Positions 1 to 64,000 of a DNA stretch of 64,000 bases are shown piece by piece. This DNA is from an uncultured Pseudomonadota bacterium (GTDB lineage: Bacteria > Pseudomonadota > Gammaproteobacteria > Steroidobacterales > Steroidobacteraceae), in contig CAMLGF010000009.1 in the NCBI GenBank assembly GCA_946479515.1, positions 1 through 64,000 of the forward strand, read 5' to 3'. Made by a program: the position numbers and the translations under genes. Position 1 is the first letter of the stretch; every line of letters starts with the position of its first letter. Under the pieces are notes generated by a model. The model had not been told where the DNA came from, did no database searches, and was given only the letters and a program-made list of their open reading frames with translations.

Positions 1-60
<60 letters not shown>

Positions 61-104
61 AGGGTGCGAAGAGCGGCGCAATCTACGGATCGCCGTGGAG
101 ACTG

Positions 105-470
105 TCAATTTCCGGCGGTATCCACCTCGGCGGCGCGGAAGATGCCGGGGCTCACCGCATCGCGCCGGCGCACCGAGGTGATGACATCGTCGAGTCCCAG
201 TTCGCGCAGCGAACCATAGCGGCCGGGCTCGAGCGTCACACAATTCCCGGCGAAATCTTCATCCGTACAGAGGACCCAGGCGCCTTTCTCGATGACCACC
301 GAGGAGGTACGGTCGTTGAAATTCAGGCTGGCCAGCTGGCGCAGGTCGATGACCACGTTAAGCGGGCGGCCCTGGAACTCCCCGTCCGTATAGAGCGTGA
401 GGTCCGAGGCGGCCGCGAGCGAGGCGAGCATCCCCGTGGCGATCAGGCCCGACATGGCGGCTGGTTTCAT
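105..470 (-). CDS. secreted beta/gamma-crystallin domain protein
   Basis: A 121-residue protein with an N-terminal signal-like segment (about residues 1-21, ending near SLAAAS). One beta/gamma-crystallin domain follows, made of two Greek-key motifs. Each begins with an aromatic/leucine-x-T-D-x-x-F-x-G signature (LYTDGEFQG near residue 26 and LCTDEDFAG near 67). Both carry the family's calcium-binding pattern (N/D)(N/D)xx(S/T)S: NDRTSS in the first motif and DDVITS in the second. The family suggests an exported calcium-stabilised protein; its role is unknown. The ATG at 468-470 has GGAG five bases upstream. It is divergent from rnr with about 90 bp between them. A longer frame upstream of this ATG only shadows rnr antisense and was rejected. 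Confidence 0.82.
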   Translation of the reverse strand: MKPAAMSGLIATGMLASLAAASDLTLYTDGEFQGRPLNVVIDLRQLASLNFNDRTSSVVIEKGAWVLCTDEDFAGNCVTLEPGRYGSLRELGLDDVITSVRRRDAVSPGIFRAAEVDTAGN

Positions 471-560
471 GGCGACTCCGGTGTACGCCGCCACTGTGGC
501 GCGGCCGCCGGCGCGTGTCTGTCGGACCCGGACACCCGGCCGGGGTAGAATCGACGCACT

Positions 561-2642
561 TTGAAACGTCGTAATGGTATGCGCGGGCGCCACGAAAGCC
601 CGCGACACGATCGCAAGTCCGCATCGCCCCCTCGCGCGCAGTCCTCTGCCGGCCATGCCAGGTCGGCGGAGGGCATTGTCAGCGCCAACCGCGCGGGCTT
701 CGGTTTCGTGCGCGTGGAAGGCATGGAAGAGTCCGTGTTCCTGCCGCCGCCGCAGATGGTCGGCGTCATGCACGGTGATCGCGTGCGCGTGTCCGTGGAG
801 CGCGGTCGCGATGGCCGCTACTCCGGCCGTCTGGAAACCATCCTCGAGCACGCGACCAAGGCCTTCGTCGGCACCCTGGAGGTACACGGGCGCACGGCCT
901 TCGTCACGGCCGCGGACCGCCGCATCGGCCTGCGCTGCCTGGTCGCGGCCAACGACCTGAACGGCGCGTGCCACGGCGATTGGGTCATCGCCGCCGTCAC
1001 GCGTTACGCGGGCCAGGGCGCGACCCCGCAGGCGCGCGTCACGCGGCGCCTGGATCCGGAAAAGCCGGTGGAGCTCGCCACTGAAGCGGCCGTCGCGCGC
1101 TTCGATCTGCCGCGGGAGTTCTCGCCCGAGGCGATTCGCGAAGCCGAGACGTTCGGCGATGAAGTCGATGCCGCCGAAGCCGCCCGCCGCGTGGACCTGC
1201 GCGACCTGCCGCTGGTCACCATCGACGGCGAGACCGCCAAGGATTTCGACGACGCGGTGTACGCCGAGCCGCATGCGAAGGGGTTCCGCCTCATCGTCGC
1301 CATAGCCGACGTCAGCTACTACGTGCGCCGTGGCACGGCACTCGATGCCTGCGCGCGCGAGCGCGGCACCAGCGTGTATTTTCCGACCACCGTGATTCCG
1401 ATGCTGCCGTTCGCCTTGTCGAACGTGCTGTGCTCGCTGCAACCGCACGTGGACCGGCTGTGCTTCGCGGCCGACATGATTGTGTCGCGCACCGGCCAGC
1501 TGCTGGAGACCCACGTGTATCCGGCCGTGATGCGCTCAGCTTCCCGGCTCACCTATACGAAGGCCTTCGCCGCGCTGTTCGAAGGACGTCCCGAGGCACG
1601 CGCCGAGCTCGGCAGCCTCACCGACCGGCTCCTGCCGCTGCTCGACGTGTACCGCGCGCTGCTCAAGGCCCGGCACCGGCGCGGTGCGCTGGAATTCGAC
1701 GCCGCGGAAGCGGAGTTCGACATCGATGACGCTGGACGCATCCAACGCGTCTACATGTACGAACGCAACGAGGCGCACAAGCTCATCGAAGAGTGCATGA
1801 TCCTGGCCAACGTGGCGGTGGCGCACGAGCTGGAAAAAGCCCGCGTCGGCACGCTGTACCGCGTTCACGGCCGGCCCGAAGAAAAGAAGCTGAACGCGCT
1901 GATAGAGACGCTCACCGCGCTCGGCGTCGCCGCGGACCTGCCGGAAGACGTGCAGCCGCGCGACTTTCGGTCGATCACCGATCGGCTGGGCCACGGCGAG
2001 GACAGGCCCTTCATCGAGTCGCTGATCGTGCGCTCCATGCAGCAGGCCATCTACCAGCCCGAGAACATCGGGCACTTCGGGCTCGCGCTGAAGCACTACG
2101 CGCATTTCACTTCGCCCATCCGCCGTTATCCGGACCTGGTGGTCCACCGTACGCTGCGCGCGTTGCTGTCCGACGCGGATCCCCATGGACAGCGTTACGA
2201 CGGCGCGCAGCTCGCCATTGCCGGCGCCGGGCTCACACAGCTCGAGAAGCGGGCCGACGAATCCGATCGCTATGTCAATGCCTGGCTCAAGTGCGTCTAT
2301 CTGCGCGATCGCATCGGCCAGACCTTCGAGGGACTGATCACCACCGTGGTCGAGTTCGGCGCTTTCGTGCAGCTCACGGCAGTCGGCGTCGATGGCCTGC
2401 TGCACGTCGACAATTTGCGCGACGACGAGTACGTCATGGAGCACGGCGGTCGCGCCTGGGTGGGCCGTTCGAGCAAGCGGCGCCTGGGCATGGGCGCGCG
2501 CGTCCACGTGATCGTCACCTCGGTGAATCCCATCGAGGGGCTGGTGGATCTCGCCCTGGTGGAAGTGGAGCAGGACCAGGGACGCGCGCCGCGCGTGCGG
2601 CACACGGCGCGTTCGCCGCGCCGCGGAAATCGCAAGACCTGA
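561..2642 (+). CDS. rnr: ribonuclease R (3'-5' exoribonuclease)
   Basis: A 693-residue RNB-family exoribonuclease that degrades structured RNA from the 3' end in the cytoplasm. Order: short basic N-terminus, cold-shock OB folds (about 35-190), RNB catalytic domain (about 205-530) and an S1 domain (about 580-660). The catalytic aspartates D222, D228, D230 and D231 sit in TIDGETAKDFDDAV. It is shorter than the 813-residue E. coli enzyme, mainly because the N-terminal winged-helix domain is absent. The start is a TTG at 561; a later in-frame ATG lies at 579. No clear Shine-Dalgarno is visible, but a -10-like TAGAAT lies at 546-551. rlmB follows, as in E. coli. Confidence 0.95.
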   Translation: MKRRNGMRGRHESPRHDRKSASPPRAQSSAGHARSAEGIVSANRAGFGFVRVEGMEESVFLPPPQMVGVMHGDRVRVSVERGRDGRYSGRLETILEHATKAFVGTLEVHGRTAFVTAADRRIGLRCLVAANDLNGACHGDWVIAAVTRYAGQGATPQARVTRRLDPEKPVELATEAAVARFDLPREFSPEAIREAETFGDEVDAAEAARRVDLRDLPLVTIDGETAKDFDDAVYAEPHAKGFRLIVAIADVSYYVRRGTALDACARERGTSVYFPTTVIPMLPFALSNVLCSLQPHVDRLCFAADMIVSRTGQLLETHVYPAVMRSASRLTYTKAFAALFEGRPEARAELGSLTDRLLPLLDVYRALLKARHRRGALEFDAAEAEFDIDDAGRIQRVYMYERNEAHKLIEECMILANVAVAHELEKARVGTLYRVHGRPEEKKLNALIETLTALGVAADLPEDVQPRDFRSITDRLGHGEDRPFIESLIVRSMQQAIYQPENIGHFGLALKHYAHFTSPIRRYPDLVVHRTLRALLSDADPHGQRYDGAQLAIAGAGLTQLEKRADESDRYVNAWLKCVYLRDRIGQTFEGLITTVVEFGAFVQLTAVGVDGLLHVDNLRDDEYVMEHGGRAWVGRSSKRRLGMGARVHVIVTSVNPIEGLVDLALVEVEQDQGRAPRVRHTARSPRRGNRKT

Positions 2643-2986
2643 TCCGTTTTGGATGCTTCGCGCACGAGTGCGGCCGGCGTCTCCCCAGACTGGCGGCGTC
2701 TCAGTCACGGGGAACGGAAAAAATGTACGGGTCATCCCGCGTCGATCATCGCGGCAAACTACTGGCGATTCTGGCCGCGGGCGGCAATCCCGCCGGTTCG
2801 GCGTCTTCCACCTGGAATGAATTCGTCAGCCGGTGTGGTTAGACGCATCGCGAGCGGCGTGCCGCGGGCAGCGTCCACATGGCCACTTGCACGATAAGGA
2901 CATCTGCGGCAGCGGCGCGCCAGTGGGCTGTGGCGCCGCGGCCCGGAAACTGCCACGCTCGCGGCCGGTTTCGTAAGGAGCGGGTC
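2643..2986. other. intergenic stretch between rnr and rlmB
   Basis: About 340 bases with no convincing gene. The best candidate is a 39-codon frame at 2723-2842 (+) starting ATG after a weak GGGAACGG. It has no recognisable motif, and I do not call it. No clear terminator with a T-tract is seen. The rlmB Shine-Dalgarno TAAGGAG lies at the right edge (2973-2979). Confidence 0.5.
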
Positions 2987-3739
2987 TTGAGCGAGAAGGT
3001 TTATGGAATGCACGCCGTGCGCGCGTTGCTGGAGCGCCATGCCGCGCGCGTGGGAGCGGTAACGCTCGTCGAAGGGCGCGCCGAACCTCGTAGCGCCGAG
3101 ATCCAGGCGCTGGCGCAGAAGGCAGGCAAACCGGTGCGGCGGGCGCCAGCCGCGACTTTCAAGCAATTGTTCGGCGATGCCGTTCACCAGGGCGTGTTCG
3201 CGGAGGTGCAGCCGCTCGCGCCCTGGCACGAGGAGGAGCTGGTGGCCGCTATCGCCGCGCAGCTGGAGAAGAAGCAGGCGCCGCTGGTGCTGGTGCTCGA
3301 CGGCGTGCAGGACCCGCACAACCTCGGCGCCTGCCTGCGCACGGCCAATGCCTGCGGCGCGCTCGCGGTGGTCATCCCCAAAGACCGCGCCGTGCAGATG
3401 AACGCCACGGTGAGAAAGGTGGCGGCGGGCGCGGCCGAGACCACGCCGCTCGCCGTGGTGACCAATCTGGCGCGGACCCTGAGGCTGCTGAAAGATGCCG
3501 GTCTGTGGATCATCGGCGCGGATGCCGAAGCCACATCGCTGGCGCACCAGGCGGATCTCGCCGGACCCATTGCCCTGGTGATGGGCGCCGAGGGATCGGG
3601 GCTGCGCCAACTCACGCGGGAAACCTGTGACCTTCTGGTGCGGTTGCCTCAGCAGGGAGAGGTGGAGAGCCTGAACGTCTCCGTGGCGACGGGAATGCTT
3701 CTTTACGAGTGCCTGCGGCAGCGAATTGCCCGTAAGTAA
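2987..3739 (+). CDS. rlmB: 23S rRNA 2'-O-methyltransferase RlmB (Gm2251), SpoU family
   Basis: A 250-residue SPOUT methyltransferase. It has an N-terminal RNA-binding substrate domain (SEKVYGMHAVRALL start) and a C-terminal trefoil-knot domain with the three SpoU motifs: NLGACLRTA near 110, VMGAEGSGL near 200 and LNVSVATGMLLYE at the C-terminal end. It methylates the 2'-OH of a conserved peptidyl-transferase-loop guanosine of 23S rRNA using SAM. The TTG at 2987 is chosen because TAAGGAG ends 7 bases upstream and the length equals the family norm. An in-frame ATG at 2879 would add an unrelated 36-residue extension. rnr-rlmB adjacency is conserved in enteric bacteria. Confidence 0.93.
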   Translation: MSEKVYGMHAVRALLERHAARVGAVTLVEGRAEPRSAEIQALAQKAGKPVRRAPAATFKQLFGDAVHQGVFAEVQPLAPWHEEELVAAIAAQLEKKQAPLVLVLDGVQDPHNLGACLRTANACGALAVVIPKDRAVQMNATVRKVAAGAAETTPLAVVTNLARTLRLLKDAGLWIIGADAEATSLAHQADLAGPIALVMGAEGSGLRQLTRETCDLLVRLPQQGEVESLNVSVATGMLLYECLRQRIARK

Positions 3740-3772
3740 TTGATCTGCGCGGCCCCGTCGCCCTTGCCGGGC

Positions 3773-3801
3773 TTGCCAGCCCCAGGGTCGTTGGGTATTC
3801 T
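3773..3801 (+). promoter_or_regulatory. sigma70-type promoter for the rpsF operon
   Basis: TTGCCA (3773-3778), a 17-bp spacer and TATTCT (3796-3801) predict a start near 3808 and a leader of about 65 nt before rpsF. The leader ends in a small AGCC/GGCT hairpin just before the AAGGAG Shine-Dalgarno. The elements are read directly; activity is inferred. Confidence 0.6.
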
Positions 3802-3872
3802 TCGCGCCCGTTTTTGACCCCCTTGCCGCACCGTCAACCTCAGCCGGGCGGCTACATCCACAAGGAGAATCC

Positions 3873-4274
3873 ATGAGGCATTACGAAATCGTGTTCCTGG
3901 TCCATCCGGACCAGAGCGAACAGGTCCCCGCCATGATCGAGCGCTACCGCGGCATGATCACCGCCGGCGGTGGCACGGTGCACCGTCTCGAAGACTGGGG
4001 CCGTCGCCAGCTGACTTTCCCCATCGCCAAGGTCCACAAGGCGCACTACGTGCTGCTGAACGTCGAGACCGACCAGAAGACACTGGCCGAGCTCACCGGC
4101 GCGTTCCGATTCTCGGACGCCGTGCTGCGCCACCTCGTGGTGAACATGGACGAGGCCGTGACCGAGCCTTCGCCGATGGCCAAGGCCGCGCAGGAAGAGA
4201 AGGAAGGCGGCCCGCGCTCGCGTCGCGAGGACTCCTTCGGTGGCGATGACGACGACATGGGAGTGAACGCCTGA
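3873..4274 (+). CDS. rpsF: 30S ribosomal protein S6
   Basis: A 133-residue S6, beginning [14 protein letters not shown], with the conserved [10 protein letters not shown] and AHYVLLNVE segments of the ferredoxin-like fold. It binds the central domain of 16S rRNA as a heterodimer with S18. The C-terminal tail (about 105-133) is acidic and charged. AAGGAG (3862-3867) precedes the ATG with a 5-base spacer. The stop overlaps the rpsR start (TGATG), so translation is probably coupled. The priB gene found between rpsF and rpsR in E. coli is absent here. Confidence 0.97.
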
Positions 4275-4546
4275 TGAATTCCGAAAAACCTCGCCGTAGT
4301 GGTCCGGGTGGCGGCGGTGGCAACCGCTCGTTCTCGCGTCGTCGCAAGTTCTGCCGTTTCACGGCCGAAGGCGTCAAGCAGATCGATTACAAGGATCTGG
4401 CCACGCTGAAGCAGTACATCACCGAAACGGGCAAGATCGTCCCGAGCCGCATCACGGGCACCAAGGCGTTCTACCAGCGCCAGCTCGCGGCCGCGATCAA
4501 GCGCGCGCGCTACCTCGCGCTGCTGCCCTACACCGACCAGCACTGA
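4274..4546 (+). CDS. rpsR: 30S ribosomal protein S18
   Basis: A 90-residue S18, S6's partner on the 30S platform. The core contains RRRKFCRF near residue 22, [13 protein letters not shown] and [13 protein letters not shown]. The N-terminal arm is glycine-rich (GPGGGGGN). The ATG shares its A with the last base of the rpsF stop. The gap to rplI is 8 bases, giving a compact S6-S18-L9 operon. Confidence 0.97.
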
Positions 4547-4554
4547 GTCAAACC

Positions 4555-5004
4555 ATGGACGTCATTCTGCTCACCAAGGTGGCCAACCTTGGAAACATCG
4601 GCGACCGCGTCAAGGTGAAGTCCGGCTACGGCCGCAACTTCCTCCTGCCCAAGGGCAAGGCGACGCTGGCCACGCCGGAAAACGTGAAGAAATTCGAAGC
4701 CCGGCGTGCCGAGCTCGAGAAGATCGCCCGCGAACAGCTGCAGGACGCCGAGAAGCGCGCCGGCGAGTTCAAGGAGTTCAAGCTCGAGATCACCGCCAAG
4801 GCCGGCACCGAGGGCAAGCTCTTCGGCTCGATCGGCACGGCGGACATCGCCGAGGCCGCCACCCGGGCCGGTCACAAGCTGGCCCGCGCGGAAGTGCGCC
4901 TGCCCACCGGGCCGCTGCGCACGGTCGGCGAGCACGTGGTGGCCCTGCATCTGCATACCGATATCGACGTGCAGTTGCCGGTGGTCATCACGGCCGAAGA
5001 CTGA
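4555..5004 (+). CDS. rplI: 50S ribosomal protein L9
   Basis: A 149-residue L9 with the classical N-terminal domain ([17 protein letters not shown], then [12 protein letters not shown]), the long central helix (about 40-75) and the C-terminal rRNA-binding domain. The length equals the E. coli protein. It is the last gene before a strong intrinsic terminator, so the rpsF-rpsR-rplI operon probably ends here. Confidence 0.97.
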
Positions 5005-5026
5005 AACGCGTTCAACGCGATGACTG

Positions 5027-5053
5027 AAAACGGCGCCCACGGGGCGCCGTTTT
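5027..5053 (+). terminator. intrinsic terminator after rplI
   Basis: A perfect 12-bp stem (5027-5038 AAAACGGCGCCC with 5042-5053 GGGCGCCGTTTT) around a 3-base loop ACG, with the stem's own T-run at its 3' side. The A-run on the left arm would also serve the opposite strand. It separates the ribosomal operon from dnaB. Confidence 0.92.
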
Positions 5054-5144
5054 CGTTTGTGCACTGAGTTCGCCGCCCACGTCAAAAATATCTTTCCGTC
5101 GGCTTTGCGGAAGTGGAAACTACCGAGCCACGCGAGGGTTGTTC

Positions 5145-6542
5145 ATGTCGAGTACGCCGAAATTCCGCCGGGAAAAATCCGTCAGCAGCGACCTGCGTAC
5201 CCCGCCATTTTCGGAAGAGTCCGAACAGGCCGTGCTCGGCGGCCTTATGCTGGACAAGGCGGCCTGGGACAACGTCGGCGACGTCATCACCGCGGACGAT
5301 TTCTTCCGCCCCGACCACAAGCTGATCTTCGAGAGCATCGCGGCACTGTGCGCCGAGGCGCAGCCCTGCGACCCGGTGACGGTCTCCGAGCACCTCGCGC
5401 GACTCGGCAAGCTCAATGACGCCGGCGGGCTCGCTTATCTCGGCACCCTGACGCGCGACACGCCGGGCGCGGCGAATGCGCGCGCCTACGCGGAGATCGT
5501 CAAGGAGCGCGCGCTGCTGCGCTCGCTCGTGACCGTGGGCGGCCAGATCGCGAGCTCGGTGTGGAACGAGGAGGGCGAGACCGCCCGCGAGCTCGTCGAG
5601 CAGGCCGAGCGCAAGATTTTTGCGATCGCCGAAGGCTCGTCGCGCGGCAAGGGCTATGTGAGCGCCAAGCAGGCGCTGCCGGCGCTCATCGACCAGATCG
5701 ACGATCTCTACAACAACCCCAACAAGCCGCGTGGCCTGCCCACGGGCTTCATCGACTTCGACGCCAAGACCGGCGGTCTCAGGCCCGGCGACCTGCTGAT
5801 CATCGCGGGGCGTCCTTCCATGGGCAAATCGACCCTGGCCATCAACATGGCCGAGCACGCCGCGCTCAAGGAGGGCGTGCGCGCGTCGGTGGCCATCTAC
5901 TCGCTGGAAATGCCCGCCGAGCAGATCCTCACGCGTATGCTGTCGTCGGTGGGCAGCGTGCATCTCGGCAACATCCGCAGCGGCAAGCTGTCCGAGGACG
6001 ACTGGCCGCGCATCACGGGTGCGACCAAGCAGCTGCAAGATGCCAAGATCTTCATCGACGACACGCCCGCGCTGACGCCCACCGAGTTGCGCGCGCGCTC
6101 GCGCCGCATCAAGCGCGAACACGGGCTCGATCTCATCGTCGTGGACTATCTGCAGCTCATGACGGTGCCGGGCACGAAAGAGAATCGCGCCACGGAGATC
6201 TCCGAGATCTCGCGCGGCCTCAAGGCGTTGGCCAAGGAACTGCACTGCCCGGTGATCGCGCTGTCGCAGCTGAATCGCGGCGTGGAGCAGCGCGAGAACA
6301 AGAAGCCGGTGATGTCGGATCTGAGGGAATCGGGAGCCATTGAACAGGATGCGGACATGATCCTGCTCATCTACCGCGACGAAGTGTACAACCGCGAGAC
6401 GCCGAAGAAGGGCGTCGCGGAAATCGACCTCGCCAAGCACCGTAACGGCGAGATCGGCGAGATCCGCCTGACGTTCAAGGGTGCGAACAGCCGCTTCGAG
6501 AACTACGTCGACCCGGCGTACGGCGAAGGAATCATGCGTTGA
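5145..6542 (+). CDS. dnaB: replicative DNA helicase DnaB
   Basis: A 465-residue hexameric 5'-3' helicase that unwinds DNA at the replication fork. The N-terminal DnaB domain begins PPFSEESEQAVLGGLM (about 20-120). The RecA-like C-terminal domain has Walker A GRPSMGKST at 222-230, Walker B with LIVVDYLQLM, and DLRESGAIEQDADMI near 395. The ATG at 5145 follows GAGG; a TTG two codons earlier is less likely. The stop overlaps the alr start, forming a dnaB-alr pair as in many proteobacteria. No intein is present. Confidence 0.97.
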   Translation: MSSTPKFRREKSVSSDLRTPPFSEESEQAVLGGLMLDKAAWDNVGDVITADDFFRPDHKLIFESIAALCAEAQPCDPVTVSEHLARLGKLNDAGGLAYLGTLTRDTPGAANARAYAEIVKERALLRSLVTVGGQIASSVWNEEGETARELVEQAERKIFAIAEGSSRGKGYVSAKQALPALIDQIDDLYNNPNKPRGLPTGFIDFDAKTGGLRPGDLLIIAGRPSMGKSTLAINMAEHAALKEGVRASVAIYSLEMPAEQILTRMLSSVGSVHLGNIRSGKLSEDDWPRITGATKQLQDAKIFIDDTPALTPTELRARSRRIKREHGLDLIVVDYLQLMTVPGTKENRATEISEISRGLKALAKELHCPVIALSQLNRGVEQRENKKPVMSDLRESGAIEQDADMILLIYRDEVYNRETPKKGVAEIDLAKHRNGEIGEIRLTFKGANSRFENYVDPAYGEGIMR

Positions 6543-7636
6543 CCCGCCTGATCCGCGCACTCATCGACACGGCCGCGCTGCGGCACAATTTGGGGACGAT
6601 TCGCGCGTACGCGCCCGGCGCGAAGGTCATGGCGGTGGTGAAGGCCAACGCCTACGGACACGGGCTCGTGAGCGCCGCGCTGGCGCTGGCCGACGCGGAC
6701 GCCTTTGCCGTGGCGCGGCTGGAAGAGGGCGTGGCGTTGCGCGCCGCGGGGGTGCGCGCGCCCATCGTGCTGCTCGAAGGGGTGTTCGGCGCGGAGCAAC
6801 TGGTCGAAGCCGCGCATCACCGTTTCGAGCTCGTGGTGCACGACCCGCTGCAGATCAAACTACTCGAGGCGCATCGTGGCGCGGAACGCTTCGTGCTCTG
6901 GATCAAGATGGACACGGGCATGAATCGGCTCGGCTTCCGGCCCGAGGCCTTCGCCGACGCTCATGCGCGGCTCGCGGCGCTGAGAGTGCCCGCGCTCGAG
7001 TTGCGCGCGATGACGCATCTCGCACGCGCAGACGAGTTCGACCAATCCATGACTCGTGAACAGGTCGCCTCGTTCGAACGCACGCTGGCGGCGGCCGGAT
7101 TGCTGGCCGCGGGGGCACGCGTCACGACCAGCATCGGCAACTCGGCGGGCGTTCTGGGTTGGCCGGCGGCGCATGGCAACTGGATCCGCCCGGGTCTCGC
7201 GCTCTATGGGGTTTCGCCCTTCGTGGGCGAGACCGCGTATTCGCATGGCCTGAAGCCGGTGATGACGCTGCAGACCACCGTGCTCACGGTGCGCGCGGTC
7301 AAACGCGGCGAGACCGTCGGCTACGCGGGCGCCTGGCGCGCCGCGCGCGACAGCCGCATCGCCATCCTCGCGGCGGGTTATGGCGACGGATTGCCGCGGC
7401 ATCTCGAAAACGGCACGCCCGTGCTGATCGGCGAGGCCCGTTACGAGCTGGTCGGTCGAGTGTCGATGGACATGATCGCCGCAGACGTCACGAACGGACC
7501 CGAGGTTGCGACCGGGCAGCAGGCCGTGGTCTGGGGCGATGCACTTCCCGTCGAGGAAATCGCCGCGCATGCGGACACCATTCCCTACGAGCTGCTCTGC
7601 GGTGTCAGCCAGCGCGTGCCGCTGGAACTGAAGTAG
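6539..7636 (+). CDS. alr: alanine racemase (PLP)
   Basis: A 365-residue fold-type III PLP enzyme converting L- to D-alanine for peptidoglycan. The PLP lysine is K35 in AVVKANAYGHG; the catalytic tyrosine is in GYAGAWR in the C-terminal beta domain, and SMDM follows. It starts at a TTG (6539-6541) that overlaps the dnaB stop; GAAGGA lies 8 bases upstream, inside dnaB. This rare start plus overlap suggests translational coupling. Confidence 0.95.
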   Translation: MTRLIRALIDTAALRHNLGTIRAYAPGAKVMAVVKANAYGHGLVSAALALADADAFAVARLEEGVALRAAGVRAPIVLLEGVFGAEQLVEAAHHRFELVVHDPLQIKLLEAHRGAERFVLWIKMDTGMNRLGFRPEAFADAHARLAALRVPALELRAMTHLARADEFDQSMTREQVASFERTLAAAGLLAAGARVTTSIGNSAGVLGWPAAHGNWIRPGLALYGVSPFVGETAYSHGLKPVMTLQTTVLTVRAVKRGETVGYAGAWRAARDSRIAILAAGYGDGLPRHLENGTPVLIGEARYELVGRVSMDMIAADVTNGPEVATGQQAVVWGDALPVEEIAAHADTIPYELLCGVSQRVPLELK

Positions 7637-7703
7637 AGCACGGTACGGTGCCGCGGCACTCGCCCCTGAAGGTGAGGTGCCAACGCGGCGCGTAAGCGCC
7701 CGA

Positions 7704-8417
7704 TCAAGCTTCGAAGAAGCCCATCTTCACGCCGGCGAGCTGGATCACGTCGTTGTCGGCGAGCTTGCGGGCCTGGCTGCCGATGGCCGTGCCATTCACC
7801 AGCGGGTAGTTGTCAGGCTTGTCCGCATCCACATGGACGATGAAAAAACCATCCTGACGCCGCGTGATCGCCGCCACCTGGATGCCGGGCCGGCCGAGCG
7901 TGGTCAGCGCCTTGTTGAGCTCGAGCTCGCGGCCGGCGAAGGAGCCGGAGAGCACCTGGAGCTTGGCCTTCTTGACCGGGACCTTGCCGTCGAGCCCCCG
8001 GCGCACGCCGCTCGCGGACAGGTCCGCGGACACTTTCTCCGCCACGTCCTTGACCGCGCGCATCTTTTCGGCGGCGGGCCGCGACGACGGCTGGATAACC
8101 ATGGTCTTTTCGAATTCGTCCTGGGCCTCGTCGTCCTCGACGAAGCGCAGCTGGTGGTGGCCGACGGTGACCACGTCGCCGTGCTGCAGGGCATGCTTCT
8201 TGATGAGCTTGCCGTTCACGTACGTGCCGTTGGTGCTGTTCAGATCCTCGAGGAACGAGTCGTTGAGGATGTTGATGATGAGCGAGTGATGCCCCGAGAC
8301 CGCCGAGTTGTCGATGCGGATGTCGTTGTCGGGAAGGCGGCCGATCGTGTACCGCTCTTTGTTCATGTTGTATTCGGCGAGAACCTGGTTATCCAGGCTT
8401 AAGACCAGACGTGCCAT
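7704..8417 (-). CDS. FHA-domain signalling protein (two FHA-like modules)
   Basis: A 237-residue cytoplasmic protein. The N-terminal FHA domain has the phosphothreonine-binding residues G26-R27, S41, H44 and N63-G64-T65. A charged linker follows (about 95-150). A second FHA-like beta-sandwich (about 152-237) has GRELELNKALTTLGR and VNGTAI but lacks the full SxxH core, so it is degenerate. FHA domains bind phosphothreonine peptides. Directly upstream on the same strand is a PP2C phosphatase, 32 bp away, so the two probably form one operon reading a Ser/Thr phosphorylation signal. No Hanks kinase is seen in the window. Confidence 0.88.
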   Translation of the reverse strand: MARLVLSLDNQVLAEYNMNKERYTIGRLPDNDIRIDNSAVSGHHSLIINILNDSFLEDLNSTNGTYVNGKLIKKHALQHGDVVTVGHHQLRFVEDDEAQDEFEKTMVIQPSSRPAAEKMRAVKDVAEKVSADLSASGVRRGLDGKVPVKKAKLQVLSGSFAGRELELNKALTTLGRPGIQVAAITRRQDGFFIVHVDADKPDNYPLVNGTAIGSQARKLADNDVIQLAGVKMGFFEA

Positions 8418-8449
8418 TGAGCGTGCCTTCCCTATGACCTTGAAGGGCC

Positions 8450-9274
8450 TTAACTAAACCAGCCCAGAAGTTTGTCCATCACACCGCGACTCGCCGGGAA
8501 CGCTTCGTTCGCCTGCGCGAGCACCACCGAGACGTTATCGCGACCACCATTCTCGTTGGCTAACTGAATCAATTGCTTAGCAACCGTATCTAGGTTAGCA
8601 CCAAAGGTGCTTATAGTTAAACGGATGTCTTCATCTTCGACCATGTCGGAGAGGCCATCCGAACAAAGGATGTAGATGTCTCCTTTGTCCACCGGCTGTT
8701 CCTGCACCTCGACCTCGACCTGCGGTTCCACCCCCAGCGCCCGGGTCACGTAATTCTTGTTGGCGGCCCGCTGCGCCTCTTCGGGGGAGTAGAAGCCGCG
8801 ATCCACCAGTTCCTGCAGCAGGGAATGGTCCATGGTGACCTGGGCGATTTCGCTGCCACGCTGGCGGTACAGCCGGGAATCGCCCACGTGCGCGATGGAA
8901 ATGCGGTTGTCGTAGAAGAGGGCGGCCACGACCGTTGTGCCCATGCCCTCGCACTCGGCCTGCGAACGGGCGGTCTGATAGATGATCTTGTTGGCGCGCG
9001 TGATCGCGTCGCGCAGGACGATCGAGGGACGCGTGAGGCCGGTGGTGCGGTCGATGGAGTTCAGGTCCTCGCGCGCGAGCCCCTCGCGAACCAGATTGGT
9101 GATGGTCTTCACCGCGATGCCACTGGCGACTTCGCCGGCGTTGTATCCGCCCATGCCGTCCGCCAACACCAGAAGGCCGACGTCGATGTCGGAAGCAATG
9201 GTGTCTTCATTGTGTTCGCGTACTCGGCCGGTGTCGGTGCGACCAACGAAATTGAGCTTGCCCTTGAAACTCAT
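8450..9274 (-). CDS. PP2C-family Ser/Thr protein phosphatase
   Basis: A 274-residue PPM phosphatase. Metal-binding and catalytic motifs are in order: R19 with EHNED (D24), ADGMGG (D39), HVGDSRLY, CSDGLSD and GGRDNVSVV. The family uses two Mn/Mg ions to remove phosphate from phospho-Ser/Thr. About 275 residues is normal for bacterial Stp/PppA proteins. It probably works with the downstream FHA protein. Codons for about residues 212-240 (8556-8640) are strikingly A+T-rich and use codons such as TTA, ATA and CTA, unlike the rest of the gene, and contain a small hairpin. Confidence 0.93.
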   Translation of the reverse strand: MSFKGKLNFVGRTDTGRVREHNEDTIASDIDVGLLVLADGMGGYNAGEVASGIAVKTITNLVREGLAREDLNSIDRTTGLTRPSIVLRDAITRANKIIYQTARSQAECEGMGTTVVAALFYDNRISIAHVGDSRLYRQRGSEIAQVTMDHSLLQELVDRGFYSPEEAQRAANKNYVTRALGVEPQVEVEVQEQPVDKGDIYILCSDGLSDMVEDEDIRLTISTFGANLDTVAKQLIQLANENGGRDNVSVVLAQANEAFPASRGVMDKLLGWFS

Positions 9275-9597
9275 GGGTGGCCCCGGATCCGGCGATGTTC
9301 AGCGTGTTCTTCGATCACACCCAGCTCAATGCTCAAAATGAGACCCATACGGCCGTATTGCGCCCGTAGACTTCCCCGCAGACGCCATAACCTACCGCAA
9401 GCGTGGCCGGCGACTGGAGCAATAAGTCACACTTCGCCTCCAACGCTCACCGGCAAATCAACGACCTAGGGACGCAATGCTAATGGGATCAGGGCAAATC
9501 CGCACCGGACTACCGCACACACTAGGGAACTCCCGGCCTTTTCGTCTATCAGCCGCATGAACTTCGTCACGATTTGCCGGCCGCCGGTGCGCTCCTG
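9275..9597. promoter_or_regulatory. divergent intergenic region PP2C / radA
   Basis: About 320 bases between divergent genes, more A+T-rich than the surroundings. I see no gene. It contains a perfect 12-bp palindrome ATACGGCCGTAT at 9347-9358, 73 bp upstream of the PP2C start, a possible operator. No convincing -35/-10 pair could be assigned to either gene by eye. Confidence 0.4.
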
Positions 9598-10974
9598 ATG
9601 GCAAAGTCGGCCCTCGTTTTCGCCTGCTCCGAATGCGGAGCCGAGACCCTGAAATGGCAGGGCCAGTGCCCGCAGTGCGCTCGCTGGAACACCCTGGAAC
9701 AGCGCGTCGTGGCCCGGCGCGCGCCGGGGGGGCAACCGGCGAGCGCTGCGCCGCCGGCCGAAGCCCTGGCGCTGGCCGCGGAAGAACTGCCGCGACTGGG
9801 CAGCGGCATGGGCGAGCTCGACCGCGTGCTCGGGGGCGGGCTCATGCCGGGGTCGGTCACCTTGCTAGGCGGCGAGCCGGGCATCGGCAAGTCCACGCTG
9901 CTGCTGCAGCTGGCGAATCACGCCGCGCGCTCCACGCGCACGCTGTACCTGTCGGCCGAGGAATCCGCGGCGCAGATCGGCTCCCGGGCGCTGCGGCTGG
10001 GCTTGCACGGCGACGGCACGCGCGGCGTGAACCTGCAGGTGGTGGCCGATACGGACCTGGAAGCGGCCATGGCCCGCGTGCGCGATGACTCCGCGAAGCT
10101 GTTGATCGTCGACTCCATCCAGACGGTGGCACTGCAATCGGTGGGCACGGCGGCGGGCACGGTCACGCAGCTCAAGGAATGCACCGCCCAGCTGGTGCGC
10201 TTCGCCAAGAGCGAGGGTGTGAGCGTGCTCATCGTCGGCCACGTGACCAAGGATGGCGCCATCGCCGGACCCCGCGTGCTCGAGCACCTGGTCGACACGG
10301 TACTGTATTTCGAAAGCGACGCCTCGAGCCGCTTCCGCAACGTGCGCGCCATCAAGAACCGCTTCGGCTCCGTGGGCGAGCTGGCGTTCTTCCACATGGA
10401 CGAGCAGGGGCTGCGCGAGGTGCGCAACCCTTCTGCGATTTTTCTGGCCCGCTCGGGCGCTCCCGCACCGGGCAGCGTGGTTGCGGTGACGCGCGATGGC
10501 CGCCGACCTCTGCTGGTGGAGATCCAGGGGCTGGTCGATCGCATGCGCTTCGGCTCGCCGCGGCGCGTGGCGCAGGGCCTCGACGCGCAGCGCGTGGCCA
10601 TGCTGCTGGCCGTGCTGCACCGGCATGGCGGCGTCAATCTGCAGGACCACGATGTGTTCGTGAACGTCGTGGGTGGCCTCGACATCGGCGAGACCGCCTG
10701 CGACCTGCCCGTGGTGCTCGCGCTGGTGTCCAGCCTGGCGGACAGGCCGCTGCCGCAGAGCCTGGTTGCATTCGGGGAGATTGGGCTGACCGGCGAGTTG
10801 CGCCCGGTGGCCTATGGCGAAGAGCGCCTGCGCGAGGCGGCCAAGCAGGGTTTCACCACGGCGCTGGTACCGAAGGACAATGCGCCGCGCGCACCCGTCG
10901 ACGGGCTGCGCGTCCTCGCGCTCGCGCGCATTGAAGAGGCGCTACGCGCCGGGCTGCCGCCGATGCCGGCCTAA
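9598..10974 (+). CDS. radA: DNA repair protein RadA (Sms)
   Basis: A 458-residue RecA-related branch-migration ATPase in recombination and repair. Order: N-terminal C4 zinc finger (CSEC...CPQC, about 10-28), RecA-like ATPase with Walker A GGEPGIGKST at 91-100, the RadA-specific KNRFG motif near 265, and a C-terminal Lon-like domain. The ATG at 9598 (MAKSALVFACSECG) matches the family start. A TTG at 9574 would add eight residues without support. The stop overlaps by 4 bases the convergent corB stop. The length equals E. coli RadA. Confidence 0.95.
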   Translation: MAKSALVFACSECGAETLKWQGQCPQCARWNTLEQRVVARRAPGGQPASAAPPAEALALAAEELPRLGSGMGELDRVLGGGLMPGSVTLLGGEPGIGKSTLLLQLANHAARSTRTLYLSAEESAAQIGSRALRLGLHGDGTRGVNLQVVADTDLEAAMARVRDDSAKLLIVDSIQTVALQSVGTAAGTVTQLKECTAQLVRFAKSEGVSVLIVGHVTKDGAIAGPRVLEHLVDTVLYFESDASSRFRNVRAIKNRFGSVGELAFFHMDEQGLREVRNPSAIFLARSGAPAPGSVVAVTRDGRRPLLVEIQGLVDRMRFGSPRRVAQGLDAQRVAMLLAVLHRHGGVNLQDHDVFVNVVGGLDIGETACDLPVVLALVSSLADRPLPQSLVAFGEIGLTGELRPVAYGEERLREAAKQGFTTALVPKDNAPRAPVDGLRVLALARIEEALRAGLPPMPA

Positions 10975-12248
10975 TCGGCCGGCGGCGCCACGCGACGCGC
11001 ACGCACCGTGCGCACGGTGTTTTCGCCGGTCTGCAGCACCTCGAAATGGTAGCCCCCGATCGTGGCGGACTCGCCGGTCTCGGGCAGCGTCTCGAGCATC
11101 TCCACCAGCAGGCCGTTCAACGTCTTGGGACCGTCGGTGGGCAGCTGCCAGCCCAGCGAGCGATTGAGCGCGCGCACCGTGGCGCTGGCATTGATGATGA
11201 ACACCCCCGGAGCTTCGCGGTGCACGTGCTTGTGAGTGATGGTGGCCGGATCGGTGGTGAATTCGCCGACGATCTCCTCGAGTATGTCCTCGAGCGTGAC
11301 GAAGCCCTGGATGTCGCCGTACTCGTCGACGACGAAGGCCATGCGCCGGCGGTTGCGCTGGAACTGGTTGAGCTGCACGGTGAGCGAGGTGCCTTCGGGC
11401 ACGAAATAAGGCTCGCGCGTGCGTGCGATCTCGATGAGCCGCTCGCGGGTGAGCGTGTCGCGCGCCAGCTCCTGCGCGACACGCTTCATGTGCACGATGC
11501 CGATGAGATTGTCGAGCTCGCCCTCGTGCAGCGGCAGCCGCGTGTGCGGCGTCTGGCGCAGCTGATCGAGGATGTCCTCCCAACTGTCGTCGACGTTGAT
11601 CGACGCGATGTCCTGGCGCGGGATCATGATGTCGTTCACGGTCACGTGCTCGAGATCGAGGATCGACAACAGCATCTGCCGATGTCGCGTCGGGATCATC
11701 GGCCCGGCCTCGGCCACCACCGACCGCAGCTCGTCCGGTGACATGGTCTGCGCGCCTTCCTTCACCGGCGTCACGCCGAACAGGCGCAGAAATCCATAGG
11801 CCGCCTTGTTCGTGAACCAGCTGATCGGCGTCATCAGGAACACCAGCACCTTGTAGATGTAGGTGGATGACATGGCGACCGGGTCCGGCTTGAGCGCCGC
11901 GTAGATCTTCGGCGCGAGCTCGCAGAACACGATCATGAACACGGCCAGGCAGCCCGCGGCGATGGGCACGGCATGTTCGTAGCCGGTACGTTGCGCTAAC
12001 AAGGTGGCGATCGCCGAGGCGGCGACGCTGGCCAGCGCCAGCACCACGAGATTGGCGCCCAGCCAGCTGTCCGGCTTGGCGAGCAGCTCGTCCAGCACCT
12101 TGGCGGTTCGCTTGCCGGCCTTGGCCGCGGCCCGGATCTTGTAGCGGTTCGCCGAAAGCATGGCGACCTCGGTACCAGAGGAAAACGCGATCAGTAGGAG
12201 CAGAACTACGAGCGCGATACCCAGAATCAGCGACGGGGCGTTTTGCAT
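10971..12248 (-). CDS. CNNM/CorB-type membrane protein (DUF21-CBS-CorC_HlyC)
   Basis: A 425-residue inner-membrane protein. The N-terminal DUF21/CNNM domain has about four membrane segments (about 8-30, 65-85, 95-115, 125-150). Two CBS domains follow (about 205-325; start MIPRQDIASI, then FVVDEYGDIQGFVTLEDILEE), then a CorC/HlyC transporter-associated domain (about 340-420). The family is linked to Mg2+/Co2+ homeostasis. It resembles E. coli YfjD, which is also next to ffh. It starts at the ATG 12246-12248, only 24 bp from the divergent ffh ATG. Confidence 0.9.
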   Translation of the reverse strand: MQNAPSLILGIALVVLLLLIAFSSGTEVAMLSANRYKIRAAAKAGKRTAKVLDELLAKPDSWLGANLVVLALASVAASAIATLLAQRTGYEHAVPIAAGCLAVFMIVFCELAPKIYAALKPDPVAMSSTYIYKVLVFLMTPISWFTNKAAYGFLRLFGVTPVKEGAQTMSPDELRSVVAEAGPMIPTRHRQMLLSILDLEHVTVNDIMIPRQDIASINVDDSWEDILDQLRQTPHTRLPLHEGELDNLIGIVHMKRVAQELARDTLTRERLIEIARTREPYFVPEGTSLTVQLNQFQRNRRRMAFVVDEYGDIQGFVTLEDILEEIVGEFTTDPATITHKHVHREAPGVFIINASATVRALNRSLGWQLPTDGPKTLNGLLVEMLETLPETGESATIGGYHFEVLQTGENTVRTVRARRVAPPAD

Positions 12249-12260
12249 AGGGCCCTAGCC

Positions 12261-12266
12261 TATACT
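12261..12266 (+). promoter_or_regulatory. -10-like element directly before ffh
   Basis: TATACT at 12261-12266 lies 6 bases before the ffh ATG, so transcription would begin at or next to the start codon. On the other strand TATAGG (12259-12264) overlaps it and could serve corB. No good -35 is visible for either. Confidence 0.45.
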
Positions 12267-12272
12267 TGCCGC

Positions 12273-13655
12273 ATGGCACTTTTCGAGAACCTGACGGCGC
12301 GCCTGTCGCGCACCGTGGATACGCTGCGCGGCCGCGGCCGCATCACCGAGGACAACGTCGCCGAGAGCCTGCGCGAGGTGCGCATGGCGCTGCTCGAGGC
12401 CGATGTGGCGTTGCCGGTGGTCAAGAGCTTCATCGAGCGCGTGAAGCAGAAGGCGCTGGGCGCCGAGGTCACTGGCAGCCTCACGCCGGGCCAGGCGTTC
12501 GTCGGCATCCTGCACAAGGAACTGATCGCGCTGATGCAGGGCGAGTCCTCGTCGGTGAAGGATGGCCGCTTCGAACTGCGCGCGCAGCCGCCCGTGGTCG
12601 TGTTGTTAGCCGGCCTGCAGGGCGCGGGCAAGACGACTACGGCCGGCAAGCTCGCGCGCCTGCTCATGGAGCAGAAAAAGCGCGTGCTGCTGGTGAGCAC
12701 CGACATCCGCCGCCCCGCCGCCGTGCTGCAATTGCAGCGGCTCGCCGAGCAGGTGGGCGCGGGCATCTTCCCGACGGACGTGAAGCAATCGCCGGCCGTC
12801 ATCGCCCGCGATGCGCTCGAGGCCGCGCGCAAGGGCGTCTATGACGTGCTCATCGTCGACACGGCGGGCCGCCTGCACGTCGACACCGAGCTCATGGAAG
12901 AAGTCCGCCAGATCGAGCGCGCGGTGGAGACGCACGAGCGCCTGTTCGTCATCGATGCGATGGCAGGCCAGGACGCGGTGAATTCCGCGCGCGCCTTCGG
13001 CGCGGCGCTGGATCTGACCGGCGTGGTGCTCACCAAGGCGGATGGCGACGCGCGTGGCGGCGCGGCGCTATCTGTGCGTGAGGTGACGGGCAAGCCCATC
13101 GTGCTCGTCGGCATGGGCGAGAAGCTCGACGCACTCGAGCCCTTCGATGCCGAGCGCATGGCCGGCCGCATTCTCGGCATGGGCGACGTGGTCGCGCTGG
13201 TCGAGCAGGTGCAGAAGCAGGTCGACATCGAGGAAGCGCAGAAACTCGCGAAGAAGGTCGCCAAGGGCAAGGGTTTCGACCTGGTCGATCTCAGGAGCCA
13301 GCTGCAGCAACTGCAGAAGATGGGTGGCGTCGGGGCGCTGATGGACAAGCTACCCCAGGCGGCCATGAAGGGCGGGGCGCCCGCGCCGGATCAGGGTGAC
13401 CGCGACGTGCGCCGTCAGATCGCCATCATCAACTCGATGACCAAGAAGGAGCGCCGCAATCCGGCGGTTCTCGACGGCTCGCGTCGCCGGCGCATCGCCG
13501 CCGGGGCCGGTGTCCAGGTGCAGGACGTCAACAAGCTCATGAAGCAGTTCATGGAGATGCAGAAGATGATGAAGAGTTTCTCGGGCGGGAAGCTCAAACG
13601 GATGATGCAGGCCTTCAAGGGCCAGATGCCGCCGGGATTCCCCGGCGCAAAGTAG
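12273..13655 (+). CDS. ffh: signal recognition particle protein Ffh (SRP54)
   Basis: A 460-residue SRP GTPase that binds signal peptides and, with 4.5S RNA (gene at 49361), targets nascent inner-membrane proteins to FtsY. Order: N domain (1-90), G domain with GLQGAGKTT at 114-122 (G1), DTAGR and TKADGDARGG, and the methionine-rich M domain (about 330-460; MEMQKMMKSF, then KRMMQAFKGQ). The ATG at 12273 gives the family start MFENLTARL-type (here MALFENLTARL). No Shine-Dalgarno is visible. Confidence 0.96.
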   Translation: MALFENLTARLSRTVDTLRGRGRITEDNVAESLREVRMALLEADVALPVVKSFIERVKQKALGAEVTGSLTPGQAFVGILHKELIALMQGESSSVKDGRFELRAQPPVVVLLAGLQGAGKTTTAGKLARLLMEQKKRVLLVSTDIRRPAAVLQLQRLAEQVGAGIFPTDVKQSPAVIARDALEAARKGVYDVLIVDTAGRLHVDTELMEEVRQIERAVETHERLFVIDAMAGQDAVNSARAFGAALDLTGVVLTKADGDARGGAALSVREVTGKPIVLVGMGEKLDALEPFDAERMAGRILGMGDVVALVEQVQKQVDIEEAQKLAKKVAKGKGFDLVDLRSQLQQLQKMGGVGALMDKLPQAAMKGGAPAPDQGDRDVRRQIAIINSMTKKERRNPAVLDGSRRRRIAAGAGVQVQDVNKLMKQFMEMQKMMKSFSGGKLKRMMQAFKGQMPPGFPGAK

Positions 13656-13665
13656 CCGTGAGTAG

Positions 13666-14415
13666 ATGGGTCGGCTGAAGCTCCTGGTCATCGCGGTTTT
13701 CCTGTTCGCCGCGAGCACCTATTTCTGGCACCCGAAGACTCGCCAGACCGTCAACCTCAAGCTCACGCGTGACGGCGAACCTGCGGCGGAAGTCGAGGTG
13801 GGACTGTTCATTCCCACCTCACTCACCGGTATCGGCAAGCCCGGTGAATGCGTCGGCCGTCAAGCGAAGGTGCTGTTCGCCGATGTCTTCGAGCAGACGC
13901 GCCCGGACGGCACCTATCGGTGGGAGCGCGAGTTCGCGGCATCCCCGGGCCGTCGGCGGTCGCACGGCTCGAATCTGCGCGAGAAGGCCTTCGCGTTGAG
14001 CCTCTGTGCCAACCTCGACAACGAATACCTCTCGCTCTGGAGCGGCACCTCCGAAGAGCCTCGCCGTCAGCTGTTCCTGGAATGCGATCTGGGCACCCGG
14101 GCCTGCCAGTCCCGGTTCGGGACTCATATCGATGAGACCATCCGACCGTACGTCCAGTACGTGGCCATCGGATCCTTCGTGTTGCTGATGCTGTTCGTGC
14201 GGCGGCTGGAGAAACGAGGCCTGGGCTCCAATCTGCTCTTTGGCGGGATATTCGCCAACCTGCTGATTTCGCTGGGGGCGGGCTGGTCCCATGGCCACGC
14301 CGTGCTCAGCAAGGCGCTGAACGTGACATCGCTCGCGCTCGGCGGGCTGCTTCTGATGTGGTTGCTGGGCGCCTGGTTGGCCAGTTTCGGCAGCCGATAC
14401 GCGTCCCGCGCCTAA
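13666..14415 (+). CDS. membrane protein of unknown function
   Basis: I do not recognise this 249-residue protein. It has one N-terminal hydrophobic segment (about 5-20), then a hydrophilic, presumably periplasmic region (about 22-165) with cysteines near 64, 126, 151 and 158. Three more membrane segments follow (about 169-184, 195-215, 222-242). The ATG at 13666 lies 10 bases after the ffh stop on the same strand, so it may be cotranscribed with ffh. The rpsP promoter lies just beyond it. Confidence 0.72.
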   Translation: MGRLKLLVIAVFLFAASTYFWHPKTRQTVNLKLTRDGEPAAEVEVGLFIPTSLTGIGKPGECVGRQAKVLFADVFEQTRPDGTYRWEREFAASPGRRRSHGSNLREKAFALSLCANLDNEYLSLWSGTSEEPRRQLFLECDLGTRACQSRFGTHIDETIRPYVQYVAIGSFVLLMLFVRRLEKRGLGSNLLFGGIFANLLISLGAGWSHGHAVLSKALNVTSLALGGLLLMWLLGAWLASFGSRYASRA

Positions 14416-14484
14416 AGCCTTGGTTTGCAACGCCACTCTGCGGGCGACCGCGGCGAGGAGACGGCCCGCCGGCCAATAAAAAAT

Positions 14485-14514
14485 TTGGCGGCAAGCCACT
14501 GATTTGCGTAGAAT
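14485..14514 (+). promoter_or_regulatory. sigma70-type promoter for rpsP-rimM-trmD-rplS
   Basis: TTGGCG (14485-14490), an 18-bp spacer and TAGAAT (14509-14514) predict a start near 14521 and a leader of about 65 nt rich in G+C. An A-rich stretch (AATAAAAAATT, about 14475-14485) immediately upstream could act as an UP element. Confidence 0.6.
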
Positions 14515-14586
14515 CCGCGCTCTTTTTTGGCCGGCCGGGTCGGGTCGTTTCGCCCCGGGGCCACAGGCAGTTAAAGGTTCAATGAC

Positions 14587-14841
14587 ATGGTGACAATTCG
14601 TCTGACCCGCCGCGGTGCTACCAACACGCCGTTCTATCACGTCGTGGTGACCGACAGCCGCAAGCGTCAGGGTGGCAAGAGCCTCGAGCAGGTGGGTTTC
14701 TTCAATCCAAAGCCCGTCAAGAACGAGGTCGGCCTCAAGCTGGATCTCGGCCGCATCGACTACTGGGTGTCCAAGGGCGCGCAGCAATCCGAGCGCGTGA
14801 AGCACCTGGTGACGACGTTTCGCAAGGCGAACGCCGCCTGA
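14587..14841 (+). CDS. rpsP: 30S ribosomal protein S16
   Basis: An 84-residue S16 (MVTIRLTRRGATNTPFYHVV, VTDSRKRQGG, VGFFNP, RIDYWVSKGAQQS), of normal length. It binds the 5' domain of 16S rRNA. The preferred ATG is at 14587; an out-of-frame ATG lies five bases earlier. First gene of the conserved S16-RimM-TrmD-L19 operon. Confidence 0.97.
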   Translation: MVTIRLTRRGATNTPFYHVVVTDSRKRQGGKSLEQVGFFNPKPVKNEVGLKLDLGRIDYWVSKGAQQSERVKHLVTTFRKANAA

Positions 14842-14859
14842 TCGATTCGCGAGGCTTGC

Positions 14860-15366
14860 GTGAGTGAGCCGCGTCGCGTCGAGGTGGGCAGACTGGGAGC
14901 GCCGCATGGCGTGCGTGGCTGGCTGCGGGTGCAATCGTTCACCGATCCTCCGCAGCGGCTGTTCGAGTGGAAGTGCTGGCTCCTGAGGACGGAGCGCGGT
15001 ACCGAACGCGAAGTGAAGGTCCTCGATGCGCGGCGCCAGGGTGATGGCTGGATCGCTCAGCTCGAGGGTGTCGACGAACGTGACGCCGCGAGCCGATTGA
15101 CCGGGCAGTGGGTGCTCATCGATCGGGAGCTGTTGCCGCCGACCGGGGAGCGCGAGCATTACCGCGACGACCTGATCGGCTTCGAAGCGAAGAATGTGGA
15201 TGGTGCGCTGCTGGGGGTCGTCGATCACTTCATCGACACGCCGGGCAACGCAGTGATGGTGATCAAGGGTGTGAAGGAGTACTGGGTACCGGTGACCCCG
15301 CAGCACCTGCAACGCGTCGACAAGGGCGCGCGCGCCTTGGTCGTGGATTGGCCCGAGGATTTCTGA
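14860..15366 (+). CDS. rimM: ribosome maturation factor RimM
   Basis: A 168-residue 16S rRNA-processing factor acting on the 30S head with S19. The N-terminal RimM domain starts VEVGRLGAPHGVRGWLRV; the C-terminal PRC-barrel (about 95-168) contains YWVPVTPQHLQRVD. It starts at a GTG (14860) 18 bp after rpsP. The length fits the family. It lies between rpsP and trmD as usual. Confidence 0.96.
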   Translation: MSEPRRVEVGRLGAPHGVRGWLRVQSFTDPPQRLFEWKCWLLRTERGTEREVKVLDARRQGDGWIAQLEGVDERDAASRLTGQWVLIDRELLPPTGEREHYRDDLIGFEAKNVDGALLGVVDHFIDTPGNAVMVIKGVKEYWVPVTPQHLQRVDKGARALVVDWPEDF

Positions 15367-15374
15367 CACGACTC

Positions 15375-16118
15375 ATGCGCATCGAAGTCGTGACGTTGTT
15401 CCCCGAGCTCATCCGATCGGCCGTGCGGTATGGCGTGCTGGGTCGCGCGCTCGAGCGCGGCCTGCTGCAGGTCGGGTGCGAGGACCCGCGTGGACATTCG
15501 CACGATGTCCATCGCACGGTCGACGACCGGCCCTATGGCGGCGGGCCGGGCATGGTGCTCAAGCCGGAGCCGATGTGCGCGGCCATCGATGCCGCGGCGC
15601 TGCGGGCGCCGGCGGGGTCGCCGCGGGTGTACCTGAGCGCGCAGGGCGTGCCGTTCACCCAGGCGCTGGCGAGGGAATTTTCGACGCTGCCGGGCCTGGT
15701 GCTGGTGGCGGGGCGATACGAGGGGCTCGACGAGCGGGTCATCGAATCGCGGATAGACAGAGAGGTTTCGATCGGCGACTACGTGCTGTCCGGGGGGGAA
15801 TTCCCCGCTCTGTGCGTTATCGACGCGGTGGCGAGGTTGCTGCCGGGAGTGCTTGGCGACGAGCGCTCGAGCGTCGAGGAGTCGTTCGGTTCAGGTTTGC
15901 TCGACTGGCCGCATTACACGCGGCCGGTGGAGTTCGAAGGCCGGACGGTGCCCGAGGTCCTGCAGGGCGGGCACCACGCTGACATCCAGCGCTGGCGGTT
16001 GAAGCAGGCGGTGGCTCGCACCTGGTTGCGGCGGCCGGACATGATTGCAAAGGGTGGCTTGCCGGCCGATGCGGCCAAGCTGCTGGACGAATTTCTCGCT
16101 GAACGCGAAGGTGACTGA
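15375..16118 (+). CDS. trmD: tRNA (guanine37-N1)-methyltransferase TrmD
   Basis: A 247-residue SPOUT knot enzyme making m1G37 next to the anticodon with SAM, preventing frameshifts. The start [13 protein letters not shown] is canonical. The knot region carries [12 protein letters not shown] and [10 protein letters not shown]; the C-terminal domain has [14 protein letters not shown]. The ATG at 15375 is chosen from family alignment, although the frame is open further upstream. It ends one base before the rplS ATG. Confidence 0.97.
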
Positions 16119-16119
16119 C

Positions 16120-16464
16120 ATGGCTAACATCATTCAACAACTCGAATCCGCGCGCATGACGCGCAAAGTGCCCGACTTCAATCCTGGCGACACCGTCGTC
16201 GTGCAGGTGAAGGTGAAGGAAGGCGACCGCGAGCGCGCCCAGGCCTACGAAGGCGTGGTCATCGCCAAGAGCAATCGCGGCCTCAACTCCTCGTTCACGG
16301 TGCGCAAGATTTCGCACGGCGAGGGCGTGGAGCGCGTGTTCCAGACCTACAGCCCGGCGATCAGCGAGATCGAGGTCAAGCGCCGCGGCAGCGTGCGTCG
16401 CGCCAAGCTGTACTACCTGCGCGAGCTGTCCGGCAAGGCCGCGCGCATCGAAGAGAAGGTCTAA
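16120..16464 (+). CDS. rplS: 50S ribosomal protein L19
   Basis: A 114-residue L19 ([65 protein letters not shown]) at the 30S-50S interface. The ATG at 16120 follows the trmD stop by one base. The same frame is open further upstream but gives no family match. Last gene of the rpsP operon. Confidence 0.97.
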
Positions 16465-16488
16465 CCACCTGGTGGAGGCGGCGACGAC

Positions 16489-18366
16489 ATGATGGGGAAG
16501 ATCTTCAGCGGCATTTTCCGCGGCCTGGACGTGTTGCGGAAATTCCTGCACCTGGTGCTGCTGCTGTTGATCTTCGGCATCGTCGTCGGCGCCCTGCGCA
16601 CCTCCATTCCGCACATCGCCGGTCACTCGGCGCTGGTCATCCAGCCTTATGGCGAGATCGTCGAGCAGCTCACGGGCAGCCCGGTGGACCAGGCGTTGGC
16701 CAAGGCCCAGGGCAGCGATCTGCCCGAGACCCTGCTCTGGGATCTCACCGACGCGCTGAAGGCCGCGAAGAAGGATCCGCGCATCAGCGCCGTGGTCCTC
16801 GATCTGAACTACATGAGCGGTGGCGGGCAGCCCACGCTGGCCGAGCTCACTGCGGCCATCAAGGATTTCCGCGCGTCCGGCAAGAAGGTGATCGCGTACT
16901 CCACGGCCTTCCTGCAGGAGAGCTACTACGTCGCGGCGGCCGCCGACGAGGTCTACCTCGATCCGCTGGGCCTGGTGGCCATCGACGGCTACGAGCGATA
17001 CCGCACGTATTACAAGGACGTGCTCGAGAAGCTCGGCGTCGAGGTCAACCTGTTCCGCGTCGGCGCCTACAAGAGCGCGGCGGAGGTGTACGTGCGCAAC
17101 GACATGTCGCCCGAGGATCGCGAGGAAAGTCTCGCCTACCTCAATGCGCTGTGGCTCAACTACCGCACGGCGGTCGCCGAGGCGCGTGGTCTCAAGCCCG
17201 ACGACATCTCCAACTACGTTGCCAACCTCGTCCCCACCATGCTGGCCGCCAGGGGCAATGCCGCCCAGGTGGCGCTCAATGCGAAGCTGGTCACCGGCAT
17301 CAAGTCGTCCCTCGAGGTCGAAAAGCGCATCACGCAGCTGGTCGGCAGCGATTCGGGAGAAGACAACATCGAGAAACTGGAATCCGACGAGAGCGATGCC
17401 GGACAGTCGTACAACTCGACTTCGCTCGAGGATTACCTGCGAGTGGTGCATGCCGAGAAGGAAGTTCGCGGCGCCGGCAAGCGCAAGATCGGCGTGATCG
17501 TCGCATCGGGTGAGATCCTCGACGGCTCGCAGCCGCCGGGGGCCGTCGGTGGCGAGACCACCGCCGGGCTCATCCGCGAAGCTCGGGAAGACGACGACGT
17601 GCATGCCATCGTGCTGCGTGTCGACAGCCCTGGCGGCAGCGTGTTCGCTTCCGAACAGATCTATCGGGAGGTGCGCGCGGCACAGGCCGCCGGCAAGCCG
17701 GTGGTGGTATCCATGGGCGACCTGGCGGCTTCGGGCGGCTATTACATCGCCGCCTCAGCCGATGAAATCTGGGCCCATCCATCCACCATCACAGGGTCCA
17801 TCGGCATTTTCGGCGCCATTCCGACGTTCCAGAACACGCTCAGCAAGATCGGCGTGAACGTCGATGGCGTGGGCACCACGAATCTCAGCGGCCAGCTGCG
17901 CATCGACCGTCCGCTGGGCGAGGACGCGAAAGTGCTGCTGCAGTCGTACATCGAACGCGGTTACGAACAATTCCTCGAGCACGTCTCCGAAGGTCGCAAG
18001 AAGAGCCGCGACGAAATTCACGCCATTGCGCAGGGCCGGGTGTGGGTGGGCACCGATGCCATGAACAACGGCCTCGTGGATCATCTCGGCCTGTTCGATC
18101 AGGCCGTGGCGGCGGCCGCCAAACGTGCCGACCTCGGCGACGACTACGACATCGAGTTCATCGAGCCGCCGCTGTCGTGGGCCGAGCAACTGGCGCTGCA
18201 GATTCGCGTCTGGTTCGCGAAGAATGTCGCCGGCGAAGTGGTGGCGCGCGTTCCGGCCCTGCAGGTCGCGCGCGAACTCGAACCCGTGACGCGTGAGTTG
18301 CGGCGCTGGACGCGCATGAACGCGCGGGACCATCGTTACGCCTACTGCTTCTGCGACGTCCGCTGA
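16489..18366 (+). CDS. sppA: signal peptide peptidase SppA, 67K type
   Basis: A 625-residue membrane-anchored serine/lysine protease that cleaves released signal peptides. It has an N-terminal membrane anchor (about 20-40) and tandem crotonase-like domains. The general base K195 is in VGAYKSAAEVY and the nucleophile S415 in DLAASGGYY, so the catalytic dyad spans the two repeats as in E. coli SppA. GTGGAGG (16472-16478) precedes the double ATG at 16489. It starts 24 bp after rplS on the same strand and may be read through from that operon. Confidence 0.93.
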   Translation: MMGKIFSGIFRGLDVLRKFLHLVLLLLIFGIVVGALRTSIPHIAGHSALVIQPYGEIVEQLTGSPVDQALAKAQGSDLPETLLWDLTDALKAAKKDPRISAVVLDLNYMSGGGQPTLAELTAAIKDFRASGKKVIAYSTAFLQESYYVAAAADEVYLDPLGLVAIDGYERYRTYYKDVLEKLGVEVNLFRVGAYKSAAEVYVRNDMSPEDREESLAYLNALWLNYRTAVAEARGLKPDDISNYVANLVPTMLAARGNAAQVALNAKLVTGIKSSLEVEKRITQLVGSDSGEDNIEKLESDESDAGQSYNSTSLEDYLRVVHAEKEVRGAGKRKIGVIVASGEILDGSQPPGAVGGETTAGLIREAREDDDVHAIVLRVDSPGGSVFASEQIYREVRAAQAAGKPVVVSMGDLAASGGYYIAASADEIWAHPSTITGSIGIFGAIPTFQNTLSKIGVNVDGVGTTNLSGQLRIDRPLGEDAKVLLQSYIERGYEQFLEHVSEGRKKSRDEIHAIAQGRVWVGTDAMNNGLVDHLGLFDQAVAAAAKRADLGDDYDIEFIEPPLSWAEQLALQIRVWFAKNVAGEVVARVPALQVARELEPVTRELRRWTRMNARDHRYAYCFCDVR

Positions 18367-18547
18367 CGCGCGTCCCGGACGACCCGACGCGCAGCCTGGG
18401 CGTCGGCCGCGGGCGATCCTCGTCAGCCATATGGTGCTCGCGCTGTACGACATCTCCCGCCGGGATGTAATCCGCGTCCGCCGGCCGATGTCCGACGGAT
18501 CGCATAAATCCTTCCTACCGGCAGGTCAGCGTCACTGAAGCGCTGCT

Positions 18548-18568
18548 CTCGCGGCGTCCTGCCGCGAG
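18548..18568 (+). other. hairpin in the sppA-lipoprotein intergenic region
   Basis: The 18367-18627 gap holds no gene. It contains a perfect 8-bp stem (18548-18555 CTCGCGGC with 18561-18568 GCCGCGAG, loop GTCCT) without a T-tract, 60 bp before the next start. It could be a weak terminator or a leader structure. Confidence 0.35.
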
Positions 18569-18627
18569 CCGGTGCATCGGCGGTGTGTAGTTGCACTGTC
18601 GTCATTCAGCGTCAGGAAGGAACTCCC

Positions 18628-19314
18628 ATGAGCAATTTTTCCAATGTCGCGCGCAGCGCGATGATCACCGCATTGTTGGTCAGCCTGACCGGATGCGGCG
18701 GGGGCGGCGGGTCTGACAGCCCGCAGCAATCGAACCCACCACCGCCGGCGCCCGCGCCGACACCGCCACCCGCGCCGCCGCCCGCCAGTCCGACACCGCC
18801 GGTGTCGAGCACGGTGCAGGACCTTACCGACGGCCACAAGGTGGGCGCCGACCGCTGGCCGAATCCGCAAACCGATGGCAGTCCCATCGGCGAATTCACC
18901 TGCGTCGTGAACCCGCCGCAGACCTTCGAGCTGCATGCGCACCTGTCGATCCTGGTCAACAACGAGCCGCAGGCGATCCCTCACTACCTGGGCGCCGCGC
19001 CGGCGGGGGATACGCACTGCTTCTACCAGATCCACGCCGATGACTCGTCGGGCAGGATCCACGTGACGCCGGCGGCGGCCGGCAGCACCTACACGCTGGG
19101 CCAGCTGTTCGAGATCTGGGGCCAGCCGTTGACCAACACCAACGTGGCGGGCATCGAGGGCCTGCCGATCGAGGTGTACGTCACGGACAACGGCACGGTG
19201 ACCAAGGTGGAAGACACCGAGTGGAGCAGCATCGAGCTCAAGAGCCACCGCGAGATCACCATCGAGGCGGGGACGCCGCTCGAAGAGATCCCCAACTTCA
19301 CCTGGACGGACTGA
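18628..19314 (+). CDS. lipoprotein of unknown function with proline-rich linker
   Basis: A 228-residue lipoprotein. The signal peptide ends at lipobox LTGC (lipidated C23), followed by GGGGG and a serine/aspartate pair; no Asp is at +2, so outer-membrane sorting is likely. A Pro/Ala-rich tether spans about 35-65. The C-terminal domain (about 70-228) has two cysteines (in FTCVVN and HCFYQIH) and many His/Asp residues (HAHLSILV, IHADDSSGRIHV). I do not recognise this domain. AGGAAGG (18614-18620) precedes the ATG. It stands alone, convergent with tdh. Confidence 0.82.
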   Translation: MSNFSNVARSAMITALLVSLTGCGGGGGSDSPQQSNPPPPAPAPTPPPAPPPASPTPPVSSTVQDLTDGHKVGADRWPNPQTDGSPIGEFTCVVNPPQTFELHAHLSILVNNEPQAIPHYLGAAPAGDTHCFYQIHADDSSGRIHVTPAAAGSTYTLGQLFEIWGQPLTNTNVAGIEGLPIEVYVTDNGTVTKVEDTEWSSIELKSHREITIEAGTPLEEIPNFTWTD

Positions 19315-19324
19315 GCCGCAATGG

Positions 19325-19354
19325 GGCGGGCATGGTCCGACGACCATGTCCGCC
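19325..19354. terminator. strong hairpin between convergent genes
   Basis: A 13-bp stem (19325-19337 with 19342-19354, one G-T wobble) and a 4-base loop CGAC lie in the 54-bp gap between the lipoprotein gene and tdh. There is no T-tract on either side. Its position suggests a bidirectional terminator or mRNA 3'-end stabiliser. Confidence 0.55.
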
Positions 19355-19368
19355 GCCGCGTTCCCTGA

Positions 19369-20403
19369 CTAGTTCAGCGTGCTCCAGTCGAGGATGACCT
19401 TACCTGACTGGCCCGATCCCATGGTCTCGAAGCCCTTCTGGAATTCCTGGATCGGGAAGTGATGCGTGATCACCGGCGTGATGTCGAGGCCGGCCTGCAG
19501 CAATGCTGCCATCTTGTACCAGGTCTCGAACATCTCGCGACCGTAGATGCCGCGCATGTTGAGACCCTTGAAGATCACCTGGTTCCAGTCGATGGCGGTG
19601 TCGCCGGGAGGGATGCCCAGCAACGCCACGCTGCCGCCATGGTGCATGGTCCGGAGCATGTCGCGGAACGCCGTGGGATTGCCGGACATCTCGAGACCCA
19701 CGTCGAAGCCTTCCTGCATGCCGAGCTCCCGCATGACGTCGTCGAGCTTCTCGCGCGCGACGTTGACGGTGCGCGTGGCGCCCATCCTGCCGGCGAGCCC
19801 CAGCCGGTAGTCGTTCACGTCGGTGATCACCACGTTGCGCGCTCCGACGCGCTTGGCGATCGCCACGGCCATGATGCCGATGGGACCGGCGCCGGTGATC
19901 AGCACGTCTTCGCCCACCATGTTGAAGGCAAGCGCCGTGTGCGTGGCGTTGCCGAAAGGATCGAGAATGCTGGCGATGTCGTCGGTGATGGCATCGGGCA
20001 ACTTGAAGGCGTTGCTGGCGGGAATCACCAGATACTCGGCGAAGCAGCCCTGGCGATCGACACCCACGCCCACGGTGTGGATGCAGAGGTGCCGCCTGCC
20101 GGCACGGCAGTTGCGGCAATAGCCGCAGGTGATGTGGCCTTCGCCCGAGACCCGGTCGCCGATGGCGAAACCGCGCACTTCGCTGCCCATGTCGACGATG
20201 CGGCCGACGTATTCATGGCCCACGGCCATGGGCACGGGAATGGTCTTCTGCGCCCAGGCATCCCAGTGATAGATGTGCATGTCGGTGCCGCAGATCGCCG
20301 TCTTGCCGATCTTGATGAGCACGTCGTTCGGCCCGACTCTGGGGACCTCGATGTCTTTCATCCAGATGCCGGGCCTGGCTTCACTCTTGACCAGCGCCTT
20401 CAT
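19369..20403 (-). CDS. tdh: L-threonine 3-dehydrogenase
   Basis: A 344-residue zinc-dependent medium-chain dehydrogenase that oxidises L-threonine to 2-amino-3-ketobutyrate with NAD+. The catalytic zinc site includes C38 (TAICGTD) and H63-E64 (GHEYVG). The structural zinc lobe is [15 protein letters not shown]. The Rossmann glycine motif is GAGPIG. The ATG overlaps the kbl stop by 4 bases (ATGA), so the two are translationally coupled. The length matches E. coli Tdh (341). Confidence 0.96.
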
Positions 20404-21587
20404 TGCACGAGCTCCAGTTCGCGGCCCACCTCGATGAAGGCGGCCAGCGCGCGCTCCAGTTGCGCCTCGGTCAGTGCCGCGGACATCTGCGTGCGGATGC
20501 GTGCCTCGCCGCGCGGCACCACGGGGAACGAGAAGCCGATGACGTACACGCCCGCGGCCAGCAGCCGGTCGGCGAACCGCGCCGCCAGCGCGGCATCGCC
20601 TATCATTACGGGGATGATGGGGTGTTCTCCCGGCAGTAGTTGGAAACCCGCGGCGCTCAGGCCGGCACGGAACCTGCGTGCATGCGCGAACAGAGTGGCG
20701 CGCAATTCGGGCATGTGCTCCACCATGTCGAGGGCGCGCAAGGTCACGGCCGCGACCACGGGCGGAATGCTGTTGGAGAAGAGATAGGGCCGGGAGCGCT
20801 GACGCAGCCAGGCAATGGCGCTGGCCCTGCCGCTGGTGTAGCCGCCGCTGCCGCCGCCCAGCGCCTTGCCGAACGTGCCGGTGAGAAAATCGACGCGTCC
20901 CAGCACGCCGCAGTGTTCGATGGAACCGCGGCCGCCGGCGCCCAAAAATCCGGTGGCATGCGAGTCGTCGACCATGACCAGTGCGCCATAGCGGTCGGCG
21001 AGATCGCAGATCTGCTTCAGCGGCGCGATGCTGCCGTCCATGGAGAACACGCCGTCGGTGGCGATCATTCGCGTGCGGCAGTCCTGCGTGTCCCGCAGAT
21101 GCTGTTCAAGCCCGGCGAGGTCGCGGTTGGCGTATCGCAGGCGCCGCGCCTTGCAGAGGCGAATGCCGTCGATGATCGAGGCGTGGTTCAACGCGTCCGA
21201 AATGATGGCGTCCTGCTCGCCGAGAACGGTTTCGAACAGGCCGCCGTTCGCGTCCCAGCAGGAGGAGTAGAGAATGGTGTCCTCGGTGCCTAGGAAGCGC
21301 GTGAGCGCGGCTTCGAGCTGCTTGTGCACCGTCTGCGTTCCACAGATGAAGCGCACCGAGGCCATGCCATAGCCGTAGCGGTCGATGGCGCGGTGCGCCG
21401 CCTCGCGAATGGCCGGATGGCTGGCGAGGCCGAGATAGTTGTTGGCGCAGAGGTTGACCACCTCCGCGTCATTGGCGCGGATCTGGCCGGCCTGCGGGCT
21501 GGCGATCACGCGCTCGGATTTGAACAGCCCCTGCTCGCGGAGCTCGGCCAGCTGGTTGTCGAAACGTTGATAGAAGGCGGCGTCCAC
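20400..21587 (-). CDS. kbl: 2-amino-3-ketobutyrate CoA ligase (glycine C-acetyltransferase)
   Basis: A 395-residue alpha-oxoamine synthase (PLP) that cleaves 2-amino-3-ketobutyrate with CoA to glycine and acetyl-CoA. It has [39 protein letters not shown] and the PLP lysine in [10 protein letters not shown]. The start needed a decision. A TTG at 21618-21620 lies inside a -10 box (TATAAT, 21620-21625 minus), so it cannot be on that mRNA. GTG at 21585-21587 has GGTGA five bases upstream and aligns with the E. coli start four residues before FYQ. GTG at 21594-21596 is the alternative. First gene of kbl-tdh. Confidence 0.93.
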
Positions 21588-21619
21588 GTACGTCACCGGC
21601 GTAAAGGGAATTGGGCGCA

Positions 21620-21627
21620 ATTATACT
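21620..21627. promoter_or_regulatory. overlapping divergent -10 boxes, kbl / hslR
   Basis: TATAAT on the minus strand (21620-21625) and TATACT on the plus strand (21622-21627) overlap by four bases. The plus box lies 8 bases before the hslR ATG. Two polymerases could not occupy both at once. The boxes are seen directly; the regulation is inferred. Confidence 0.55.
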
Positions 21628-21635
21628 GGCCCGCC

Positions 21636-22061
21636 ATGGGCAGACCGGAATTTGCAGAAGGCGCGGGCGAAGAGGGCGGGGGCACCAGCCTGCGCATCGA
21701 TCGCTGGCTGTGGTGCGTGCGGCATTTCAAGTCCCGCACGCTGGCGGCCGATGCGGTCGCCGGCGGCAAAGTCCACCTGAACGGCAGCCGGGTGAAACCT
21801 GCGCATGCGCTGCGGGTGGGCGACCGGGTGGCCATCACCCGTCCCGGGTATGTGTTCGAATGCGAAGTGCTGGCCTTGCCGAGGGCGCGCGGCTCGGCGC
21901 CGATCGCGCAGGCCTGCTACGCCGAGATCGCGGCATCGAAGACCGCGCGCGAGAAATTCACCGAGCAGTCGCGGCTGGCATCGGCTCTGCGGCCGCAGTC
22001 GCTGGAGCGTCCGGACAAGCACGGCCGCCGCGAGCTGCGCCGCCTGCGCGGTCGGGACTGA
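21636..22061 (+). CDS. hslR: S4-domain RNA-binding protein HslR (Hsp15)
   Basis: A 141-residue protein with an N-terminal S4 fold (LRIDRWLWCVRHFKSRTLA, then GGKVHLNGSRVKPAH) and a basic C-terminal tail (HGRRELRRLRGRD). Hsp15 binds the 50S subunit carrying a stalled nascent-chain tRNA and helps recycling. The ATG at 21636 is taken from family alignment; no Shine-Dalgarno is present and a -10 box lies immediately upstream, so the mRNA may be leaderless. yhhQ follows 10 bp later. Confidence 0.92.
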   Translation: MGRPEFAEGAGEEGGGTSLRIDRWLWCVRHFKSRTLAADAVAGGKVHLNGSRVKPAHALRVGDRVAITRPGYVFECEVLALPRARGSAPIAQACYAEIAASKTAREKFTEQSRLASALRPQSLERPDKHGRRELRRLRGRD

Positions 22062-22071
22062 GGTACCCCCA

Positions 22072-22839
22072 ATGCGGACCATGGATCAACGCGCCAACCG
22101 GCTGTTCATCATCCTTGCCGGCTTCTTTCTCACCAATGCGCTGATCGCCGAGTTCGTCGGGGTGAAGATCTTCGCGCTCGAGGAATCGCTGGGCGCCGCG
22201 CCTTTCGAATGGTCGCTGTTCGGCATCAGCGGCACGCTGAATTTCACCGCGGGTGTACTGCTGTGGCCCTTCGTGTTCATCATGACGGATGTGATCAACG
22301 AGTATTTTGGCGTGCGCGGCGTGCGCCTGATTTCCTGGATCGCGGTGTTGTTCATCGCCTATGCGTTTGTGGCCGCCTACGCGGCCATTTCCCTGGCGCC
22401 TGCCGCGTTCTGGGTGGAAGCGAATGCCGCCCTCGGCGTGCCCGACGTGCAGAAGGCCTATGCGGTGGTGTTCGGCCAGGGCCTGTGGACCATCTGCGGT
22501 TCCATCATCGCCTTCCTCGTCGGGCAGCTCATCGACGTGGCCATCTTCCACCGCATCCTCAAGATCACCGGCGATCGCATGGTGTGGCTGCGTGCCACGG
22601 CATCCACCGCCGTATCGCAGCTGCTCGACAGCTTCATCGTGCTGTACATCGCCTTCGTGATCGGGCCGCAGCACTGGTCGATTCCGCAGTTCCTCGCCGT
22701 GGGCACGGTGAACTACGTCTACAAGATGTCTGCCGCCATCGTATTGATCCCGCTGCTGTACCTGGCGCGCGCCGGAATCAAGGGGTATCTGGGTGCGGAC
22801 GAGGCCCGTCGCCTGCAACGGGAAGCCGCGTCGGACTGA
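22072..22839 (+). CDS. yhhQ: queuosine-precursor transporter, YhhQ/VUT family
   Basis: A 255-residue inner-membrane protein with about six hydrophobic segments (about 12-35, 58-80, 85-110, 140-165, 180-205, 215-240). It carries the family signature region FIMTDVINEYFG after the second segment. Known members import preQ0/preQ1 for tRNA queuosine. The ATG at 22072 follows TGAGGT with suitable spacing; an ATG three codons later is possible. It follows hslR in the same direction. Confidence 0.88.
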   Translation: MRTMDQRANRLFIILAGFFLTNALIAEFVGVKIFALEESLGAAPFEWSLFGISGTLNFTAGVLLWPFVFIMTDVINEYFGVRGVRLISWIAVLFIAYAFVAAYAAISLAPAAFWVEANAALGVPDVQKAYAVVFGQGLWTICGSIIAFLVGQLIDVAIFHRILKITGDRMVWLRATASTAVSQLLDSFIVLYIAFVIGPQHWSIPQFLAVGTVNYVYKMSAAIVLIPLLYLARAGIKGYLGADEARRLQREAASD

Positions 22840-22865
22840 GCGCGGCGAGTCGGCCGGTTCTCAAG

Positions 22866-23684
22866 CTAATTGAGCAGCGCGGCCAGTCGCCGGCGCCAGC
22901 CCGCCAGGCGCGCGTCCCCGGGCGGCAGCAGCGCGAAGGCCTGCAGCAGGTCCTCGCGGCCGGCGCGCGTGGCGAAGGCGCGGTCGCCCTGCATGCGGGT
23001 CAGCAGCGTTTCAATGGCCGCTTCGTGGCTGCCTCCCAGCAAGGAGCGCGCCGCGCTGGCGCGATCGGCATCGTTGCGGGCCGCTTCGCTGGTGGCCAGC
23101 GCGGCGAAATGGATCACCGCGCGCACCGTGTTCGTGTCCGGATCACTCTGCGACTGCGGCGGCAACTGCCCGAGGACCCTGGACGCGCCGACGACGTCGC
23201 CGGACAGAGCGAGATAGCGGGCCAGGTCGCGACGGGCGTCCAAGTTGCCCGGGTCGCGCTCCGCGATATCGCGCAGGCGCGCCACCGCGCCGGCGAAGTC
23301 GCCGTGCCGGGCGAGCTCCCGCGCCGACTCGTGTTCGGCCGCCGAGGCCCGAGGCAGGTGCGGTTCCAGGAACGCGCGCACGCCCGCCAGTGGCTGCGCG
23401 CCGACGAACTCGTCGACCACGCGCCCATTGCGGAACAACTTCACGGCCGGGATGCCGCGGATCTGGAACTGCTGTGCCAGATCCTGGTTCTCGTCCGTGT
23501 TGACCTTGACCACCTTCACCTTGCCCGGGTTTTCACTCGCCACCTGCTCGAGCACCGGAGCCAGCGCGCGACAGGGGCCGCACCACGGGGCCCAGAAGTC
23601 CACGAGCACCGGTTGTTCGGTCGAAGCGCTGAGGACTTCGGCAGGGAAGCTGGCCGTGTTCACGGCGGAGACGGATGCACTCAT
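22866..23684 (-). CDS. cnoX: thioredoxin-fold chaperedoxin CnoX (YbbN)
   Basis: A 272-residue protein with an N-terminal thioredoxin domain (about 5-112) and a C-terminal TPR-like helical region (about 118-272). The redox motif is WCGPC (C35/C38), fully present here, whereas E. coli CnoX has SxxC. So this protein may be redox-active as well as a holdase delivering clients to GroEL. The ATG at 23684 follows GGGA on the minus strand; longer in-frame starts lack family support. It is divergent from putA. Confidence 0.9.
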
Positions 23685-23720
23685 GTTCCCGGCTATTGGG
23701 ACGGCCGGCGGTGAATTCAA

Positions 23721-23726
23721 TAGAAT
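23721..23726 (+). promoter_or_regulatory. -10-like element before putA
   Basis: TAGAAT at 23721-23726 lies 7 bases before the putA ATG, with a possible TTGGGA (23696-23701) 19 bp upstream. This predicts a leaderless or nearly leaderless putA mRNA. Confidence 0.45.
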
Positions 23727-23733
23727 TTCCGGC

Positions 23734-26700
23734 ATGACAAAGTTCCCATCGTTAAATGGGGCGGACTCCGTCGCGAGATCGCTCCGAGAAGCCATCAACC
23801 CGCATTATCTCGCGGAAGAACAATCACTTGTGCGCGCGCTCGCCGACCGGGCGCGACTCGCGCCCGAAATCGCCAACGCCGTCGGCAGCCGCGCGCTGGC
23901 GCTGGTGCAGGCCGTGCGCAGCGCGCGGGGAAGCGGTGGGGCGCTCGACGCCTTCCTGCGCGAGTACAGCCTGGCATCGCGCGAAGGCGTGATCCTCATG
24001 TGCCTGGCCGAGGCGCTGCTGCGTATTCCCGACGGTGAGACCGCCGATCGGCTGATCGCCGACAAGATCCCGAGCGGCGCCTGGGACGAGCACCTCGGCG
24101 ATTCGGACTCGGTGCTGGTGAACGCTTCGACCTGGGGACTCATGCTCACCGGCCGGGTGATCAACCTGGATCGCGGCGAGGTGGGTGAAGCACGCTCCTG
24201 GTATGCGCGCCTGGTGGGGAAGTTAGGCGAACCGGTGGCGCGTGCGGCCCTCAAGCAGGCCATGCGCATTCTCGGCCACCAGTTCGTGATGGGCCGGGAC
24301 ATCGACAGTGCGCTGGCGCGTGCCGCCGGCAAGGACGAGCGCGATTACCGGTACTCGTTCGACATGCTGGGTGAGGCGGCCCTGACACGGGCCGATGCCG
24401 GGCGCTACCGCGAGAAATACGCGCAGGCGATCGCCGCGGTGGGCAAGGCCGTCTCGCAGCGCGAGTCCATCACCGCCCGGCACAGCATCTCCATCAAACT
24501 ATCGGCGCTGCATCCCCGCTACGAGTTCGCGCAGTCGGGCCGGGTCATGGCCGAGCTCTTTCCGGTGGTCGAGGATCTGGTGCGCCGCGCGCGCGACGCC
24601 GGCATCGGCGTGACGCTCGATGCCGAGGAGGCGGATCGTCTGGAGATCTCCCTGCTGCTGGTCGAGAAGATCCTGCGCAGCGAGGCCACGCGCGGATATG
24701 GGGGCTTCGGCCTCGCCGTGCAGGCCTACCAGAAGCGCGCGCTGCCGACTCTGGAATGGCTGCTGCGAACCACGCGCGCGGCGGACCGGCGCATCACGCT
24801 GCGACTGGTCAAGGGGGCTTACTGGGACAGCGAGATCAAGCGCGCGCAGGAACGCGGCCTTGCCGGCTACCCGGTGTTCACGCGCAAACCGAATACCGAC
24901 GTGTCGTATCTCGCCTGCGCCCGATTGCTGGAGAGCGCCGGGGACCGCATCTACCCGCAGTTCGCAACCCACAACGCGCACACCATCGCGCACGTGGCGG
25001 AGCTGTTCGGCGATCCGGCGCGGTTCGAGTTCCAGCGCCTGCATGGCATGGGAGCCGAGCTGTACGACGGCGTCGTCCGGGGTCCGTGGGGAAAATACGC
25101 CTGCCGCGTGTACGCACCGGTGGGCGCGCACGAGGACCTGCTGCCCTATCTAGTCCGCCGCCTGCTCGAGAACGGCGCCAACACTTCGTTCGTCAATCGC
25201 ATCGTCGATGCCAGCCTGCCGGCGGAGGAGGTGGTGGCGGATCCCATCGCCGAAGTGGATGCGCTGGAACGCGTGGCGCATCCGCGCATTCCCCTGCCCG
25301 TGAACCTGTTCGCGCCGGAGCGCCTGAACTCCAGAGGCTTGAACTTCGCCGATGGTCCGGCGGTGCAGGGGCTGCTGAGGGACTGCGAACGCGCATCGCA
25401 GCAGCCCTGGAGCGCGGCGCCCCTGGTTGCTTCCGCGGCGCGCGTGAGCGGTCCGGCGTTGACGCTGGTGAACCCGGCCAACACCGCGGAATCCATCGGC
25501 ACCGTCGTTCACGCAGACGCCGGCATCGTCGCGGCGGCCGTCGGTGCCGCCGCGCAGGCGCAGGAAGAATGGGATGCCATGGGCGGCGAGAAGCGCGCGC
25601 TGATACTCGAGCGGGCGGCCGTGCTCTTCGAGGAGCACACTGCGTCCCTGGTGGCGCGCTGTGTGCGCGAGGCGGGTAAGACGCTTCCCGACGCCATCGG
25701 CGAAGTGCGCGAAGCGGTCGATTTCCTGCGCTACTACGCAGCGCGCGCGCGTCGCGATTTTTCCCACGAGGTGGCGCTGCCCGGGCCCACCGGCGAACGC
25801 AATCTGCTTCGCCTGCGAGGCAAGGGCGTGTTCGGCTGCATCTCGCCCTGGAATTTTCCCCTGGCCATCTACACCGGGCAGGTGGCCGCCGCGCTCGCGG
25901 CCGGCAATGCCGTGGTCGCCAAGCCCGCGGAGCAGACGCCGCTCACCGCGGCCCACGCCACCGGGCTGCTTCTGCAGGCCGGCCTGCCGCCCGAGGTGCT
26001 GCAGTTCGTGCCGGGCGACGGCGCCACGGTGGGCGCGGCGCTCAGCGGCGATCCGCGGCTCGCGGGCATCGTCTTCACCGGCTCGACCGAGACGGCGCGG
26101 CTCATCGAACGATCGATGGCGGCGCGCCCGGGGGCGATTGGCACATTGATCGCCGAGACCGGTGGCTTGAACGTGATGCTGGCGGACAGCTCGGCGCTGG
26201 CGGAACAGCTGGTGCTCGACGTGGTGCAGTCCGGATTCAACAGCGCCGGACAGCGCTGCTCGGCGCTGCGCATCCTGCTGGTTCAGGAGGAGATCGCGCC
26301 ACGCGTGAAGATGCTGCTGGCCGGCTGCATGGACGAGATGGTGATCGGCGATCCCGGCAGCCTGGCCACGGATGTGGGACCGGTGATCGACGACGATGCC
26401 CTGCGAATGCTCGAGGCGCACGCGGCGCAGATCACGCGGAACGCGAAGTGGAGTCATCGGGCCCCGCTGGCTGCGGTCGGGCAGGGGCGGTTCTTCGCGC
26501 CGCTGGCCGTGCAGATCGATTCGCTGCAGCAGATGCAGCGCGAAGTCTTCGGCCCCGTCGTTCACCTGCTGCCGTACCGCGCGCAGGACCTCGACGCCGT
26601 GATCGCGGCGGTGAACCAGCTCGGCTTCGGCCTGACACTCGGCATCCACACGCGCATCGACGGCCTGGCGCAGCGTGTGGCGCGGGCACTGCGCGTGGGT

Positions 26701-26895
26701 AATGTCTACATCAACCGGAACATGATCGGCGCGGTGGTCGGCGTGCAGCCCTTCGGAGGCATGGGCCTGTCGGGTACGGGCCCCAAGGCCGGCGGACCGC
26801 ATTACCTGCACCGCATGGCCACCGAGCAGACCATCACCACCAATACGGCCGCCATCGGTGGCAATGCCGGGCTGCTGTCGCTCGCCGCGCGCTGA
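23734..26895 (+). CDS. putA: bifunctional proline dehydrogenase / P5C dehydrogenase (short PutA)
   Basis: A 1053-residue enzyme. The FAD-dependent PRODH barrel (about 130-460) contains [21 protein letters not shown] and [15 protein letters not shown]. The NAD-dependent aldehyde dehydrogenase domain (about 530-1040) has [31 protein letters not shown] (catalytic Glu) and catalytic C842 in GQRCSALR. It oxidises proline to glutamate at the membrane with substrate channelling. It lacks the N-terminal ribbon-helix-helix repressor domain of the 1320-residue E. coli form and the extra C-terminal domain, so it is a minimal type. The ATG is at 23734; no Shine-Dalgarno. Confidence 0.95.
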
Positions 26896-27041
26896 GGCGG
26901 CTACCACGCCGGCGGGCCGCCGCGCGTGGGGAAAGTGAGCACTGTGTCGCGGGGCAGGAAGGCCGGCCGGGAGTCTTGCCCCTAACGTCCTCCCCGAATC
27001 CGCCGATAGCAGAGAGACGCGATTCGGAGAGGATGGAGTCG

Positions 27042-28865
27042 ATGCACGCCCGAGATCCGCGCCGGTGGTTGGCCGCGATACCGATCACCGGCCGATTCTA
27101 CATATTGTTCGCCATCCTGCTGCTGTCCGTGGTGGGGGTGCTGATCGGTGCCTCGCGCGCGACGCAGCTGCAGTCCTCGGCGAGCACCGATCTGGCGCGG
27201 GTCGCCGCCGTGCAGCGCTCGCTGGATCGCGCGCTCACGTTGCATGCCGCGGTCTCGGCCGAGCTCGCCTCCGCCGGCAATCATCCGCAAAATCTCCTGA
27301 ACACGCTGCGCACGCAGCTCGACCTCACCTGGTCGCTGCCCGCGACTCCCGAGGTGGCCTCGATCATCGATTCGACCCGCCAGCCCGCGAGCAACTACTT
27401 CGACACGGCGGAGGCGTACGTGCGCAAGCGCAGCGCCAACTCCGACTGGGCATTCGCCGATCTCGAGCCGCGGCGCGAGGCGCTGGAAACGGCGCTGCGC
27501 GATTCCATGACGCGCATGCGCGCGGTGCTGTTCCGCGTCGAGACTCGCGTGCTGGCGGAGGCCGATCGCGCCAACACCGTGATGGCGTGGTTGATCGCGG
27601 GCGGCATCTTCGCGGCGTTGCTGACCGGCGTCACGCTCTGGGCGGTGGCGCATTCCATCCAGAATTCCCTCCGCACCGTCGGCGAGGTCGCGCAGGCGCT
27701 GGCCGCCGGCGACATGGACAATCGTTGCGACACGGAGGGCAATGACGAGGTGGGTGCGCTGGCGCGCATGATCAATCTGCTCGCCGACACCATGCAGGGC
27801 ATGCTCACGCGCCTGCGGTCCGAGGCCAGCCGCAGCAGTTTTTCGAATCAGCTGGTCGAGGCGCTGGAAATGGCCGATTCCGAGGCCGAGGCCGACAAGG
27901 TCATCGCGCGGGCCATGGGCACCATTTCCGAGGTGCATCCGATGGAGCTGCTGCTGGCCGACTCGTCGCGCGCGCATCTCGAGCGCGCCTGCGTGCATCC
28001 CAAGACCGGCTCGCCGAACTGCTCCGTGGAATCGCCGTACAGCTGCATCGCCGTGCGTCGCGGTCATCCGCAGATCTTCCCCGACGCCGAGGCGCTCAAT
28101 GCCTGCCCCAAGCTGCTGGGCCGCATGGGCGGCGCGCTGTCGGCGGCCTGCGTGCCGGTGAATTTCATGGGGCGGGCGCTCGGCGTGCTGCACGTGACCG
28201 GCGCCAAGGGCAAGCCACCGAATCCCGAGCAGATCGCGCAGCTCACGGCCCTGGGCGTACATGCCGGCAATCGCATCGGCACCCTGCGCGCCTTCGAACG
28301 TTCGCAGCTGCAGGCCAGCACCGACAGCCTCACCGGACTCACCAATCGCCGCGCGGCGGAGGAAGTGCTGGCCAACCTGCTGGCGGTTGACTCGGCCTTC
28401 GCTGTGGTCATGGCCGACCTCGACTACTTCAAGCGCCTCAACGACACCATGGGACACGAGGCCGGCGATCGCGCGCTGAAGCTGTTCGCGGACACGGCGC
28501 GCGGCGTGGTGCGTGATCGCGATCACGTGGTGCGCTGGGGCGGCGAGGAATTCGCCCTGCTTTTGCCCGGCGCCAACGCCGAGCGTGCCGCGGAGATCGT
28601 CTCACGCCTGCGCTCGGCGCTCGCCCAGGCGCATCTGCTCACCGGCACGCCCATCTTCACCGCGAGCTTCGGTATTGCCGATTCCACCATGGCGCGCGAT
28701 CGCGAGACCATCATCCGCCTGGCGGACGAGGCTCTGTATCGCTCGAAACAGTCGGGTCGCGACTGCTGCACGATTGGCGATCCCCTGCTGCCGGGCGCGC
28801 CGACGGTCAGGCGCGAACGGGATCAGGGAGCGGTGGTGGACATCACGCAGGTGGCCCGCGGCTGA
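27042..28865 (+). CDS. membrane diguanylate cyclase (HAMP-GAF-GGDEF)
   Basis: A 607-residue c-di-GMP synthase. It has an N-terminal membrane segment (about 15-37), a periplasmic helical sensor (about 40-185), a second membrane segment (about 187-208), HAMP (about 210-262), a GAF-like domain (about 285-430) and GGDEF (about 440-590). The active site is GGEEF at 500-504. The inhibitory I-site RDRD lies exactly five residues before it, so product feedback is expected. The GAF region has several cysteines (CVHPKTGSPNC, YSCIAV). GGAGAGGA (27026-27033) is 8 bases before the ATG at 27042; an ATG at 27033 is possible. Confidence 0.9.
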   Translation: MHARDPRRWLAAIPITGRFYILFAILLLSVVGVLIGASRATQLQSSASTDLARVAAVQRSLDRALTLHAAVSAELASAGNHPQNLLNTLRTQLDLTWSLPATPEVASIIDSTRQPASNYFDTAEAYVRKRSANSDWAFADLEPRREALETALRDSMTRMRAVLFRVETRVLAEADRANTVMAWLIAGGIFAALLTGVTLWAVAHSIQNSLRTVGEVAQALAAGDMDNRCDTEGNDEVGALARMINLLADTMQGMLTRLRSEASRSSFSNQLVEALEMADSEAEADKVIARAMGTISEVHPMELLLADSSRAHLERACVHPKTGSPNCSVESPYSCIAVRRGHPQIFPDAEALNACPKLLGRMGGALSAACVPVNFMGRALGVLHVTGAKGKPPNPEQIAQLTALGVHAGNRIGTLRAFERSQLQASTDSLTGLTNRRAAEEVLANLLAVDSAFAVVMADLDYFKRLNDTMGHEAGDRALKLFADTARGVVRDRDHVVRWGGEEFALLLPGANAERAAEIVSRLRSALAQAHLLTGTPIFTASFGIADSTMARDRETIIRLADEALYRSKQSGRDCCTIGDPLLPGAPTVRRERDQGAVVDITQVARG

Positions 28866-28872
28866 TCTTCGG

Positions 28873-29385
28873 TCAGCCGAAAAGCTTCTTCGGGACGTCA
28901 CGCTCGGCATCGCGCACGCCGCGCCGGTCGATCATGGTCCAGCGTGCACAGCTCACGCACATGGTCAGCGTGCCGCAGGTGGGCAGATCGTGGCTGACGA
29001 CCTCCGGCGCCAGGGAGATGGCGGCAGCGGAGATGCCCGGATTGTGCCCGATCACCATGAGATGGCCGACCCTGGGGCCGGCCGCGCGGATGGCCGCGAG
29101 GATGTGCTCGCCATCCGCCAGGTACAGCGAATCCTCAGATTGCAGCCGCCGCGCGGGCACACCGAGAATGCGCGCGAAAATCTCCGCGGTCTCGCGCGTG
29201 CGCAGGGCCGCGCTCGTCAGGATCAGGTCGGGCACGTGCGTGCGTTCCAGGAACCGCTTCGCCACCTCTTCGGCTTCGCTTCGTCCCTTGCGGCTCAGCG
29301 GCCGTTCGAAATCGCGCACATCCGAGCCGTGCTCGGCATTGGCATGCCGGACCAGCGACAGTCGCTTGGCCAGGTCACCGGTCAT
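28873..29385 (-). CDS. SixA-type phosphohistidine phosphatase
   Basis: A 170-residue histidine-phosphatase-superfamily protein. The catalytic RHA motif (H14) is in LVRHANAEHG, with the second conserved His in IGHNPG near 109. E. coli SixA removes phosphate from histidine of HPt domains or PTS protein NPr. It is convergent with the diguanylate cyclase and 12 bp downstream of the Rieske gene, so it is probably the last gene of the suf transcript. The link to Fe-S assembly is positional only. Confidence 0.85.
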   Translation of the reverse strand: MTGDLAKRLSLVRHANAEHGSDVRDFERPLSRKGRSEAEEVAKRFLERTHVPDLILTSAALRTRETAEIFARILGVPARRLQSEDSLYLADGEHILAAIRAAGPRVGHLMVIGHNPGISAAAISLAPEVVSHDLPTCGTLTMCVSCARWTMIDRRGVRDAERDVPKKLFG

Positions 29386-29397
29386 GGGGTCAGCAGC

Positions 29398-29706
29398 TCA
29401 GACGCGTACCTGGATGCGGCCGTCGACCGCGCGCACGGCGAATATCCGCAGCGGCTCGTAGGCCGGCGGCGAAAGCGCCTCGCCGGATTGCAGCGAAAAA
29501 CGCGCGCCGTGCCGCGGACAGATGATCTCGCAGTCCTCGATGGGAGCGTCGTCGAAGGGAGAATCGTCATGAGTGCATCGATCTTCAAAGGCGTACAGCC
29601 TGCCACCAACACTGGCCACCCGCACGCGGAAGCCGGCGACATCCGCCTCCAACCGTGAAGTGGATTCCAGCTCCGTGGCGCTGCCGATATCGACCCAGTC
29701 GGACAT
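29398..29706 (-). CDS. Rieske [2Fe-2S] ferredoxin
   Basis: A 102-residue soluble Rieske protein. The cluster ligands are C44-x-H46 (CTH) and C63-x2-H66 (CPRH). This non-haem-type Rieske ferredoxin donates electrons in oxygenase systems or, near suf genes, is thought to help Fe-S assembly. It has no signal peptide or membrane anchor. It lies between sufT and sixA in the same direction, with a 32-bp gap to sufT. Confidence 0.9.
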   Translation of the reverse strand: MSDWVDIGSATELESTSRLEADVAGFRVRVASVGGRLYAFEDRCTHDDSPFDDAPIEDCEIICPRHGARFSLQSGEALSPPAYEPLRIFAVRAVDGRIQVRV

Positions 29707-29738
29707 AAATTGTTAGGGGATTCCCGGTTTGCCGGGCC

Positions 29739-30287
29739 TCAGAACATTCCGGTCTGCAGGCGCGCGGCCTCTGACATCATGGATTGGTTCCACGGTGGGT
29801 CGAACACGAGCTCGACGTCGGCCCTGGCGACCGTGGGAATGATTTCCAGCTTCTGCTGGATGTCCTGTACCAGCACGTCGCCCATGCCGCAACCGGGAGC
29901 CGTGAGCGTCAGGCGCACGTGGACCACGCGCGCGCCGGTCTCGGCGCTGACCCTGCATTCATAGATGAGACCGAGGTCCACGATGTTGACCGGGATCTCC
30001 GGATCGTAGCAGGTGCGCAGCTGGTCCCAGGCGGCCGCCAGCACGTCGTCTTCGCTGGCATTGGGCGGCAGCTCGGGCGCCTTGACCACGTCCTTGCCGA
30101 TGGCATCGGCGTCCGCGCCGGCGAGACGGAACAGGTTTCCTTCCATGTACAGGGTGAAGCTGCCGCCCAACGCCTGCGTGATGAATCCGGACTGCCCGGA
30201 TTTGAGCTCGATTTCGATGCCGGCCGGCACCATCACCGCCTTGACGTCGCGGCTGAGCACGAATGGTTCGTTGGCGTGGGTACGCAT
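29739..30287 (-). CDS. sufT: Fe-S assembly factor SufT (DUF59/MIP18 family)
   Basis: A 182-residue SufT. The N-terminal SufT-specific part (about 1-75) is followed by a DUF59 domain (about 80-180) with DPEIPVNIVDLGLIYE and the conserved Cys in TLTAPGCGMGD. It supports maturation of iron-sulfur proteins. The ATG at 30287 is 4 bp downstream of the sufU stop; upstream in-frame ATGs lie inside sufU and are disfavoured. Confidence 0.92.
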   Translation of the reverse strand: MRTHANEPFVLSRDVKAVMVPAGIEIELKSGQSGFITQALGGSFTLYMEGNLFRLAGADADAIGKDVVKAPELPPNASEDDVLAAAWDQLRTCYDPEIPVNIVDLGLIYECRVSAETGARVVHVRLTLTAPGCGMGDVLVQDIQQKLEIIPTVARADVELVFDPPWNQSMMSEAARLQTGMF

Positions 30288-30291
30288 CGAA

Positions 30292-30735
30292 CTACTCGGT
30301 ATGGACGGTCGCGGCGCTGCGCTCGAGCGCGGCATTGAGCGTGTGCCACGCCAGGCTGGCGCATTTCACTCGCACCGGGAAATCGCGCACGCCCGAGAGC
30401 GCCGCGAGCTTGCCCAGGTCTTCGGGGACGGGGGCGTCGTGCCGGGTCAGGACTTCGTGCACTTCGTCGAACAGGTGCGCGATGTCCGCGCGGCTCTTGC
30501 CCTTGACCGCCTCGCACATGAGAGACGCGGAGGCCACCGAAATGGCGCAGCCCTTGCCTTCGAACTTCAGGTCCGACACCCGGTCGCCGTCCAGCCGCAG
30601 CGTGAGGTGCAGCCGGTCGCCGCACAGCGGATTGTGGCCATCGGCGCTGCTGTCGGCAGGGTCCAGCCTGCCGAACTGGCGCGGGCTCCGGTTGTGATCG
30701 AGTATGACCTCGCGGTACAGGTCCTTGAGGTCCAT
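30292..30735 (-). CDS. sufU: SufU zinc-dependent sulfurtransferase / scaffold
   Basis: A 147-residue IscU-like SufU. The ligands C38 (NPLCGD, with D40), C63 (GKGCAIS) and C125 (KCASLAWHT) match the zinc site that accepts persulfide sulfur from SufS. The insertion of about 20 residues between the second and third cysteines relative to IscU is typical of SufU. It replaces SufE here; neither sufE nor sufA is seen. Its ATG overlaps the sufS stop by one base. Confidence 0.93.
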   Translation of the reverse strand: MDLKDLYREVILDHNRSPRQFGRLDPADSSADGHNPLCGDRLHLTLRLDGDRVSDLKFEGKGCAISVASASLMCEAVKGKSRADIAHLFDEVHEVLTRHDAPVPEDLGKLAALSGVRDFPVRVKCASLAWHTLNAALERSAATVHTE

Positions 30736-31979
30736 CAGGAGAACACCTCGCGCGCCTTGCCGAGGGCCGCCACCAGCGCATCGACGTCCGACTCGCGCGT
30801 GTAGCAGCCGAATGAGGCGCGCGCCGTGGCGGGCAAGTCGAAGAAATCCATGACCGGCATGGCACAGTGATGCCCGGTGCGCACGGCCACGCCCTCCGCA
30901 TCGAGGATGGTGCCGAGATCGTGCGGATGGACGCCGTCGAGCGTGAACGAAAGCACCGCGGCCTTGCCGGGCGCGGTGCCGATGATCCTGAGGCCGGGTA
31001 CGCGCTGCAATTTCTCCGTCGCGATGGCCAGCAGGCGCTGCTCGTGCGAGTGGATGCGCTCGATGCCGATGGACTCGATGTAGTCGATGGCCGCGGCCAG
31101 GCCGATGGCGCCGGAAATGTGCGGCGTGCCGGCTTCGAACTTGTAGGGCAGGGTATTGAACGTCGTGTTCTCGAAGGACACCGTCAGGATCATGTCGCCG
31201 CCACCCTGCCAGGGCGGCATGGCGTCGAGCAGGGATTCGCGGCCGATCAATGCGCCGATTCCCGTCGGTCCGTACATCTTGTGCGCCGAGAACGCGTAGA
31301 AATCGCAGCCCAGCGCCTGCACGTCGACGGGCTGATGCGGCACGGCCTGCGCGCCATCGACGAGCACCAGCGCCCCACGCTGGTGTGCATGGCGCACGAT
31401 CTCCTGCACCGGCAGCACGGTGCCCAGGGCATTGGAGACGTGCGCGCAGGCGACCAGGCGCGTGCGCTCGCTCATGCGCGCCAGCACGCCGTCGATGCCG
31501 ACCACGCCACGCTGATCCATGGGCGCTACCTTGATCACCGCGCCGGTCTGCCCGGCAACGAGCTGCCAGGGGACGATGTTGGCGTGATGCTCGAGCGCCG
31601 TGAGCAGGATCTCGTCACCGGCGCGCAGCTGTGAGCGTCCCCACGACTGGGCCACCAGATTGATGGCCTCGGTCGTGCCTCGCGTGAAGATGACTTCCCG
31701 GATGGAACGCGCGTTGACGAAGCCGCGCACGCGCTCGCGCGCCTGCTCGAACAGATCGGTGGCTTCCTGGCTCAATAGATAGACGCCGCGATGCACATTG
31801 GCATGGTGCCGCCGCTCGTAGTCGTCCACTGCCGCGATGACGGCCGACGGCCGCTGTGACGACGCGGCACTGTCGAGAAATACCAGCGGTTTGCCGTGGA
31901 CCTCCCGGCCGAGGATCGGGAAATCACGCCGGATGCGCTCGACATCGTAGGCGGCGCGGTCTTTCAGGCTGGCGTTCAT
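30735..31979 (-). CDS. sufS: cysteine desulfurase SufS (group II)
   Basis: A 414-residue PLP enzyme that removes sulfur from cysteine for the SufBCD scaffold. It has the FLDSAASSQRP start region, ALEHHANIVPWQ, the PLP lysine K234 in SAHKMYGPTG, and catalytic C372 in TGHHCAMPVMD, in the short loop typical of group II enzymes. The ATG at 31979 overlaps the sufD stop (ATGA). Order sufB-C-D-S-U, all overlapping or nearly so. Confidence 0.95.
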   Translation of the reverse strand: MNASLKDRAAYDVERIRRDFPILGREVHGKPLVFLDSAASSQRPSAVIAAVDDYERRHHANVHRGVYLLSQEATDLFEQARERVRGFVNARSIREVIFTRGTTEAINLVAQSWGRSQLRAGDEILLTALEHHANIVPWQLVAGQTGAVIKVAPMDQRGVVGIDGVLARMSERTRLVACAHVSNALGTVLPVQEIVRHAHQRGALVLVDGAQAVPHQPVDVQALGCDFYAFSAHKMYGPTGIGALIGRESLLDAMPPWQGGGDMILTVSFENTTFNTLPYKFEAGTPHISGAIGLAAAIDYIESIGIERIHSHEQRLLAIATEKLQRVPGLRIIGTAPGKAAVLSFTLDGVHPHDLGTILDAEGVAVRTGHHCAMPVMDFFDLPATARASFGCYTRESDVDALVAALGKAREVFS

Positions 31980-33208
31980 ATCCTCTCCACCAGGCCGAGC
32001 GACGAGACCTCGTTGAGCTGGGCGGCGACGATCTGTTCGATTTCCTGGCGCAATGGCGCGAGAGTCACCTGCGACACGGCGTCCTCGATGAAGGCCCATT
32101 GCAGCAAGGCCTGCGCCTGCGGACGGTCGATGCCGCGCGTGAGCAGGTAGAACAGCATCTGTTCATCGAGCTTACCGGTGGTGGCGCCGTGCTTCGCGCG
32201 CACCTTGTCGGTGTAGATTTCCAGCTGCGGACGAGCCGCGGCCTCGGCGCCGGCGCCGGTGAGCAGGGTTTTCAACGACTGGTCGGAATCGGCGTCGTGG
32301 GCGCTGGCACGCACGATCATCTTGCCGTTGAACGCCAGCTTGCCGCGCTCGCTGGCGATGCCGCGAAACAGCTCGCGCGTGGTGCTGCCGGGGCCGGTGT
32401 GCTCGATCTCCGCGAACAAGTCGTGGGTCTGGATGCCGTTGGCAATGGCGGCGGAAACCAGCTCGCAGCGCGCCTGGCGACCGGCGAGCCTGATGAACAG
32501 CGTGGAGCGGGAACTCAGTCCGCCGAGCGTCACCGTGCGCAGGTTGTATGTCGCCTGGTCGCCGACATGCGCCACGAGCGTATCGAAGCAGGCGGCGGCG
32601 TCGGCGCAATTCTGAATGCGGCAGTGGTCCACGACCGAACCCGGTCGCAATGCGAGGTCGACGGCGGCGTTCACGGTGGAGTCGGCGGCGCCGAGACTCA
32701 GGTGGCGCTCAACGATACGCAGCCGTGAACGCGTGCCACCATGCACCTGCACGCGCGGATAGGACGTGCCCGCCGAACCCGGCAACGTGGCGATGAAATT
32801 GAGCTCGATGCAGGCTTCGGCGCCGTCCAGCGGGGCGATGTGCAGTACTTCATTGCCATGCGTGCTGTTGAGTCGCGCCATCGCGAAGTCCACGCCCGCG
32901 TCCGCCAGGTCGGAATCGAGCATGCGGGCGAGCGCCGGTCCTGCGGCGTCGAAGTCCAGAAGCTTCGCGCAGGAGCCTTCGCCATGCACCGAGAGCCCGG
33001 CGACGTGGCGACCGTCGACGAACACCCAGCGCTCGTAGCCGGGAAGGGCCGGCGGCAGATGGATTCCAGCGACGACGCCCGCCGCGGGCGCGGCGTCGAG
33101 ACGCGCCCTGGCGAACGGCCGCAGGTTGGCGTAGCGCCAGTTCTCGTCGCGATTCGTCGGCAGCATCGGCGTTTGCGCGGGCTGGGCGTTCATGTCGGCT
33201 CGTTCCAT
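31976..33208 (-). CDS. sufD: Fe-S scaffold component SufD
   Basis: A 410-residue beta-helix protein that pairs with SufB in the SufBC2D scaffold. The N-terminal part begins TNRDENWRYANLRPFARA. The C-terminal core has FRGIASERGKLAFNGKM and EIYTDKVRAKHGATTGKLDE, with the conserved His in KHGATTG. Two possible starts exist: ATG 33208 (5 bp after sufC) and ATG 33193. I keep the longer one. Confidence 0.93.
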   Translation of the reverse strand: MERADMNAQPAQTPMLPTNRDENWRYANLRPFARARLDAAPAAGVVAGIHLPPALPGYERWVFVDGRHVAGLSVHGEGSCAKLLDFDAAGPALARMLDSDLADAGVDFAMARLNSTHGNEVLHIAPLDGAEACIELNFIATLPGSAGTSYPRVQVHGGTRSRLRIVERHLSLGAADSTVNAAVDLALRPGSVVDHCRIQNCADAAACFDTLVAHVGDQATYNLRTVTLGGLSSRSTLFIRLAGRQARCELVSAAIANGIQTHDLFAEIEHTGPGSTTRELFRGIASERGKLAFNGKMIVRASAHDADSDQSLKTLLTGAGAEAAARPQLEIYTDKVRAKHGATTGKLDEQMLFYLLTRGIDRPQAQALLQWAFIEDAVSQVTLAPLRQEIEQIVAAQLNEVSSLGLVERI

Positions 33209-33213
33209 CGGGG

Positions 33214-33972
33214 TCAGGCGACCTCGAGCACCCAGTCGTAGCCGCGCTGCTCCAGCTCCTGCGCCAGCTCCTTGCCGCCGGAGCGGGCGATGCGCCCGCG
33301 GGCCAGCACGTGCACGCGGTCGGGCACGATGTGATCGAGCAGGCGCTGGTAATGGGTGATCAGCAACACGCCACGATCCGCGGCGCGCAGGCTGTTGACG
33401 CCCCGGGCGACCACTTTCAATGCGTCGATGTCCAGGCCGGAGTCCGTTTCGTCGAGCACGGCGAGCGCGGGCTCGAGCACCAGCATCTGCAGAATTTCAT
33501 TGCGCTTTTTCTCGCCGCCCGAGAAGCCCTCGTTCACGCCGCGCGAGAGAAAGCTCTCGTCCATCTGCATCAGTTTCATCTTGCCGCGCACCAGCTGCAG
33601 GAACTCGTAGGCATCGACCTCGGGATTGCCCTGGGCCTTGCGCTTGGCGTTGATGGCGGCTTTCAGTAGATAGACATTGTTGACCCCGGGGATCTCCACC
33701 GGGTACTGGAAGCCCAGGAACAGGCCGGCGCGTGCGCGCTCCTCGGCCGGCATGGCCAGCAAGTCCCTGCCCTGGAACTGCACCTGGCCTCCGGTGATCT
33801 CGTAGCCCGGGCGCCCGGCGAGCACGTAGGACAGCGTGCTCTTGCCCGAGCCGTTCGGCCCCATGATGGCGTGCACTTCGCCGGCGTTCAGGGTGAGGGA
33901 CAGGCCCTGCAGCACCTTCTTGCCGCCGACGGTGGCGGACAGGTTCTCGATGTTCAGCAAAGGAGTGGTCAT
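33214..33972 (-). CDS. sufC: Fe-S assembly ATPase SufC
   Basis: A 252-residue ABC-type ATPase driving the SufBCD scaffold. Walker A GPNGSGKST is at 38-46, the signature is FSGGEKKRNEI, Walker B ends LAVLDETDSGLD, and the H-loop is in LLITHYQRLL. Cytoplasmic; no transmembrane partner is encoded. It lies 14 bp downstream of sufB. Confidence 0.96.
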   Translation of the reverse strand: MTTPLLNIENLSATVGGKKVLQGLSLTLNAGEVHAIMGPNGSGKSTLSYVLAGRPGYEITGGQVQFQGRDLLAMPAEERARAGLFLGFQYPVEIPGVNNVYLLKAAINAKRKAQGNPEVDAYEFLQLVRGKMKLMQMDESFLSRGVNEGFSGGEKKRNEILQMLVLEPALAVLDETDSGLDIDALKVVARGVNSLRAADRGVLLITHYQRLLDHIVPDRVHVLARGRIARSGGKELAQELEQRGYDWVLEVA

Positions 33973-33986
33973 CAGGTTCGTCTCGT

Positions 33987-35435
33987 TCAGCCGACCGAGC
34001 CTTCCAGGCTCACGGCCAGCAGGTTCTGCGCCTCCACGGCGAATTCCATCGGCAGTTCCTTCAGCACGCTCTTGCAGAAGCCGCTGACGATCATGTTCAC
34101 GGCGTCTTCCGCGTCGATGCCCCGCTGCAGGCAGTAGAACAGCTGGTCCTCGCTGATCTTGGAAGTGGATGCCTCGTGTTCCACAGTCGCCGAGGGATTG
34201 CGTGTCTCGATGTACGGGAAGGTGTGCGCGCCGCAGTCGCCGCCCATCAGCAGCGAATCGCACTGCGTGAAATTGCGTGCACCGTGCGCTCCCGGCAGGA
34301 TCTTCACGAGCCCGCGATAGCTGTTCTGTCCGTGTCCCGCCGAGATGCCCTTGGAGACGATGGTGCTGCGGGTATTGGCACCGATGTGAATCATCTTGGT
34401 GCCGGTGTCGGCCTGCTGGTAGTTGTTGGCAGTGGCCACCGAGTAGAACTCGCCCACGGAATTCTCGCCCCGGAGGATGCAGGAGGGGTACTTCCAGGTG
34501 ATGGCCGAGCCGGTTTCCACCTGCGTCCAGGCGATCTTGGAGTTGCGGCCGCGGCACTCGCCGCGCTTGGTGACGAAGTTGTAGATGCCGCCCAGGCCGT
34601 TCTCGTCGCCCGGGTACCAGTTCTGCACCGTGGAGTACTTGATCTCGGCGTCATCCTCGGCGACCAGTTCCACCACCGCGGCGTGCAGCTGGTTCTCGTC
34701 GCGCATCGGCGCCGTGCAGCCCTCGAGGTAGCTCACGTGCGAGCCCGGCGCGGCGATGATCAACGTGCGTTCGAACTGCCCGGTCTTGGCCGCGTTGATG
34801 CGGAAGTAGGTGGACAGCTCCATTGGGCAGCGCACGCCGGGCGGCACGTAGACGAACGAGCCATCGGAGAACACGGCGGAATTGAGCGCCGCGAAGAAAT
34901 TGTCGGTGTGCGGCACGACGGTGCCGAGATACTTTTCGATCAGTTCCGGGTGGCTGCGCACGGCGTCGGAGAACGAACAGAAGACCACGCCGGCTTCGGC
35001 CAGCCGCTCCTTGAACGTGGTGGCCACGGACACCGAGTCGAACACGGCGTCCACGGCCACGCCCGCCAGGCGCGCCCGCTCGTGCAGCGGCACGCCGAGC
35101 TTTGCGTAGGTCTCGAGCAGCTTCGGATCCACCTCGTCGAGCGACTTCGGCGCATTGGCTTTCGGCTTGGGCGCCGAAAAGTACGAGATCGCCTGGTAAT
35201 CGATCGGGTTGACGCGCAAGTGCGCCCAGTGCGGCTCTTTCATCGTGAGCCAGTGGCGATACGCGCGCAGGCGCCAGTCGGTCAGGAATTCGGGTTCCTG
35301 CTTCTTGCGCGAGATGAAGCGCACCACGTCTTCATCGAGACCGGGTGGCAGCGTGTCGGAGTCTATGTCGGTGACGAAGCCGTGCCGGTAACTCTTGCCC
35401 AGCAGCGCGTCGATGTCTTTTTCAACACTGCTCAT
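33987..35435 (-). CDS. sufB: Fe-S scaffold component SufB
   Basis: A 482-residue scaffold subunit on which clusters are built. Family landmarks: [53 protein letters not shown] and the C-terminal [14 protein letters not shown]. Conserved cysteines include that in KRGECRG. AAGG lies 7 bases before the ATG at 35435. The start overlaps the sufR stop (ATGA), so the regulator is coupled to the scaffold genes. Confidence 0.96.
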
Positions 35436-35905
35436 GTGGAGACCTTCATGCCGCGTCCCATGTACTTGAGCTCGCGCTCGATGGGCCCGGTGCTCGTCCG
35501 GCCATCCAGCCCGGCGAGCTGCGCCAGCGTGATCTCGTTGAGCGAACGACGGATCGCCATGCTGAGCCGCTGCCAGGTGCGGCCCACCGAGCAGGTGTGC
35601 TCGATGCCGCATTGCCCGCTGCCGGCCGAACACTCGGTGAGCGCCACCGGACCTTCGAGTGCATCGAGAATGGCGGCGGCGGAAATGGCTTCCGGATGGC
35701 GGGCCAGTTGATAGCCGCCGTGCGTGCCACGCGTGGACTTCACCAGGCCGGCGCGCTGCAGCTGCTTCAGCAGCTTGCTGACCGTCGGCGCGGCGATGTG
35801 CGTGCGTTCGGCCAGCGTTCCCGCATTGAGGAGCCGGGCGCGATCGGAGGCCAGCGTGGCCAGGATCACCGTCGCGTAGTCCGTGAGTTTTCCGATACGA
35901 AGCAT
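35432..35905 (-). CDS. sufR: Rrf2-family regulator of the suf operon
   Basis: A 157-residue Rrf2/IscR-type repressor. The N-terminal winged helix ([19 protein letters not shown], then [19 protein letters not shown]) is followed by the wing [12 protein letters not shown] and a cysteine trio (C at about 101, 108 and 114, in TECSAG, QCGIEH and TCSVG) suited to hold a cluster. It leads the suf operon, a layout known for gammaproteobacterial SUF systems, and probably senses cluster supply and autoregulates. ATG 35905. The symbol denotes role, not cyanobacterial homology. Confidence 0.9.
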
Positions 35906-35947
35906 GAGTTCTGTACAGCAGCCGGCCCGGGGGCCGGAAACAACTGG

Positions 35948-35981
35948 GACTATTTTAGTACGGATTAACCCGGACTGTAAG
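35948..35981 (-). promoter_or_regulatory. suf operon promoter with Rrf2/IscR-like operator
   Basis: On the minus strand CTTACA (35976-35981), an 18-bp spacer and TAAAAT (35952-35957) form a promoter starting near 35945, giving a leader of about 40 nt. ACTAAAATAGTC, overlapping the -10 (35948-35959), fits the core ACTRWWWYAGTC of the IscR type 1 site; the flanks fit poorly. The likely ligand is the first gene product, SufR. Confidence 0.55.
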
Positions 35982-36050
35982 CCGTGGAGGGGGTCATTTG
36001 CTATCCTTCGCGGCCTTCTGACCCCGCGGGTCGCGCGTGGATACAAGAGC

Positions 36051-36884
36051 TTGAGTTCCAAACATTCACCGCCGGCAGCGGCCGGCGATGCCGTCATCGA
36101 GGTGCATGACGTGCACTACTCGGTGGGGGGTCGAAAGATATTCGACGGCCTGAATCTCACTGCTCGCCGTGGGCGCATCACGGCGTTCATGGGCCCGTCC
36201 GGCACGGGCAAGACCACGTTGCTGCGGCTGATCACTGGCCAGGTGATGGCCGACAGCGGCAGCGTGCGCGTCTGGGGTCGAGAGGTGTCGAGCCTCTCCG
36301 GGCGCGAGATCTTCGAGCTGCGGCGCCGCATGGGCATGCTGTTTCAGAACGGCGCGCTGCTCACCGACGAGGACGTCTACGAGAACGTGGCTTTTCCCCT
36401 GCGTGCGCACACACGCCTGCCCGAATCGCTGATTCGCCAGCTGGTGTTGACCAAGCTGCACGCCGTGGGACTTCGCGGCGCCGCGCATCTCATGCCGGCG
36501 GAGCTCTCCGGCGGCATGGCGCGCCGCGCGGCGCTGGCCCGAGCCATCGTCATGGATCCCGACATCCTCATCTACGACGAGCCATTCGTCGGGCTCGACC
36601 CGATCTCCATGGGCGTGATCTGCCGGCTGATCAAGCAGATGAACGATGCGCTGGGCATCACCAGCATCGTCGTGTCGCACGACGTGCAGGAACTGTCGAC
36701 CATCGCGCACGAAAGCTTCCTGCTGTCCGGGGGCAGGGTGGTGGCCTCGGGTACACCCGACGAGCTCAATCGCAGCGATCTGGCCGAGGTCCGGCAATTC
36801 ATGGGCGGCCTCGATGACGGACCGGTGCCATTCCACTACCCGGCGCCGGACTACGCCACCGACCTGCTGGGGCCCGCGTCGTGA
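36051..36884 (+). CDS. mlaF: Mla lipid-transport ATPase MlaF
   Basis: A 277-residue ABC ATPase of the Mla inner-membrane complex, which moves phospholipids between the outer and inner membranes. Walker A GPSGTGKTT is at 48-56; the signature is LSGGMARRAALARA; Walker B ends LIYDEPFVGLDP; the H-loop is in VVSHDVQEL. The start is a TTG at 36051 with only weak AAGAG nearby. The frame is open further upstream but runs into the suf promoter. The stop overlaps the mlaE GTG by 4 bases. Confidence 0.93.
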   Translation: MSSKHSPPAAAGDAVIEVHDVHYSVGGRKIFDGLNLTARRGRITAFMGPSGTGKTTLLRLITGQVMADSGSVRVWGREVSSLSGREIFELRRRMGMLFQNGALLTDEDVYENVAFPLRAHTRLPESLIRQLVLTKLHAVGLRGAAHLMPAELSGGMARRAALARAIVMDPDILIYDEPFVGLDPISMGVICRLIKQMNDALGITSIVVSHDVQELSTIAHESFLLSGGRVVASGTPDELNRSDLAEVRQFMGGLDDGPVPFHYPAPDYATDLLGPAS

Positions 36885-37651
36885 CCGCCCTGGCGGATTC
36901 CCTGCCCGTGGCCTGGCTGCGCCGCATCGGCGCGATGACGCTGTTCTGCATGCAGATACTGGCGCGCGTGGTTCCCGCGTTCGCCAAGCCGGGTCTCATC
37001 GTGCGCCAGATCTACAACGCGGGCGCGCGTTCGCTGGTCATCGTCATGCTCTCGGGCCTGTTCGTCGGCATGGTGCTCGGGCTGCTGGGCTTCGACACCC
37101 TGCAGCGCTTCGGTTCGGAGGATTCGCTCGGCGTGCTGGCCGCGCTCGGCATGTTGAAGGTGCTGGGGCCGGTGCTGACCGCGCTGTTGTTCGCGGGGCG
37201 TGCCGGCACGTCGCTCACTTCCGAGATCGGCCTCATGAAGAGCACCGAACAACTCACGGCCATGCAGATGATGGCCGTGGACCCGATGCGCCACGTGGTG
37301 GCGCCGCGTTTCCTCGGTGGAGTGATCGCCATGCCGCTGCTCGCGGCCACGTTCAGCGTCATCGGGCTGTTCGGCGCGCAGCTCATCGGCGTGCAGCAGA
37401 TGGGTGTGGACGTCGGCGCGTTCTGGTCGCAGACGCAGGACGCCGTGGATCTTCACGACGTCAACGAGGGCATCGTCAAGAGCCTGGTGTTCGGCGTCGC
37501 CTGCAGCCTGATCGCCGTTTACGAGGGCTACCAGAGCGAACCCACGCCCGAAGGCGTGGGCCTCGCCACCACGCGCACCGTGGTCACTTCCTCAGTGATG
37601 GTGCTGCTGCTCAACTACCTGCTCACCGCGGCTTTCCTGACAACGAACTGA
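36881..37651 (+). CDS. mlaE: Mla permease MlaE
   Basis: A 256-residue MlaE/YrbE permease with about five membrane segments (about 15-35, 48-72, 85-110, 145-175, 200-225, 232-252 as candidates). It carries the family core GRAGTSLTSEIGLMKSTEQ and the C-terminal GVGLATTRTVVTSSV. It forms a homodimer with MlaF and the MlaD hexamer. It starts at a GTG overlapping the mlaF stop. Confidence 0.94.
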   Translation: MTALADSLPVAWLRRIGAMTLFCMQILARVVPAFAKPGLIVRQIYNAGARSLVIVMLSGLFVGMVLGLLGFDTLQRFGSEDSLGVLAALGMLKVLGPVLTALLFAGRAGTSLTSEIGLMKSTEQLTAMQMMAVDPMRHVVAPRFLGGVIAMPLLAATFSVIGLFGAQLIGVQQMGVDVGAFWSQTQDAVDLHDVNEGIVKSLVFGVACSLIAVYEGYQSEPTPEGVGLATTRTVVTSSVMVLLLNYLLTAAFLTTN

Positions 37652-37664
37652 TCGGATATCCGAC

Positions 37665-38186
37665 ATGAAAAACTCGCGCTCCCTGGAAATCGGTACTGGC
37701 CTGTTCGTGCTGCTCGGCTTCGCGGCGCTGGCCTTCCTCACCACGCAGCTGCCCGGTACGTCGGTGAAACTCGGTGGCGGCGACGGCGGCTACACGGTGA
37801 CGGCGAAGTTCGACAACGTCGGCGACCTCAAGCCGGGATCGCCGGTGACCATGGCAGGCGTGCGCATCGGCCGGGTCGAGTCAATCAGATTCGACCCCAA
37901 GGACTTCAAGGCCGCGGTGGAGCTTCGCATCGACGAGCAATTCAACGAAATCCCCGACGACAGCGATGCCAGCATCCAGACCGCGGGCCTGCTGGGCGGC
38001 AAGTACATCGGCATCGGCCCTGGCGGCTCGGAAACCTTCCTCCGGCCGGGCGGTCAAATCGAGTTCACGCAATCGGCCATCGTGCTCGAGAGCCTGGTCA
38101 ACAAGTTCTTCGCCAACATGGCGAGCAAGGGCAATGACGGGGAACAGAGCGCGCCTGCGCCGGCAGCGCCACAGGAGCAGAAATGA
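37665..38186 (+). CDS. mlaD: Mla substrate-binding MCE protein MlaD
   Basis: A 173-residue protein with an N-terminal membrane anchor (about 9-27) and one MCE domain (about 40-118; start YTVTAKFDNVGDLKPGSPV, then GVRIGRVESI and TAGLLGGKYIGI). It forms a hexameric periplasmic ring on MlaE. The C-terminal tail is Ala/Pro-rich. The stop overlaps the mlaC start. Confidence 0.95.
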   Translation: MKNSRSLEIGTGLFVLLGFAALAFLTTQLPGTSVKLGGGDGGYTVTAKFDNVGDLKPGSPVTMAGVRIGRVESIRFDPKDFKAAVELRIDEQFNEIPDDSDASIQTAGLLGGKYIGIGPGGSETFLRPGGQIEFTQSAIVLESLVNKFFANMASKGNDGEQSAPAPAAPQEQK

Positions 38187-38866
38187 TGATGTCGATGCAG
38201 CGGCTCGTTCAGGCTGGATTCATGGCTGGTTTGTTAGCCCTCGCCGGCGCGCCGGCGCAGGCCGAGTCCACCACCGACGGCAAGCCTGCGCCCGCCGCCG
38301 TGGATACCAGCGGTCCTTCGCAGCTCATCGAGAGCTCGGCCAACATCCTGCTGGCGGGCATCGACCAGCATCGTGAGGAATGGCGGAAGAATCCCGAAGG
38401 TCTGTACAAGCTAGTGGGTGAGACGCTGCTGCCGAACTTCGACACGGCCTATGCCGCGCAGCTGGTGCTCGGGCCGCACTGGCGAAAGGCCACGGCCGAT
38501 CAGCGCAAGCGCTTCGTGGATGCCTTCTACGACTCGCTGCTGTACACCTATGGCGATGCCATGGTCGGTTTCACCGCCGATCGCCTGAAAGTGTTTCCGA
38601 CCAAGGTCGATCCGGGGGCGGAGCGGGCCACGGTGCGATCCGAAGTGAAACGCTCCAATGGCACCAAGGTCGCCGTGAACTACAGCATGCGCAAGGTCAA
38701 TGGCGCGTGGAAGGCGTGGGACGTGGTCATCGACGGGATCAGCTACGTGAAGAGCTATCGCGAGGACTACGGCGCCGAAGTCCAACAGAAGGGTCTCGAT
38801 TCGGTCATTCAGCGTCTGGAAGCAAAGGCAGCCGCCGCCCGAGCCGGTACGCCGGCTTCACGCTGA
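38183..38866 (+). CDS. mlaC: periplasmic phospholipid-binding protein MlaC
   Basis: A 227-residue Ttg2/MlaC protein. It begins with a signal peptide (about 1-27, cleavage near AQA-ES), preceded by three successive methionine codons. The mature domain has LLPNFDTAYAAQLVLG, WDVVIDGISYVKSYR and GTKVAVNYSMRKVNG. It shuttles phospholipid between MlaA at the outer membrane and MlaFEDB. AGGAG lies 6 bases upstream of the ATG. Confidence 0.94.
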   Translation: MMMSMQRLVQAGFMAGLLALAGAPAQAESTTDGKPAPAAVDTSGPSQLIESSANILLAGIDQHREEWRKNPEGLYKLVGETLLPNFDTAYAAQLVLGPHWRKATADQRKRFVDAFYDSLLYTYGDAMVGFTADRLKVFPTKVDPGAERATVRSEVKRSNGTKVAVNYSMRKVNGAWKAWDVVIDGISYVKSYREDYGAEVQQKGLDSVIQRLEAKAAAARAGTPASR

Positions 38867-38875
38867 TCCACGCGA

Positions 38876-39223
38876 ATGTCGGACGGCACAACAGAGGCGG
38901 CGGCGAGCGCCGTGCGCGGCGAAGCTCGGGTCGCCGAGCTGCAGCCCGGGCGAGTGGCGGTCACCGGCGAGCTCACGTTCGCGAGCGCGCGCGAGGCGCG
39001 CCAGCTCGGCCTCACGGTGCTGGCGAGCTCACGTGCGGATCGCATCGTCGTCGATTGTGCCGGCGTGACGCGTGCCGATAGCGCCGGGCTTGCCGTGTTG
39101 CTCGACTGGCTCGCCTGGTCGCGTCGCCAGTCCCGCCCCGTGCATCTCGAGAATCTGCCGGACTCGCTCCTGGCCATCGCGCGCATCTCCGAGGTCGACG
39201 AGTTGCTCAGCAGCTCGGGCTGA
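38876..39223 (+). CDS. mlaB: STAS-domain protein MlaB
   Basis: A 115-residue STAS protein, the cytoplasmic regulator that stabilises MlaF. The core motif is DCAGVTRADSAGLAVLLDW, with the usual helix after the serine. It lies 9 bp after mlaC, completing mlaFEDCB in the E. coli order. mlaA is separate, at 42944-43717. Confidence 0.9.
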   Translation: MSDGTTEAAASAVRGEARVAELQPGRVAVTGELTFASAREARQLGLTVLASSRADRIVVDCAGVTRADSAGLAVLLDWLAWSRRQSRPVHLENLPDSLLAIARISEVDELLSSSG

Positions 39224-39227
39224 ACCG

Positions 39228-39247
39228 GCGGCGCTGATACGCGCCGC
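39228..39247. terminator. hairpin after mlaB, between convergent genes
   Basis: A perfect 7-bp stem (39228-39234 GCGGCGC with 39241-39247 GCGCCGC, loop TGATAC) is followed by repeated GATC. There is no T-tract. It lies in the 39-bp gap between mlaB and the convergent oxidase gene. Confidence 0.4.
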
Positions 39248-39262
39248 GATCGATCGATCGGC

Positions 39263-40417
39263 TCAATCCGGCACCAAGCTCTGACGGTCGATGTTGCGCG
39301 CATCGGTGGTGCCCGTCAGCGCCATGCTGATCTCGAGTTCCTTGCGAATGATGTCCAGGGCGAGCGCGACACCGGCTTCGCCATCCGCGGCGAGGCCGTA
39401 CAAAAAGGCCTTGCCGATGAGGCAGGCGCGCGCACCCAAGGCGAGGGCTTTCAATACGTCCTGGCCCGAGGTGATGCCGCCGTCCATGAGCACTTCGCAG
39501 CGCCCGGAGGCGGCGGCGACCACGGCGGGCAGCGCGGAAATGGTCGAGGTCGCGCTGTCGAGCTGACGGCCGCCGTGATTGGACACGACGATGGCGTCGA
39601 CCCCCGCCGACGTCGCGAGGCGGGCGTCGTCCGCATCGAGCACGCCTTTCACCAGCAGCTTGCCGGGCCAGCGCTCGCGCACCCAGGCGATGTCTTTCCA
39701 GGTGATGGCGGGGTTGAATTGCCGGCCGACCCATTCCGACAACGCGCCGATACCGTCCCTGGGGAAGAAGGCGGCCAGATTGCCGAGAGTCCGTCGCCGC
39801 CCTAACAACACGCCGCCGAGCCAGCGCGGCCGGCGGACGATTTCCCAGGCATTGCGCGCGGTGAGTCGTGCAGGCACCGACAGGCCGTTCTTCGGATCGC
39901 GCCGTCGCAGCGCCTGCAGGGGCAGGTCCAGGGTCAACATCAACGCCGAACATCGTGCCTCGCGCGCCCGCAAGATCAGTGCCTCGTTGAAGCCGCGGTC
40001 GCGCATGAGATACAGCTGGAACCAGAATGTGCCTTCGACGGCCGCGCGAACGTCTTCGAGCGCGCAGATCGACATGGTGCTCAGGCAGAAGGGGATGCCG
40101 GCACGTTGCGCGGCGCGCGCCGCATGGATCTCCCCGTCGCGGTGGAAGAAGCCGGTGAGTCCGGTGGGCGCGAGCGCCACGGGCAGGTTCCAGTGCTCGC
40201 CGAGCACAGTCGTGCCCACGGACAGCCGCGATACGTCGACCATCACCCGTTGCCGCAGCCGAACGGCACGCAAGTCGTCGCGATTGCGGTGCCAGGTCAG
40301 CTCGTCATACGAGCCGCGATCGATGTAGTCGAACAGGGCGCGCGGAATGCGCCGGCGAGCGAGGGCTCGCAGGTCTTCGATGGAGTTGGAGTGGGGAAGG
40401 GGGGAAAATGGGGACAT
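39263..40417 (-). CDS. FMN-dependent alpha-hydroxyacid oxidase/dehydrogenase (LldD-like)
   Basis: A 384-residue FMN barrel enzyme oxidising an L-2-hydroxyacid. The catalytic His is in VVSNHGGRQLD; other family motifs are RALFDYIDRGSYDE, APTGLTGFFHRDGE, DGGITSGQDVLKALALGA and KAFLYG. L-lactate is the likeliest substrate, given the neighbouring hydrolase expected to release lactate; mandelate or glycolate cannot be excluded. The ATG and first six codons (MSPFSP) come from the inverted-repeat element at 40401-40513, which also supplies AAGGGA 8 bases upstream. No other in-frame ATG precedes the conserved domain. Confidence 0.88.
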   Translation of the reverse strand: MSPFSPLPHSNSIEDLRALARRRIPRALFDYIDRGSYDELTWHRNRDDLRAVRLRQRVMVDVSRLSVGTTVLGEHWNLPVALAPTGLTGFFHRDGEIHAARAAQRAGIPFCLSTMSICALEDVRAAVEGTFWFQLYLMRDRGFNEALILRAREARCSALMLTLDLPLQALRRRDPKNGLSVPARLTARNAWEIVRRPRWLGGVLLGRRRTLGNLAAFFPRDGIGALSEWVGRQFNPAITWKDIAWVRERWPGKLLVKGVLDADDARLATSAGVDAIVVSNHGGRQLDSATSTISALPAVVAAASGRCEVLMDGGITSGQDVLKALALGARACLIGKAFLYGLAADGEAGVALALDIIRKELEISMALTGTTDARNIDRQSLVPD

Positions 40418-40513
40418 GCCTAATTTCCCTTGTCACATTCGACCGGTCGACGACAGAACCGAGCTGCTTCGCCGAATGTGACAAGGGAAATTAGGCATGT
40501 CCCCATTTTCCCC
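40401..40513. repeat. 113-bp inverted-repeat element (41-bp perfect arms)
   Basis: The left arm (40401-40441) and right arm (40473-40513) are perfect 41-bp reverse complements around a 31-base loop. Each arm, read outward, contains AAGGGA, eight bases, then ATG and codons for SPFSP. So each end carries a Shine-Dalgarno and start codon pointing away from the element. It encodes no protein and sits between the FAH-hydrolase stop and the oxidase. It resembles REPIN- or MITE-like non-autonomous elements; whether it recurs elsewhere in the genome cannot be seen. Confidence 0.9.
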
Positions 40514-40538
40514 TCTCTCCCCCCTCTCCCCCTTCCCT

Positions 40539-41384
40539 CTAAGCCGCCGCGACCGCCTGTCGCTGCGTGCCGAGCTTCTCGATGCCCAGCTCCATGACAT
40601 CGCCGGGATTCAGGAAAACGGGCTCGGGCTTGATACCCATTCCGACGCCCGGCGGAGTGCCGGTGGTGATGACATCACCGGGGTGCAGGCTCATGAACTG
40701 CGACAGATAGCTCACCAGGAATGCCGGCTTGAAAATCATCGTGCGCGTCGAGCCGTGCTGACGGCGCACGCCGTTGACGTCCAGCCACATCGACAGGTCC
40801 GCGGGATCGCCGACCTCATCGGCCGTCACCAGCCAGGGTCCGATCGGGCCGAAGGTGTCGCAACCCTTCCCCTTATCCCACTGCCCACCGCGTTCCAGCT
40901 GGAATGCCCGCTCGGACAGATCGTTGACGACGCAGTACCCGGCGATGTGCCGTGCTGCCTCGGCCTCGCTCACATAGCGAGTGACGCTGCCGATGACCAC
41001 GCCGAGTTCGACTTCCCAGTCCATCTTGGTGGAACCGCGCGGTTTCAGCACCGTGTCGTTCGGGCCGACGATGCAGCTCGTGGCCTTCATGAACACGATG
41101 GGCTCGGCCGGAATCTTCGCGCCGGTTTCCGCGGCATGATCGGCGTAATTCAGGCCGATGGCGATGAACTTGCCCACGGCGCCGACGCAGGGCCCGATGC
41201 GCTCGCCCGCGGGCAGGCGCGGCAGCGAGGCAGGATCGAGCGCGCGCAGCTTCGCCAGCGAGTCGGGCGACAGCGCCGCGCCGGCGACGTCGGGAATCAC
41301 CCCGCCGAGGTCGGCGATGCCACCGTCGGCGAGCATCATGCCCGGGCGCTCCGCGCCCGCGGAACCAGCACGAATAAGTTTCAA
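40539..41384 (-). CDS. FAH-family hydrolase (2,4-diketo-3-deoxy-sugar-acid hydrolase-like)
   Basis: A 281-residue fumarylacetoacetate-hydrolase-fold enzyme. The catalytic/metal core is IGLNYADHAAETG, WEVELGVVIG, GKGCDTFGPIGPW and the C-terminal GDVITTGTPPGVGMG. Relatives cleave 2,4-diketo-3-deoxy-L-fuconate or -rhamnonate into pyruvate and lactate, or act on ureidoglycolate. The start is a TTG (41382-41384) with GGGAGG five bases upstream. It lies 23 bp after the large UxaA-like gene. The sugar assignment is inferred. Confidence 0.87.
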   Translation of the reverse strand: MKLIRAGSAGAERPGMMLADGGIADLGGVIPDVAGAALSPDSLAKLRALDPASLPRLPAGERIGPCVGAVGKFIAIGLNYADHAAETGAKIPAEPIVFMKATSCIVGPNDTVLKPRGSTKMDWEVELGVVIGSVTRYVSEAEAARHIAGYCVVNDLSERAFQLERGGQWDKGKGCDTFGPIGPWLVTADEVGDPADLSMWLDVNGVRRQHGSTRTMIFKPAFLVSYLSQFMSLHPGDVITTGTPPGVGMGIKPEPVFLNPGDVMELGIEKLGTQRQAVAAA

Positions 41385-41407
41385 TGAACCTCCCTCGTCG
41401 CGCCGCG

Positions 41408-42595
41408 TCAGGCCGCCGGCAGGCAGGCCGGCCCGATGGGCTCGAATTGCTTGTAAGTCAGGATGAATTCCTGGTGCCCCAGGGCTTCGGATTTCGACGG
41501 CTGCCCGGCGGCCACGCTCTTGACGAGGTCGAAGATCTCCCGGCCCACCTCGTCGAGCCCGGCGCCCCGCAGGATGCGACCCGCGTTGACGTCCATGTCC
41601 TCGGACATGCGCTCGTAGGTGTCCGGGTTGGCACACACCTTGATGACCGGCGAGATCGCCGAGCCCACCACCGAGCCGCGGCCGGTGGTGAAGAGGATGA
41701 GGTGCGAGCCGCAGGCGATCAGCTCGACGATCTCGGCGTTGTCGGAAATGTTGGGGAAGCCGAAGCGCGGTTCGCCATCGGGCACCACGTCGAGTAGATA
41801 GAGCCCGCCGCGCGGCGGTATGTCTCCCGGCTTGATCAACCCGCTGATGGGCGAGGAGCCGGACTTGGAGTAGGCACCCATCGACTTCTCCTCGAGCGTG
41901 GTCAAGCCGCCCTCGGCATTGCCGGGAGCGAAGCTGCCGTAACCCATGATCCGATAGTAGTTGGCCGCTTTCTCGACGCAGGCCTGGATTTCGCGTCCCA
42001 GCTCGGGCGTCACGGCGCGCGAGGCCATGACGCGCTCGCAGCCGATCAGCTCGCCGGTTTCCTCGAAGATGCAGGCCGTACCGTTCTCGATGAGCCAGTC
42101 GAAGCAGCGGCCAACCGCGGGGTTGGCGGTGATGCCGCTGGTGCCATCCGAACCTCCGCACACGGTGCCGACCACCAGTTCGTCGAGCGCCATGGGCACG
42201 GGCGTCTGCCGGGCGATCTCGGCGCGCATCCTCGCCACTCGCTCCAGGCCGGCGTTCAGCGTGCGGGTGGTGCCGCCGGTCTGCTGGATGACGAGCAGGT
42301 CCACGGGACGGCCGCTGGCCGCGATCGTGCGGCGCAGCTCTTCGCGGTTGAAGCTCTCGCAGCCGAGCGAGATGAGCAGCACGGCTCCCACGTTGGGGTG
42401 CGTGCACAGGCGCTTCATCATCTCGAGCGCGTATTGGTTCGGATAGCAGCCGGGAAACCCGATCAGGTGCACGTCATCGGCGCCGGATTTCTGCACGATG
42501 AGCCGCGACACATGGTGCGCGCACTCGACGAGATAGGCGACGGCCACCACGTTGCGGATGCCCTTGCGGCCGTCTTTGCGGAGAAAGCCCTGCAT
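41408..42595 (-). CDS. UxaA/GarD-family sugar-acid dehydratase, large (C-terminal) part
   Basis: A 395-residue protein matching the C-terminal catalytic part of altronate/galactarate dehydratases: GRKGIRNVVAV, HLIGFPGCYPNQ, LISLGCESFN, VCGGSDGTSGITANPAVG and ISPVIKVCANPDTYERM. It dehydrates a sugar acid to a 2-keto-3-deoxy acid. The N-terminal SAF part is a separate gene one base upstream (42597), as in Campylobacter fucose loci where UxaA is split. The substrate is unknown; fuconate or altronate are candidates. Confidence 0.88.
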   Translation of the reverse strand: MQGFLRKDGRKGIRNVVAVAYLVECAHHVSRLIVQKSGADDVHLIGFPGCYPNQYALEMMKRLCTHPNVGAVLLISLGCESFNREELRRTIAASGRPVDLLVIQQTGGTTRTLNAGLERVARMRAEIARQTPVPMALDELVVGTVCGGSDGTSGITANPAVGRCFDWLIENGTACIFEETGELIGCERVMASRAVTPELGREIQACVEKAANYYRIMGYGSFAPGNAEGGLTTLEEKSMGAYSKSGSSPISGLIKPGDIPPRGGLYLLDVVPDGEPRFGFPNISDNAEIVELIACGSHLILFTTGRGSVVGSAISPVIKVCANPDTYERMSEDMDVNAGRILRGAGLDEVGREIFDLVKSVAAGQPSKSEALGHQEFILTYKQFEPIGPACLPAA

Positions 42596-42596
42596 T

Positions 42597-42932
42597 TCAG
42601 TGTCCGTCCGACGCTTCGCGGGTGGTGGAGGGAAGATAGTCGCTTTTCAGGTTGTGCAGATGAACATGTTCGCCGCGCGATACGCGGCACTGCATCGAGC
42701 CGATGGGCGCGCCGTATTTGAGAACCTGGGATCCGGCGTCGATCGCCCGCCGGGCGAGCTTGTGTCCCAGTTCGACCGCCGCGGGGATGGTGAAGGAGTC
42801 GCCGTCGAGTTCGACCTGTTCGCCCGCGGCGATGTCGCGCCGTGCGACCACGATGTTGTCGTCCGGATGCAGCAGCAACAGCGGTGGCAACAAGCCGCCC
42901 TCGGGGTCATTGCGAGTCAAGTCCTGCTCCAT
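42597..42932 (-). CDS. UxaA-family SAF-domain protein, small (N-terminal) part
   Basis: A 111-residue SAF domain matching the N-terminus of altronate/galactarate dehydratase: LHPDDNIVVARRDIAAGEQV, HKLARRAI, QVLKYGAPIGS and HVHLHNLKSDY. It works with the downstream large subunit, separated from it by one base. It lies 11 bp after the mlaA stop on the same strand. Confidence 0.87.
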   Translation of the reverse strand: MEQDLTRNDPEGGLLPPLLLLHPDDNIVVARRDIAAGEQVELDGDSFTIPAAVELGHKLARRAIDAGSQVLKYGAPIGSMQCRVSRGEHVHLHNLKSDYLPSTTREASDGH

Positions 42933-42943
42933 GTCGGCATCGT

Positions 42944-43717
42944 CTATTGGGGTTGGGGCGGCGCGCCCGGATCCTCGGGCGCCGGCGCGGGCTCCTCGTT
43001 CAGCATCGATTCCTCGTCGAGCGGTTCGTCGGCGACGTCGCCGTCGCGCACCTTGAACTCGCGGCGCTGCAGCCAGGCGTTGCGCACGAACGCGTAGCGA
43101 TCGAAGCTCTGATCGAGCTCGTCGTCGAGGTCGAGCAGTCCGGCACGCAGATCGACGATCTCGACGGCCGTGATGAGATAGCGCGTGCTGTCGTCTTCGA
43201 GGTAGTGAGACGGGTCGGTGAACACATCCGGTACACGGCCGGCGCCGTCGCGCACGGTTGTGGGGCCCAGCAAGGGCACCATGAGATAGGGGCCGGAGGA
43301 CACTCCCCATTTGCCGAGCGTCTGGCCGAAATCCTCGTCGTTCTTGTCGAGACCGGCGTCCGTGGCCGGATCGAGCAGGCCGCCGAAGCCAAGCGTGGAA
43401 TTGAGCAGGAAACGCGCCGTGTCGTGGCCGGCGGCGGCCAGCTTGCCCTGCAGCGTGTCATTGACCAGCGTGGTCACGGTCTCGAGGTTGTCGAAGAAAT
43501 TGCTGACGCCCGTCCGCAGGAAACGCGGCATGACCTTGACGTAGGCACGGGCCGTGGGGCGCAGGATGGCACGATCGAGCGCGTCATTGACCTTGAAGGA
43601 AGCCCGGTTGAATCTTTCCCAGGGGTCGCGGGGATCGGGTTTGCCATTGCTCGAAGGGGGCAGGGACGCACAACCGGCCAGCACCATGCCGGCCGCCAGG
43701 AGAACCAGTTTTTTCAT
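42944..43717 (-). CDS. mlaA: outer-membrane lipoprotein MlaA (VacJ)
   Basis: A 257-residue lipoprotein with lipobox LAGC (C16). The MlaA core starts DPWERFNRASFKVNDALDRA and contains SNFFDNLETVTTLVNDTLQGK, FLLNSTLGFGGLLDPATDAG and GPYLMVPLLGPTTVRD. It forms the outer-membrane lipid-removing donut working with MlaC. The C-terminal tail is acidic and proline-rich. Its ATG overlaps the bepA stop (ATGA), so it is translated with the protease. A -10-like TACAAT also lies 6 bases upstream. Confidence 0.94.
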   Translation of the reverse strand: MKKLVLLAAGMVLAGCASLPPSSNGKPDPRDPWERFNRASFKVNDALDRAILRPTARAYVKVMPRFLRTGVSNFFDNLETVTTLVNDTLQGKLAAAGHDTARFLLNSTLGFGGLLDPATDAGLDKNDEDFGQTLGKWGVSSGPYLMVPLLGPTTVRDGAGRVPDVFTDPSHYLEDDSTRYLITAVEIVDLRAGLLDLDDELDQSFDRYAFVRNAWLQRREFKVRDGDVADEPLDEESMLNEEPAPAPEDPGAPPQPQ

Positions 43718-45288
43718 CGGGAAATTGTACCAGCCCGGTTTGTGGTGGGACGGCGGCTTTGCTGTTCGGGCGGCTTGCGTTCCTGACGTTCCGCCTCGCG
43801 ACGGCGCCGCCGGTCGGAGAACATGGCTTCGCGCACCTCGTCGAGCCGCGCCTGGAAGCGGCTGCGCTGCACGGCGGTGATGCCGGGAGCGGCGAGCGCC
43901 ATCTCGAGCTGCGCCACCGACAGCGGCAGGTTGCCCGTGGCGATGTGGTACTCGCTCATGTAGTAAGCCGCGTCTCCGGTGTCGCCGGCGCTGCTGGCCG
44001 CCAGCGCGGTGAAGCGGATCTGCTCGGGCGTGGGCGCGACGTTGTTGAACAGATCCAGCAGGACGGCATGCGCGGTCTTGGCTTCGTCTGCCTTGAGCAG
44101 CGCTTCCGCGTAGCGCATGGTGAGCGGGATGTTGCGCGGCGAGAGCGCCAGCGCGCGCCGGAACGTGGCCAGCGCTTCGCTGCTATCGCCGGCGGCCATC
44201 TGCGCCGAGCCGAGTGTGGCCTGCAGCATGGGCACCTGCGGGTAGTCGCGCGCCAGCGCGATCAGGGAGTCCAGCGAGGCGCGTGCATTGCCCGCCTGGT
44301 AGCTAGCCAGCGCCTCGCCATAGAGATCGCCGGCGTTGGGAATGGTCTGGTAGCGGCGGCGGTCGGCGTAGTAGCGGCGCACGTTGTCTTCCGCCGGCGT
44401 TGCCAGCACCCGCAGGCGCTCGCGCGTCAGCATGTAGCTCACGGTTTCGGGCGAAGGCCGCAGGTCCTTGAATTGCGCGGCGCGCGAACGTGATTCGGCG
44501 ATGCGATTGGTGGTCACCGGGTGCGACTGCAGGATCTCCGGAAGCGCGTCGCGACCGGCGGTGGTGATGGCAGTGCGCCTGCCGATGGTCTCGAAGAAAT
44601 CCGGCATGCCGTATGGATCGAAACCCGCTGCGGCCAGGAAGCCCATGCCGACGCGGTCGGCTTCGTTCTCGTTGGCGCGCGTGAAATTGATCTGCTGCTG
44701 CATGGCCGCGCCCTGGGCCATGGCCACGCCGCCCATCGCCGCGTCACTCGAGCCGGTGGCCGCGCCCACCAGGATGGCCGCGAGAATGGCGGCCATGGTG
44801 GCGATGCTCTGCCGCCCCTGCGAGCGCACGCGCCGGGCGATGTGACGCTGCGTGACGTGCGCGATTTCGTGCGCCAGCACGCCGGCGAGCTGCGCCTCGT
44901 TGCGCGTGGCCAGCACCAGCCCGTAATTGACACCAATGAATCCGCCCGGCAGCGCGAAGGCATTGATGGTGTCGTCGCGCACGAAGAAGAAGGAGAAACG
45001 CTGACCCGAGTCGCCCGATGCCTGGGTGACCAGGCGCGACCCCAGCGCCTGGAGATATTCGGTCGCCTCGGGGTCCTCGATGATCTGGCCTTCGTCGCGC
45101 AGCTGGCGCACGACCTGCAGGCCGATACGGTATTCGTCATCGAGTGACAGGGCGGAGGAGGCGGGACTGCCGATGTCCGGCAGGTCGTTGCCGGTATTCG
45201 CCTGCGCCAGGCCCTGGAGGGGCAGCAGCAGAGACAGGAAGACGACCAGTGTCTTGCGAAAGGCCTGTTTCAGTTGAAAAACGGACAT
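43714..45288 (-). CDS. bepA: periplasmic M48 metalloprotease with TPRs (BepA/YfgC-like)
   Basis: A 524-residue exported protease/chaperone. Signal peptide about 1-30 (LLLPLQGLAQA). The M48 zinc motif HEIAH is at 140-144, with the third ligand in NENEADRVG. TPR helices span about 320-490, and the tail is basic. BepA degrades misfolded BAM and LptD intermediates. It is co-translated with mlaA, linking outer-membrane protein and lipid quality control. ATG 45288. Confidence 0.92.
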   Translation of the reverse strand: MSVFQLKQAFRKTLVVFLSLLLPLQGLAQANTGNDLPDIGSPASSALSLDDEYRIGLQVVRQLRDEGQIIEDPEATEYLQALGSRLVTQASGDSGQRFSFFFVRDDTINAFALPGGFIGVNYGLVLATRNEAQLAGVLAHEIAHVTQRHIARRVRSQGRQSIATMAAILAAILVGAATGSSDAAMGGVAMAQGAAMQQQINFTRANENEADRVGMGFLAAAGFDPYGMPDFFETIGRRTAITTAGRDALPEILQSHPVTTNRIAESRSRAAQFKDLRPSPETVSYMLTRERLRVLATPAEDNVRRYYADRRRYQTIPNAGDLYGEALASYQAGNARASLDSLIALARDYPQVPMLQATLGSAQMAAGDSSEALATFRRALALSPRNIPLTMRYAEALLKADEAKTAHAVLLDLFNNVAPTPEQIRFTALAASSAGDTGDAAYYMSEYHIATGNLPLSVAQLEMALAAPGITAVQRSRFQARLDEVREAMFSDRRRRREAERQERKPPEQQSRRPTTNRAGTISR

Positions 45289-45342
45289 CTCGGGCTTGGA
45301 CTCCGGGCGCGGCGTCTAGTTTCTTGCGCCAGGGACGTGGCC

Positions 45343-46794
45343 TCAGAGCGTATCAGAGGCGAAATCCGCCAACCTCGAGCGTTCGCCGCGTACCAGGGTG
45401 ATGTGCCCGGCATGGTCCCAGCCCCTGAACCGGTTGACCACGTAGGTGAGGCCCGACGTGGTCTCCGTGAGATAGGGGGTGTCGATCTGCGCGATATTGC
45501 CCAGACAGACGATTTTGGTTCCCGGCCCGGCGCGGGTCACCAGAGCCTTCATCTGCTTGGGCGTGAGGTTCTGGGCCTCGTCGAGGATCACGAAGCGGTT
45601 GAGGAAGGTTCGGCCGCGCATGAAATTCAGCGAGCGGATCTTGATGCGATTGCGCAGCAGGTCGTTGGTGGCGCCACGGCCCCAGCTGCCGCCTTCGCTG
45701 CTCTGCGTGAGCACCTCGAGATTGTCCATGAGCGCGCCCATCCACGGTTCCATCTTTTCCTCTTCGGTGCCGGGTAGGAAGCCGATGTCCTCGCCCAGCG
45801 GGATGGTCACGCGGGTCATGATGATCTCCGCGAAACGGTTCGCCTCCAGGGTCTGCATGAGACCGGCGGCCAGCGTCAGCAGCGTCTTGCCGGTGCCGGC
45901 CGGGCCCAGGATGGTGACGAAGTCGATTTCCGGATCGAGCAGCAGGTTGAGGGCGAAGTTCTGCTCGCGGTTGCGCGCCATCACGCCCCAGACGCTGTGT
46001 CGTTCGCCGCGGTAGTCGCGCGCCAGCTCCAGCGTCGCCGTGCCGCCTTCGATGCGCCGAACGATGGCTTCGATCCCGGACTCGCCGGTCTCGTGCACGA
46101 ATTGGTTCACGTGCAGTTCGGCAACGATCGGGCCGGTGACCTGGTAGTAGGTACGCTCGGCTTCTTTCCAGGACTTGATGTCCTTGCCCGCCTTTTCCCA
46201 GAAGTCGGCGGGCAGGGCGCTGAGGCCGGTGTACAGCACATCGGCGTCTTCGATGGTCTTGTCGCTGTAGTAATCCTCGGCGTGCACGCCGACCACGGCG
46301 GCCTTGATGCGCAGGTTGATGTCCTTCGAGACCAGCGTGACACGCGCCTCGTGATGCAACGCCTGCAGCGCCAGGGTCATGGCGAGGATGGCATTGTCCA
46401 CGCCGTGGCCGGGCAGGTAGTCGGGCAGCGCCGAGGTGAGCTGGCGGGTCTGGAAGAACAGGCGGCCGGGCGGGCGCGCGTTCTTGTCGGCCTGCCGGCC
46501 GCCGTTCGCGCCGAACAGATTCTCCAGCGGCAGCCCCGCGTCGATCTGATCTTTGGTGGCGTCGCGCATCAGGTCGTCGAGGAAACGGCTCACCTGGCGT
46601 ACGTTGCGCGACGCTTCCGACAGGCCTTTTTTGTTGGCGTCGAGCTCCTCGAGCACCACCATGGGTAGATAGACGTCGTGCTCCTGGAAGCGGAAGATGG
46701 ACGTGGGATCGTGCATGAGCACGTTGGTGTCGAGCACGAACAGGCGCCGCTGCTCACGTGGCGGCTTGCCGCCGGTGCGTCGCGCGGAATTCAC
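45343..46794 (-). CDS. PhoH2-type PIN-PhoH RNA helicase/nuclease
   Basis: A 483-residue fusion of a PIN ribonuclease domain (about 15-165; acidic residues in FVLDTNVLMHD, VVLEELDANKKG and VSKDINLRIKA) and a PhoH P-loop ATPase (about 245-483; Walker A GPAGTGKTLL, Walker B FVILDEAQNLT). PhoH2 proteins unwind and cleave RNA. It starts at a GTG (46792-46794) overlapping the bcp stop (GTGA), so it is coupled to the peroxiredoxin gene. Confidence 0.9.
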   Translation of the reverse strand: MNSARRTGGKPPREQRRLFVLDTNVLMHDPTSIFRFQEHDVYLPMVVLEELDANKKGLSEASRNVRQVSRFLDDLMRDATKDQIDAGLPLENLFGANGGRQADKNARPPGRLFFQTRQLTSALPDYLPGHGVDNAILAMTLALQALHHEARVTLVSKDINLRIKAAVVGVHAEDYYSDKTIEDADVLYTGLSALPADFWEKAGKDIKSWKEAERTYYQVTGPIVAELHVNQFVHETGESGIEAIVRRIEGGTATLELARDYRGERHSVWGVMARNREQNFALNLLLDPEIDFVTILGPAGTGKTLLTLAAGLMQTLEANRFAEIIMTRVTIPLGEDIGFLPGTEEEKMEPWMGALMDNLEVLTQSSEGGSWGRGATNDLLRNRIKIRSLNFMRGRTFLNRFVILDEAQNLTPKQMKALVTRAGPGTKIVCLGNIAQIDTPYLTETTSGLTYVVNRFRGWDHAGHITLVRGERSRLADFASDTL

Positions 46795-47255
46795 AGCGCC
46801 CTGGCCGCCGCCAGCACTTCGGCGGCGTGGCCTTGCACGCGCACCTTGCGCCACTCACGCGCCAGCTTGCCGGCATCGTCGAACAGAAACGTACTGCGCT
46901 CGATTCCCATGAACTTCCTTCCGTACAAGGACTTCTCGCGGATCACGTCGAACAGCCGGCAGACCTTCTCGTCCTCGTCCGACAGCAGCTCGAACGGGAA
47001 ATTCTCCCGCGCCCGGAATTTCGCCTGCCGATCGCAGCTGTCCTTGGAGATGCCGAGCACCGCGGTCTTGGCGCGCCGGAAGGCCGCATGCAGGTCGCGA
47101 AAATCCTGCCCTTCGAGGGTGCAGCCCGGGGTCATGGCCTTGGGATAGAAGAAGAGCACGAGCTTCGTGCCCTTGATGTCGGCCGTCTTCCAGACACTGC
47201 CGTCGGATCGCGGCAGGCTGAAAGCTGGAAGCTTCTTGCCCGGCTCGACTGTCAA
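46791..47255 (-). CDS. bcp: thiol peroxidase Bcp/PrxQ
   Basis: A 154-residue peroxiredoxin that reduces peroxides. The peroxidatic Cys is in FYPKAMTPGCTLEGQDF. The usual second Cys five residues later is absent (E in that position), so it behaves as a 1-Cys or atypical type; another Cys is in DSCDRQ and one in KVCRLFDV. It starts at a TTG (47253-47255) overlapping the gcvR stop (TTGA), as in the conserved gcvR-bcp pair. Confidence 0.92.
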   Translation of the reverse strand: MTVEPGKKLPAFSLPRSDGSVWKTADIKGTKLVLFFYPKAMTPGCTLEGQDFRDLHAAFRRAKTAVLGISKDSCDRQAKFRARENFPFELLSDEDEKVCRLFDVIREKSLYGRKFMGIERSTFLFDDAGKLAREWRKVRVQGHAAEVLAAARAL

Positions 47256-47782
47256 GACTTTACCGGCTCCAGGATCGCGTCGAGATTTTGCGCGTCGCAG
47301 TAGTCCATGAATTCCTCGCGCAGGTGCGCGAGCTGCAATCGCTTGGGAACGTTGATGATCATCTGCACGGCAAACATCTGCGCACCGGTGTGCGCCGCGG
47401 GGTAGCAGCGCGTGGAGACCTCGGCAATGTCGATGCCGCGACTGGCGCAGAAGCCCGACAGCCCGGCGACGATGCCCGACTGGTCGAGGCAGACCACGTC
47501 GATCGAATAAGGTAAGAGCTCGGTGCGCGCCGCGCGGGGCTCCGTGCGCTTCAGGTGCAGCGACAGGCCCGAGGATTCGCCCAGCCGCGCCAGCTCGCTC
47601 TCCAGCTTGGCCAGGGAATGCCAGTTGCCGCTGACCAGCAGCAGCATGGCGAATTCGTTGCCCAGCGTGACCATGCGGCTTTCGCTGATGGACCCCCCGC
47701 AGTCGGAGATGACGCGGGTCAGGTCGTGGACCATTCCGGTTCGATCGCTGCCAATGGCGGATACGGCGAGGTGCTGCTTCAT
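47252..47782 (-). CDS. gcvR: glycine cleavage system regulator GcvR (two ACT domains)
   Basis: A 176-residue protein with tandem ACT domains (about 4-75; start SAIGSDRTGMVHDLTRVISD; and about 92-165; VVCLDQSGIVAGLSGF). In E. coli GcvR binds glycine and antagonises the activator GcvA. The ATG at 47782 is divergent from dapA with about 105 bp between them. gcvR-bcp divergent from dapA is the E. coli arrangement. Confidence 0.9.
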   Translation of the reverse strand: MKQHLAVSAIGSDRTGMVHDLTRVISDCGGSISESRMVTLGNEFAMLLLVSGNWHSLAKLESELARLGESSGLSLHLKRTEPRAARTELLPYSIDVVCLDQSGIVAGLSGFCASRGIDIAEVSTRCYPAAHTGAQMFAVQMIINVPKRLQLAHLREEFMDYCDAQNLDAILEPVKS

Positions 47783-47887
47783 CCGGGCGGAGTGTACCGC
47801 ACCCCTGCTGCCGAATGGCCGGCCGTCTTGCGAACCCCGGCCGCGCGCCCGTACCATGCGCGACCAAATTTTCAACCTCGGATTTTC

Positions 47888-48769
47888 ATGTACGCCGGCA
47901 GCCTGGTGGCGCTCGTGACCCCGATGCAGCCGGATGGCAGCATCGACTTCGACGCCTGGTCCCGTCTCCTCGAGTTCCAGGTCGCCAATGGCACGGCCGG
48001 CATCGTCGTTGCCGGGTCCACCGGGGAATCCGCCACCGTCACGGACGGAGAATTGCGCGAGCTGCTGGTGCGTGCGCGCCAGGTGCTGGGCACGCGTGCC
48101 TTGCTCATCGCCAATGCCGGCACCAACGGCACGGCATCTTCCGTTGAACGCGCGCGCTGGATTTCCGCACTCGACGTCGACGCGTTGCTGATCGCCTCGC
48201 CCGGTTACGTGCGGCCGACGCAGGAAGGCCTGTTCCGACACTTCGAGGCGATTGCGGTGGCATCGCGCATCCCGGTGCTGATCTACAACGTGCCGGGGCG
48301 CACCGCGGTGGACATCCTACCCGCGACGGTCGGCCGCCTCTCGCGCGTGCCGCGCATCGTCGGTATCAAGGAAGCGGTCGGCGAGGCGGCACGCATCCGC
48401 GAATTGCTCGCGGCCTGTGCGCCGGGTTTCGCCGTGCTGAGCGGCGACGATCTGACCGCCCGGGACGCCATCGGCGTCGGCGCAGTCGGTGTGATTTCCG
48501 TGACGGCAAATGTCGCGCCGCGCGCGATGGCCGACATGGTGGCGGCGGCCCTGAAAGGCGATCGCGCCGGTGCCACGCAGATCGACCAGCGGCTGGTGGC
48601 GCTGCATCGGAATCTGTTCGTAGAGTCGAATCCCATCCCGGTCAAATGGGCCGTGCATCGCATGGGCCTCGCCGGCCCCGCCATTCGCCTGCCGCTGACC
48701 GAACTGTCGCCGGAGTACCATGCGGTGGTCACCGAGTCGTTGTTCGCGGCCGGCGTCAGCGTGAACTAG
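47888..48769 (+). CDS. dapA: 4-hydroxy-tetrahydrodipicolinate synthase
   Basis: A 293-residue TIM-barrel enzyme that condenses pyruvate and aspartate semialdehyde in the lysine/DAP pathway. The Schiff-base lysine is K161 (GIKEAVG) and the proton-relay tyrosine Y133 (YNVPGRT), at exactly the E. coli numbers. It also has GSTGESATV near 44. ATG 47888. It is followed by a short BamC-like lipoprotein, as in enteric dapA-bamC. Confidence 0.96.
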   Translation: MYAGSLVALVTPMQPDGSIDFDAWSRLLEFQVANGTAGIVVAGSTGESATVTDGELRELLVRARQVLGTRALLIANAGTNGTASSVERARWISALDVDALLIASPGYVRPTQEGLFRHFEAIAVASRIPVLIYNVPGRTAVDILPATVGRLSRVPRIVGIKEAVGEAARIRELLAACAPGFAVLSGDDLTARDAIGVGAVGVISVTANVAPRAMADMVAAALKGDRAGATQIDQRLVALHRNLFVESNPIPVKWAVHRMGLAGPAIRLPLTELSPEYHAVVTESLFAAGVSVN

Positions 48770-48795
48770 TCGCAGTCACCAAGGTCGCAAACCCC

Positions 48796-49182
48796 ATGCG
48801 CATTGCCCACTCATTGACCATCATCGTGCTGGCCGGCCTGGCCGCGGTATCCCTGGCCGGATGTAACGGAATGCGCAGGCTCGGCAATACCGCGCTGCCG
48901 GGTCAGCCTTTCGGCCAGACGGTGAAGATCGTCTGCAAGCAGAGCAACAAGGATTACGTCGGCGCGAAGGAGATGCCGCCGCTCAAGGCGCCGGAAGGCC
49001 TCGATGCGCCCGACACGCGCAATGCGCTGCGGGTCCCGCCGCTGAATACGCCGGAGCGCGTGCGCGGTCGCGACGAGCCCTGCCTGGACGCACCGCCGCC
49101 ATTCAGCACCGCCAAGGCCACGCCGACCCCGGCCGCGCCGCCCCCACCGCCGGCCAAGCCGCGCGAAGTTCCGACGGATTGA
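48796..49182 (+). CDS. short BamC-like lipoprotein (N-terminal peptide only)
   Basis: A 128-residue lipoprotein with lipobox LAGC (C23). The next part, DYVGAKEMPPLKAPEGLD then PPLNTPE, resembles the unstructured N-terminal peptide of BamC that binds BamD. The two helix-grip domains of the 344-residue E. coli BamC are missing; instead there is a proline-rich tail with one further Cys pair (KIVCKQ, EPCLDA). Its position right after dapA supports a BamC origin. The homology is inferred from a short motif plus synteny. ATG 48796. Confidence 0.8.
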   Translation: MRIAHSLTIIVLAGLAAVSLAGCNGMRRLGNTALPGQPFGQTVKIVCKQSNKDYVGAKEMPPLKAPEGLDAPDTRNALRVPPLNTPERVRGRDEPCLDAPPPFSTAKATPTPAAPPPPPAKPREVPTD

Positions 49183-49256
49183 GCTTCGAAGCCCGGGTTC
49201 CCCGCTTTCCGTTATCATGCGCACCCCGTTCGATCCGTCCGATCGGCCGGGGCAGC

Positions 49257-49346
49257 GGACAGGTGGCCGAGCGGTCGAAGGCGCTTGATTGGAAGTCAAG
49301 TAACATCGCAAGGTGTTCGTGGGTTCGAATCCCACCCTGTCCGCCA
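49257..49346 (+). tRNA. tRNA-Ser (anticodon GGA)
   Basis: A complete 90-nt class II tRNA with acceptor GGACAGG/CCTGTCC, encoded CCA, anticodon stem CTTGA/TCAAG with loop TTGGAAG (anticodon GGA), a long variable arm and T-loop TTCGAAT. A -10-like TATCAT at 49213-49218 may be its promoter. Confidence 0.97.
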
Positions 49347-49360
49347 CTTCTCTTTACCAT

Positions 49361-49472
49361 GGCAGTCCGTATCGGCTCCTTCGCGACGACTAGTTGTAAA
49401 CCCCGTCAGGCCCGGAAGGGAGCAGCGGTAGCGGCGATGTCGGGCGCCGAAGTCCGGCTGGTGCGGGCTGCC
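49361..49472 (+). ncRNA. ffs: 4.5S RNA of the signal recognition particle
   Basis: About 112 nt. It contains the conserved SRP Alu-less domain IV core GTCAGGCCCGGAAGGGAGCA with its GGAA tetraloop and asymmetric internal loop. The ends pair over 11 bp (49361-49371 with 49462-49472, including two G-U pairs). The size is close to the 114-nt E. coli RNA. It partners with Ffh (12273). It lies between tRNA-Ser and dnaX; the ends are estimated from pairing. Confidence 0.92.
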
Positions 49473-49507
49473 TCCCCTCCCGATCCAGACAAGGGACGCA
49501 GCAACGC

Positions 49508-51097
49508 ATGAGCTATCTCGCGCTGGCCCGCAAATGGCGCCCCCGTTCCTTCGCCGAGCTGGCGGGTCAGGAGCACGTGCGCGTGGCGCTGGGCAACGCG
49601 CTCACCCAGGGACGCGTGCATCACGCGTTCCTTTTCACCGGCACGCGCGGCGTGGGCAAGACCACTATCGCGCGCATACTTTCCAAGTGCCTCAATTGCG
49701 AGACCGGGGTCACCGCGACGCCGTGCGGCACGTGTGCCGCCTGCAAGGAGATCGACGAAGGCCGGTTCGTCGACCTGCTTGAAGTCGATGCCGCGTCCCG
49801 CACCAAGGTGGACGACACGCGCGAGTTGCTCGAGAACGTGCAATACGCGCCGACACGCGGCCGCTTCAAGGTCTACCTGGTCGACGAAGTGCACATGCTG
49901 TCCACGCATTCTTTCAACGCGCTGCTCAAGACGCTGGAAGAGCCTCCGCCGCACGTGAAGTTCCTGCTGGCCACGACCGATCCACAGAAACTGCCGGTGA
50001 CGGTGCTGTCGCGCTGCCTGCAGTTCAACCTGAAACGCCTGCCGGTGAGCCTCATCGCCGAACATCTGGCGAAGGTGCTCGATGCCGAGAAGATTCCGCA
50101 CGAGCCGGTCGCCGTGCGCCTGGTGGCGCAGGCCGCGGACGGCAGCATGCGCGATGCGCTCTCGCTCACCGACCAGCTCATCGCCTTCGGCGGCGGCAAA
50201 GTGGAAGAGGCGGGTGCGCGCGCCATGCTCGGCACCATCGACCGCGATCACGTGGCGAAGATCGCGCGGGCGCTGGCCACGGGCGATGCCGCGCAACTGC
50301 TCGGCGCATCGCAGGCACTCGAAGAATTCTCTCCGGACTACGGCCAGGTGCTGGACGATCTCGCCGCATTGCTGACGCGTGTGGCCCTGCAGCAGCTGGT
50401 CCCGGCTTATGAAGGCGACGAACTCTACGACCCCGCCTTGCTGCGGGAACTGGCCGGCGTACTCGCGCCGCAAGACGTGCAGCTCTATTACCAGACGGCC
50501 ATTCTCGGCCGTCGCGATCTCGGGTACGCGCCCGACCCCCGTAGCGGCTTCGACATGACCCTGGTGCGCATGCTCGCGTTCCGGCCAGCCGGCGCAGCGG
50601 CGGCCGGCACGGCTTCGGGCGGTGCGCCGCGCGCCTCCGGCGCGGACGTGGCGCCGAGATCTGCGCCGCCCTCCGTGAGCGCGGCGGCCATCGTCCGGCC
50701 GGCGTCGGCCGGGCCGATCGATCCAGTGCAGTGGTCTCGCGTGATCGGCGACCTCGATCTTGCCGGTGCGGCACGCCAGCTGGCCACCAATTGCGCGCTC
50801 ATCGAGCACTCGGGCAACACGCTGCGTTTCGCCATCGATCCCAAGGTGCCGCGCACGCCCCCGCAGGTGGAAAGGCTGGTGCAGGCGCTGTCGCGCTATC
50901 TCGGCGGTCACGTCAAGCTCGAGTTCAGCGAGGGCGCGGTGCATGTCGAGACCCCCACGCAAAGCGGCGAACGTCGCGCGGCGGAAGCGCTCGAGGCGGC
51001 ACGGCGCTCGCTCGAGGAAGACCCCATGGTGCGCGAGCTCAAGTCGCGATTCGGCGCCACGCTGCATCCGGAATCGGTGCGGCCAACGGAACAATGA
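49508..51097 (+). CDS. dnaX: DNA polymerase III subunit tau/gamma
   Basis: A 529-residue clamp-loader ATPase. Walker [10 protein letters not shown] is at 45-53, followed by a zinc-binding region (CLNC, then CGTCAAC), Walker B with [10 protein letters not shown] and the sensor in [11 protein letters not shown]. Domain III follows (about 240-370), then an Ala/Pro-rich linker (about 372-405) and a short tau-specific C-terminal region. No A-rich slippery site like that of E. coli is seen, so a gamma form by frameshifting is not supported. ATG 49508. Confidence 0.95.
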
Positions 51098-51108
51098 GGA
51101 GTAGTCAG

Positions 51109-51429
51109 ATGCGCGGTGGTGGAAACATGATGAAGCAGGCGATGGCCCTGCAGGCCAACATGAAGAAGGCGCAGGAAGAGATCGCCAACATGGAAGTGGT
51201 GGGCGAGTCCGGGGGCGGCATGGTGAAGGTGACCATGTCCGGCAAGCACGAGGTCAAGCGCGTGCAGATCGAACCGCAGGTGATCGCCGAGGACCGGGAA
51301 ATGCTCGAGGACCTGATCGCCGCGGCCATCAACGACGCCGTCAACAAGGTGGAGACCCAGTCGCAGCAGCGCATGTCCTCGGTGATGTCGGGCGTGGCGC
51401 TGCCGCCCGGGTTCAAGCTTCCCTTCTAG
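51109..51429 (+). CDS. ybaB: nucleoid-associated protein YbaB/EbfC
   Basis: A 106-residue DNA-binding protein with the family blocks [21 protein letters not shown] and [18 protein letters not shown]. The ATG at 51109 follows GAGGAG with a 6-base gap; the in-frame ATG at 51094 is inside dnaX. dnaX-ybaB-recR is conserved. Confidence 0.95.
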
Positions 51430-51434
51430 CGCGC

Positions 51435-52031
51435 ATGCAGCACGCCGCTCCCCTGGCACGGCTCATCGAGGCGTTGCGCGCTCTGCCAGGCGTGGGCCCG
51501 AAGACCGCGCAACGCATGGCGTTTCACCTTCTGCAAAGTGGTCGGGCCGGCGCGCGCACGCTGGCCGATGCGCTGATCGCCGGTCTCGACAGCATCGGTC
51601 GCTGCAAGCGTTGCCGCATGCTCACCGATGCCGAACTGTGCTCGCTGTGCGCTTCGAGCGGGCGCGACACGTCGCTGCTGTGCGTGGTGGAATCACCGGC
51701 AGACGTCGTGGCCGTCGAACAGTCGGGCAGTTTCCGCGGTTGCTATTTCGTGCTGCATGGCCATCTTTCCCCGCTGGACGGCGTGGGGCCGGAACAGATC
51801 GGCGCCCGGGAATTCGAGGCATTGCTGGCGGGCGGCGAGGTGCGTGAAGTCATCCTGGCCACCAATCCCACGGTCGAAGGTGAAGCGACCGCCCATTTCC
51901 TGGGTGAGCGCGCGGCACAGCGTGGCATCAAGGCCAGCCGTATCGCTCATGGCATCCCCATCGGCGGCGAGCTCGAGTACGTGGACGGCGGCACTCTTGC
52001 GCACGCGCTCGCCGGCCGGCAGGCCGTCTGA
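51435..52031 (+). CDS. recR: recombination protein RecR
   Basis: A 198-residue RecR for the RecFOR gap-repair pathway. Order: helix-hairpin-helix ([17 protein letters not shown], about 18-34), C4 zinc finger (CKRC...CSLC, about 57-72), Toprim ([12 protein letters not shown] to [11 protein letters not shown]) and a C-terminal Walker-B-like strand. ATG 51435, five bases after ybaB. Confidence 0.96.
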
Positions 52032-52049
52032 ATCGCCGCAGGCGTCGCG

Positions 52050-53003
52050 CTAACGGCGCCGGCGTGATCCCGGGCCGCGAGCTTCGACCAGATCGGCATA
52101 CAGGCGTCGCAGACGGCGGTAGCTCTCGTAGCGTCGCGCGGACATCTCGCGTTTTTCCACCGCGGCCGTGACCGCGCAACCTGGCTCCTGCAGGTGCTTG
52201 CAGTCGAGAAACCGGCAATCGGCCGCGCGCGCCGCCAATTCCGGAAATCCCAGGGTCTTCTCGTCCAGGTGATCGATGGCCGGCGCGAAATCGCGCACGC
52301 CCGGCGAGTCGATGAGCGTGCCGCCACCCGAGCCGCCCGGAGCCAGCTGATAGGCCTGCGAGGCGGTAGTGGTGTGCCGGCCTTCTTCGTCGCGCACCAG
52401 CTCGCCGGTGACCACATCGTGGCCGGGAAGCAGGGCGCGCACCAGCGACGATTTGCCGACTCCGGATTGTCCCACCAGCACGCTCACGCCGATGGACAGC
52501 AGAGCGCGCAATTCATCCAGCCCGTGTCCCGCGCGGGCCGAGCAATACACCCGACGGTACCCGGCGGCGATCAGCGCATCGATTTCGGCCTGCATGTCCA
52601 CATCCGTCCCGAGATCGGATTTGTTCACGGCCAATGCGCCGTCGATGCCGGCCGCGGTGGCGGCGCATAGATAGCGGTCGACGATGAAGAAATCTGGACG
52701 CGGTACGGGCGCCACGACCACCACCAGCCGCGTGATGTTGGCCACCACCGGCTCGCTGTCGCCGCGCAGGTTGGCGCGGGCCAGCAGTGTCCGGCGCGGC
52801 AGCACGTCGATGACCAGCACTTCGTCGTGCTTGCGGTCCGTTGCACAGCGTACCCGGTCACCGCAGACGATGGACAGCCGCCGGCCGGACGGGCGGGCGC
52901 GCATTTCACGGCCGCCGGCACGCACGCGCAGATGCCGGCCATAGGCCGCGATCACATCGGCCTCGAATGGCTGATCCGCGTCCGCAGTGGTATTGGCAGT
53001 CAT
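52050..53003 (-). CDS. rsgA: ribosome biogenesis GTPase RsgA (YjeQ)
   Basis: A 317-residue circularly permuted GTPase for late 30S maturation. OB fold (about 12-75), G domain with motifs in permuted order (NKSD, then GQSGVGKSS, then DSPGV) and a C-terminal zinc finger (CRFLDCKH...GCAV). It is convergent with recR and divergent from orn (25 bp), an arrangement also seen in E. coli. Confidence 0.95.
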
Positions 53004-53009
53004 TCCCTG

Positions 53010-53016
53010 TAGTATC
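53010..53016. promoter_or_regulatory. overlapping divergent -10-like boxes, rsgA / orn
   Basis: TAGTAT (+, 53010-53015) lies 13 bases before the orn ATG. GATACT (-, 53011-53016) lies 7 bases before the rsgA ATG. The two overlap by five bases in a 25-bp gap, like the kbl/hslR gap. Confidence 0.4.
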
Positions 53017-53028
53017 GCGTCATTCGAT

Positions 53029-53586
53029 ATGCCGAGCAGCGACTATCTCATCTGGATAGATCTCGAGATGACGGGCCTTAATCCCGACACCGACCTGATC
53101 ATCGAGATGGCCACCATCGTCACCGATGCCAATCTCGACGTGATTGCCGAGGGCCCGGTGATCGCCATTCACCAGCCGGACACCGTGCTGGACGCCATGG
53201 ACGAGTGGAACAAGCGCACTCATGGCGCGTCGGGCCTGGTCACGCGGGTGCGCGAGAGCAAATACACCATGGCGAGCGCCGAGCAGCGGACACTGGAGTT
53301 CGTGAAGGCACTGGTCGAACCCAACGCCTCGCCGATGTGCGGCAACAGCATCTGCCAGGACCGCCGCTTCCTGGCGCGCCACATGCCGACGCTCGAGAAG
53401 TTCTTCCACTACCGCAATCTCGACGTGAGCACCGTGAAGGAACTGGCGCGCCGCTGGGCGCCGTCCATCATTCCGGGGTTCTCCAAGCAGGGCACGCACA
53501 AGGCGCTGGACGACATCCAGGAGTCGATCCGCGAGCTCGCTTATTACCGCGAGCATTTCTTCGCACCCGAATTCGCGCGTCTGTGA
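53029..53586 (+). CDS. orn: oligoribonuclease Orn
   Basis: A 185-residue DEDDh exonuclease that degrades 2-5-nt RNAs and pGpG. The catalytic acids are in WIDLEMTGL (D and E), [10 protein letters not shown] and KALDDIQES, with the His in GTHKALDD. The ATG at 53029 gives the family length. It ends the c-di-GMP pathway product for which a cyclase is encoded at 27042. Confidence 0.96.
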
Positions 53587-53596
53587 GTCCGCGTCG

Positions 53597-54565
53597 ATGA
53601 ACGAGCCGCTGCCCACCTTCGCCGACGTGGTGGCGGCGGCCGGGCGCATCGGGCCGCATGTCGTGCGCACCCCGGTCGTGCGCAGCGACGCATTCGATGC
53701 GCGGGTCGGCCGTCGCGTGTTCTTCAAGTGCGAGAATCTGCAGACGGGTGGGGCATTCAAGTATCGCGGCGCCATGAACGCGGTACTGCAGCTCGATCCC
53801 GCACGGACACGGCTGGTCGCCACGCATTCCTCGGGCAATCACGGCACGGCGCTGGCGCTGGCGGCAAGGGCACGTGGCATGAAGGCCGTCGTCGTCGTGC
53901 CGCGCGATTCCGCGCGCGTAAAGGTGGCGAACATCGAGGCCGCGGGCGCGTACGTGGAGTTCTGCGAACCCGGGCTCGCGGCGCGCGAGCAGAAGCTGCG
54001 CGAAGTGCTGGCGCGCGAGCCGGGTGAAATCGTGCATCCCTTCGACGATGCGAGAATCATCGCAGGGCAGGGCACGGCGGCGCTGGAGCTGCTCGCCGAA
54101 GTGCCCGAGCTCGATGTCATCAGCACGCCCGTGGGCGGCGGCGGACTCATTGGCGGTTCGGCGCTGGCGTCCAAGGCACTGGCGCCCGGCATCCGGATCG
54201 TCGGCGCCGAGCCGGCACTGGCTGACGATGCCTATCGCTCGCTGAAGTCCGGGCAGCGGTGCTCGGTCACCTCGCCCAACACCATCGCGGATGGATTGCG
54301 CGGCTCCATCGGCGCACGCAACTTCGAGCTGCTGCGTTCGCACGTGGACGAGATCGTCACCGTCAGCGAACCGCAGATCGTCGCCGCGATGAGCATCGCG
54401 CTGCAGGATCTCAAGCTGCTCATCGAGCCTTCGTCTGCCGTGGCCGTGGCAGCCGCGGTCGCGGGCGGGTTGGGGCGGCCGGGCCAGCGCGTGGGCATCG
54501 TCATCTCGGGCGGCAACGTCGATCTGGCTCTTTGCCCTTTTCTGGCTGGCAAGACCGTGGTGTAA
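53597..54565 (+). CDS. fold-type II PLP lyase (threonine dehydratase / hydroxyaspartate ammonia-lyase-like)
   Basis: A 322-residue PLP enzyme. The PLP lysine is K55 in GGAFKYRGA, with SSGNHGTAL near 88, the phosphate loop GGGGLIGG near 180 and the C-terminal SGGN. It lacks the C-terminal regulatory ACT domain of biosynthetic IlvA, so a catabolic threonine/serine dehydratase, serine racemase or threo-3-hydroxyaspartate ammonia-lyase role is likely. The substrate cannot be told from sequence. It follows orn by 10 bp. Confidence 0.88.
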   Translation: MNEPLPTFADVVAAAGRIGPHVVRTPVVRSDAFDARVGRRVFFKCENLQTGGAFKYRGAMNAVLQLDPARTRLVATHSSGNHGTALALAARARGMKAVVVVPRDSARVKVANIEAAGAYVEFCEPGLAAREQKLREVLAREPGEIVHPFDDARIIAGQGTAALELLAEVPELDVISTPVGGGGLIGGSALASKALAPGIRIVGAEPALADDAYRSLKSGQRCSVTSPNTIADGLRGSIGARNFELLRSHVDEIVTVSEPQIVAAMSIALQDLKLLIEPSSAVAVAAAVAGGLGRPGQRVGIVISGGNVDLALCPFLAGKTVV

Positions 54566-54572
54566 AAAATAC

Positions 54573-54612
54573 TTTACATGGCCATCGCCGGGATGTAAGG
54601 TAAACATTACAT
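54573..54612 (+). promoter_or_regulatory. palindromic operator/promoter of the membrane protein-XRE pair
   Basis: ATGTAA at 54593-54598 and TTACAT at 54607-54612 are 6-bp inverted arms around an 8-bp centre. A further TTTACAT half-site lies at 54573-54579 and fits a -35 (TTTACA), with a weak -10 (TAAGGT, 54596-54601) 17 bp on, inside the palindrome. Repression by the XRE protein encoded downstream is a natural guess. Confidence 0.5.
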
Positions 54613-54627
54613 AGCAGGAGACTTCTC

Positions 54628-55272
54628 ATGGGTTCGCCAGCCGGCCGCGCCTGGATGTTGTTGGGTGTCGGAGTCCTTGCAGCCATCGCGGCATTGTTTG
54701 GCCCTGCGGAGCCCTGGGGTGGCGTGAACATCGGCGCGACCGGCGGTGCCGTCTTCGTATTCACTATGGGTGGCACCATCTGGCTGTTCGCGTCTGCGGG
54801 TGAGCGAGTGTTCCCGGAGCACATGTCCGTTGCGGAACGACGCGCGTGGGTGGGCCTGGTGTTTCTCGCCATTGTGCTTGGGGCCTTCACGCGCGAGATG
54901 TGGTCGCTCTCCGGTCATTCGGCCATCCCTGAACGCATCGAGGATCTTTTCGCCCATCATTTCATCGAGCGCTACCTGCTGATCGCCATCGCCTGGGGCG
55001 TGGTTGCTCACCTGATCGGGCGGCGCGAGGGCGGTGTCGAAGCCGATGAGCGCGATTTACGACTGCGACATCGGGCCGACCGCGCCGGCGACTGGGCGCT
55101 CACGCTGATTGTGATCGCCGGCATCGTCGTGCTGGCATTGGTTCCGCGGGCGTTGCTGTCATGGTGGCTGGCGCCCATCGTGCTGGCGAATGCGCTCGTC
55201 GGCATGCTGATCGCCAAATCGCTGGTCGAGCACCTCGTGCTTGCGCATGCGTATCGATCGGAACACGCTTGA
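54628..55272 (+). CDS. six-helix membrane protein paired with an XRE regulator
   Basis: I do not recognise a named family for this 214-residue protein. Six hydrophobic segments are visible (about 8-25, 38-55, 72-90, 113-130, 152-172, 178-200). An amphipathic charged loop (about 132-150; EADERDLRLRHRADRAGD) lies before the fifth. AGGAGA precedes the ATG with good spacing. The stop overlaps the next gene's TTG (TTGA). Such membrane-protein/small-HTH pairs are often self-regulated; the function is unknown. Confidence 0.8.
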   Translation: MGSPAGRAWMLLGVGVLAAIAALFGPAEPWGGVNIGATGGAVFVFTMGGTIWLFASAGERVFPEHMSVAERRAWVGLVFLAIVLGAFTREMWSLSGHSAIPERIEDLFAHHFIERYLLIAIAWGVVAHLIGRREGGVEADERDLRLRHRADRAGDWALTLIVIAGIVVLALVPRALLSWWLAPIVLANALVGMLIAKSLVEHLVLAHAYRSEHA

Positions 55273-55478
55273 GTGTCAGCAATCGCATACGGGAATGGCG
55301 ACTTGCGGGCGTGCCCATGACGCAGGTGGAACTGGCCGATGCCTGCGGAGTCACCCGGCAGACCATCATCGCACTCGAAGCGGGAAAATATTCTCCGTCG
55401 CTCGAGCTTGCATTCAAACTGGCGAATGCGCTTGGTCGCACGCTCGACGAAGTTTTTCAATACAGCGAAGAAAAATAG
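55269..55478 (+). CDS. small XRE-family HTH regulator
   Basis: A 69-residue single HTH_3 domain (RIREWRLAGVPMTQVELADA, then GVTRQTIIALEAGKYSPSLELA). Proteins of this size act as DNA-binding switches. It starts at a TTG (55269-55271) overlapping the upstream stop, with GGAAC just before; no ATG is available that keeps the whole domain. It is the likely ligand of the palindrome at 54593-54612. Confidence 0.88.
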   Translation: MSVSNRIREWRLAGVPMTQVELADACGVTRQTIIALEAGKYSPSLELAFKLANALGRTLDEVFQYSEEK

Positions 55479-55523
55479 CGCCGCGCGAACCGCGTCACGT
55501 CGCATTGGCTTGAGATTTGCGTC

Positions 55524-55551
55524 TTGAATGATCGCAATGGTCCGCTATATT
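55524..55551 (+). promoter_or_regulatory. promoter for the YqiB-like gene
   Basis: TTGAAT (55524-55529), a 16-bp spacer and TATATT (55546-55551) put the start near 55558-55560, at or next to the ATG at 55560. This means an upstream in-frame TTG at 55524 is the -35 box, not a start codon. Confidence 0.6.
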
Positions 55552-55559
55552 CGGACCAG

Positions 55560-56036
55560 ATGATGTTGAATGACACACTCACTCTGGTTTCGTGGCGCTC
55601 TCGACCGCGCAGTTTCGTCGCGCTCATGTCGCTGTACGAGAGCAACTACCTGCGCCTCGCGTCGCTGGCCGGAAACCTTCGGCACCTCGCGGGTGCGCGT
55701 GTTTCGCGGGTGGCGGACGATTGTGACTTGCGTCTCACCGTCACCGAGCGGACACCTTACACCACCAGTCTCGATCTCACGTACCTGTTCGCAGATCCGG
55801 AAGGCCTTACCACCTACCCCGACATGCGCGTGCGCGTGTACCACGACGCCCGGCTGGTCGAGGCGCAGGAATGGGCTCCGGAGGTGTCGGCGCAGCCTGG
55901 CAGGGCCGAGCACGAAGTCCTGCGCCGCCTGCGCGGCGCGGCGGAGCGTGAACTGGATCAGCGTTGGGCCCGGAATACGATGCTAAATAAGTGGCTGGAG
56001 TACTGCATCGACCGCGGCCACGGGTTTCGCGTCTAA
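55560..56036 (+). CDS. yqiB: DUF1249 family protein (YqiB)
   Basis: A 158-residue DUF1249 protein. Conserved blocks: SYESNYLRL-type (LYESNYLRLASLAG), SLDLTYLFAD, PDMRVRVYHDARLVEAQEW and the C-terminal NKWLEYCIDRGHGF. In E. coli yqiB lies next to cpdA and nudF; here those genes are absent. The function is unknown. ATG ATG at 55560; the promoter position rules out longer starts, and the mRNA may be leaderless. Confidence 0.9.
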   Translation: MMLNDTLTLVSWRSRPRSFVALMSLYESNYLRLASLAGNLRHLAGARVSRVADDCDLRLTVTERTPYTTSLDLTYLFADPEGLTTYPDMRVRVYHDARLVEAQEWAPEVSAQPGRAEHEVLRRLRGAAERELDQRWARNTMLNKWLEYCIDRGHGFRV

Positions 56037-56066
56037 AGACACGCTCCCGCCATCCGCGCGGAGCCC

Positions 56067-57122
56067 ATGAAAGCACTCATGCCTTTCGCCTTCCTCGGCG
56101 CCACCAAGACCGCTGACACGCCGGTCGAGGACGGGCGCGTGGTCGAGTTGTTCCGCAGTCGCGCGGAGCTGCGCAAGCAGCACGAGGAACTCAGCGAGAC
56201 GGTGCAGCGCCTGCGCGACCGGCTCAAGCTGCAGGAAGCTGCCACCCAGCGCGTGCAGGAAATGTTCGAAGGGCTGGAGAAGCGCCTCGAATCCGCCGAT
56301 AGCGGATTGTCGACGCTGGTGTTCTATCACCTGCGCGCGCTCTGGCTCGATGGCCGTGAAATCATCGCGCAGCTCGTCAGCGAGCTTTCGGCCAAGCAGG
56401 AGGAGCGTGAGCGCAAGGCCTTCGCGCTGCAGGGCAACCGCCGTCAGTTCGCGCAGCGCCAGTCGCTGGAGCAGGCGCTGCGGCAGGCCGAGACAATGTT
56501 CGTGGCCGCACGTCAGCAACTTGCTGCCTGCGATGCCCGCATTGGCAAGCTGAACCGGTGGTGGCATCGCTGGCAGAAGCCCAAGGTGCAGGCACAGCGT
56601 CACGCGCTGCAGGCCGCCGTCGAGGCCGCTCAAGGCAATCTGCTCGCCTCGCGGGCGCGTGTCGAGGAGCTTGAAAGGCTCGGCGTCGGCGAATTCCCCG
56701 GCCTTTCGGTGGAGTCGAAACGCGCGATCAATCTCGCGGCCATCGCCTGCGCGGAGGTGCTCTGCCTGCGTCTGGCGAAGACATCGCTGGTGGCCGCGGC
56801 GCGCGCGGCGATGGCGCGCCGCGAAGCGTCCGAACACTATGGTGACCTGGCCGCCTGCGTCGCGCTGATGAGCGACATCGTCAAGGCGCGCCACCTGCTC
56901 AAGCAGCGTGGCGGGCTCATGCAGGAAGTCGGGGTGCGCAGCGAGCGGCTGCGAAGCACGGCGGCGTATCTTGGCGAACACGAGACCCAGCCGATCCCCG
57001 AGTCCTGCGGCATCTCGGAGGGCGACATTCTGGCCCACGGTTCGAATGGCGTCACGGCCGCCAAACTACCCAACGTGCTGGCCGAGGATACCTGGGACCT
57101 GCTGAAGGTCCTGTTGCAGTAG
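56067..57122 (+). CDS. coiled-coil protein of unknown function
   Basis: A 351-residue soluble protein I do not recognise. Long heptad-rich helices are predicted at about 28-78, 105-150 and 172-210. A short Trp-rich island (KLNRWWHRWQKP, near 162) divides them, and a more globular C-terminal half follows (about 220-351). No signal peptide or membrane segment is seen. GGAG precedes the ATG at 56067. It is convergent with prc. Confidence 0.8.
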   Translation: MKALMPFAFLGATKTADTPVEDGRVVELFRSRAELRKQHEELSETVQRLRDRLKLQEAATQRVQEMFEGLEKRLESADSGLSTLVFYHLRALWLDGREIIAQLVSELSAKQEERERKAFALQGNRRQFAQRQSLEQALRQAETMFVAARQQLAACDARIGKLNRWWHRWQKPKVQAQRHALQAAVEAAQGNLLASRARVEELERLGVGEFPGLSVESKRAINLAAIACAEVLCLRLAKTSLVAAARAAMARREASEHYGDLAACVALMSDIVKARHLLKQRGGLMQEVGVRSERLRSTAAYLGEHETQPIPESCGISEGDILAHGSNGVTAAKLPNVLAEDTWDLLKVLLQ

Positions 57123-57148
57123 AACCGCCGGGACGGTGAAGTCCGCGC

Positions 57149-59278
57149 TCAGCCGGACTTCTTCGTATCGCTGCGCACCGTTCGCGAGGGCGCCGGAACC
57201 AGGGGGCGCAGTCCCGCCACCATGTCGGTCATGATCTCGGCCGCCTGATCCAGCACCGTATCCGGGAACTTCGCGTCCGCGAGTTCCTCGGCGTTCTTGA
57301 GGGCGGGCAGGTCTTGCGCCGCCCGCCGGGCGTTCTCGCGGGCCAACCGCTCGCGGTCGATTCGCTCTCGCTCTTCCTTGCGCTTCTGCAGGTTCAGGGA
57401 AAGCGACGTCTGCTTGCGCAGCGCGTCGTTGGCCGCCAGATCCGCCACCAGCCAGCGATAGTCGGGATCGTGATCGGCGCGGGACTTCTCCTCCGTGCCG
57501 AGCGCGGCGATCGGCAGCTGCTTGGCCTCGCTGCGGAACGGTACGCCGGGAATGCGATCCCAGGGCAGTGCGCCATCGAGGGCGCTTTCGCCGAACTCTT
57601 CCAGGTCGATCTGCGAGGGCAGCGGCACGTCCGGTTCAACGCCGCGGTGCTGCGTGCTTTCGCCGGTGACACGGTAGAACTTGCCGATGGTCACCGTGAG
57701 CTGGCCATTGACCGGCCGCGGCGACCAGCGGTCGAGGGGCACGAGGTTCTGCACCGTGCCCTTGCCGAAGGTGCGTTGGCCGATGACCACGCCGCGCTTG
57801 TAGTCCTGGATGGCGCCGGCAAAGATCTCCGACGCCGAGGCGCTGAACCGGTCCACCAGCACGGCCAGCGGGCCGTTGTAGGCGACACCGGGCTCCGGGT
57901 CGTCCTGCACCTCGAGCTCGCCGGTGGTGACCTTGAGCTGCACCACGGGCCCCTTGTCGACGAACAGGCCGGTGAGGGCTGTGGCCTCGGGTAGATAGCC
58001 GCCGCCGTTGCCGCGCAGGTCGAGCACCAGGCCGTCGATCTTCTCCGCCTTGAGCTCGCCGATCAGACGGCGCACGTCGCGCGTGGTACTGCGGAACTCC
58101 TTGTCGCCCTTGTTCTGCGCTTCCACGTCCTGGTAGAAGGCCGGCACGTTGATGACGCCGACCCGGAACTCGCGGTCGCCGCGCTTGATGGTGCGCAGCT
58201 CTTTCTGCGCGGCCTGCGCTTCGAGCGTGACCTTGTTGCGGGTGAATTCCAGGGTCTTCTCCGGAGACCCCGGTGCGGCGCCGGCCGGCAGCACCTGCAG
58301 GCGCACCTGCGTGCCGGCGCGGCCACGGATCAGCTGCACGACGTCGTCGATGCGCCAGCCCATCACGTCGGTGAGCGGACCTTCCTTGCCCTGGCCGACC
58401 GCGGTGATGCGATCCTTGATGCCGAGCGTGCCGGCGACGGCGGCGGGGCCGCCCTCGATGACGTTCATGATGGTCACGTAATCGTCGACGAGCTGCAGCG
58501 AGGCACCGATGCCATCGTAGTTCAGGCTCATCTGGATGCGGTATTCCTCGGAACTGCGCGGCGAGAAGTAGCTCGAATGCGGGTCATAGGCGCGCGCGTA
58601 GGAATTCATCAGGGATTCGAACACGTCGTCCGCGCTCACCTGGTCGATGCGCTTGAGCGAAGTCTCGTAGCGCTTCTTCAACAGCTTGGTCGCCTCGTCC
58701 CAGGTCTTGCCCGTGAGCAGCAGCGACAGCGCGTCGTTCTTGACGCGCTTGCGCCACCATTCGTCGAGTTCGGTCGTGCTGCTGGCCCAGGGCGCCTTCT
58801 CACGGTCGAATTCGAACGATTCGTCGACCGTCCAGTCCGGCTCCTTGTCGAGCTGTGCGATGGCGAACTTCGCGCGTTCGCGGTTTCGTTGCTGGTAACG
58901 CGCGAAGATGGCGAAGGCGGGATCGACGTCGCCGCTGCGGATCATGTCGTCGAAGCGCAGCTTGTACTGGTCGAAGTCGGTGATGTCCGAGGCGAGCAGG
59001 TTGACGTGCTGACCGTCGATGCTCTCGAGAAAACGCGTGTACACGATGGCCGACATGCGGTCGTCGAGCTTCGAGCCGCTGTAGTGCATGCCTTCGAGCA
59101 TGGAGCCGACCCGGCGGGCGACGGAGCGATGGCGTTCGCTGGGCACGACCGAGCCGGCCGGCAGCTGCGTACTGGCCGGCGCCTGCGCGGAGCCGGACAG
59201 TACCAGCAGGGCGGCGATCATCGAGGGGGCGATCCAGCGGGTGGTCAGCCTGCGGGCGGCGGAGGGCAATGATTTCAT
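57149..59278 (-). CDS. prc: periplasmic tail-specific protease Prc (Tsp)
   Basis: A 709-residue C-terminal-processing protease. Signal peptide about 1-33 (SGSAQA), N-terminal Tsp domain, PDZ (about 240-330), S41 catalytic domain and the Tsp C-terminal helical domain. The Ser-Lys dyad is S481 (FSASASEIF) and K506 (TFGKGTVQ), 25 residues apart as in E. coli. It trims or degrades periplasmic proteins by their C-termini. ATG 59278. Confidence 0.94.
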   Translation of the reverse strand: MKSLPSAARRLTTRWIAPSMIAALLVLSGSAQAPASTQLPAGSVVPSERHRSVARRVGSMLEGMHYSGSKLDDRMSAIVYTRFLESIDGQHVNLLASDITDFDQYKLRFDDMIRSGDVDPAFAIFARYQQRNRERAKFAIAQLDKEPDWTVDESFEFDREKAPWASSTTELDEWWRKRVKNDALSLLLTGKTWDEATKLLKKRYETSLKRIDQVSADDVFESLMNSYARAYDPHSSYFSPRSSEEYRIQMSLNYDGIGASLQLVDDYVTIMNVIEGGPAAVAGTLGIKDRITAVGQGKEGPLTDVMGWRIDDVVQLIRGRAGTQVRLQVLPAGAAPGSPEKTLEFTRNKVTLEAQAAQKELRTIKRGDREFRVGVINVPAFYQDVEAQNKGDKEFRSTTRDVRRLIGELKAEKIDGLVLDLRGNGGGYLPEATALTGLFVDKGPVVQLKVTTGELEVQDDPEPGVAYNGPLAVLVDRFSASASEIFAGAIQDYKRGVVIGQRTFGKGTVQNLVPLDRWSPRPVNGQLTVTIGKFYRVTGESTQHRGVEPDVPLPSQIDLEEFGESALDGALPWDRIPGVPFRSEAKQLPIAALGTEEKSRADHDPDYRWLVADLAANDALRKQTSLSLNLQKRKEERERIDRERLARENARRAAQDLPALKNAEELADAKFPDTVLDQAAEIMTDMVAGLRPLVPAPSRTVRSDTKKSG

Positions 59279-59378
59279 GCGCTTGGGTGTCTCAAGCTGG
59301 CGGATGATCCGTACAATTCAACACTAAGGCCGCGCGGCGGCGTGCTCAAGTGGCATCTCCGAAAACATAGGCTATTAC

Positions 59379-59669
59379 ATGCGTCCCCTGGTCGTTCTCC
59401 TTGGAATCGTGATGGGCTCGACAGTCTCCATCGCCCTGGGGCTGCTGATGACCGGGACCGTCTTTCTGCTGCTGCACGATTCGGAATCCCGGCTGGTGGA
59501 TGAAAGCATGCCGCTGATGGCCACCTGCCTGATATCGGTGCTATTGGCGGCCGTTGCATCTGCGAGCTTTTACGGGGAATTGCGCCAGTTGCGCTGGCGC
59601 TTCGCGGCCCACGCGCTGCTGGTGGCCGGGCTGGCGTTCGCCGTCTGGACATACTGGCCCAAGGAGTGA
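59379..59669 (+). CDS. small membrane protein, unknown
   Basis: A 96-residue protein with three hydrophobic segments (about 4-30, 42-62, 74-90), loops with ESRLVDE and GELRQLRWR, and no known motif. It is divergent from prc with 100 bp between them. No clear Shine-Dalgarno. It is too small to assign, but the hydrophobic pattern and codon use fit a real gene. Confidence 0.68.
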   Translation: MRPLVVLLGIVMGSTVSIALGLLMTGTVFLLLHDSESRLVDESMPLMATCLISVLLAAVASASFYGELRQLRWRFAAHALLVAGLAFAVWTYWPKE

Positions 59670-59805
59670 AGCAGCCCTGCATGTTGACATTCGAGCGGTC
59701 CGTGGGGCACTTGGTTCCAGCCCGCGTACAGGGCCGGATATCGCCTGACCCAGGCCCGCGATAGGGGATTTGCTGGTCGCCGCCGCCAGCCTCGGCCGGC
59801 AGGAA

Positions 59806-60039
59806 TCAGCGACGATCGCGCCTCGTTTTCCAGGCTTCGCGTGCCGATCGACCATTGGTGGCATTGTAGGGATCGCATCCCTGTGGCTCGTTGGAGGGGA
59901 ACAGGAAATCGCCTAACAAGGTGATCTTCATGTCCTGGGCCTGCTTGGGCTCTTTTTGTTTGCGATCGAGTTCGCGTTCCAGGTCGCGCTGCTTCTCGCG
60001 CTCCCTGGCCCGAACGTCCGCGAGAAAATACTCGCTCAT
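59806..60039 (-). CDS. small charged protein, unknown
   Basis: A 77-residue hydrophilic protein. A highly charged helix (about 8-35; REREKQRDLERELDRKQ) is followed by DMKITLLGDFLF and a C-terminal DPYNATNGRSAREAW. I do not recognise it. Start: ATG at 60037-60039 has GAGG five bases before it; in-frame ATGs at 60060 and 60096 would lengthen it. The 136 bases to its left (59670-59805) hold no gene that I can see. Confidence 0.62.
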   Translation of the reverse strand: MSEYFLADVRAREREKQRDLERELDRKQKEPKQAQDMKITLLGDFLFPSNEPQGCDPYNATNGRSAREAWKTRRDRR

Positions 60040-60170
60040 CCCGTCCTCGACACCTGCCATGCCACAACGGGTTTCAGTGTCGCTGAATGGCGTCACGTTT
60101 TCGGACCCCGGACCTACCGAAGTGTCGGCAAATCGTGATTCAGTTCACGTTTCTGGGCCGGCCCTTTTAC

Positions 60171-60533
60171 TTATAGCTTGCGTCGGGCGAGGCGGAGAAT
60201 CCTGAGCAAGGTCAGGAAGACAAAAGGCCCGATGACCACGATCCAGCAGCTCGAGCGCGGCTCGAACAAGCCCTTGAAGAAATCGTAGTACAACGCGAAC
60301 ACGCCGCCGTTGGCATACGCATCGAGGGTGTAGCGCCCGGCGAGGTAGATGAGCGCGGGCATGATCAGCAGGCCGACCAGGATGGCGAGGCCCAGTGTCA
60401 CCGCTTCGAACGTCAGCGGCGATTGCGAAAAATACCAGGCGCGCGCGCGCGTGAACCAGGTGAACAAGCGACAACAACCCCCGTGACCGGCCTGTATTGC
60501 GCTCCAACCCCTGTGCGACACGCGTCCAGACAT
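60171..60533 (-). CDS. small membrane protein, unknown
   Basis: Up to 120 residues. Two membrane segments lie in the conserved-looking half (about 45-65; VTLGLAILVGLLIMPALIYL; and about 92-110, WIVVIGPFVFLTLLRI), joined by GRYTLDAYANGGVFALYYDF. The N-terminus is uncertain: ATG 60533, or a TTG near 60474 giving an LFTWFTRARAW start. It is divergent from the Gfo/Idh/MocA gene. Not recognised. Confidence 0.65.
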   Translation of the reverse strand: MSGRVSHRGWSAIQAGHGGCCRLFTWFTRARAWYFSQSPLTFEAVTLGLAILVGLLIMPALIYLAGRYTLDAYANGGVFALYYDFFKGLFEPRSSCWIVVIGPFVFLTLLRILRLARRKL

Positions 60534-60552
60534 GGGCCGAAGACAGCCGGGG

Positions 60553-60558
60553 CATAAT
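60553..60558 (+). promoter_or_regulatory. -10-like element before the Gfo/Idh/MocA gene
   Basis: CATAAT lies 5 bases before the ATG at 60564, predicting a leaderless mRNA. No Shine-Dalgarno is present. Confidence 0.45.
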
Positions 60559-60563
60559 AGCGC

Positions 60564-61520
60564 ATGAGCAAAATCAGGGCGGCGGTCGTCGGAGTCGGCT
60601 ACCTCGGCCGTTTCCACGCACAGAAATACGCGCAGCTTGCGGATTGCGAGCTCGTGGCCGTGGTCGACGGCAGAGAGGAAGCGCGCCAGGCGGTCGCCGC
60701 GGAAACCGGCGCGCGGGCGCTGGCGCAGTACCGCGAGTTGCTCGGCAAGGTGGATGCGGTGAGCGTGGTCACGCCCACCCCGGCGCATTTCGAAATTGCC
60801 GAGGCGTTTCTCGCTGCGGGCGCGCACGTGCTCGTGGAAAAGCCCATCACCGAAACGCCGGATCAGGCGCGGGCCTTGATTGCTCGCGCCGCACGCGAAA
60901 AACGCATCCTGCAGGTCGGGCATCTGGAGCGCTTCAATGCGGCCGTACTGGCAGCCGAGCCGCACCTGAAAGCGCCGCGCTTCATGGAGTGCCACCGGCT
61001 CGCACCTTACAAGGAGCGCGGCACCGATGTGAACGTGGTACTCGATCTCATGATCCACGACATAGATCTCGTGCAGTCGCTGGCGGGCAGCGAACTGGTG
61101 GGCATCGACGCCATCGGCAGCCCGGTATTCTCGGGCGAGATCGACATTGCCAACGCGCGATTGCGTTTCGCCAATGGCTGCGTGGCGAACACCACGGCGA
61201 GCAGGGTCAGTCTCAAGACCGAACGCAAGCTGCGGATATTCGAAGATGCCGCCTACATTTCGCTCGACCTGCAGCAGAAGATTCTGACGCTGATCCGCAA
61301 GCGCGAGGGAGTCCCGCAACCCGGGCAGCTCCCCGTCAGCATCGAGGAGGCGAACCTGGAGCAGGGAGACGCCCTGAAGAGCGAGATCCAGTCGTTCCTC
61401 GATTGCATCCGGAACAACCGCCGGCCGGTGGTGTCTGGTGAAGATGGGCTGCGCGCTCTCGAAACGGCGATTCGCATCACCGAGCAGGTTCACGCAAATC
61501 TCGCATTGCGACCGGCTTGA
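60564..61520 (+). CDS. Gfo/Idh/MocA-family NAD(P) dehydrogenase
   Basis: A 318-residue oxidoreductase. The N-terminal Rossmann fold starts AVVGVGYLGRFHAQKYAQL (dinucleotide motif GVGYLG); the catalytic Lys is in LVEKPIT near 93; the C-terminal alpha/beta domain contains HDIDLVQSL. The sequence resembles UDP-GlcNAc 3-dehydrogenase GnnA, which makes amide-linked lipid A precursors, but no gnnB aminotransferase or lpx gene is nearby, so the substrate is open. Confidence 0.85.
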   Translation: MSKIRAAVVGVGYLGRFHAQKYAQLADCELVAVVDGREEARQAVAAETGARALAQYRELLGKVDAVSVVTPTPAHFEIAEAFLAAGAHVLVEKPITETPDQARALIARAAREKRILQVGHLERFNAAVLAAEPHLKAPRFMECHRLAPYKERGTDVNVVLDLMIHDIDLVQSLAGSELVGIDAIGSPVFSGEIDIANARLRFANGCVANTTASRVSLKTERKLRIFEDAAYISLDLQQKILTLIRKREGVPQPGQLPVSIEEANLEQGDALKSEIQSFLDCIRNNRRPVVSGEDGLRALETAIRITEQVHANLALRPA

Positions 61521-61564
61521 AACCCCGCCGGCGCCGCCCGGGTTGAACGGGTGCCGGTCAGCCC

Positions 61565-61570
61565 TAAATA
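61565..61570 (+). promoter_or_regulatory. -10-like element before the DsbA-family gene
   Basis: TAAATA lies 6 bases before the ATG at 61577. The only ribosome-site-like bases (AGG) are too close to the start, so initiation may be leaderless. Confidence 0.35.
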
Positions 61571-61576
61571 AGGCGC

Positions 61577-62293
61577 ATGAACACCCTCGTCCGACCGCTC
61601 AATGACGTGCGACGAACCCTCGACATCGACCTTGTCGCGGATTTCACCTGCCCCTGGTCCTGGCTGGGCATGGCGCAGCTCACGCGTGCGCTCGGCAACC
61701 TGTCGGGCGACGTGGAGACTCGGCTGCGCTGGCACCCCTTCCGCATGGCGAAAGAAGCCGCCAACGCGAATCCGCGCAACTTCCACGACTATCTGGCCGA
61801 ACGGCTGCCGGCCGGCATCAGTGTGCCCTTCGCCGAAAAGACCCTGACCGAGGCCGGCCGCGAGCTCGGCATCGAATTCCACTTCGAGAAGCTCGGGCCC
61901 CTGCCGAGCACGTCGGAAGCGCATCGGCTGGTGCAGCTCGCCAGCGACGAGGGCCGGCACGCCAACGTGGCCGCGGCGATCTTCCGCGCCTATTTCGAGC
62001 GCGGTGCCGACATTGGTGACGTGAACGTCCTGGCCGACATCGGCCGCGAGGCCGGGCTGACGGAGTCCACGTTGCAACGCTTCCGTGAGACGCGCGCCGG
62101 TGACAATGCGCTCGCGGGCAGCGAAGAACGCCTGCGTGGATTCGGCGTGCGTACGGTTCCGAACCTGCTGTTCGGCGGCCGCGTGCTGGTGCCGGGCACG
62201 GTCAACGTCGCCACCTACGTGCATGCGCTCGACCAGGCGTTGTTTCCCACCGCGGAAGAAGAATCGCAGCAACAGCCGCCGACCCTGCATTGA
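61577..62293 (+). CDS. DsbA/FrnE-family thioredoxin-fold oxidoreductase
   Basis: A 238-residue cytoplasmic protein of the DsbA superfamily (YwbO/FrnE type). The CxxC is reduced to CPWS (in DFTCPWSWLG), with the cis-Pro loop GVRTVPNLLF and the inserted helical domain between. The single Cys suggests isomerase- or glutathione-transferase-like chemistry rather than disulfide formation. No signal peptide. Alone on its strand between the dehydrogenase and the GlcD-type gene. Confidence 0.88.
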   Translation: MNTLVRPLNDVRRTLDIDLVADFTCPWSWLGMAQLTRALGNLSGDVETRLRWHPFRMAKEAANANPRNFHDYLAERLPAGISVPFAEKTLTEAGRELGIEFHFEKLGPLPSTSEAHRLVQLASDEGRHANVAAAIFRAYFERGADIGDVNVLADIGREAGLTESTLQRFRETRAGDNALAGSEERLRGFGVRTVPNLLFGGRVLVPGTVNVATYVHALDQALFPTAEEESQQQPPTLH

Positions 62294-62351
62294 AGTGCGG
62301 CGCGCGGCCTCGGGCCGCATGCCGGCCCCCGCATGCCCGCCGTAGCCGCGT

Positions 62352-62357
62352 GATAAT
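62352..62357 (+). promoter_or_regulatory. -10-like element before the GlcD-type gene
   Basis: GATAAT lies 10 bases before the ATG at 62368, leaving at most a few bases of leader. No Shine-Dalgarno is seen. Confidence 0.4.
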
Positions 62358-62367
62358 TTAGGCGCGC

Positions 62368-63756
62368 ATGTCAGCCGTCATACTTGCCGATTTTCATGCC
62401 GATCTGCGTGGCATCGTCGGTGACCAGGGTCTGGTCACAGGCGATGCCGTGCGCGAACGGGGTGCCGTGCTGTTCCACGGCCACGTCGAGGCGGAGATCC
62501 TGGTGCGCCCGCGCAGCACCGCGCAGGTGTCCCAGGTGCTGGCGCTATGCCATCGGCGCGGGCAGCCGGTGGTGGTGCATGGCGGCCTCACCGGCCTGGT
62601 GAATGGCGCGGACGCAGCGCGCGGGGAACTGGTGCTGTCACTCGAGTCTCTGAACGCCATCGAGCGCGTGGATGTTCCGGGTCGCACGCTGCGCGCGCAG
62701 GCCGGCGCGAAGCTCGGCAACGTGCAGCGTGAAGCGGAGCGGCATGGCATGGTGTTTCCCCTCGATCTGGGCGCGCGGGACAGCGCCACCGTGGGCGGCA
62801 ACATCTCGACCAATGCCGGCGGGCTGCGGGTACTGCGTTACGGAATGATGCGTAACCTGGTGCTCGGCATCGAAGCCGTGCTCGCCGACGGCACGGTGCT
62901 CACTTCCTTGAACCGCATGCTCAAGAACAATGCCGGCTACGATCTCAAGCAACTGTTCATCGGCAGCGAAGGCACACTGGGTATCGTCACGCGCGCCGAG
63001 CTGCGCCTGGTGTCGCGCACCCGCAGCCAGGAGACCCTGCTGGCCGCGCTGCCCACGTTCGACTCGCTGGTCGAACTGCTCGGCCGGCTCGATTCCGGAC
63101 TCGGCGGCCAGCTCTCGGCGTTCGAAGCCCTCTGGGGTAACTACTACGATCTGAATACCGCCCCGCCGGCGTCGAACCCGCCGCCGTTGAACCGTGGTGC
63201 GCCTTTCTACGCGATTGCCGAGACTCTCGGCGGCGATCCCGAGGCCGACCGCGCCCGACTGGAAGCCGTGCTCGGTGAGGCGATGGCAGCGGGGGTGGTC
63301 AGCGACGTGACGCTGGCCAACTCCGAAAGCGAACGCCGCGCCATCTGGAACATCCGCGAGGACGTCTGGCAGCCGAAGCACATCGCGCCCGTGCTCACCT
63401 TCGATGTGAGCCTGCCCATCGAGAACATGCGGCCGTACGTCGACGCGGTGACTGCCTCGGTGCGCGCATACGCCGGCGACAATCGCTGCTTCGTATTCGG
63501 CCACATGGCCGATGGCAACCTGCATCTGGTCATTGCCGCGGGTGATGACGCCACGACGCGCGTCAGAATCGAGGAAATGGTCTATCGGCCGCTCGCGGCG
63601 ATCGGCGGTTCGGTTTCCGCGGAACACGGCATCGGGCTGGAAAAGCGCGCCTATCTGCCGCTGTCGAGAACCGCGGCGGAAATCGACACGATGCGCGTCA
63701 TCAAGCGCGCGCTCGATCCCAAGGGCATCCTGAACCCCGGCAAGGTATTCACATGA
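62368..63756 (+). CDS. FAD-linked 2-hydroxyacid dehydrogenase (GlcD / D2HGDH family)
   Basis: A 462-residue VAO/PCMH flavoprotein. The FAD domain has VVHGGLTGLVNGA, ARDSATVGGNISTNAGG and LFIGSEGTLGIVTRAEL; the C-terminal substrate domain has the metal/acid site FGHMADGNLHL and SAEHGIGLEKRAYL. It oxidises a D-2-hydroxyacid such as D-lactate or D-2-hydroxyglutarate; the exact substrate is not told. The stop overlaps the aguB ATG (ATGA). Confidence 0.92.
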   Translation: MSAVILADFHADLRGIVGDQGLVTGDAVRERGAVLFHGHVEAEILVRPRSTAQVSQVLALCHRRGQPVVVHGGLTGLVNGADAARGELVLSLESLNAIERVDVPGRTLRAQAGAKLGNVQREAERHGMVFPLDLGARDSATVGGNISTNAGGLRVLRYGMMRNLVLGIEAVLADGTVLTSLNRMLKNNAGYDLKQLFIGSEGTLGIVTRAELRLVSRTRSQETLLAALPTFDSLVELLGRLDSGLGGQLSAFEALWGNYYDLNTAPPASNPPPLNRGAPFYAIAETLGGDPEADRARLEAVLGEAMAAGVVSDVTLANSESERRAIWNIREDVWQPKHIAPVLTFDVSLPIENMRPYVDAVTASVRAYAGDNRCFVFGHMADGNLHLVIAAGDDATTRVRIEEMVYRPLAAIGGSVSAEHGIGLEKRAYLPLSRTAAEIDTMRVIKRALDPKGILNPGKVFT

Positions 63757-64000
63757 GCCAAGACGTCCCCGCGCATCTCGATCGTCCCCGCCGTGAGGTG
63801 ACCGTGGCCGCGCTGCAGTTCGCCTGCGGCTGGGACATCGATGCCAATATCGCCACCGCCGACCGTCTGGTGCGCCAGGCCGCCGCGCGGGGTGCGCAGA
63901 TCATCCTCATTCAGGAGTTGTTCGAGACGCCGTATTTTTGCATCGAGCAGGATTCGCGGCACTTGCGCATTGCCACGCGCGTCGAGGACAACAGGGCGAT
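63753..64000 (+). CDS. aguB: N-carbamoylputrescine amidase AguB, 3' end beyond window
   Basis: The first 82 codons of a nitrilase-family amidase that turns N-carbamoylputrescine into putrescine. It has the family block VTVAALQFACGWDIDANIA and the catalytic Glu region ILIQELFETPYFC (E55). Compared with typical AguB it has about 14 extra N-terminal residues (SQDVPAHLDRPRR). It overlaps the upstream stop. The catalytic Lys and Cys lie past the window edge. Confidence 0.9.
   Translation, partial: MSQDVPAHLDRPRREVTVAALQFACGWDIDANIATADRLVRQAAARGAQIILIQELFETPYFCIEQDSRHLRIATRVEDNRA

Follow-up and report, generated by a model that had tools for sequence, protein, structure and literature searches.

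In the window, by which we mean the whole stretch of 64,000 nucleotides analysed here, the space between an FAA hydrolase gene and a gene of the FMN-dependent alpha-hydroxyacid oxidase family is occupied by a 113-bp palindrome that overlaps the first codons of the oxidase gene (Table 1). This arrangement raises the question of whether a repeated element can provide a protein-coding gene with its start codon and, if so, whether this has taken place more than once. The DNA is probably that of a gammaproteobacterium close to Steroidobacteraceae, MAGs called Steroidobacter and the isolate Povalibacter uvarum being among its nearest genome matches and some of the nearest proteins being labelled Steroidobacteraceae bacterium. 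The two arms of the palindrome are perfect reverse complements (41/41 positions) and, as reported in the preliminary description of this DNA, each of them carries, read outward, AAGGGA, 8 bases and an ATG, with MSPFSP opening either frame. Among perfect inverted repeats with arms of 14 bp or longer and at most 300 bp between them, it is the only one in the 64-kb window. Folded as DNA, the 113-bp element reached -53.4 kcal/mol in comparison with a mean of -14.0 for shuffled sequences (sd 2.8, n=200), and single arms folded little better than their shuffles (z -0.4 to -1.2). The right-hand start had been said to run into a short non-gene; we also take its frame for no gene, because it runs antisense through the FAA hydrolase gene, but short it is not, being open for 296 aa (40497-41387).

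Table 1. Features of the palindrome and its surroundings (positions of the window; strand "." for features without orientation)
Feature	Position	Strand	Basis or remark
FMN-dependent alpha-hydroxyacid oxidase / L-lactate dehydrogenase family gene, 384 aa	39263..40417	-	PF01070 E 1.9e-134; PRK11197 above cut-off
Start codon ATG of oxidase, probably donated by the element (MSPFSPLPHSNSIEDLR)	40415..40417	-	sole usable start; element-free relatives have their own
Whole palindromic element, REPIN-like member of a repeat family linked to a Y1 transposase	40401..40513	.	arms, fold; family in relatives
Left arm, 41 bp	40401..40441	.	reverse complement of right arm
AAGGGA, ribosome-binding-site-like, 8 bases before ATG	40426..40431	-	read from sequence; putative
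Loop, 31 bp	40442..40472	.	between arms
Right arm, 41 bp	40473..40513	.	reverse complement of left arm
Mirror-image ATG, opening a frame antisense to the FAA hydrolase gene that is taken for no gene	40497..40499	+	
25 bp from FAA hydrolase stop to element	40514..40538	.	purine-rich on - strand
FAA hydrolase gene, directly upstream of element; start TTG at 41384 assumed	40539..41384	-	PF01557; 84% identity and conserved gene order in G097 and G098
Altronate/galactarate dehydratase-type gene, first of three	41408..42595	-	PF20629, PF04295

Analysis of the 5' region of the oxidase gene confirmed that the ATG of the left arm is its only usable start codon. Upstream of it, no in-frame ATG, GTG or TTG occurs before a stop codon at -15, and the later in-frame candidates (TTG at codon 49, GTG at codon 58 and ATG at codon 59) fall within the FMN_dh domain, which begins at residue 20. 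The window oxidase has L-P-H-S-N-S where M-x-V-I-N-S is usual, and its native start codon has thus disappeared. The element had also been placed inside what looked like one transcription unit, and it does lie within one gene cluster, since the order altronate-dehydratase-type gene, FAA hydrolase, oxidase is kept in two relatives (genomes G097 and G098), with a STAS-type ORF beyond the oxidase. Identities to the window are 90 and 92% for the altronate-dehydratase-type protein in G097 and G098, respectively, 84% in both for the FAA hydrolase and 72% in both for the oxidase. In neither relative is there an element between the FAA hydrolase and oxidase genes, and both oxidases have a start of their own, ATG in G097 (ATG GAC GTC ATC ACC AGT ATC) and probably GTG in G098. 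Altogether, 30 oxidase loci were scanned with one motif, 11 of which had no match to it and were left out of that reading; no oxidase more than 72% identical to that of the window was found in the 396 genomes sampled from the order.

Searches of related genomes revealed that the palindrome belongs to a multicopy repeat family. Among the first 13 genomes searched, a match was found in G001 only, the reversed control matching once, in G003. G001 is a MAG whose oxidase is 71% identical to that of the window, and it carries near-copies (GGGGACATTCCTAATTT), mostly as inverted pairs. Within the family to which G001 belongs, GGGGACATNCCTAATTTCC with at most one mismatch gave matches in 10 of 217 genomes and its reversed control gave none; a looser end pattern matched 4 to 58 times in each of these ten, with a single match for the reversed control (in G181), and the ends are mostly arranged as inverted pairs. 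The outward-end consensus of 202 collected ends reads GGAAAnnAGG[A/C]ATGTCCCC[A/T]TT, in a collection that favours ATGTCCCC by design, as the fetched loci had been chosen by ATGTCCCC-containing patterns among the matches listed; three slightly different patterns applied to the same fetched loci yield 182, 191 and 202 ends. GGGGACA is present at most 400 bp upstream of 157 of the 202 (median 74), and a GTAG-type tag (GTAG or CTAC within -30 to +12) accompanies just 8. A 20-base exact element pattern had no match in viral contigs. In a 369-genome sample of the class one strict pattern gave no match and its reversed control one, a zero that says little because this pattern misses G001's own forms of the element. 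Genome G165, rich in subfamily GGAAAATAGGAATG, has three element copies within 10 kb (L186, G165:C41:40800-50400). The kind of element is already known, and the known systems are considered at the end.

The preliminary description had looked to a RAYT or other transposase with matching ends, and ATGTCCCC ends were indeed found on both sides of a Y1 gene in G001, G096, G097 and G181. These four were the only ones with inverted ATGTCCCC ends on both sides among 24 Y1 loci examined; 19 had none, and at the G165 locus one such end lies 0.8 kb away. Other GGGGACA-type ends occur on both sides of two of the 19, L204 and L209, and L204 (G097:C1:3328184-3328534 and its flanks) contains a second Y1 transposase of G097 between inverted GGGGACAGATCTATTTT ends, a related-looking repeat with no ATG. 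Y1_Tnp genes are present in 8 of the 10 family-bearing genomes. In G001 one element pair lies on each side of the sole Y1_Tnp gene found, in G096 and G097 the transposase-flanking ends belong to a type that is also frequent in the rest of the respective genome, and in G181 all copies among the matches listed are located within about 2 kb of the transposase. Pfam Y1_Tnp scored above its cut-off at all five loci (those of G001, G096, G097, G181 and G165), and the best NCBIfam match of the five transposases was REP_Tyr_transpos (NF047646), at 66.6 to 79.6 bits, the RAYT cut-off of 80 being reached by none of them.

Genes starting inside other copies of the element were also found, namely nhaA in G097 and slyX in G098 and G096. 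For NhaA of G097 the element ATG is the first in-frame start (MSPFSLTDTFNRF), the next one being a GTG at codon 14, whereas the NhaA of G098, 71% identical, has no element and reads MAPMTLSAAFLKF; at the DNA level, ATG ACC CTC in G098 stands against the element end ATG TCC CCT TTT TCG CTG in G097. SlyX starts at the element ATG both in G098 (MSPTDRLD, with a TTG 18 bases upstream that is also inside the element) and in G096 (MSPSDPSDRL). The SlyX of G097, 80% identical to that of G098, is element-free and has kept its native ATG, with ...CCCC ATG ACT GAA CGC in G097 vs the element end ATG TCC CCA ACT GAC CGC in G098. The elements of G098 and G096 share their site, which follows the same terminator-like hairpin in both genomes, and their ends differ (CAGGAATG and CGAGGAATG, respectively), each being a common type in its own genome; on sequence grounds, this would reflect two insertions, or a single old one with subsequent homogenisation. 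Nested inside the slyX element, between its outer ATGTCCCC ends, is another palindrome, GGGGACGCGCC...GGCGCGTCCCC (L173, about 2020-2133, and L249, about 1542-1639). Taken together, the element-free orthologues, the multicopy nature of the repeat and the other genes that start in its copies support the earlier proposal that the element supplied the start and first residues of the oxidase. In the relatives compared, neither an absence of the repeat nor an unchanged oxidase start without it, both named earlier as results that would contradict the proposal, was seen.

Several further candidates were not accepted as clean donations. In G180, pheA (MRNVPVSEE...) has an in-frame ATG 66 bases upstream, and the N-terminal extensions of its relatives are long and different; a regulator-like gene of the same genome (MEMRNVPIS...) has a later Met available. 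For a DNA-glycosylase-type gene of G165 (MSPSPAIRYLSRDPVM), alternative starts exist at codon 16 (ATG) and at -84 (TTG). The element before pheA (L199:1983-2060 in G180) may be read through in frame, possibly from an ATG overlapping the stop codon of the preceding gene, which would give a PheA with an element-encoded N-terminal piece. Some of the genes not counted as clean donations are putatively GcvT, Adk, Pth and a P-type ATPase.

Quantification of the reading frames next to the ends revealed no preference for the frame of the element ATG. For 43 of 191 ends a downstream coding frame was detected, distributed over frames 0, 1 and 2 as 13, 15 and 15, and for 142 none was; 6 more, at contig edges, were unscored. 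Because of this even distribution, the ends appear to lie near gene starts regardless of frame, the apparent donations being cases in which the frame fits and the native start has been lost, and selection for in-frame insertion was dropped as an explanation. Twelve frames are open from the element ATG. Four of them (the window oxidase, NhaA and the two SlyX) are without a nearby ATG; in the other eight, a later ATG is present and could be the actual start. Frames with such a later ATG in L097, L164, L175, L190, L195, L248, L274 and L275 were not counted as clean donations.

RNA folding with 200 bases upstream and 60 downstream of the start as input gave, for the element starts, AUG unpaired probabilities of 0.00 for the window, 0.00 for NhaA of G097, 0.00 for SlyX of G098 and 0.03 for SlyX of G096, in comparison with 0.29, 0.42 and 0.49 for the element-free starts of the G097 oxidase, the G098 NhaA and the G097 SlyX, respectively; for the element-free GTG start of the G098 oxidase the value is low too (0.01). 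Since its start lies in a perfect hairpin, expression of the window oxidase is probably reduced, or needs the hairpin to be opened. According to the predicted fold, initiation would probably either be weak or require RNase cleavage or ribosomes that have just translated the upstream gene. The description of the repeat as carrying a ready-made translation start has to be qualified accordingly: the start is encoded, as claimed, but the predicted RNA folding buries it, and the 191 ends show no preference for its frame. For these two reasons, start donation looks like a recurrent by-product and not like a general design of the element.

N-termini of metagenomic homologues were examined in the best 120 of 8000 for the oxidase (P0001 being the window's own protein), the best 120 of 8000 for the FAA hydrolase, and the best 120 of 437 for SlyX (query P0121). 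Element-type N-termini were found in 14 of the best 120 oxidases (MSPF in 8, M[RK][ND]VP in 4 and MG[TS]VP in 2), or in 17 if two MSPI and one MGTFL are added, and in 19 of the best 120 SlyX sequences (M[RK][ND]VPIS in 15, comprising MRNVPIS in 13 and MRDVPIS in 2, plus MSPF in 2 and MSPT in 2). In the best 120 FAA hydrolases, which served as an adjacent-gene control, every N-terminal pattern scored 0/120. The commonest frame 0 peptide of the genomic ends is MSPF (76/202), and among the 32 ends with a second ATG the commonest frame +2 peptide is MRNVPIS (13/32), with MRDVP and MGSVP also present. Oxidase P0021 begins MGTFLNS, which would agree with an element end read on its inward strand (ATGGGGACATTCCT); starts might have a third origin there.

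Element-type labels are scattered over the oxidase and SlyX trees. On a tree of oxidase bodies with the N-termini removed, the 14 labels need 9 changes, 3 of them forced by well-supported branches, and MSPF alone needs 5, with 1 forced in this way; on the SlyX tree (59 columns), the 19 labels need 13 changes (12-15 in bootstraps), 6 of them forced. The labels are more clustered than expected from shuffling, 0 of 500 shuffles being as low, so some element-type N-termini share descent, and for the oxidase one early gain followed by many losses is, strictly speaking, still conceivable. Three sets of SlyX bodies, each identical over 59 residues, mix element-type and native-type starts, as in MRNVPISSQRLDAI and MSQRLDAI. 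We infer from these protein sequences that the element-type N-termini of the metagenomic oxidase and SlyX proteins probably derive from the element.

Our main reading, to which we assign a probability of about 0.8, is that a Y1-linked, non-autonomous mobile repeat replaced the start of the oxidase gene, that the element ATG is now the start of the gene, and that such replacements recur. The 113-bp palindrome would be a copy of a non-autonomous repeat made up of two inverted copies of the ends found around a Y1 (RAYT/TIRYT-like) gene in relatives, and the Y1 enzyme would move or copy this pair, as proposed for REPIN/RAYT systems. Having come between the FAA hydrolase and oxidase genes, the element would have displaced the oxidase's own start region, and the element ATG may have taken over either because a few bases were lost on insertion or because the native start decayed later. 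In the cell, the oxidase would begin at the ATG of the element end (MSPF...), and the hairpin would set the level of translation of the adopted gene. A working frame can survive the replacement thanks to the ATG within the terminal motif GGnATGTCCCC; some subfamilies have a second one, two bases out of frame with the first (MRNVP...).

A less favourable outcome for the host gene is that the element broke it, the native start being lost and the element ATG unused, with the gene silent or translated from a rare start codon (CTG 16 or a non-standard one). The wholly paired start region of the predicted mRNA would agree with this, and so would the perfect arms, which suggest a young or recently homogenised copy. 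We nevertheless consider it unlikely, as the oxidase ORF is unbroken and scores positively as coding sequence, and the closest homologue of the window oxidase, 92% identical, likewise starts MSPF, so the arrangement probably outlived a split; moreover, SlyX proteins starting MRNVPIS or MRDVPIS have bodies that differ by up to 20% and are still full length. The opposite view, that the element ATG was selected for starting translation, the repeat spreading partly by landing as a start or its hairpin acting as a translational switch, draws on the recurrence at the same genes and on the near-invariance of the ATG within the collected ends (96% A, 97% T and 100% G). This invariance is partly built in because the collection patterns favour ATGTCCCC, and the absence of frame bias together with the many ends without a downstream coding frame, some others lying at contig edges, makes such selection quite unlikely in our view.

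It might also be argued that the element has no part in the metagenomic N-termini of the MSPF and MRNVPIS kinds and that these reflect ordinary variation or the choices of gene callers: these starts are predictions of the source databases, known from proteins alone, and MKDVP (two oxidases) and MGTVP (one) are absent from the peptides of the 202 genomic ends. Such a coincidence appears very unlikely, given that MRNVPIS matches over seven residues the commonest frame +2 peptide of the ends, that the FAA hydrolase control is empty and that the Met at the native position is gone in all 14 oxidase and all 19 SlyX sequences. Somewhat better than even odds may be given to a wider claim, namely that start codons in two frames within the ends of this palindrome repeatedly displace native starts, apparently at the same genes in separate lineages, whereby host N-termini are turned over and translation is placed under a strong hairpin, and that starts appear to switch even among identical SlyX bodies. 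If this is true, new N-termini and translational control would arise from repeat ends that recurrently replace starts, the repeat could be used to annotate start sites in these genomes, and near-identical proteins with native and element-type starts offer a natural experiment.

With regard to known systems, a literature search by title and the beginning of the abstract, covering few subscription journals, retrieved no description of recurrent start-codon donation by repeats of this kind. Small palindromic repeats are already known to affect their neighbours through promoters and RNase sites: the Correia elements of Neisseria (PMC2649163) are, like the present repeat, small inverted repeats able to control the next gene, but they act via promoters, IHF and RNase III, and start codons go unmentioned in the corresponding passages of that paper. 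With REPINs and RAYTs (Bertels and Rainey 2011, PMC3116915; Nunvar et al. 2010, PMC2817692) our family shares multicopy inverted doublets of short repeats, a single hairpin formed by the whole and the occurrence of the same repeats around a transposase gene; it differs, as far as the relevant parts of those papers go, in the missing GTAG tag (present near just 8/202 ends, as GTAG or CTAC), in the weak folding of a single arm and in transposases that score just below the NCBIfam RAYT cut-off. The kind closest to it is that of the TIR families of TIRYT genes, or TIRtrons, described by Di Nocera et al. 2013 (PMC3733652), in which inverted repeats flank a Y1/HUH transposase gene and some families are repeated, with many dimers; most TIRYTs fall in one subclass of RAYT-like proteins (PMC6006769). 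Some TIRs carry a GGGGWSAS motif, to be compared with GGGGACAT here, which agrees at 7 of 8 positions and differs in the last base, in a motif that is not strictly defining (PMC3733652). According to the same source, ORFs next to GTAG REPs often receive their stop codon from the REP termini, most of the REPs located at predicted N-termini of three species may be non-coding, and expression is reported for R. conorii proteins that carry RPE-1 N-terminally; its passages concerned with TIRtrons do not describe native start codons being replaced, as seen here. The Rickettsia palindromic elements (reviewed in PMC10969869) are likewise palindromic repeats that add residues to host proteins; unlike the element of this study, which has replaced a start region, they insert within the ORF itself and are translated in frame as part of it.
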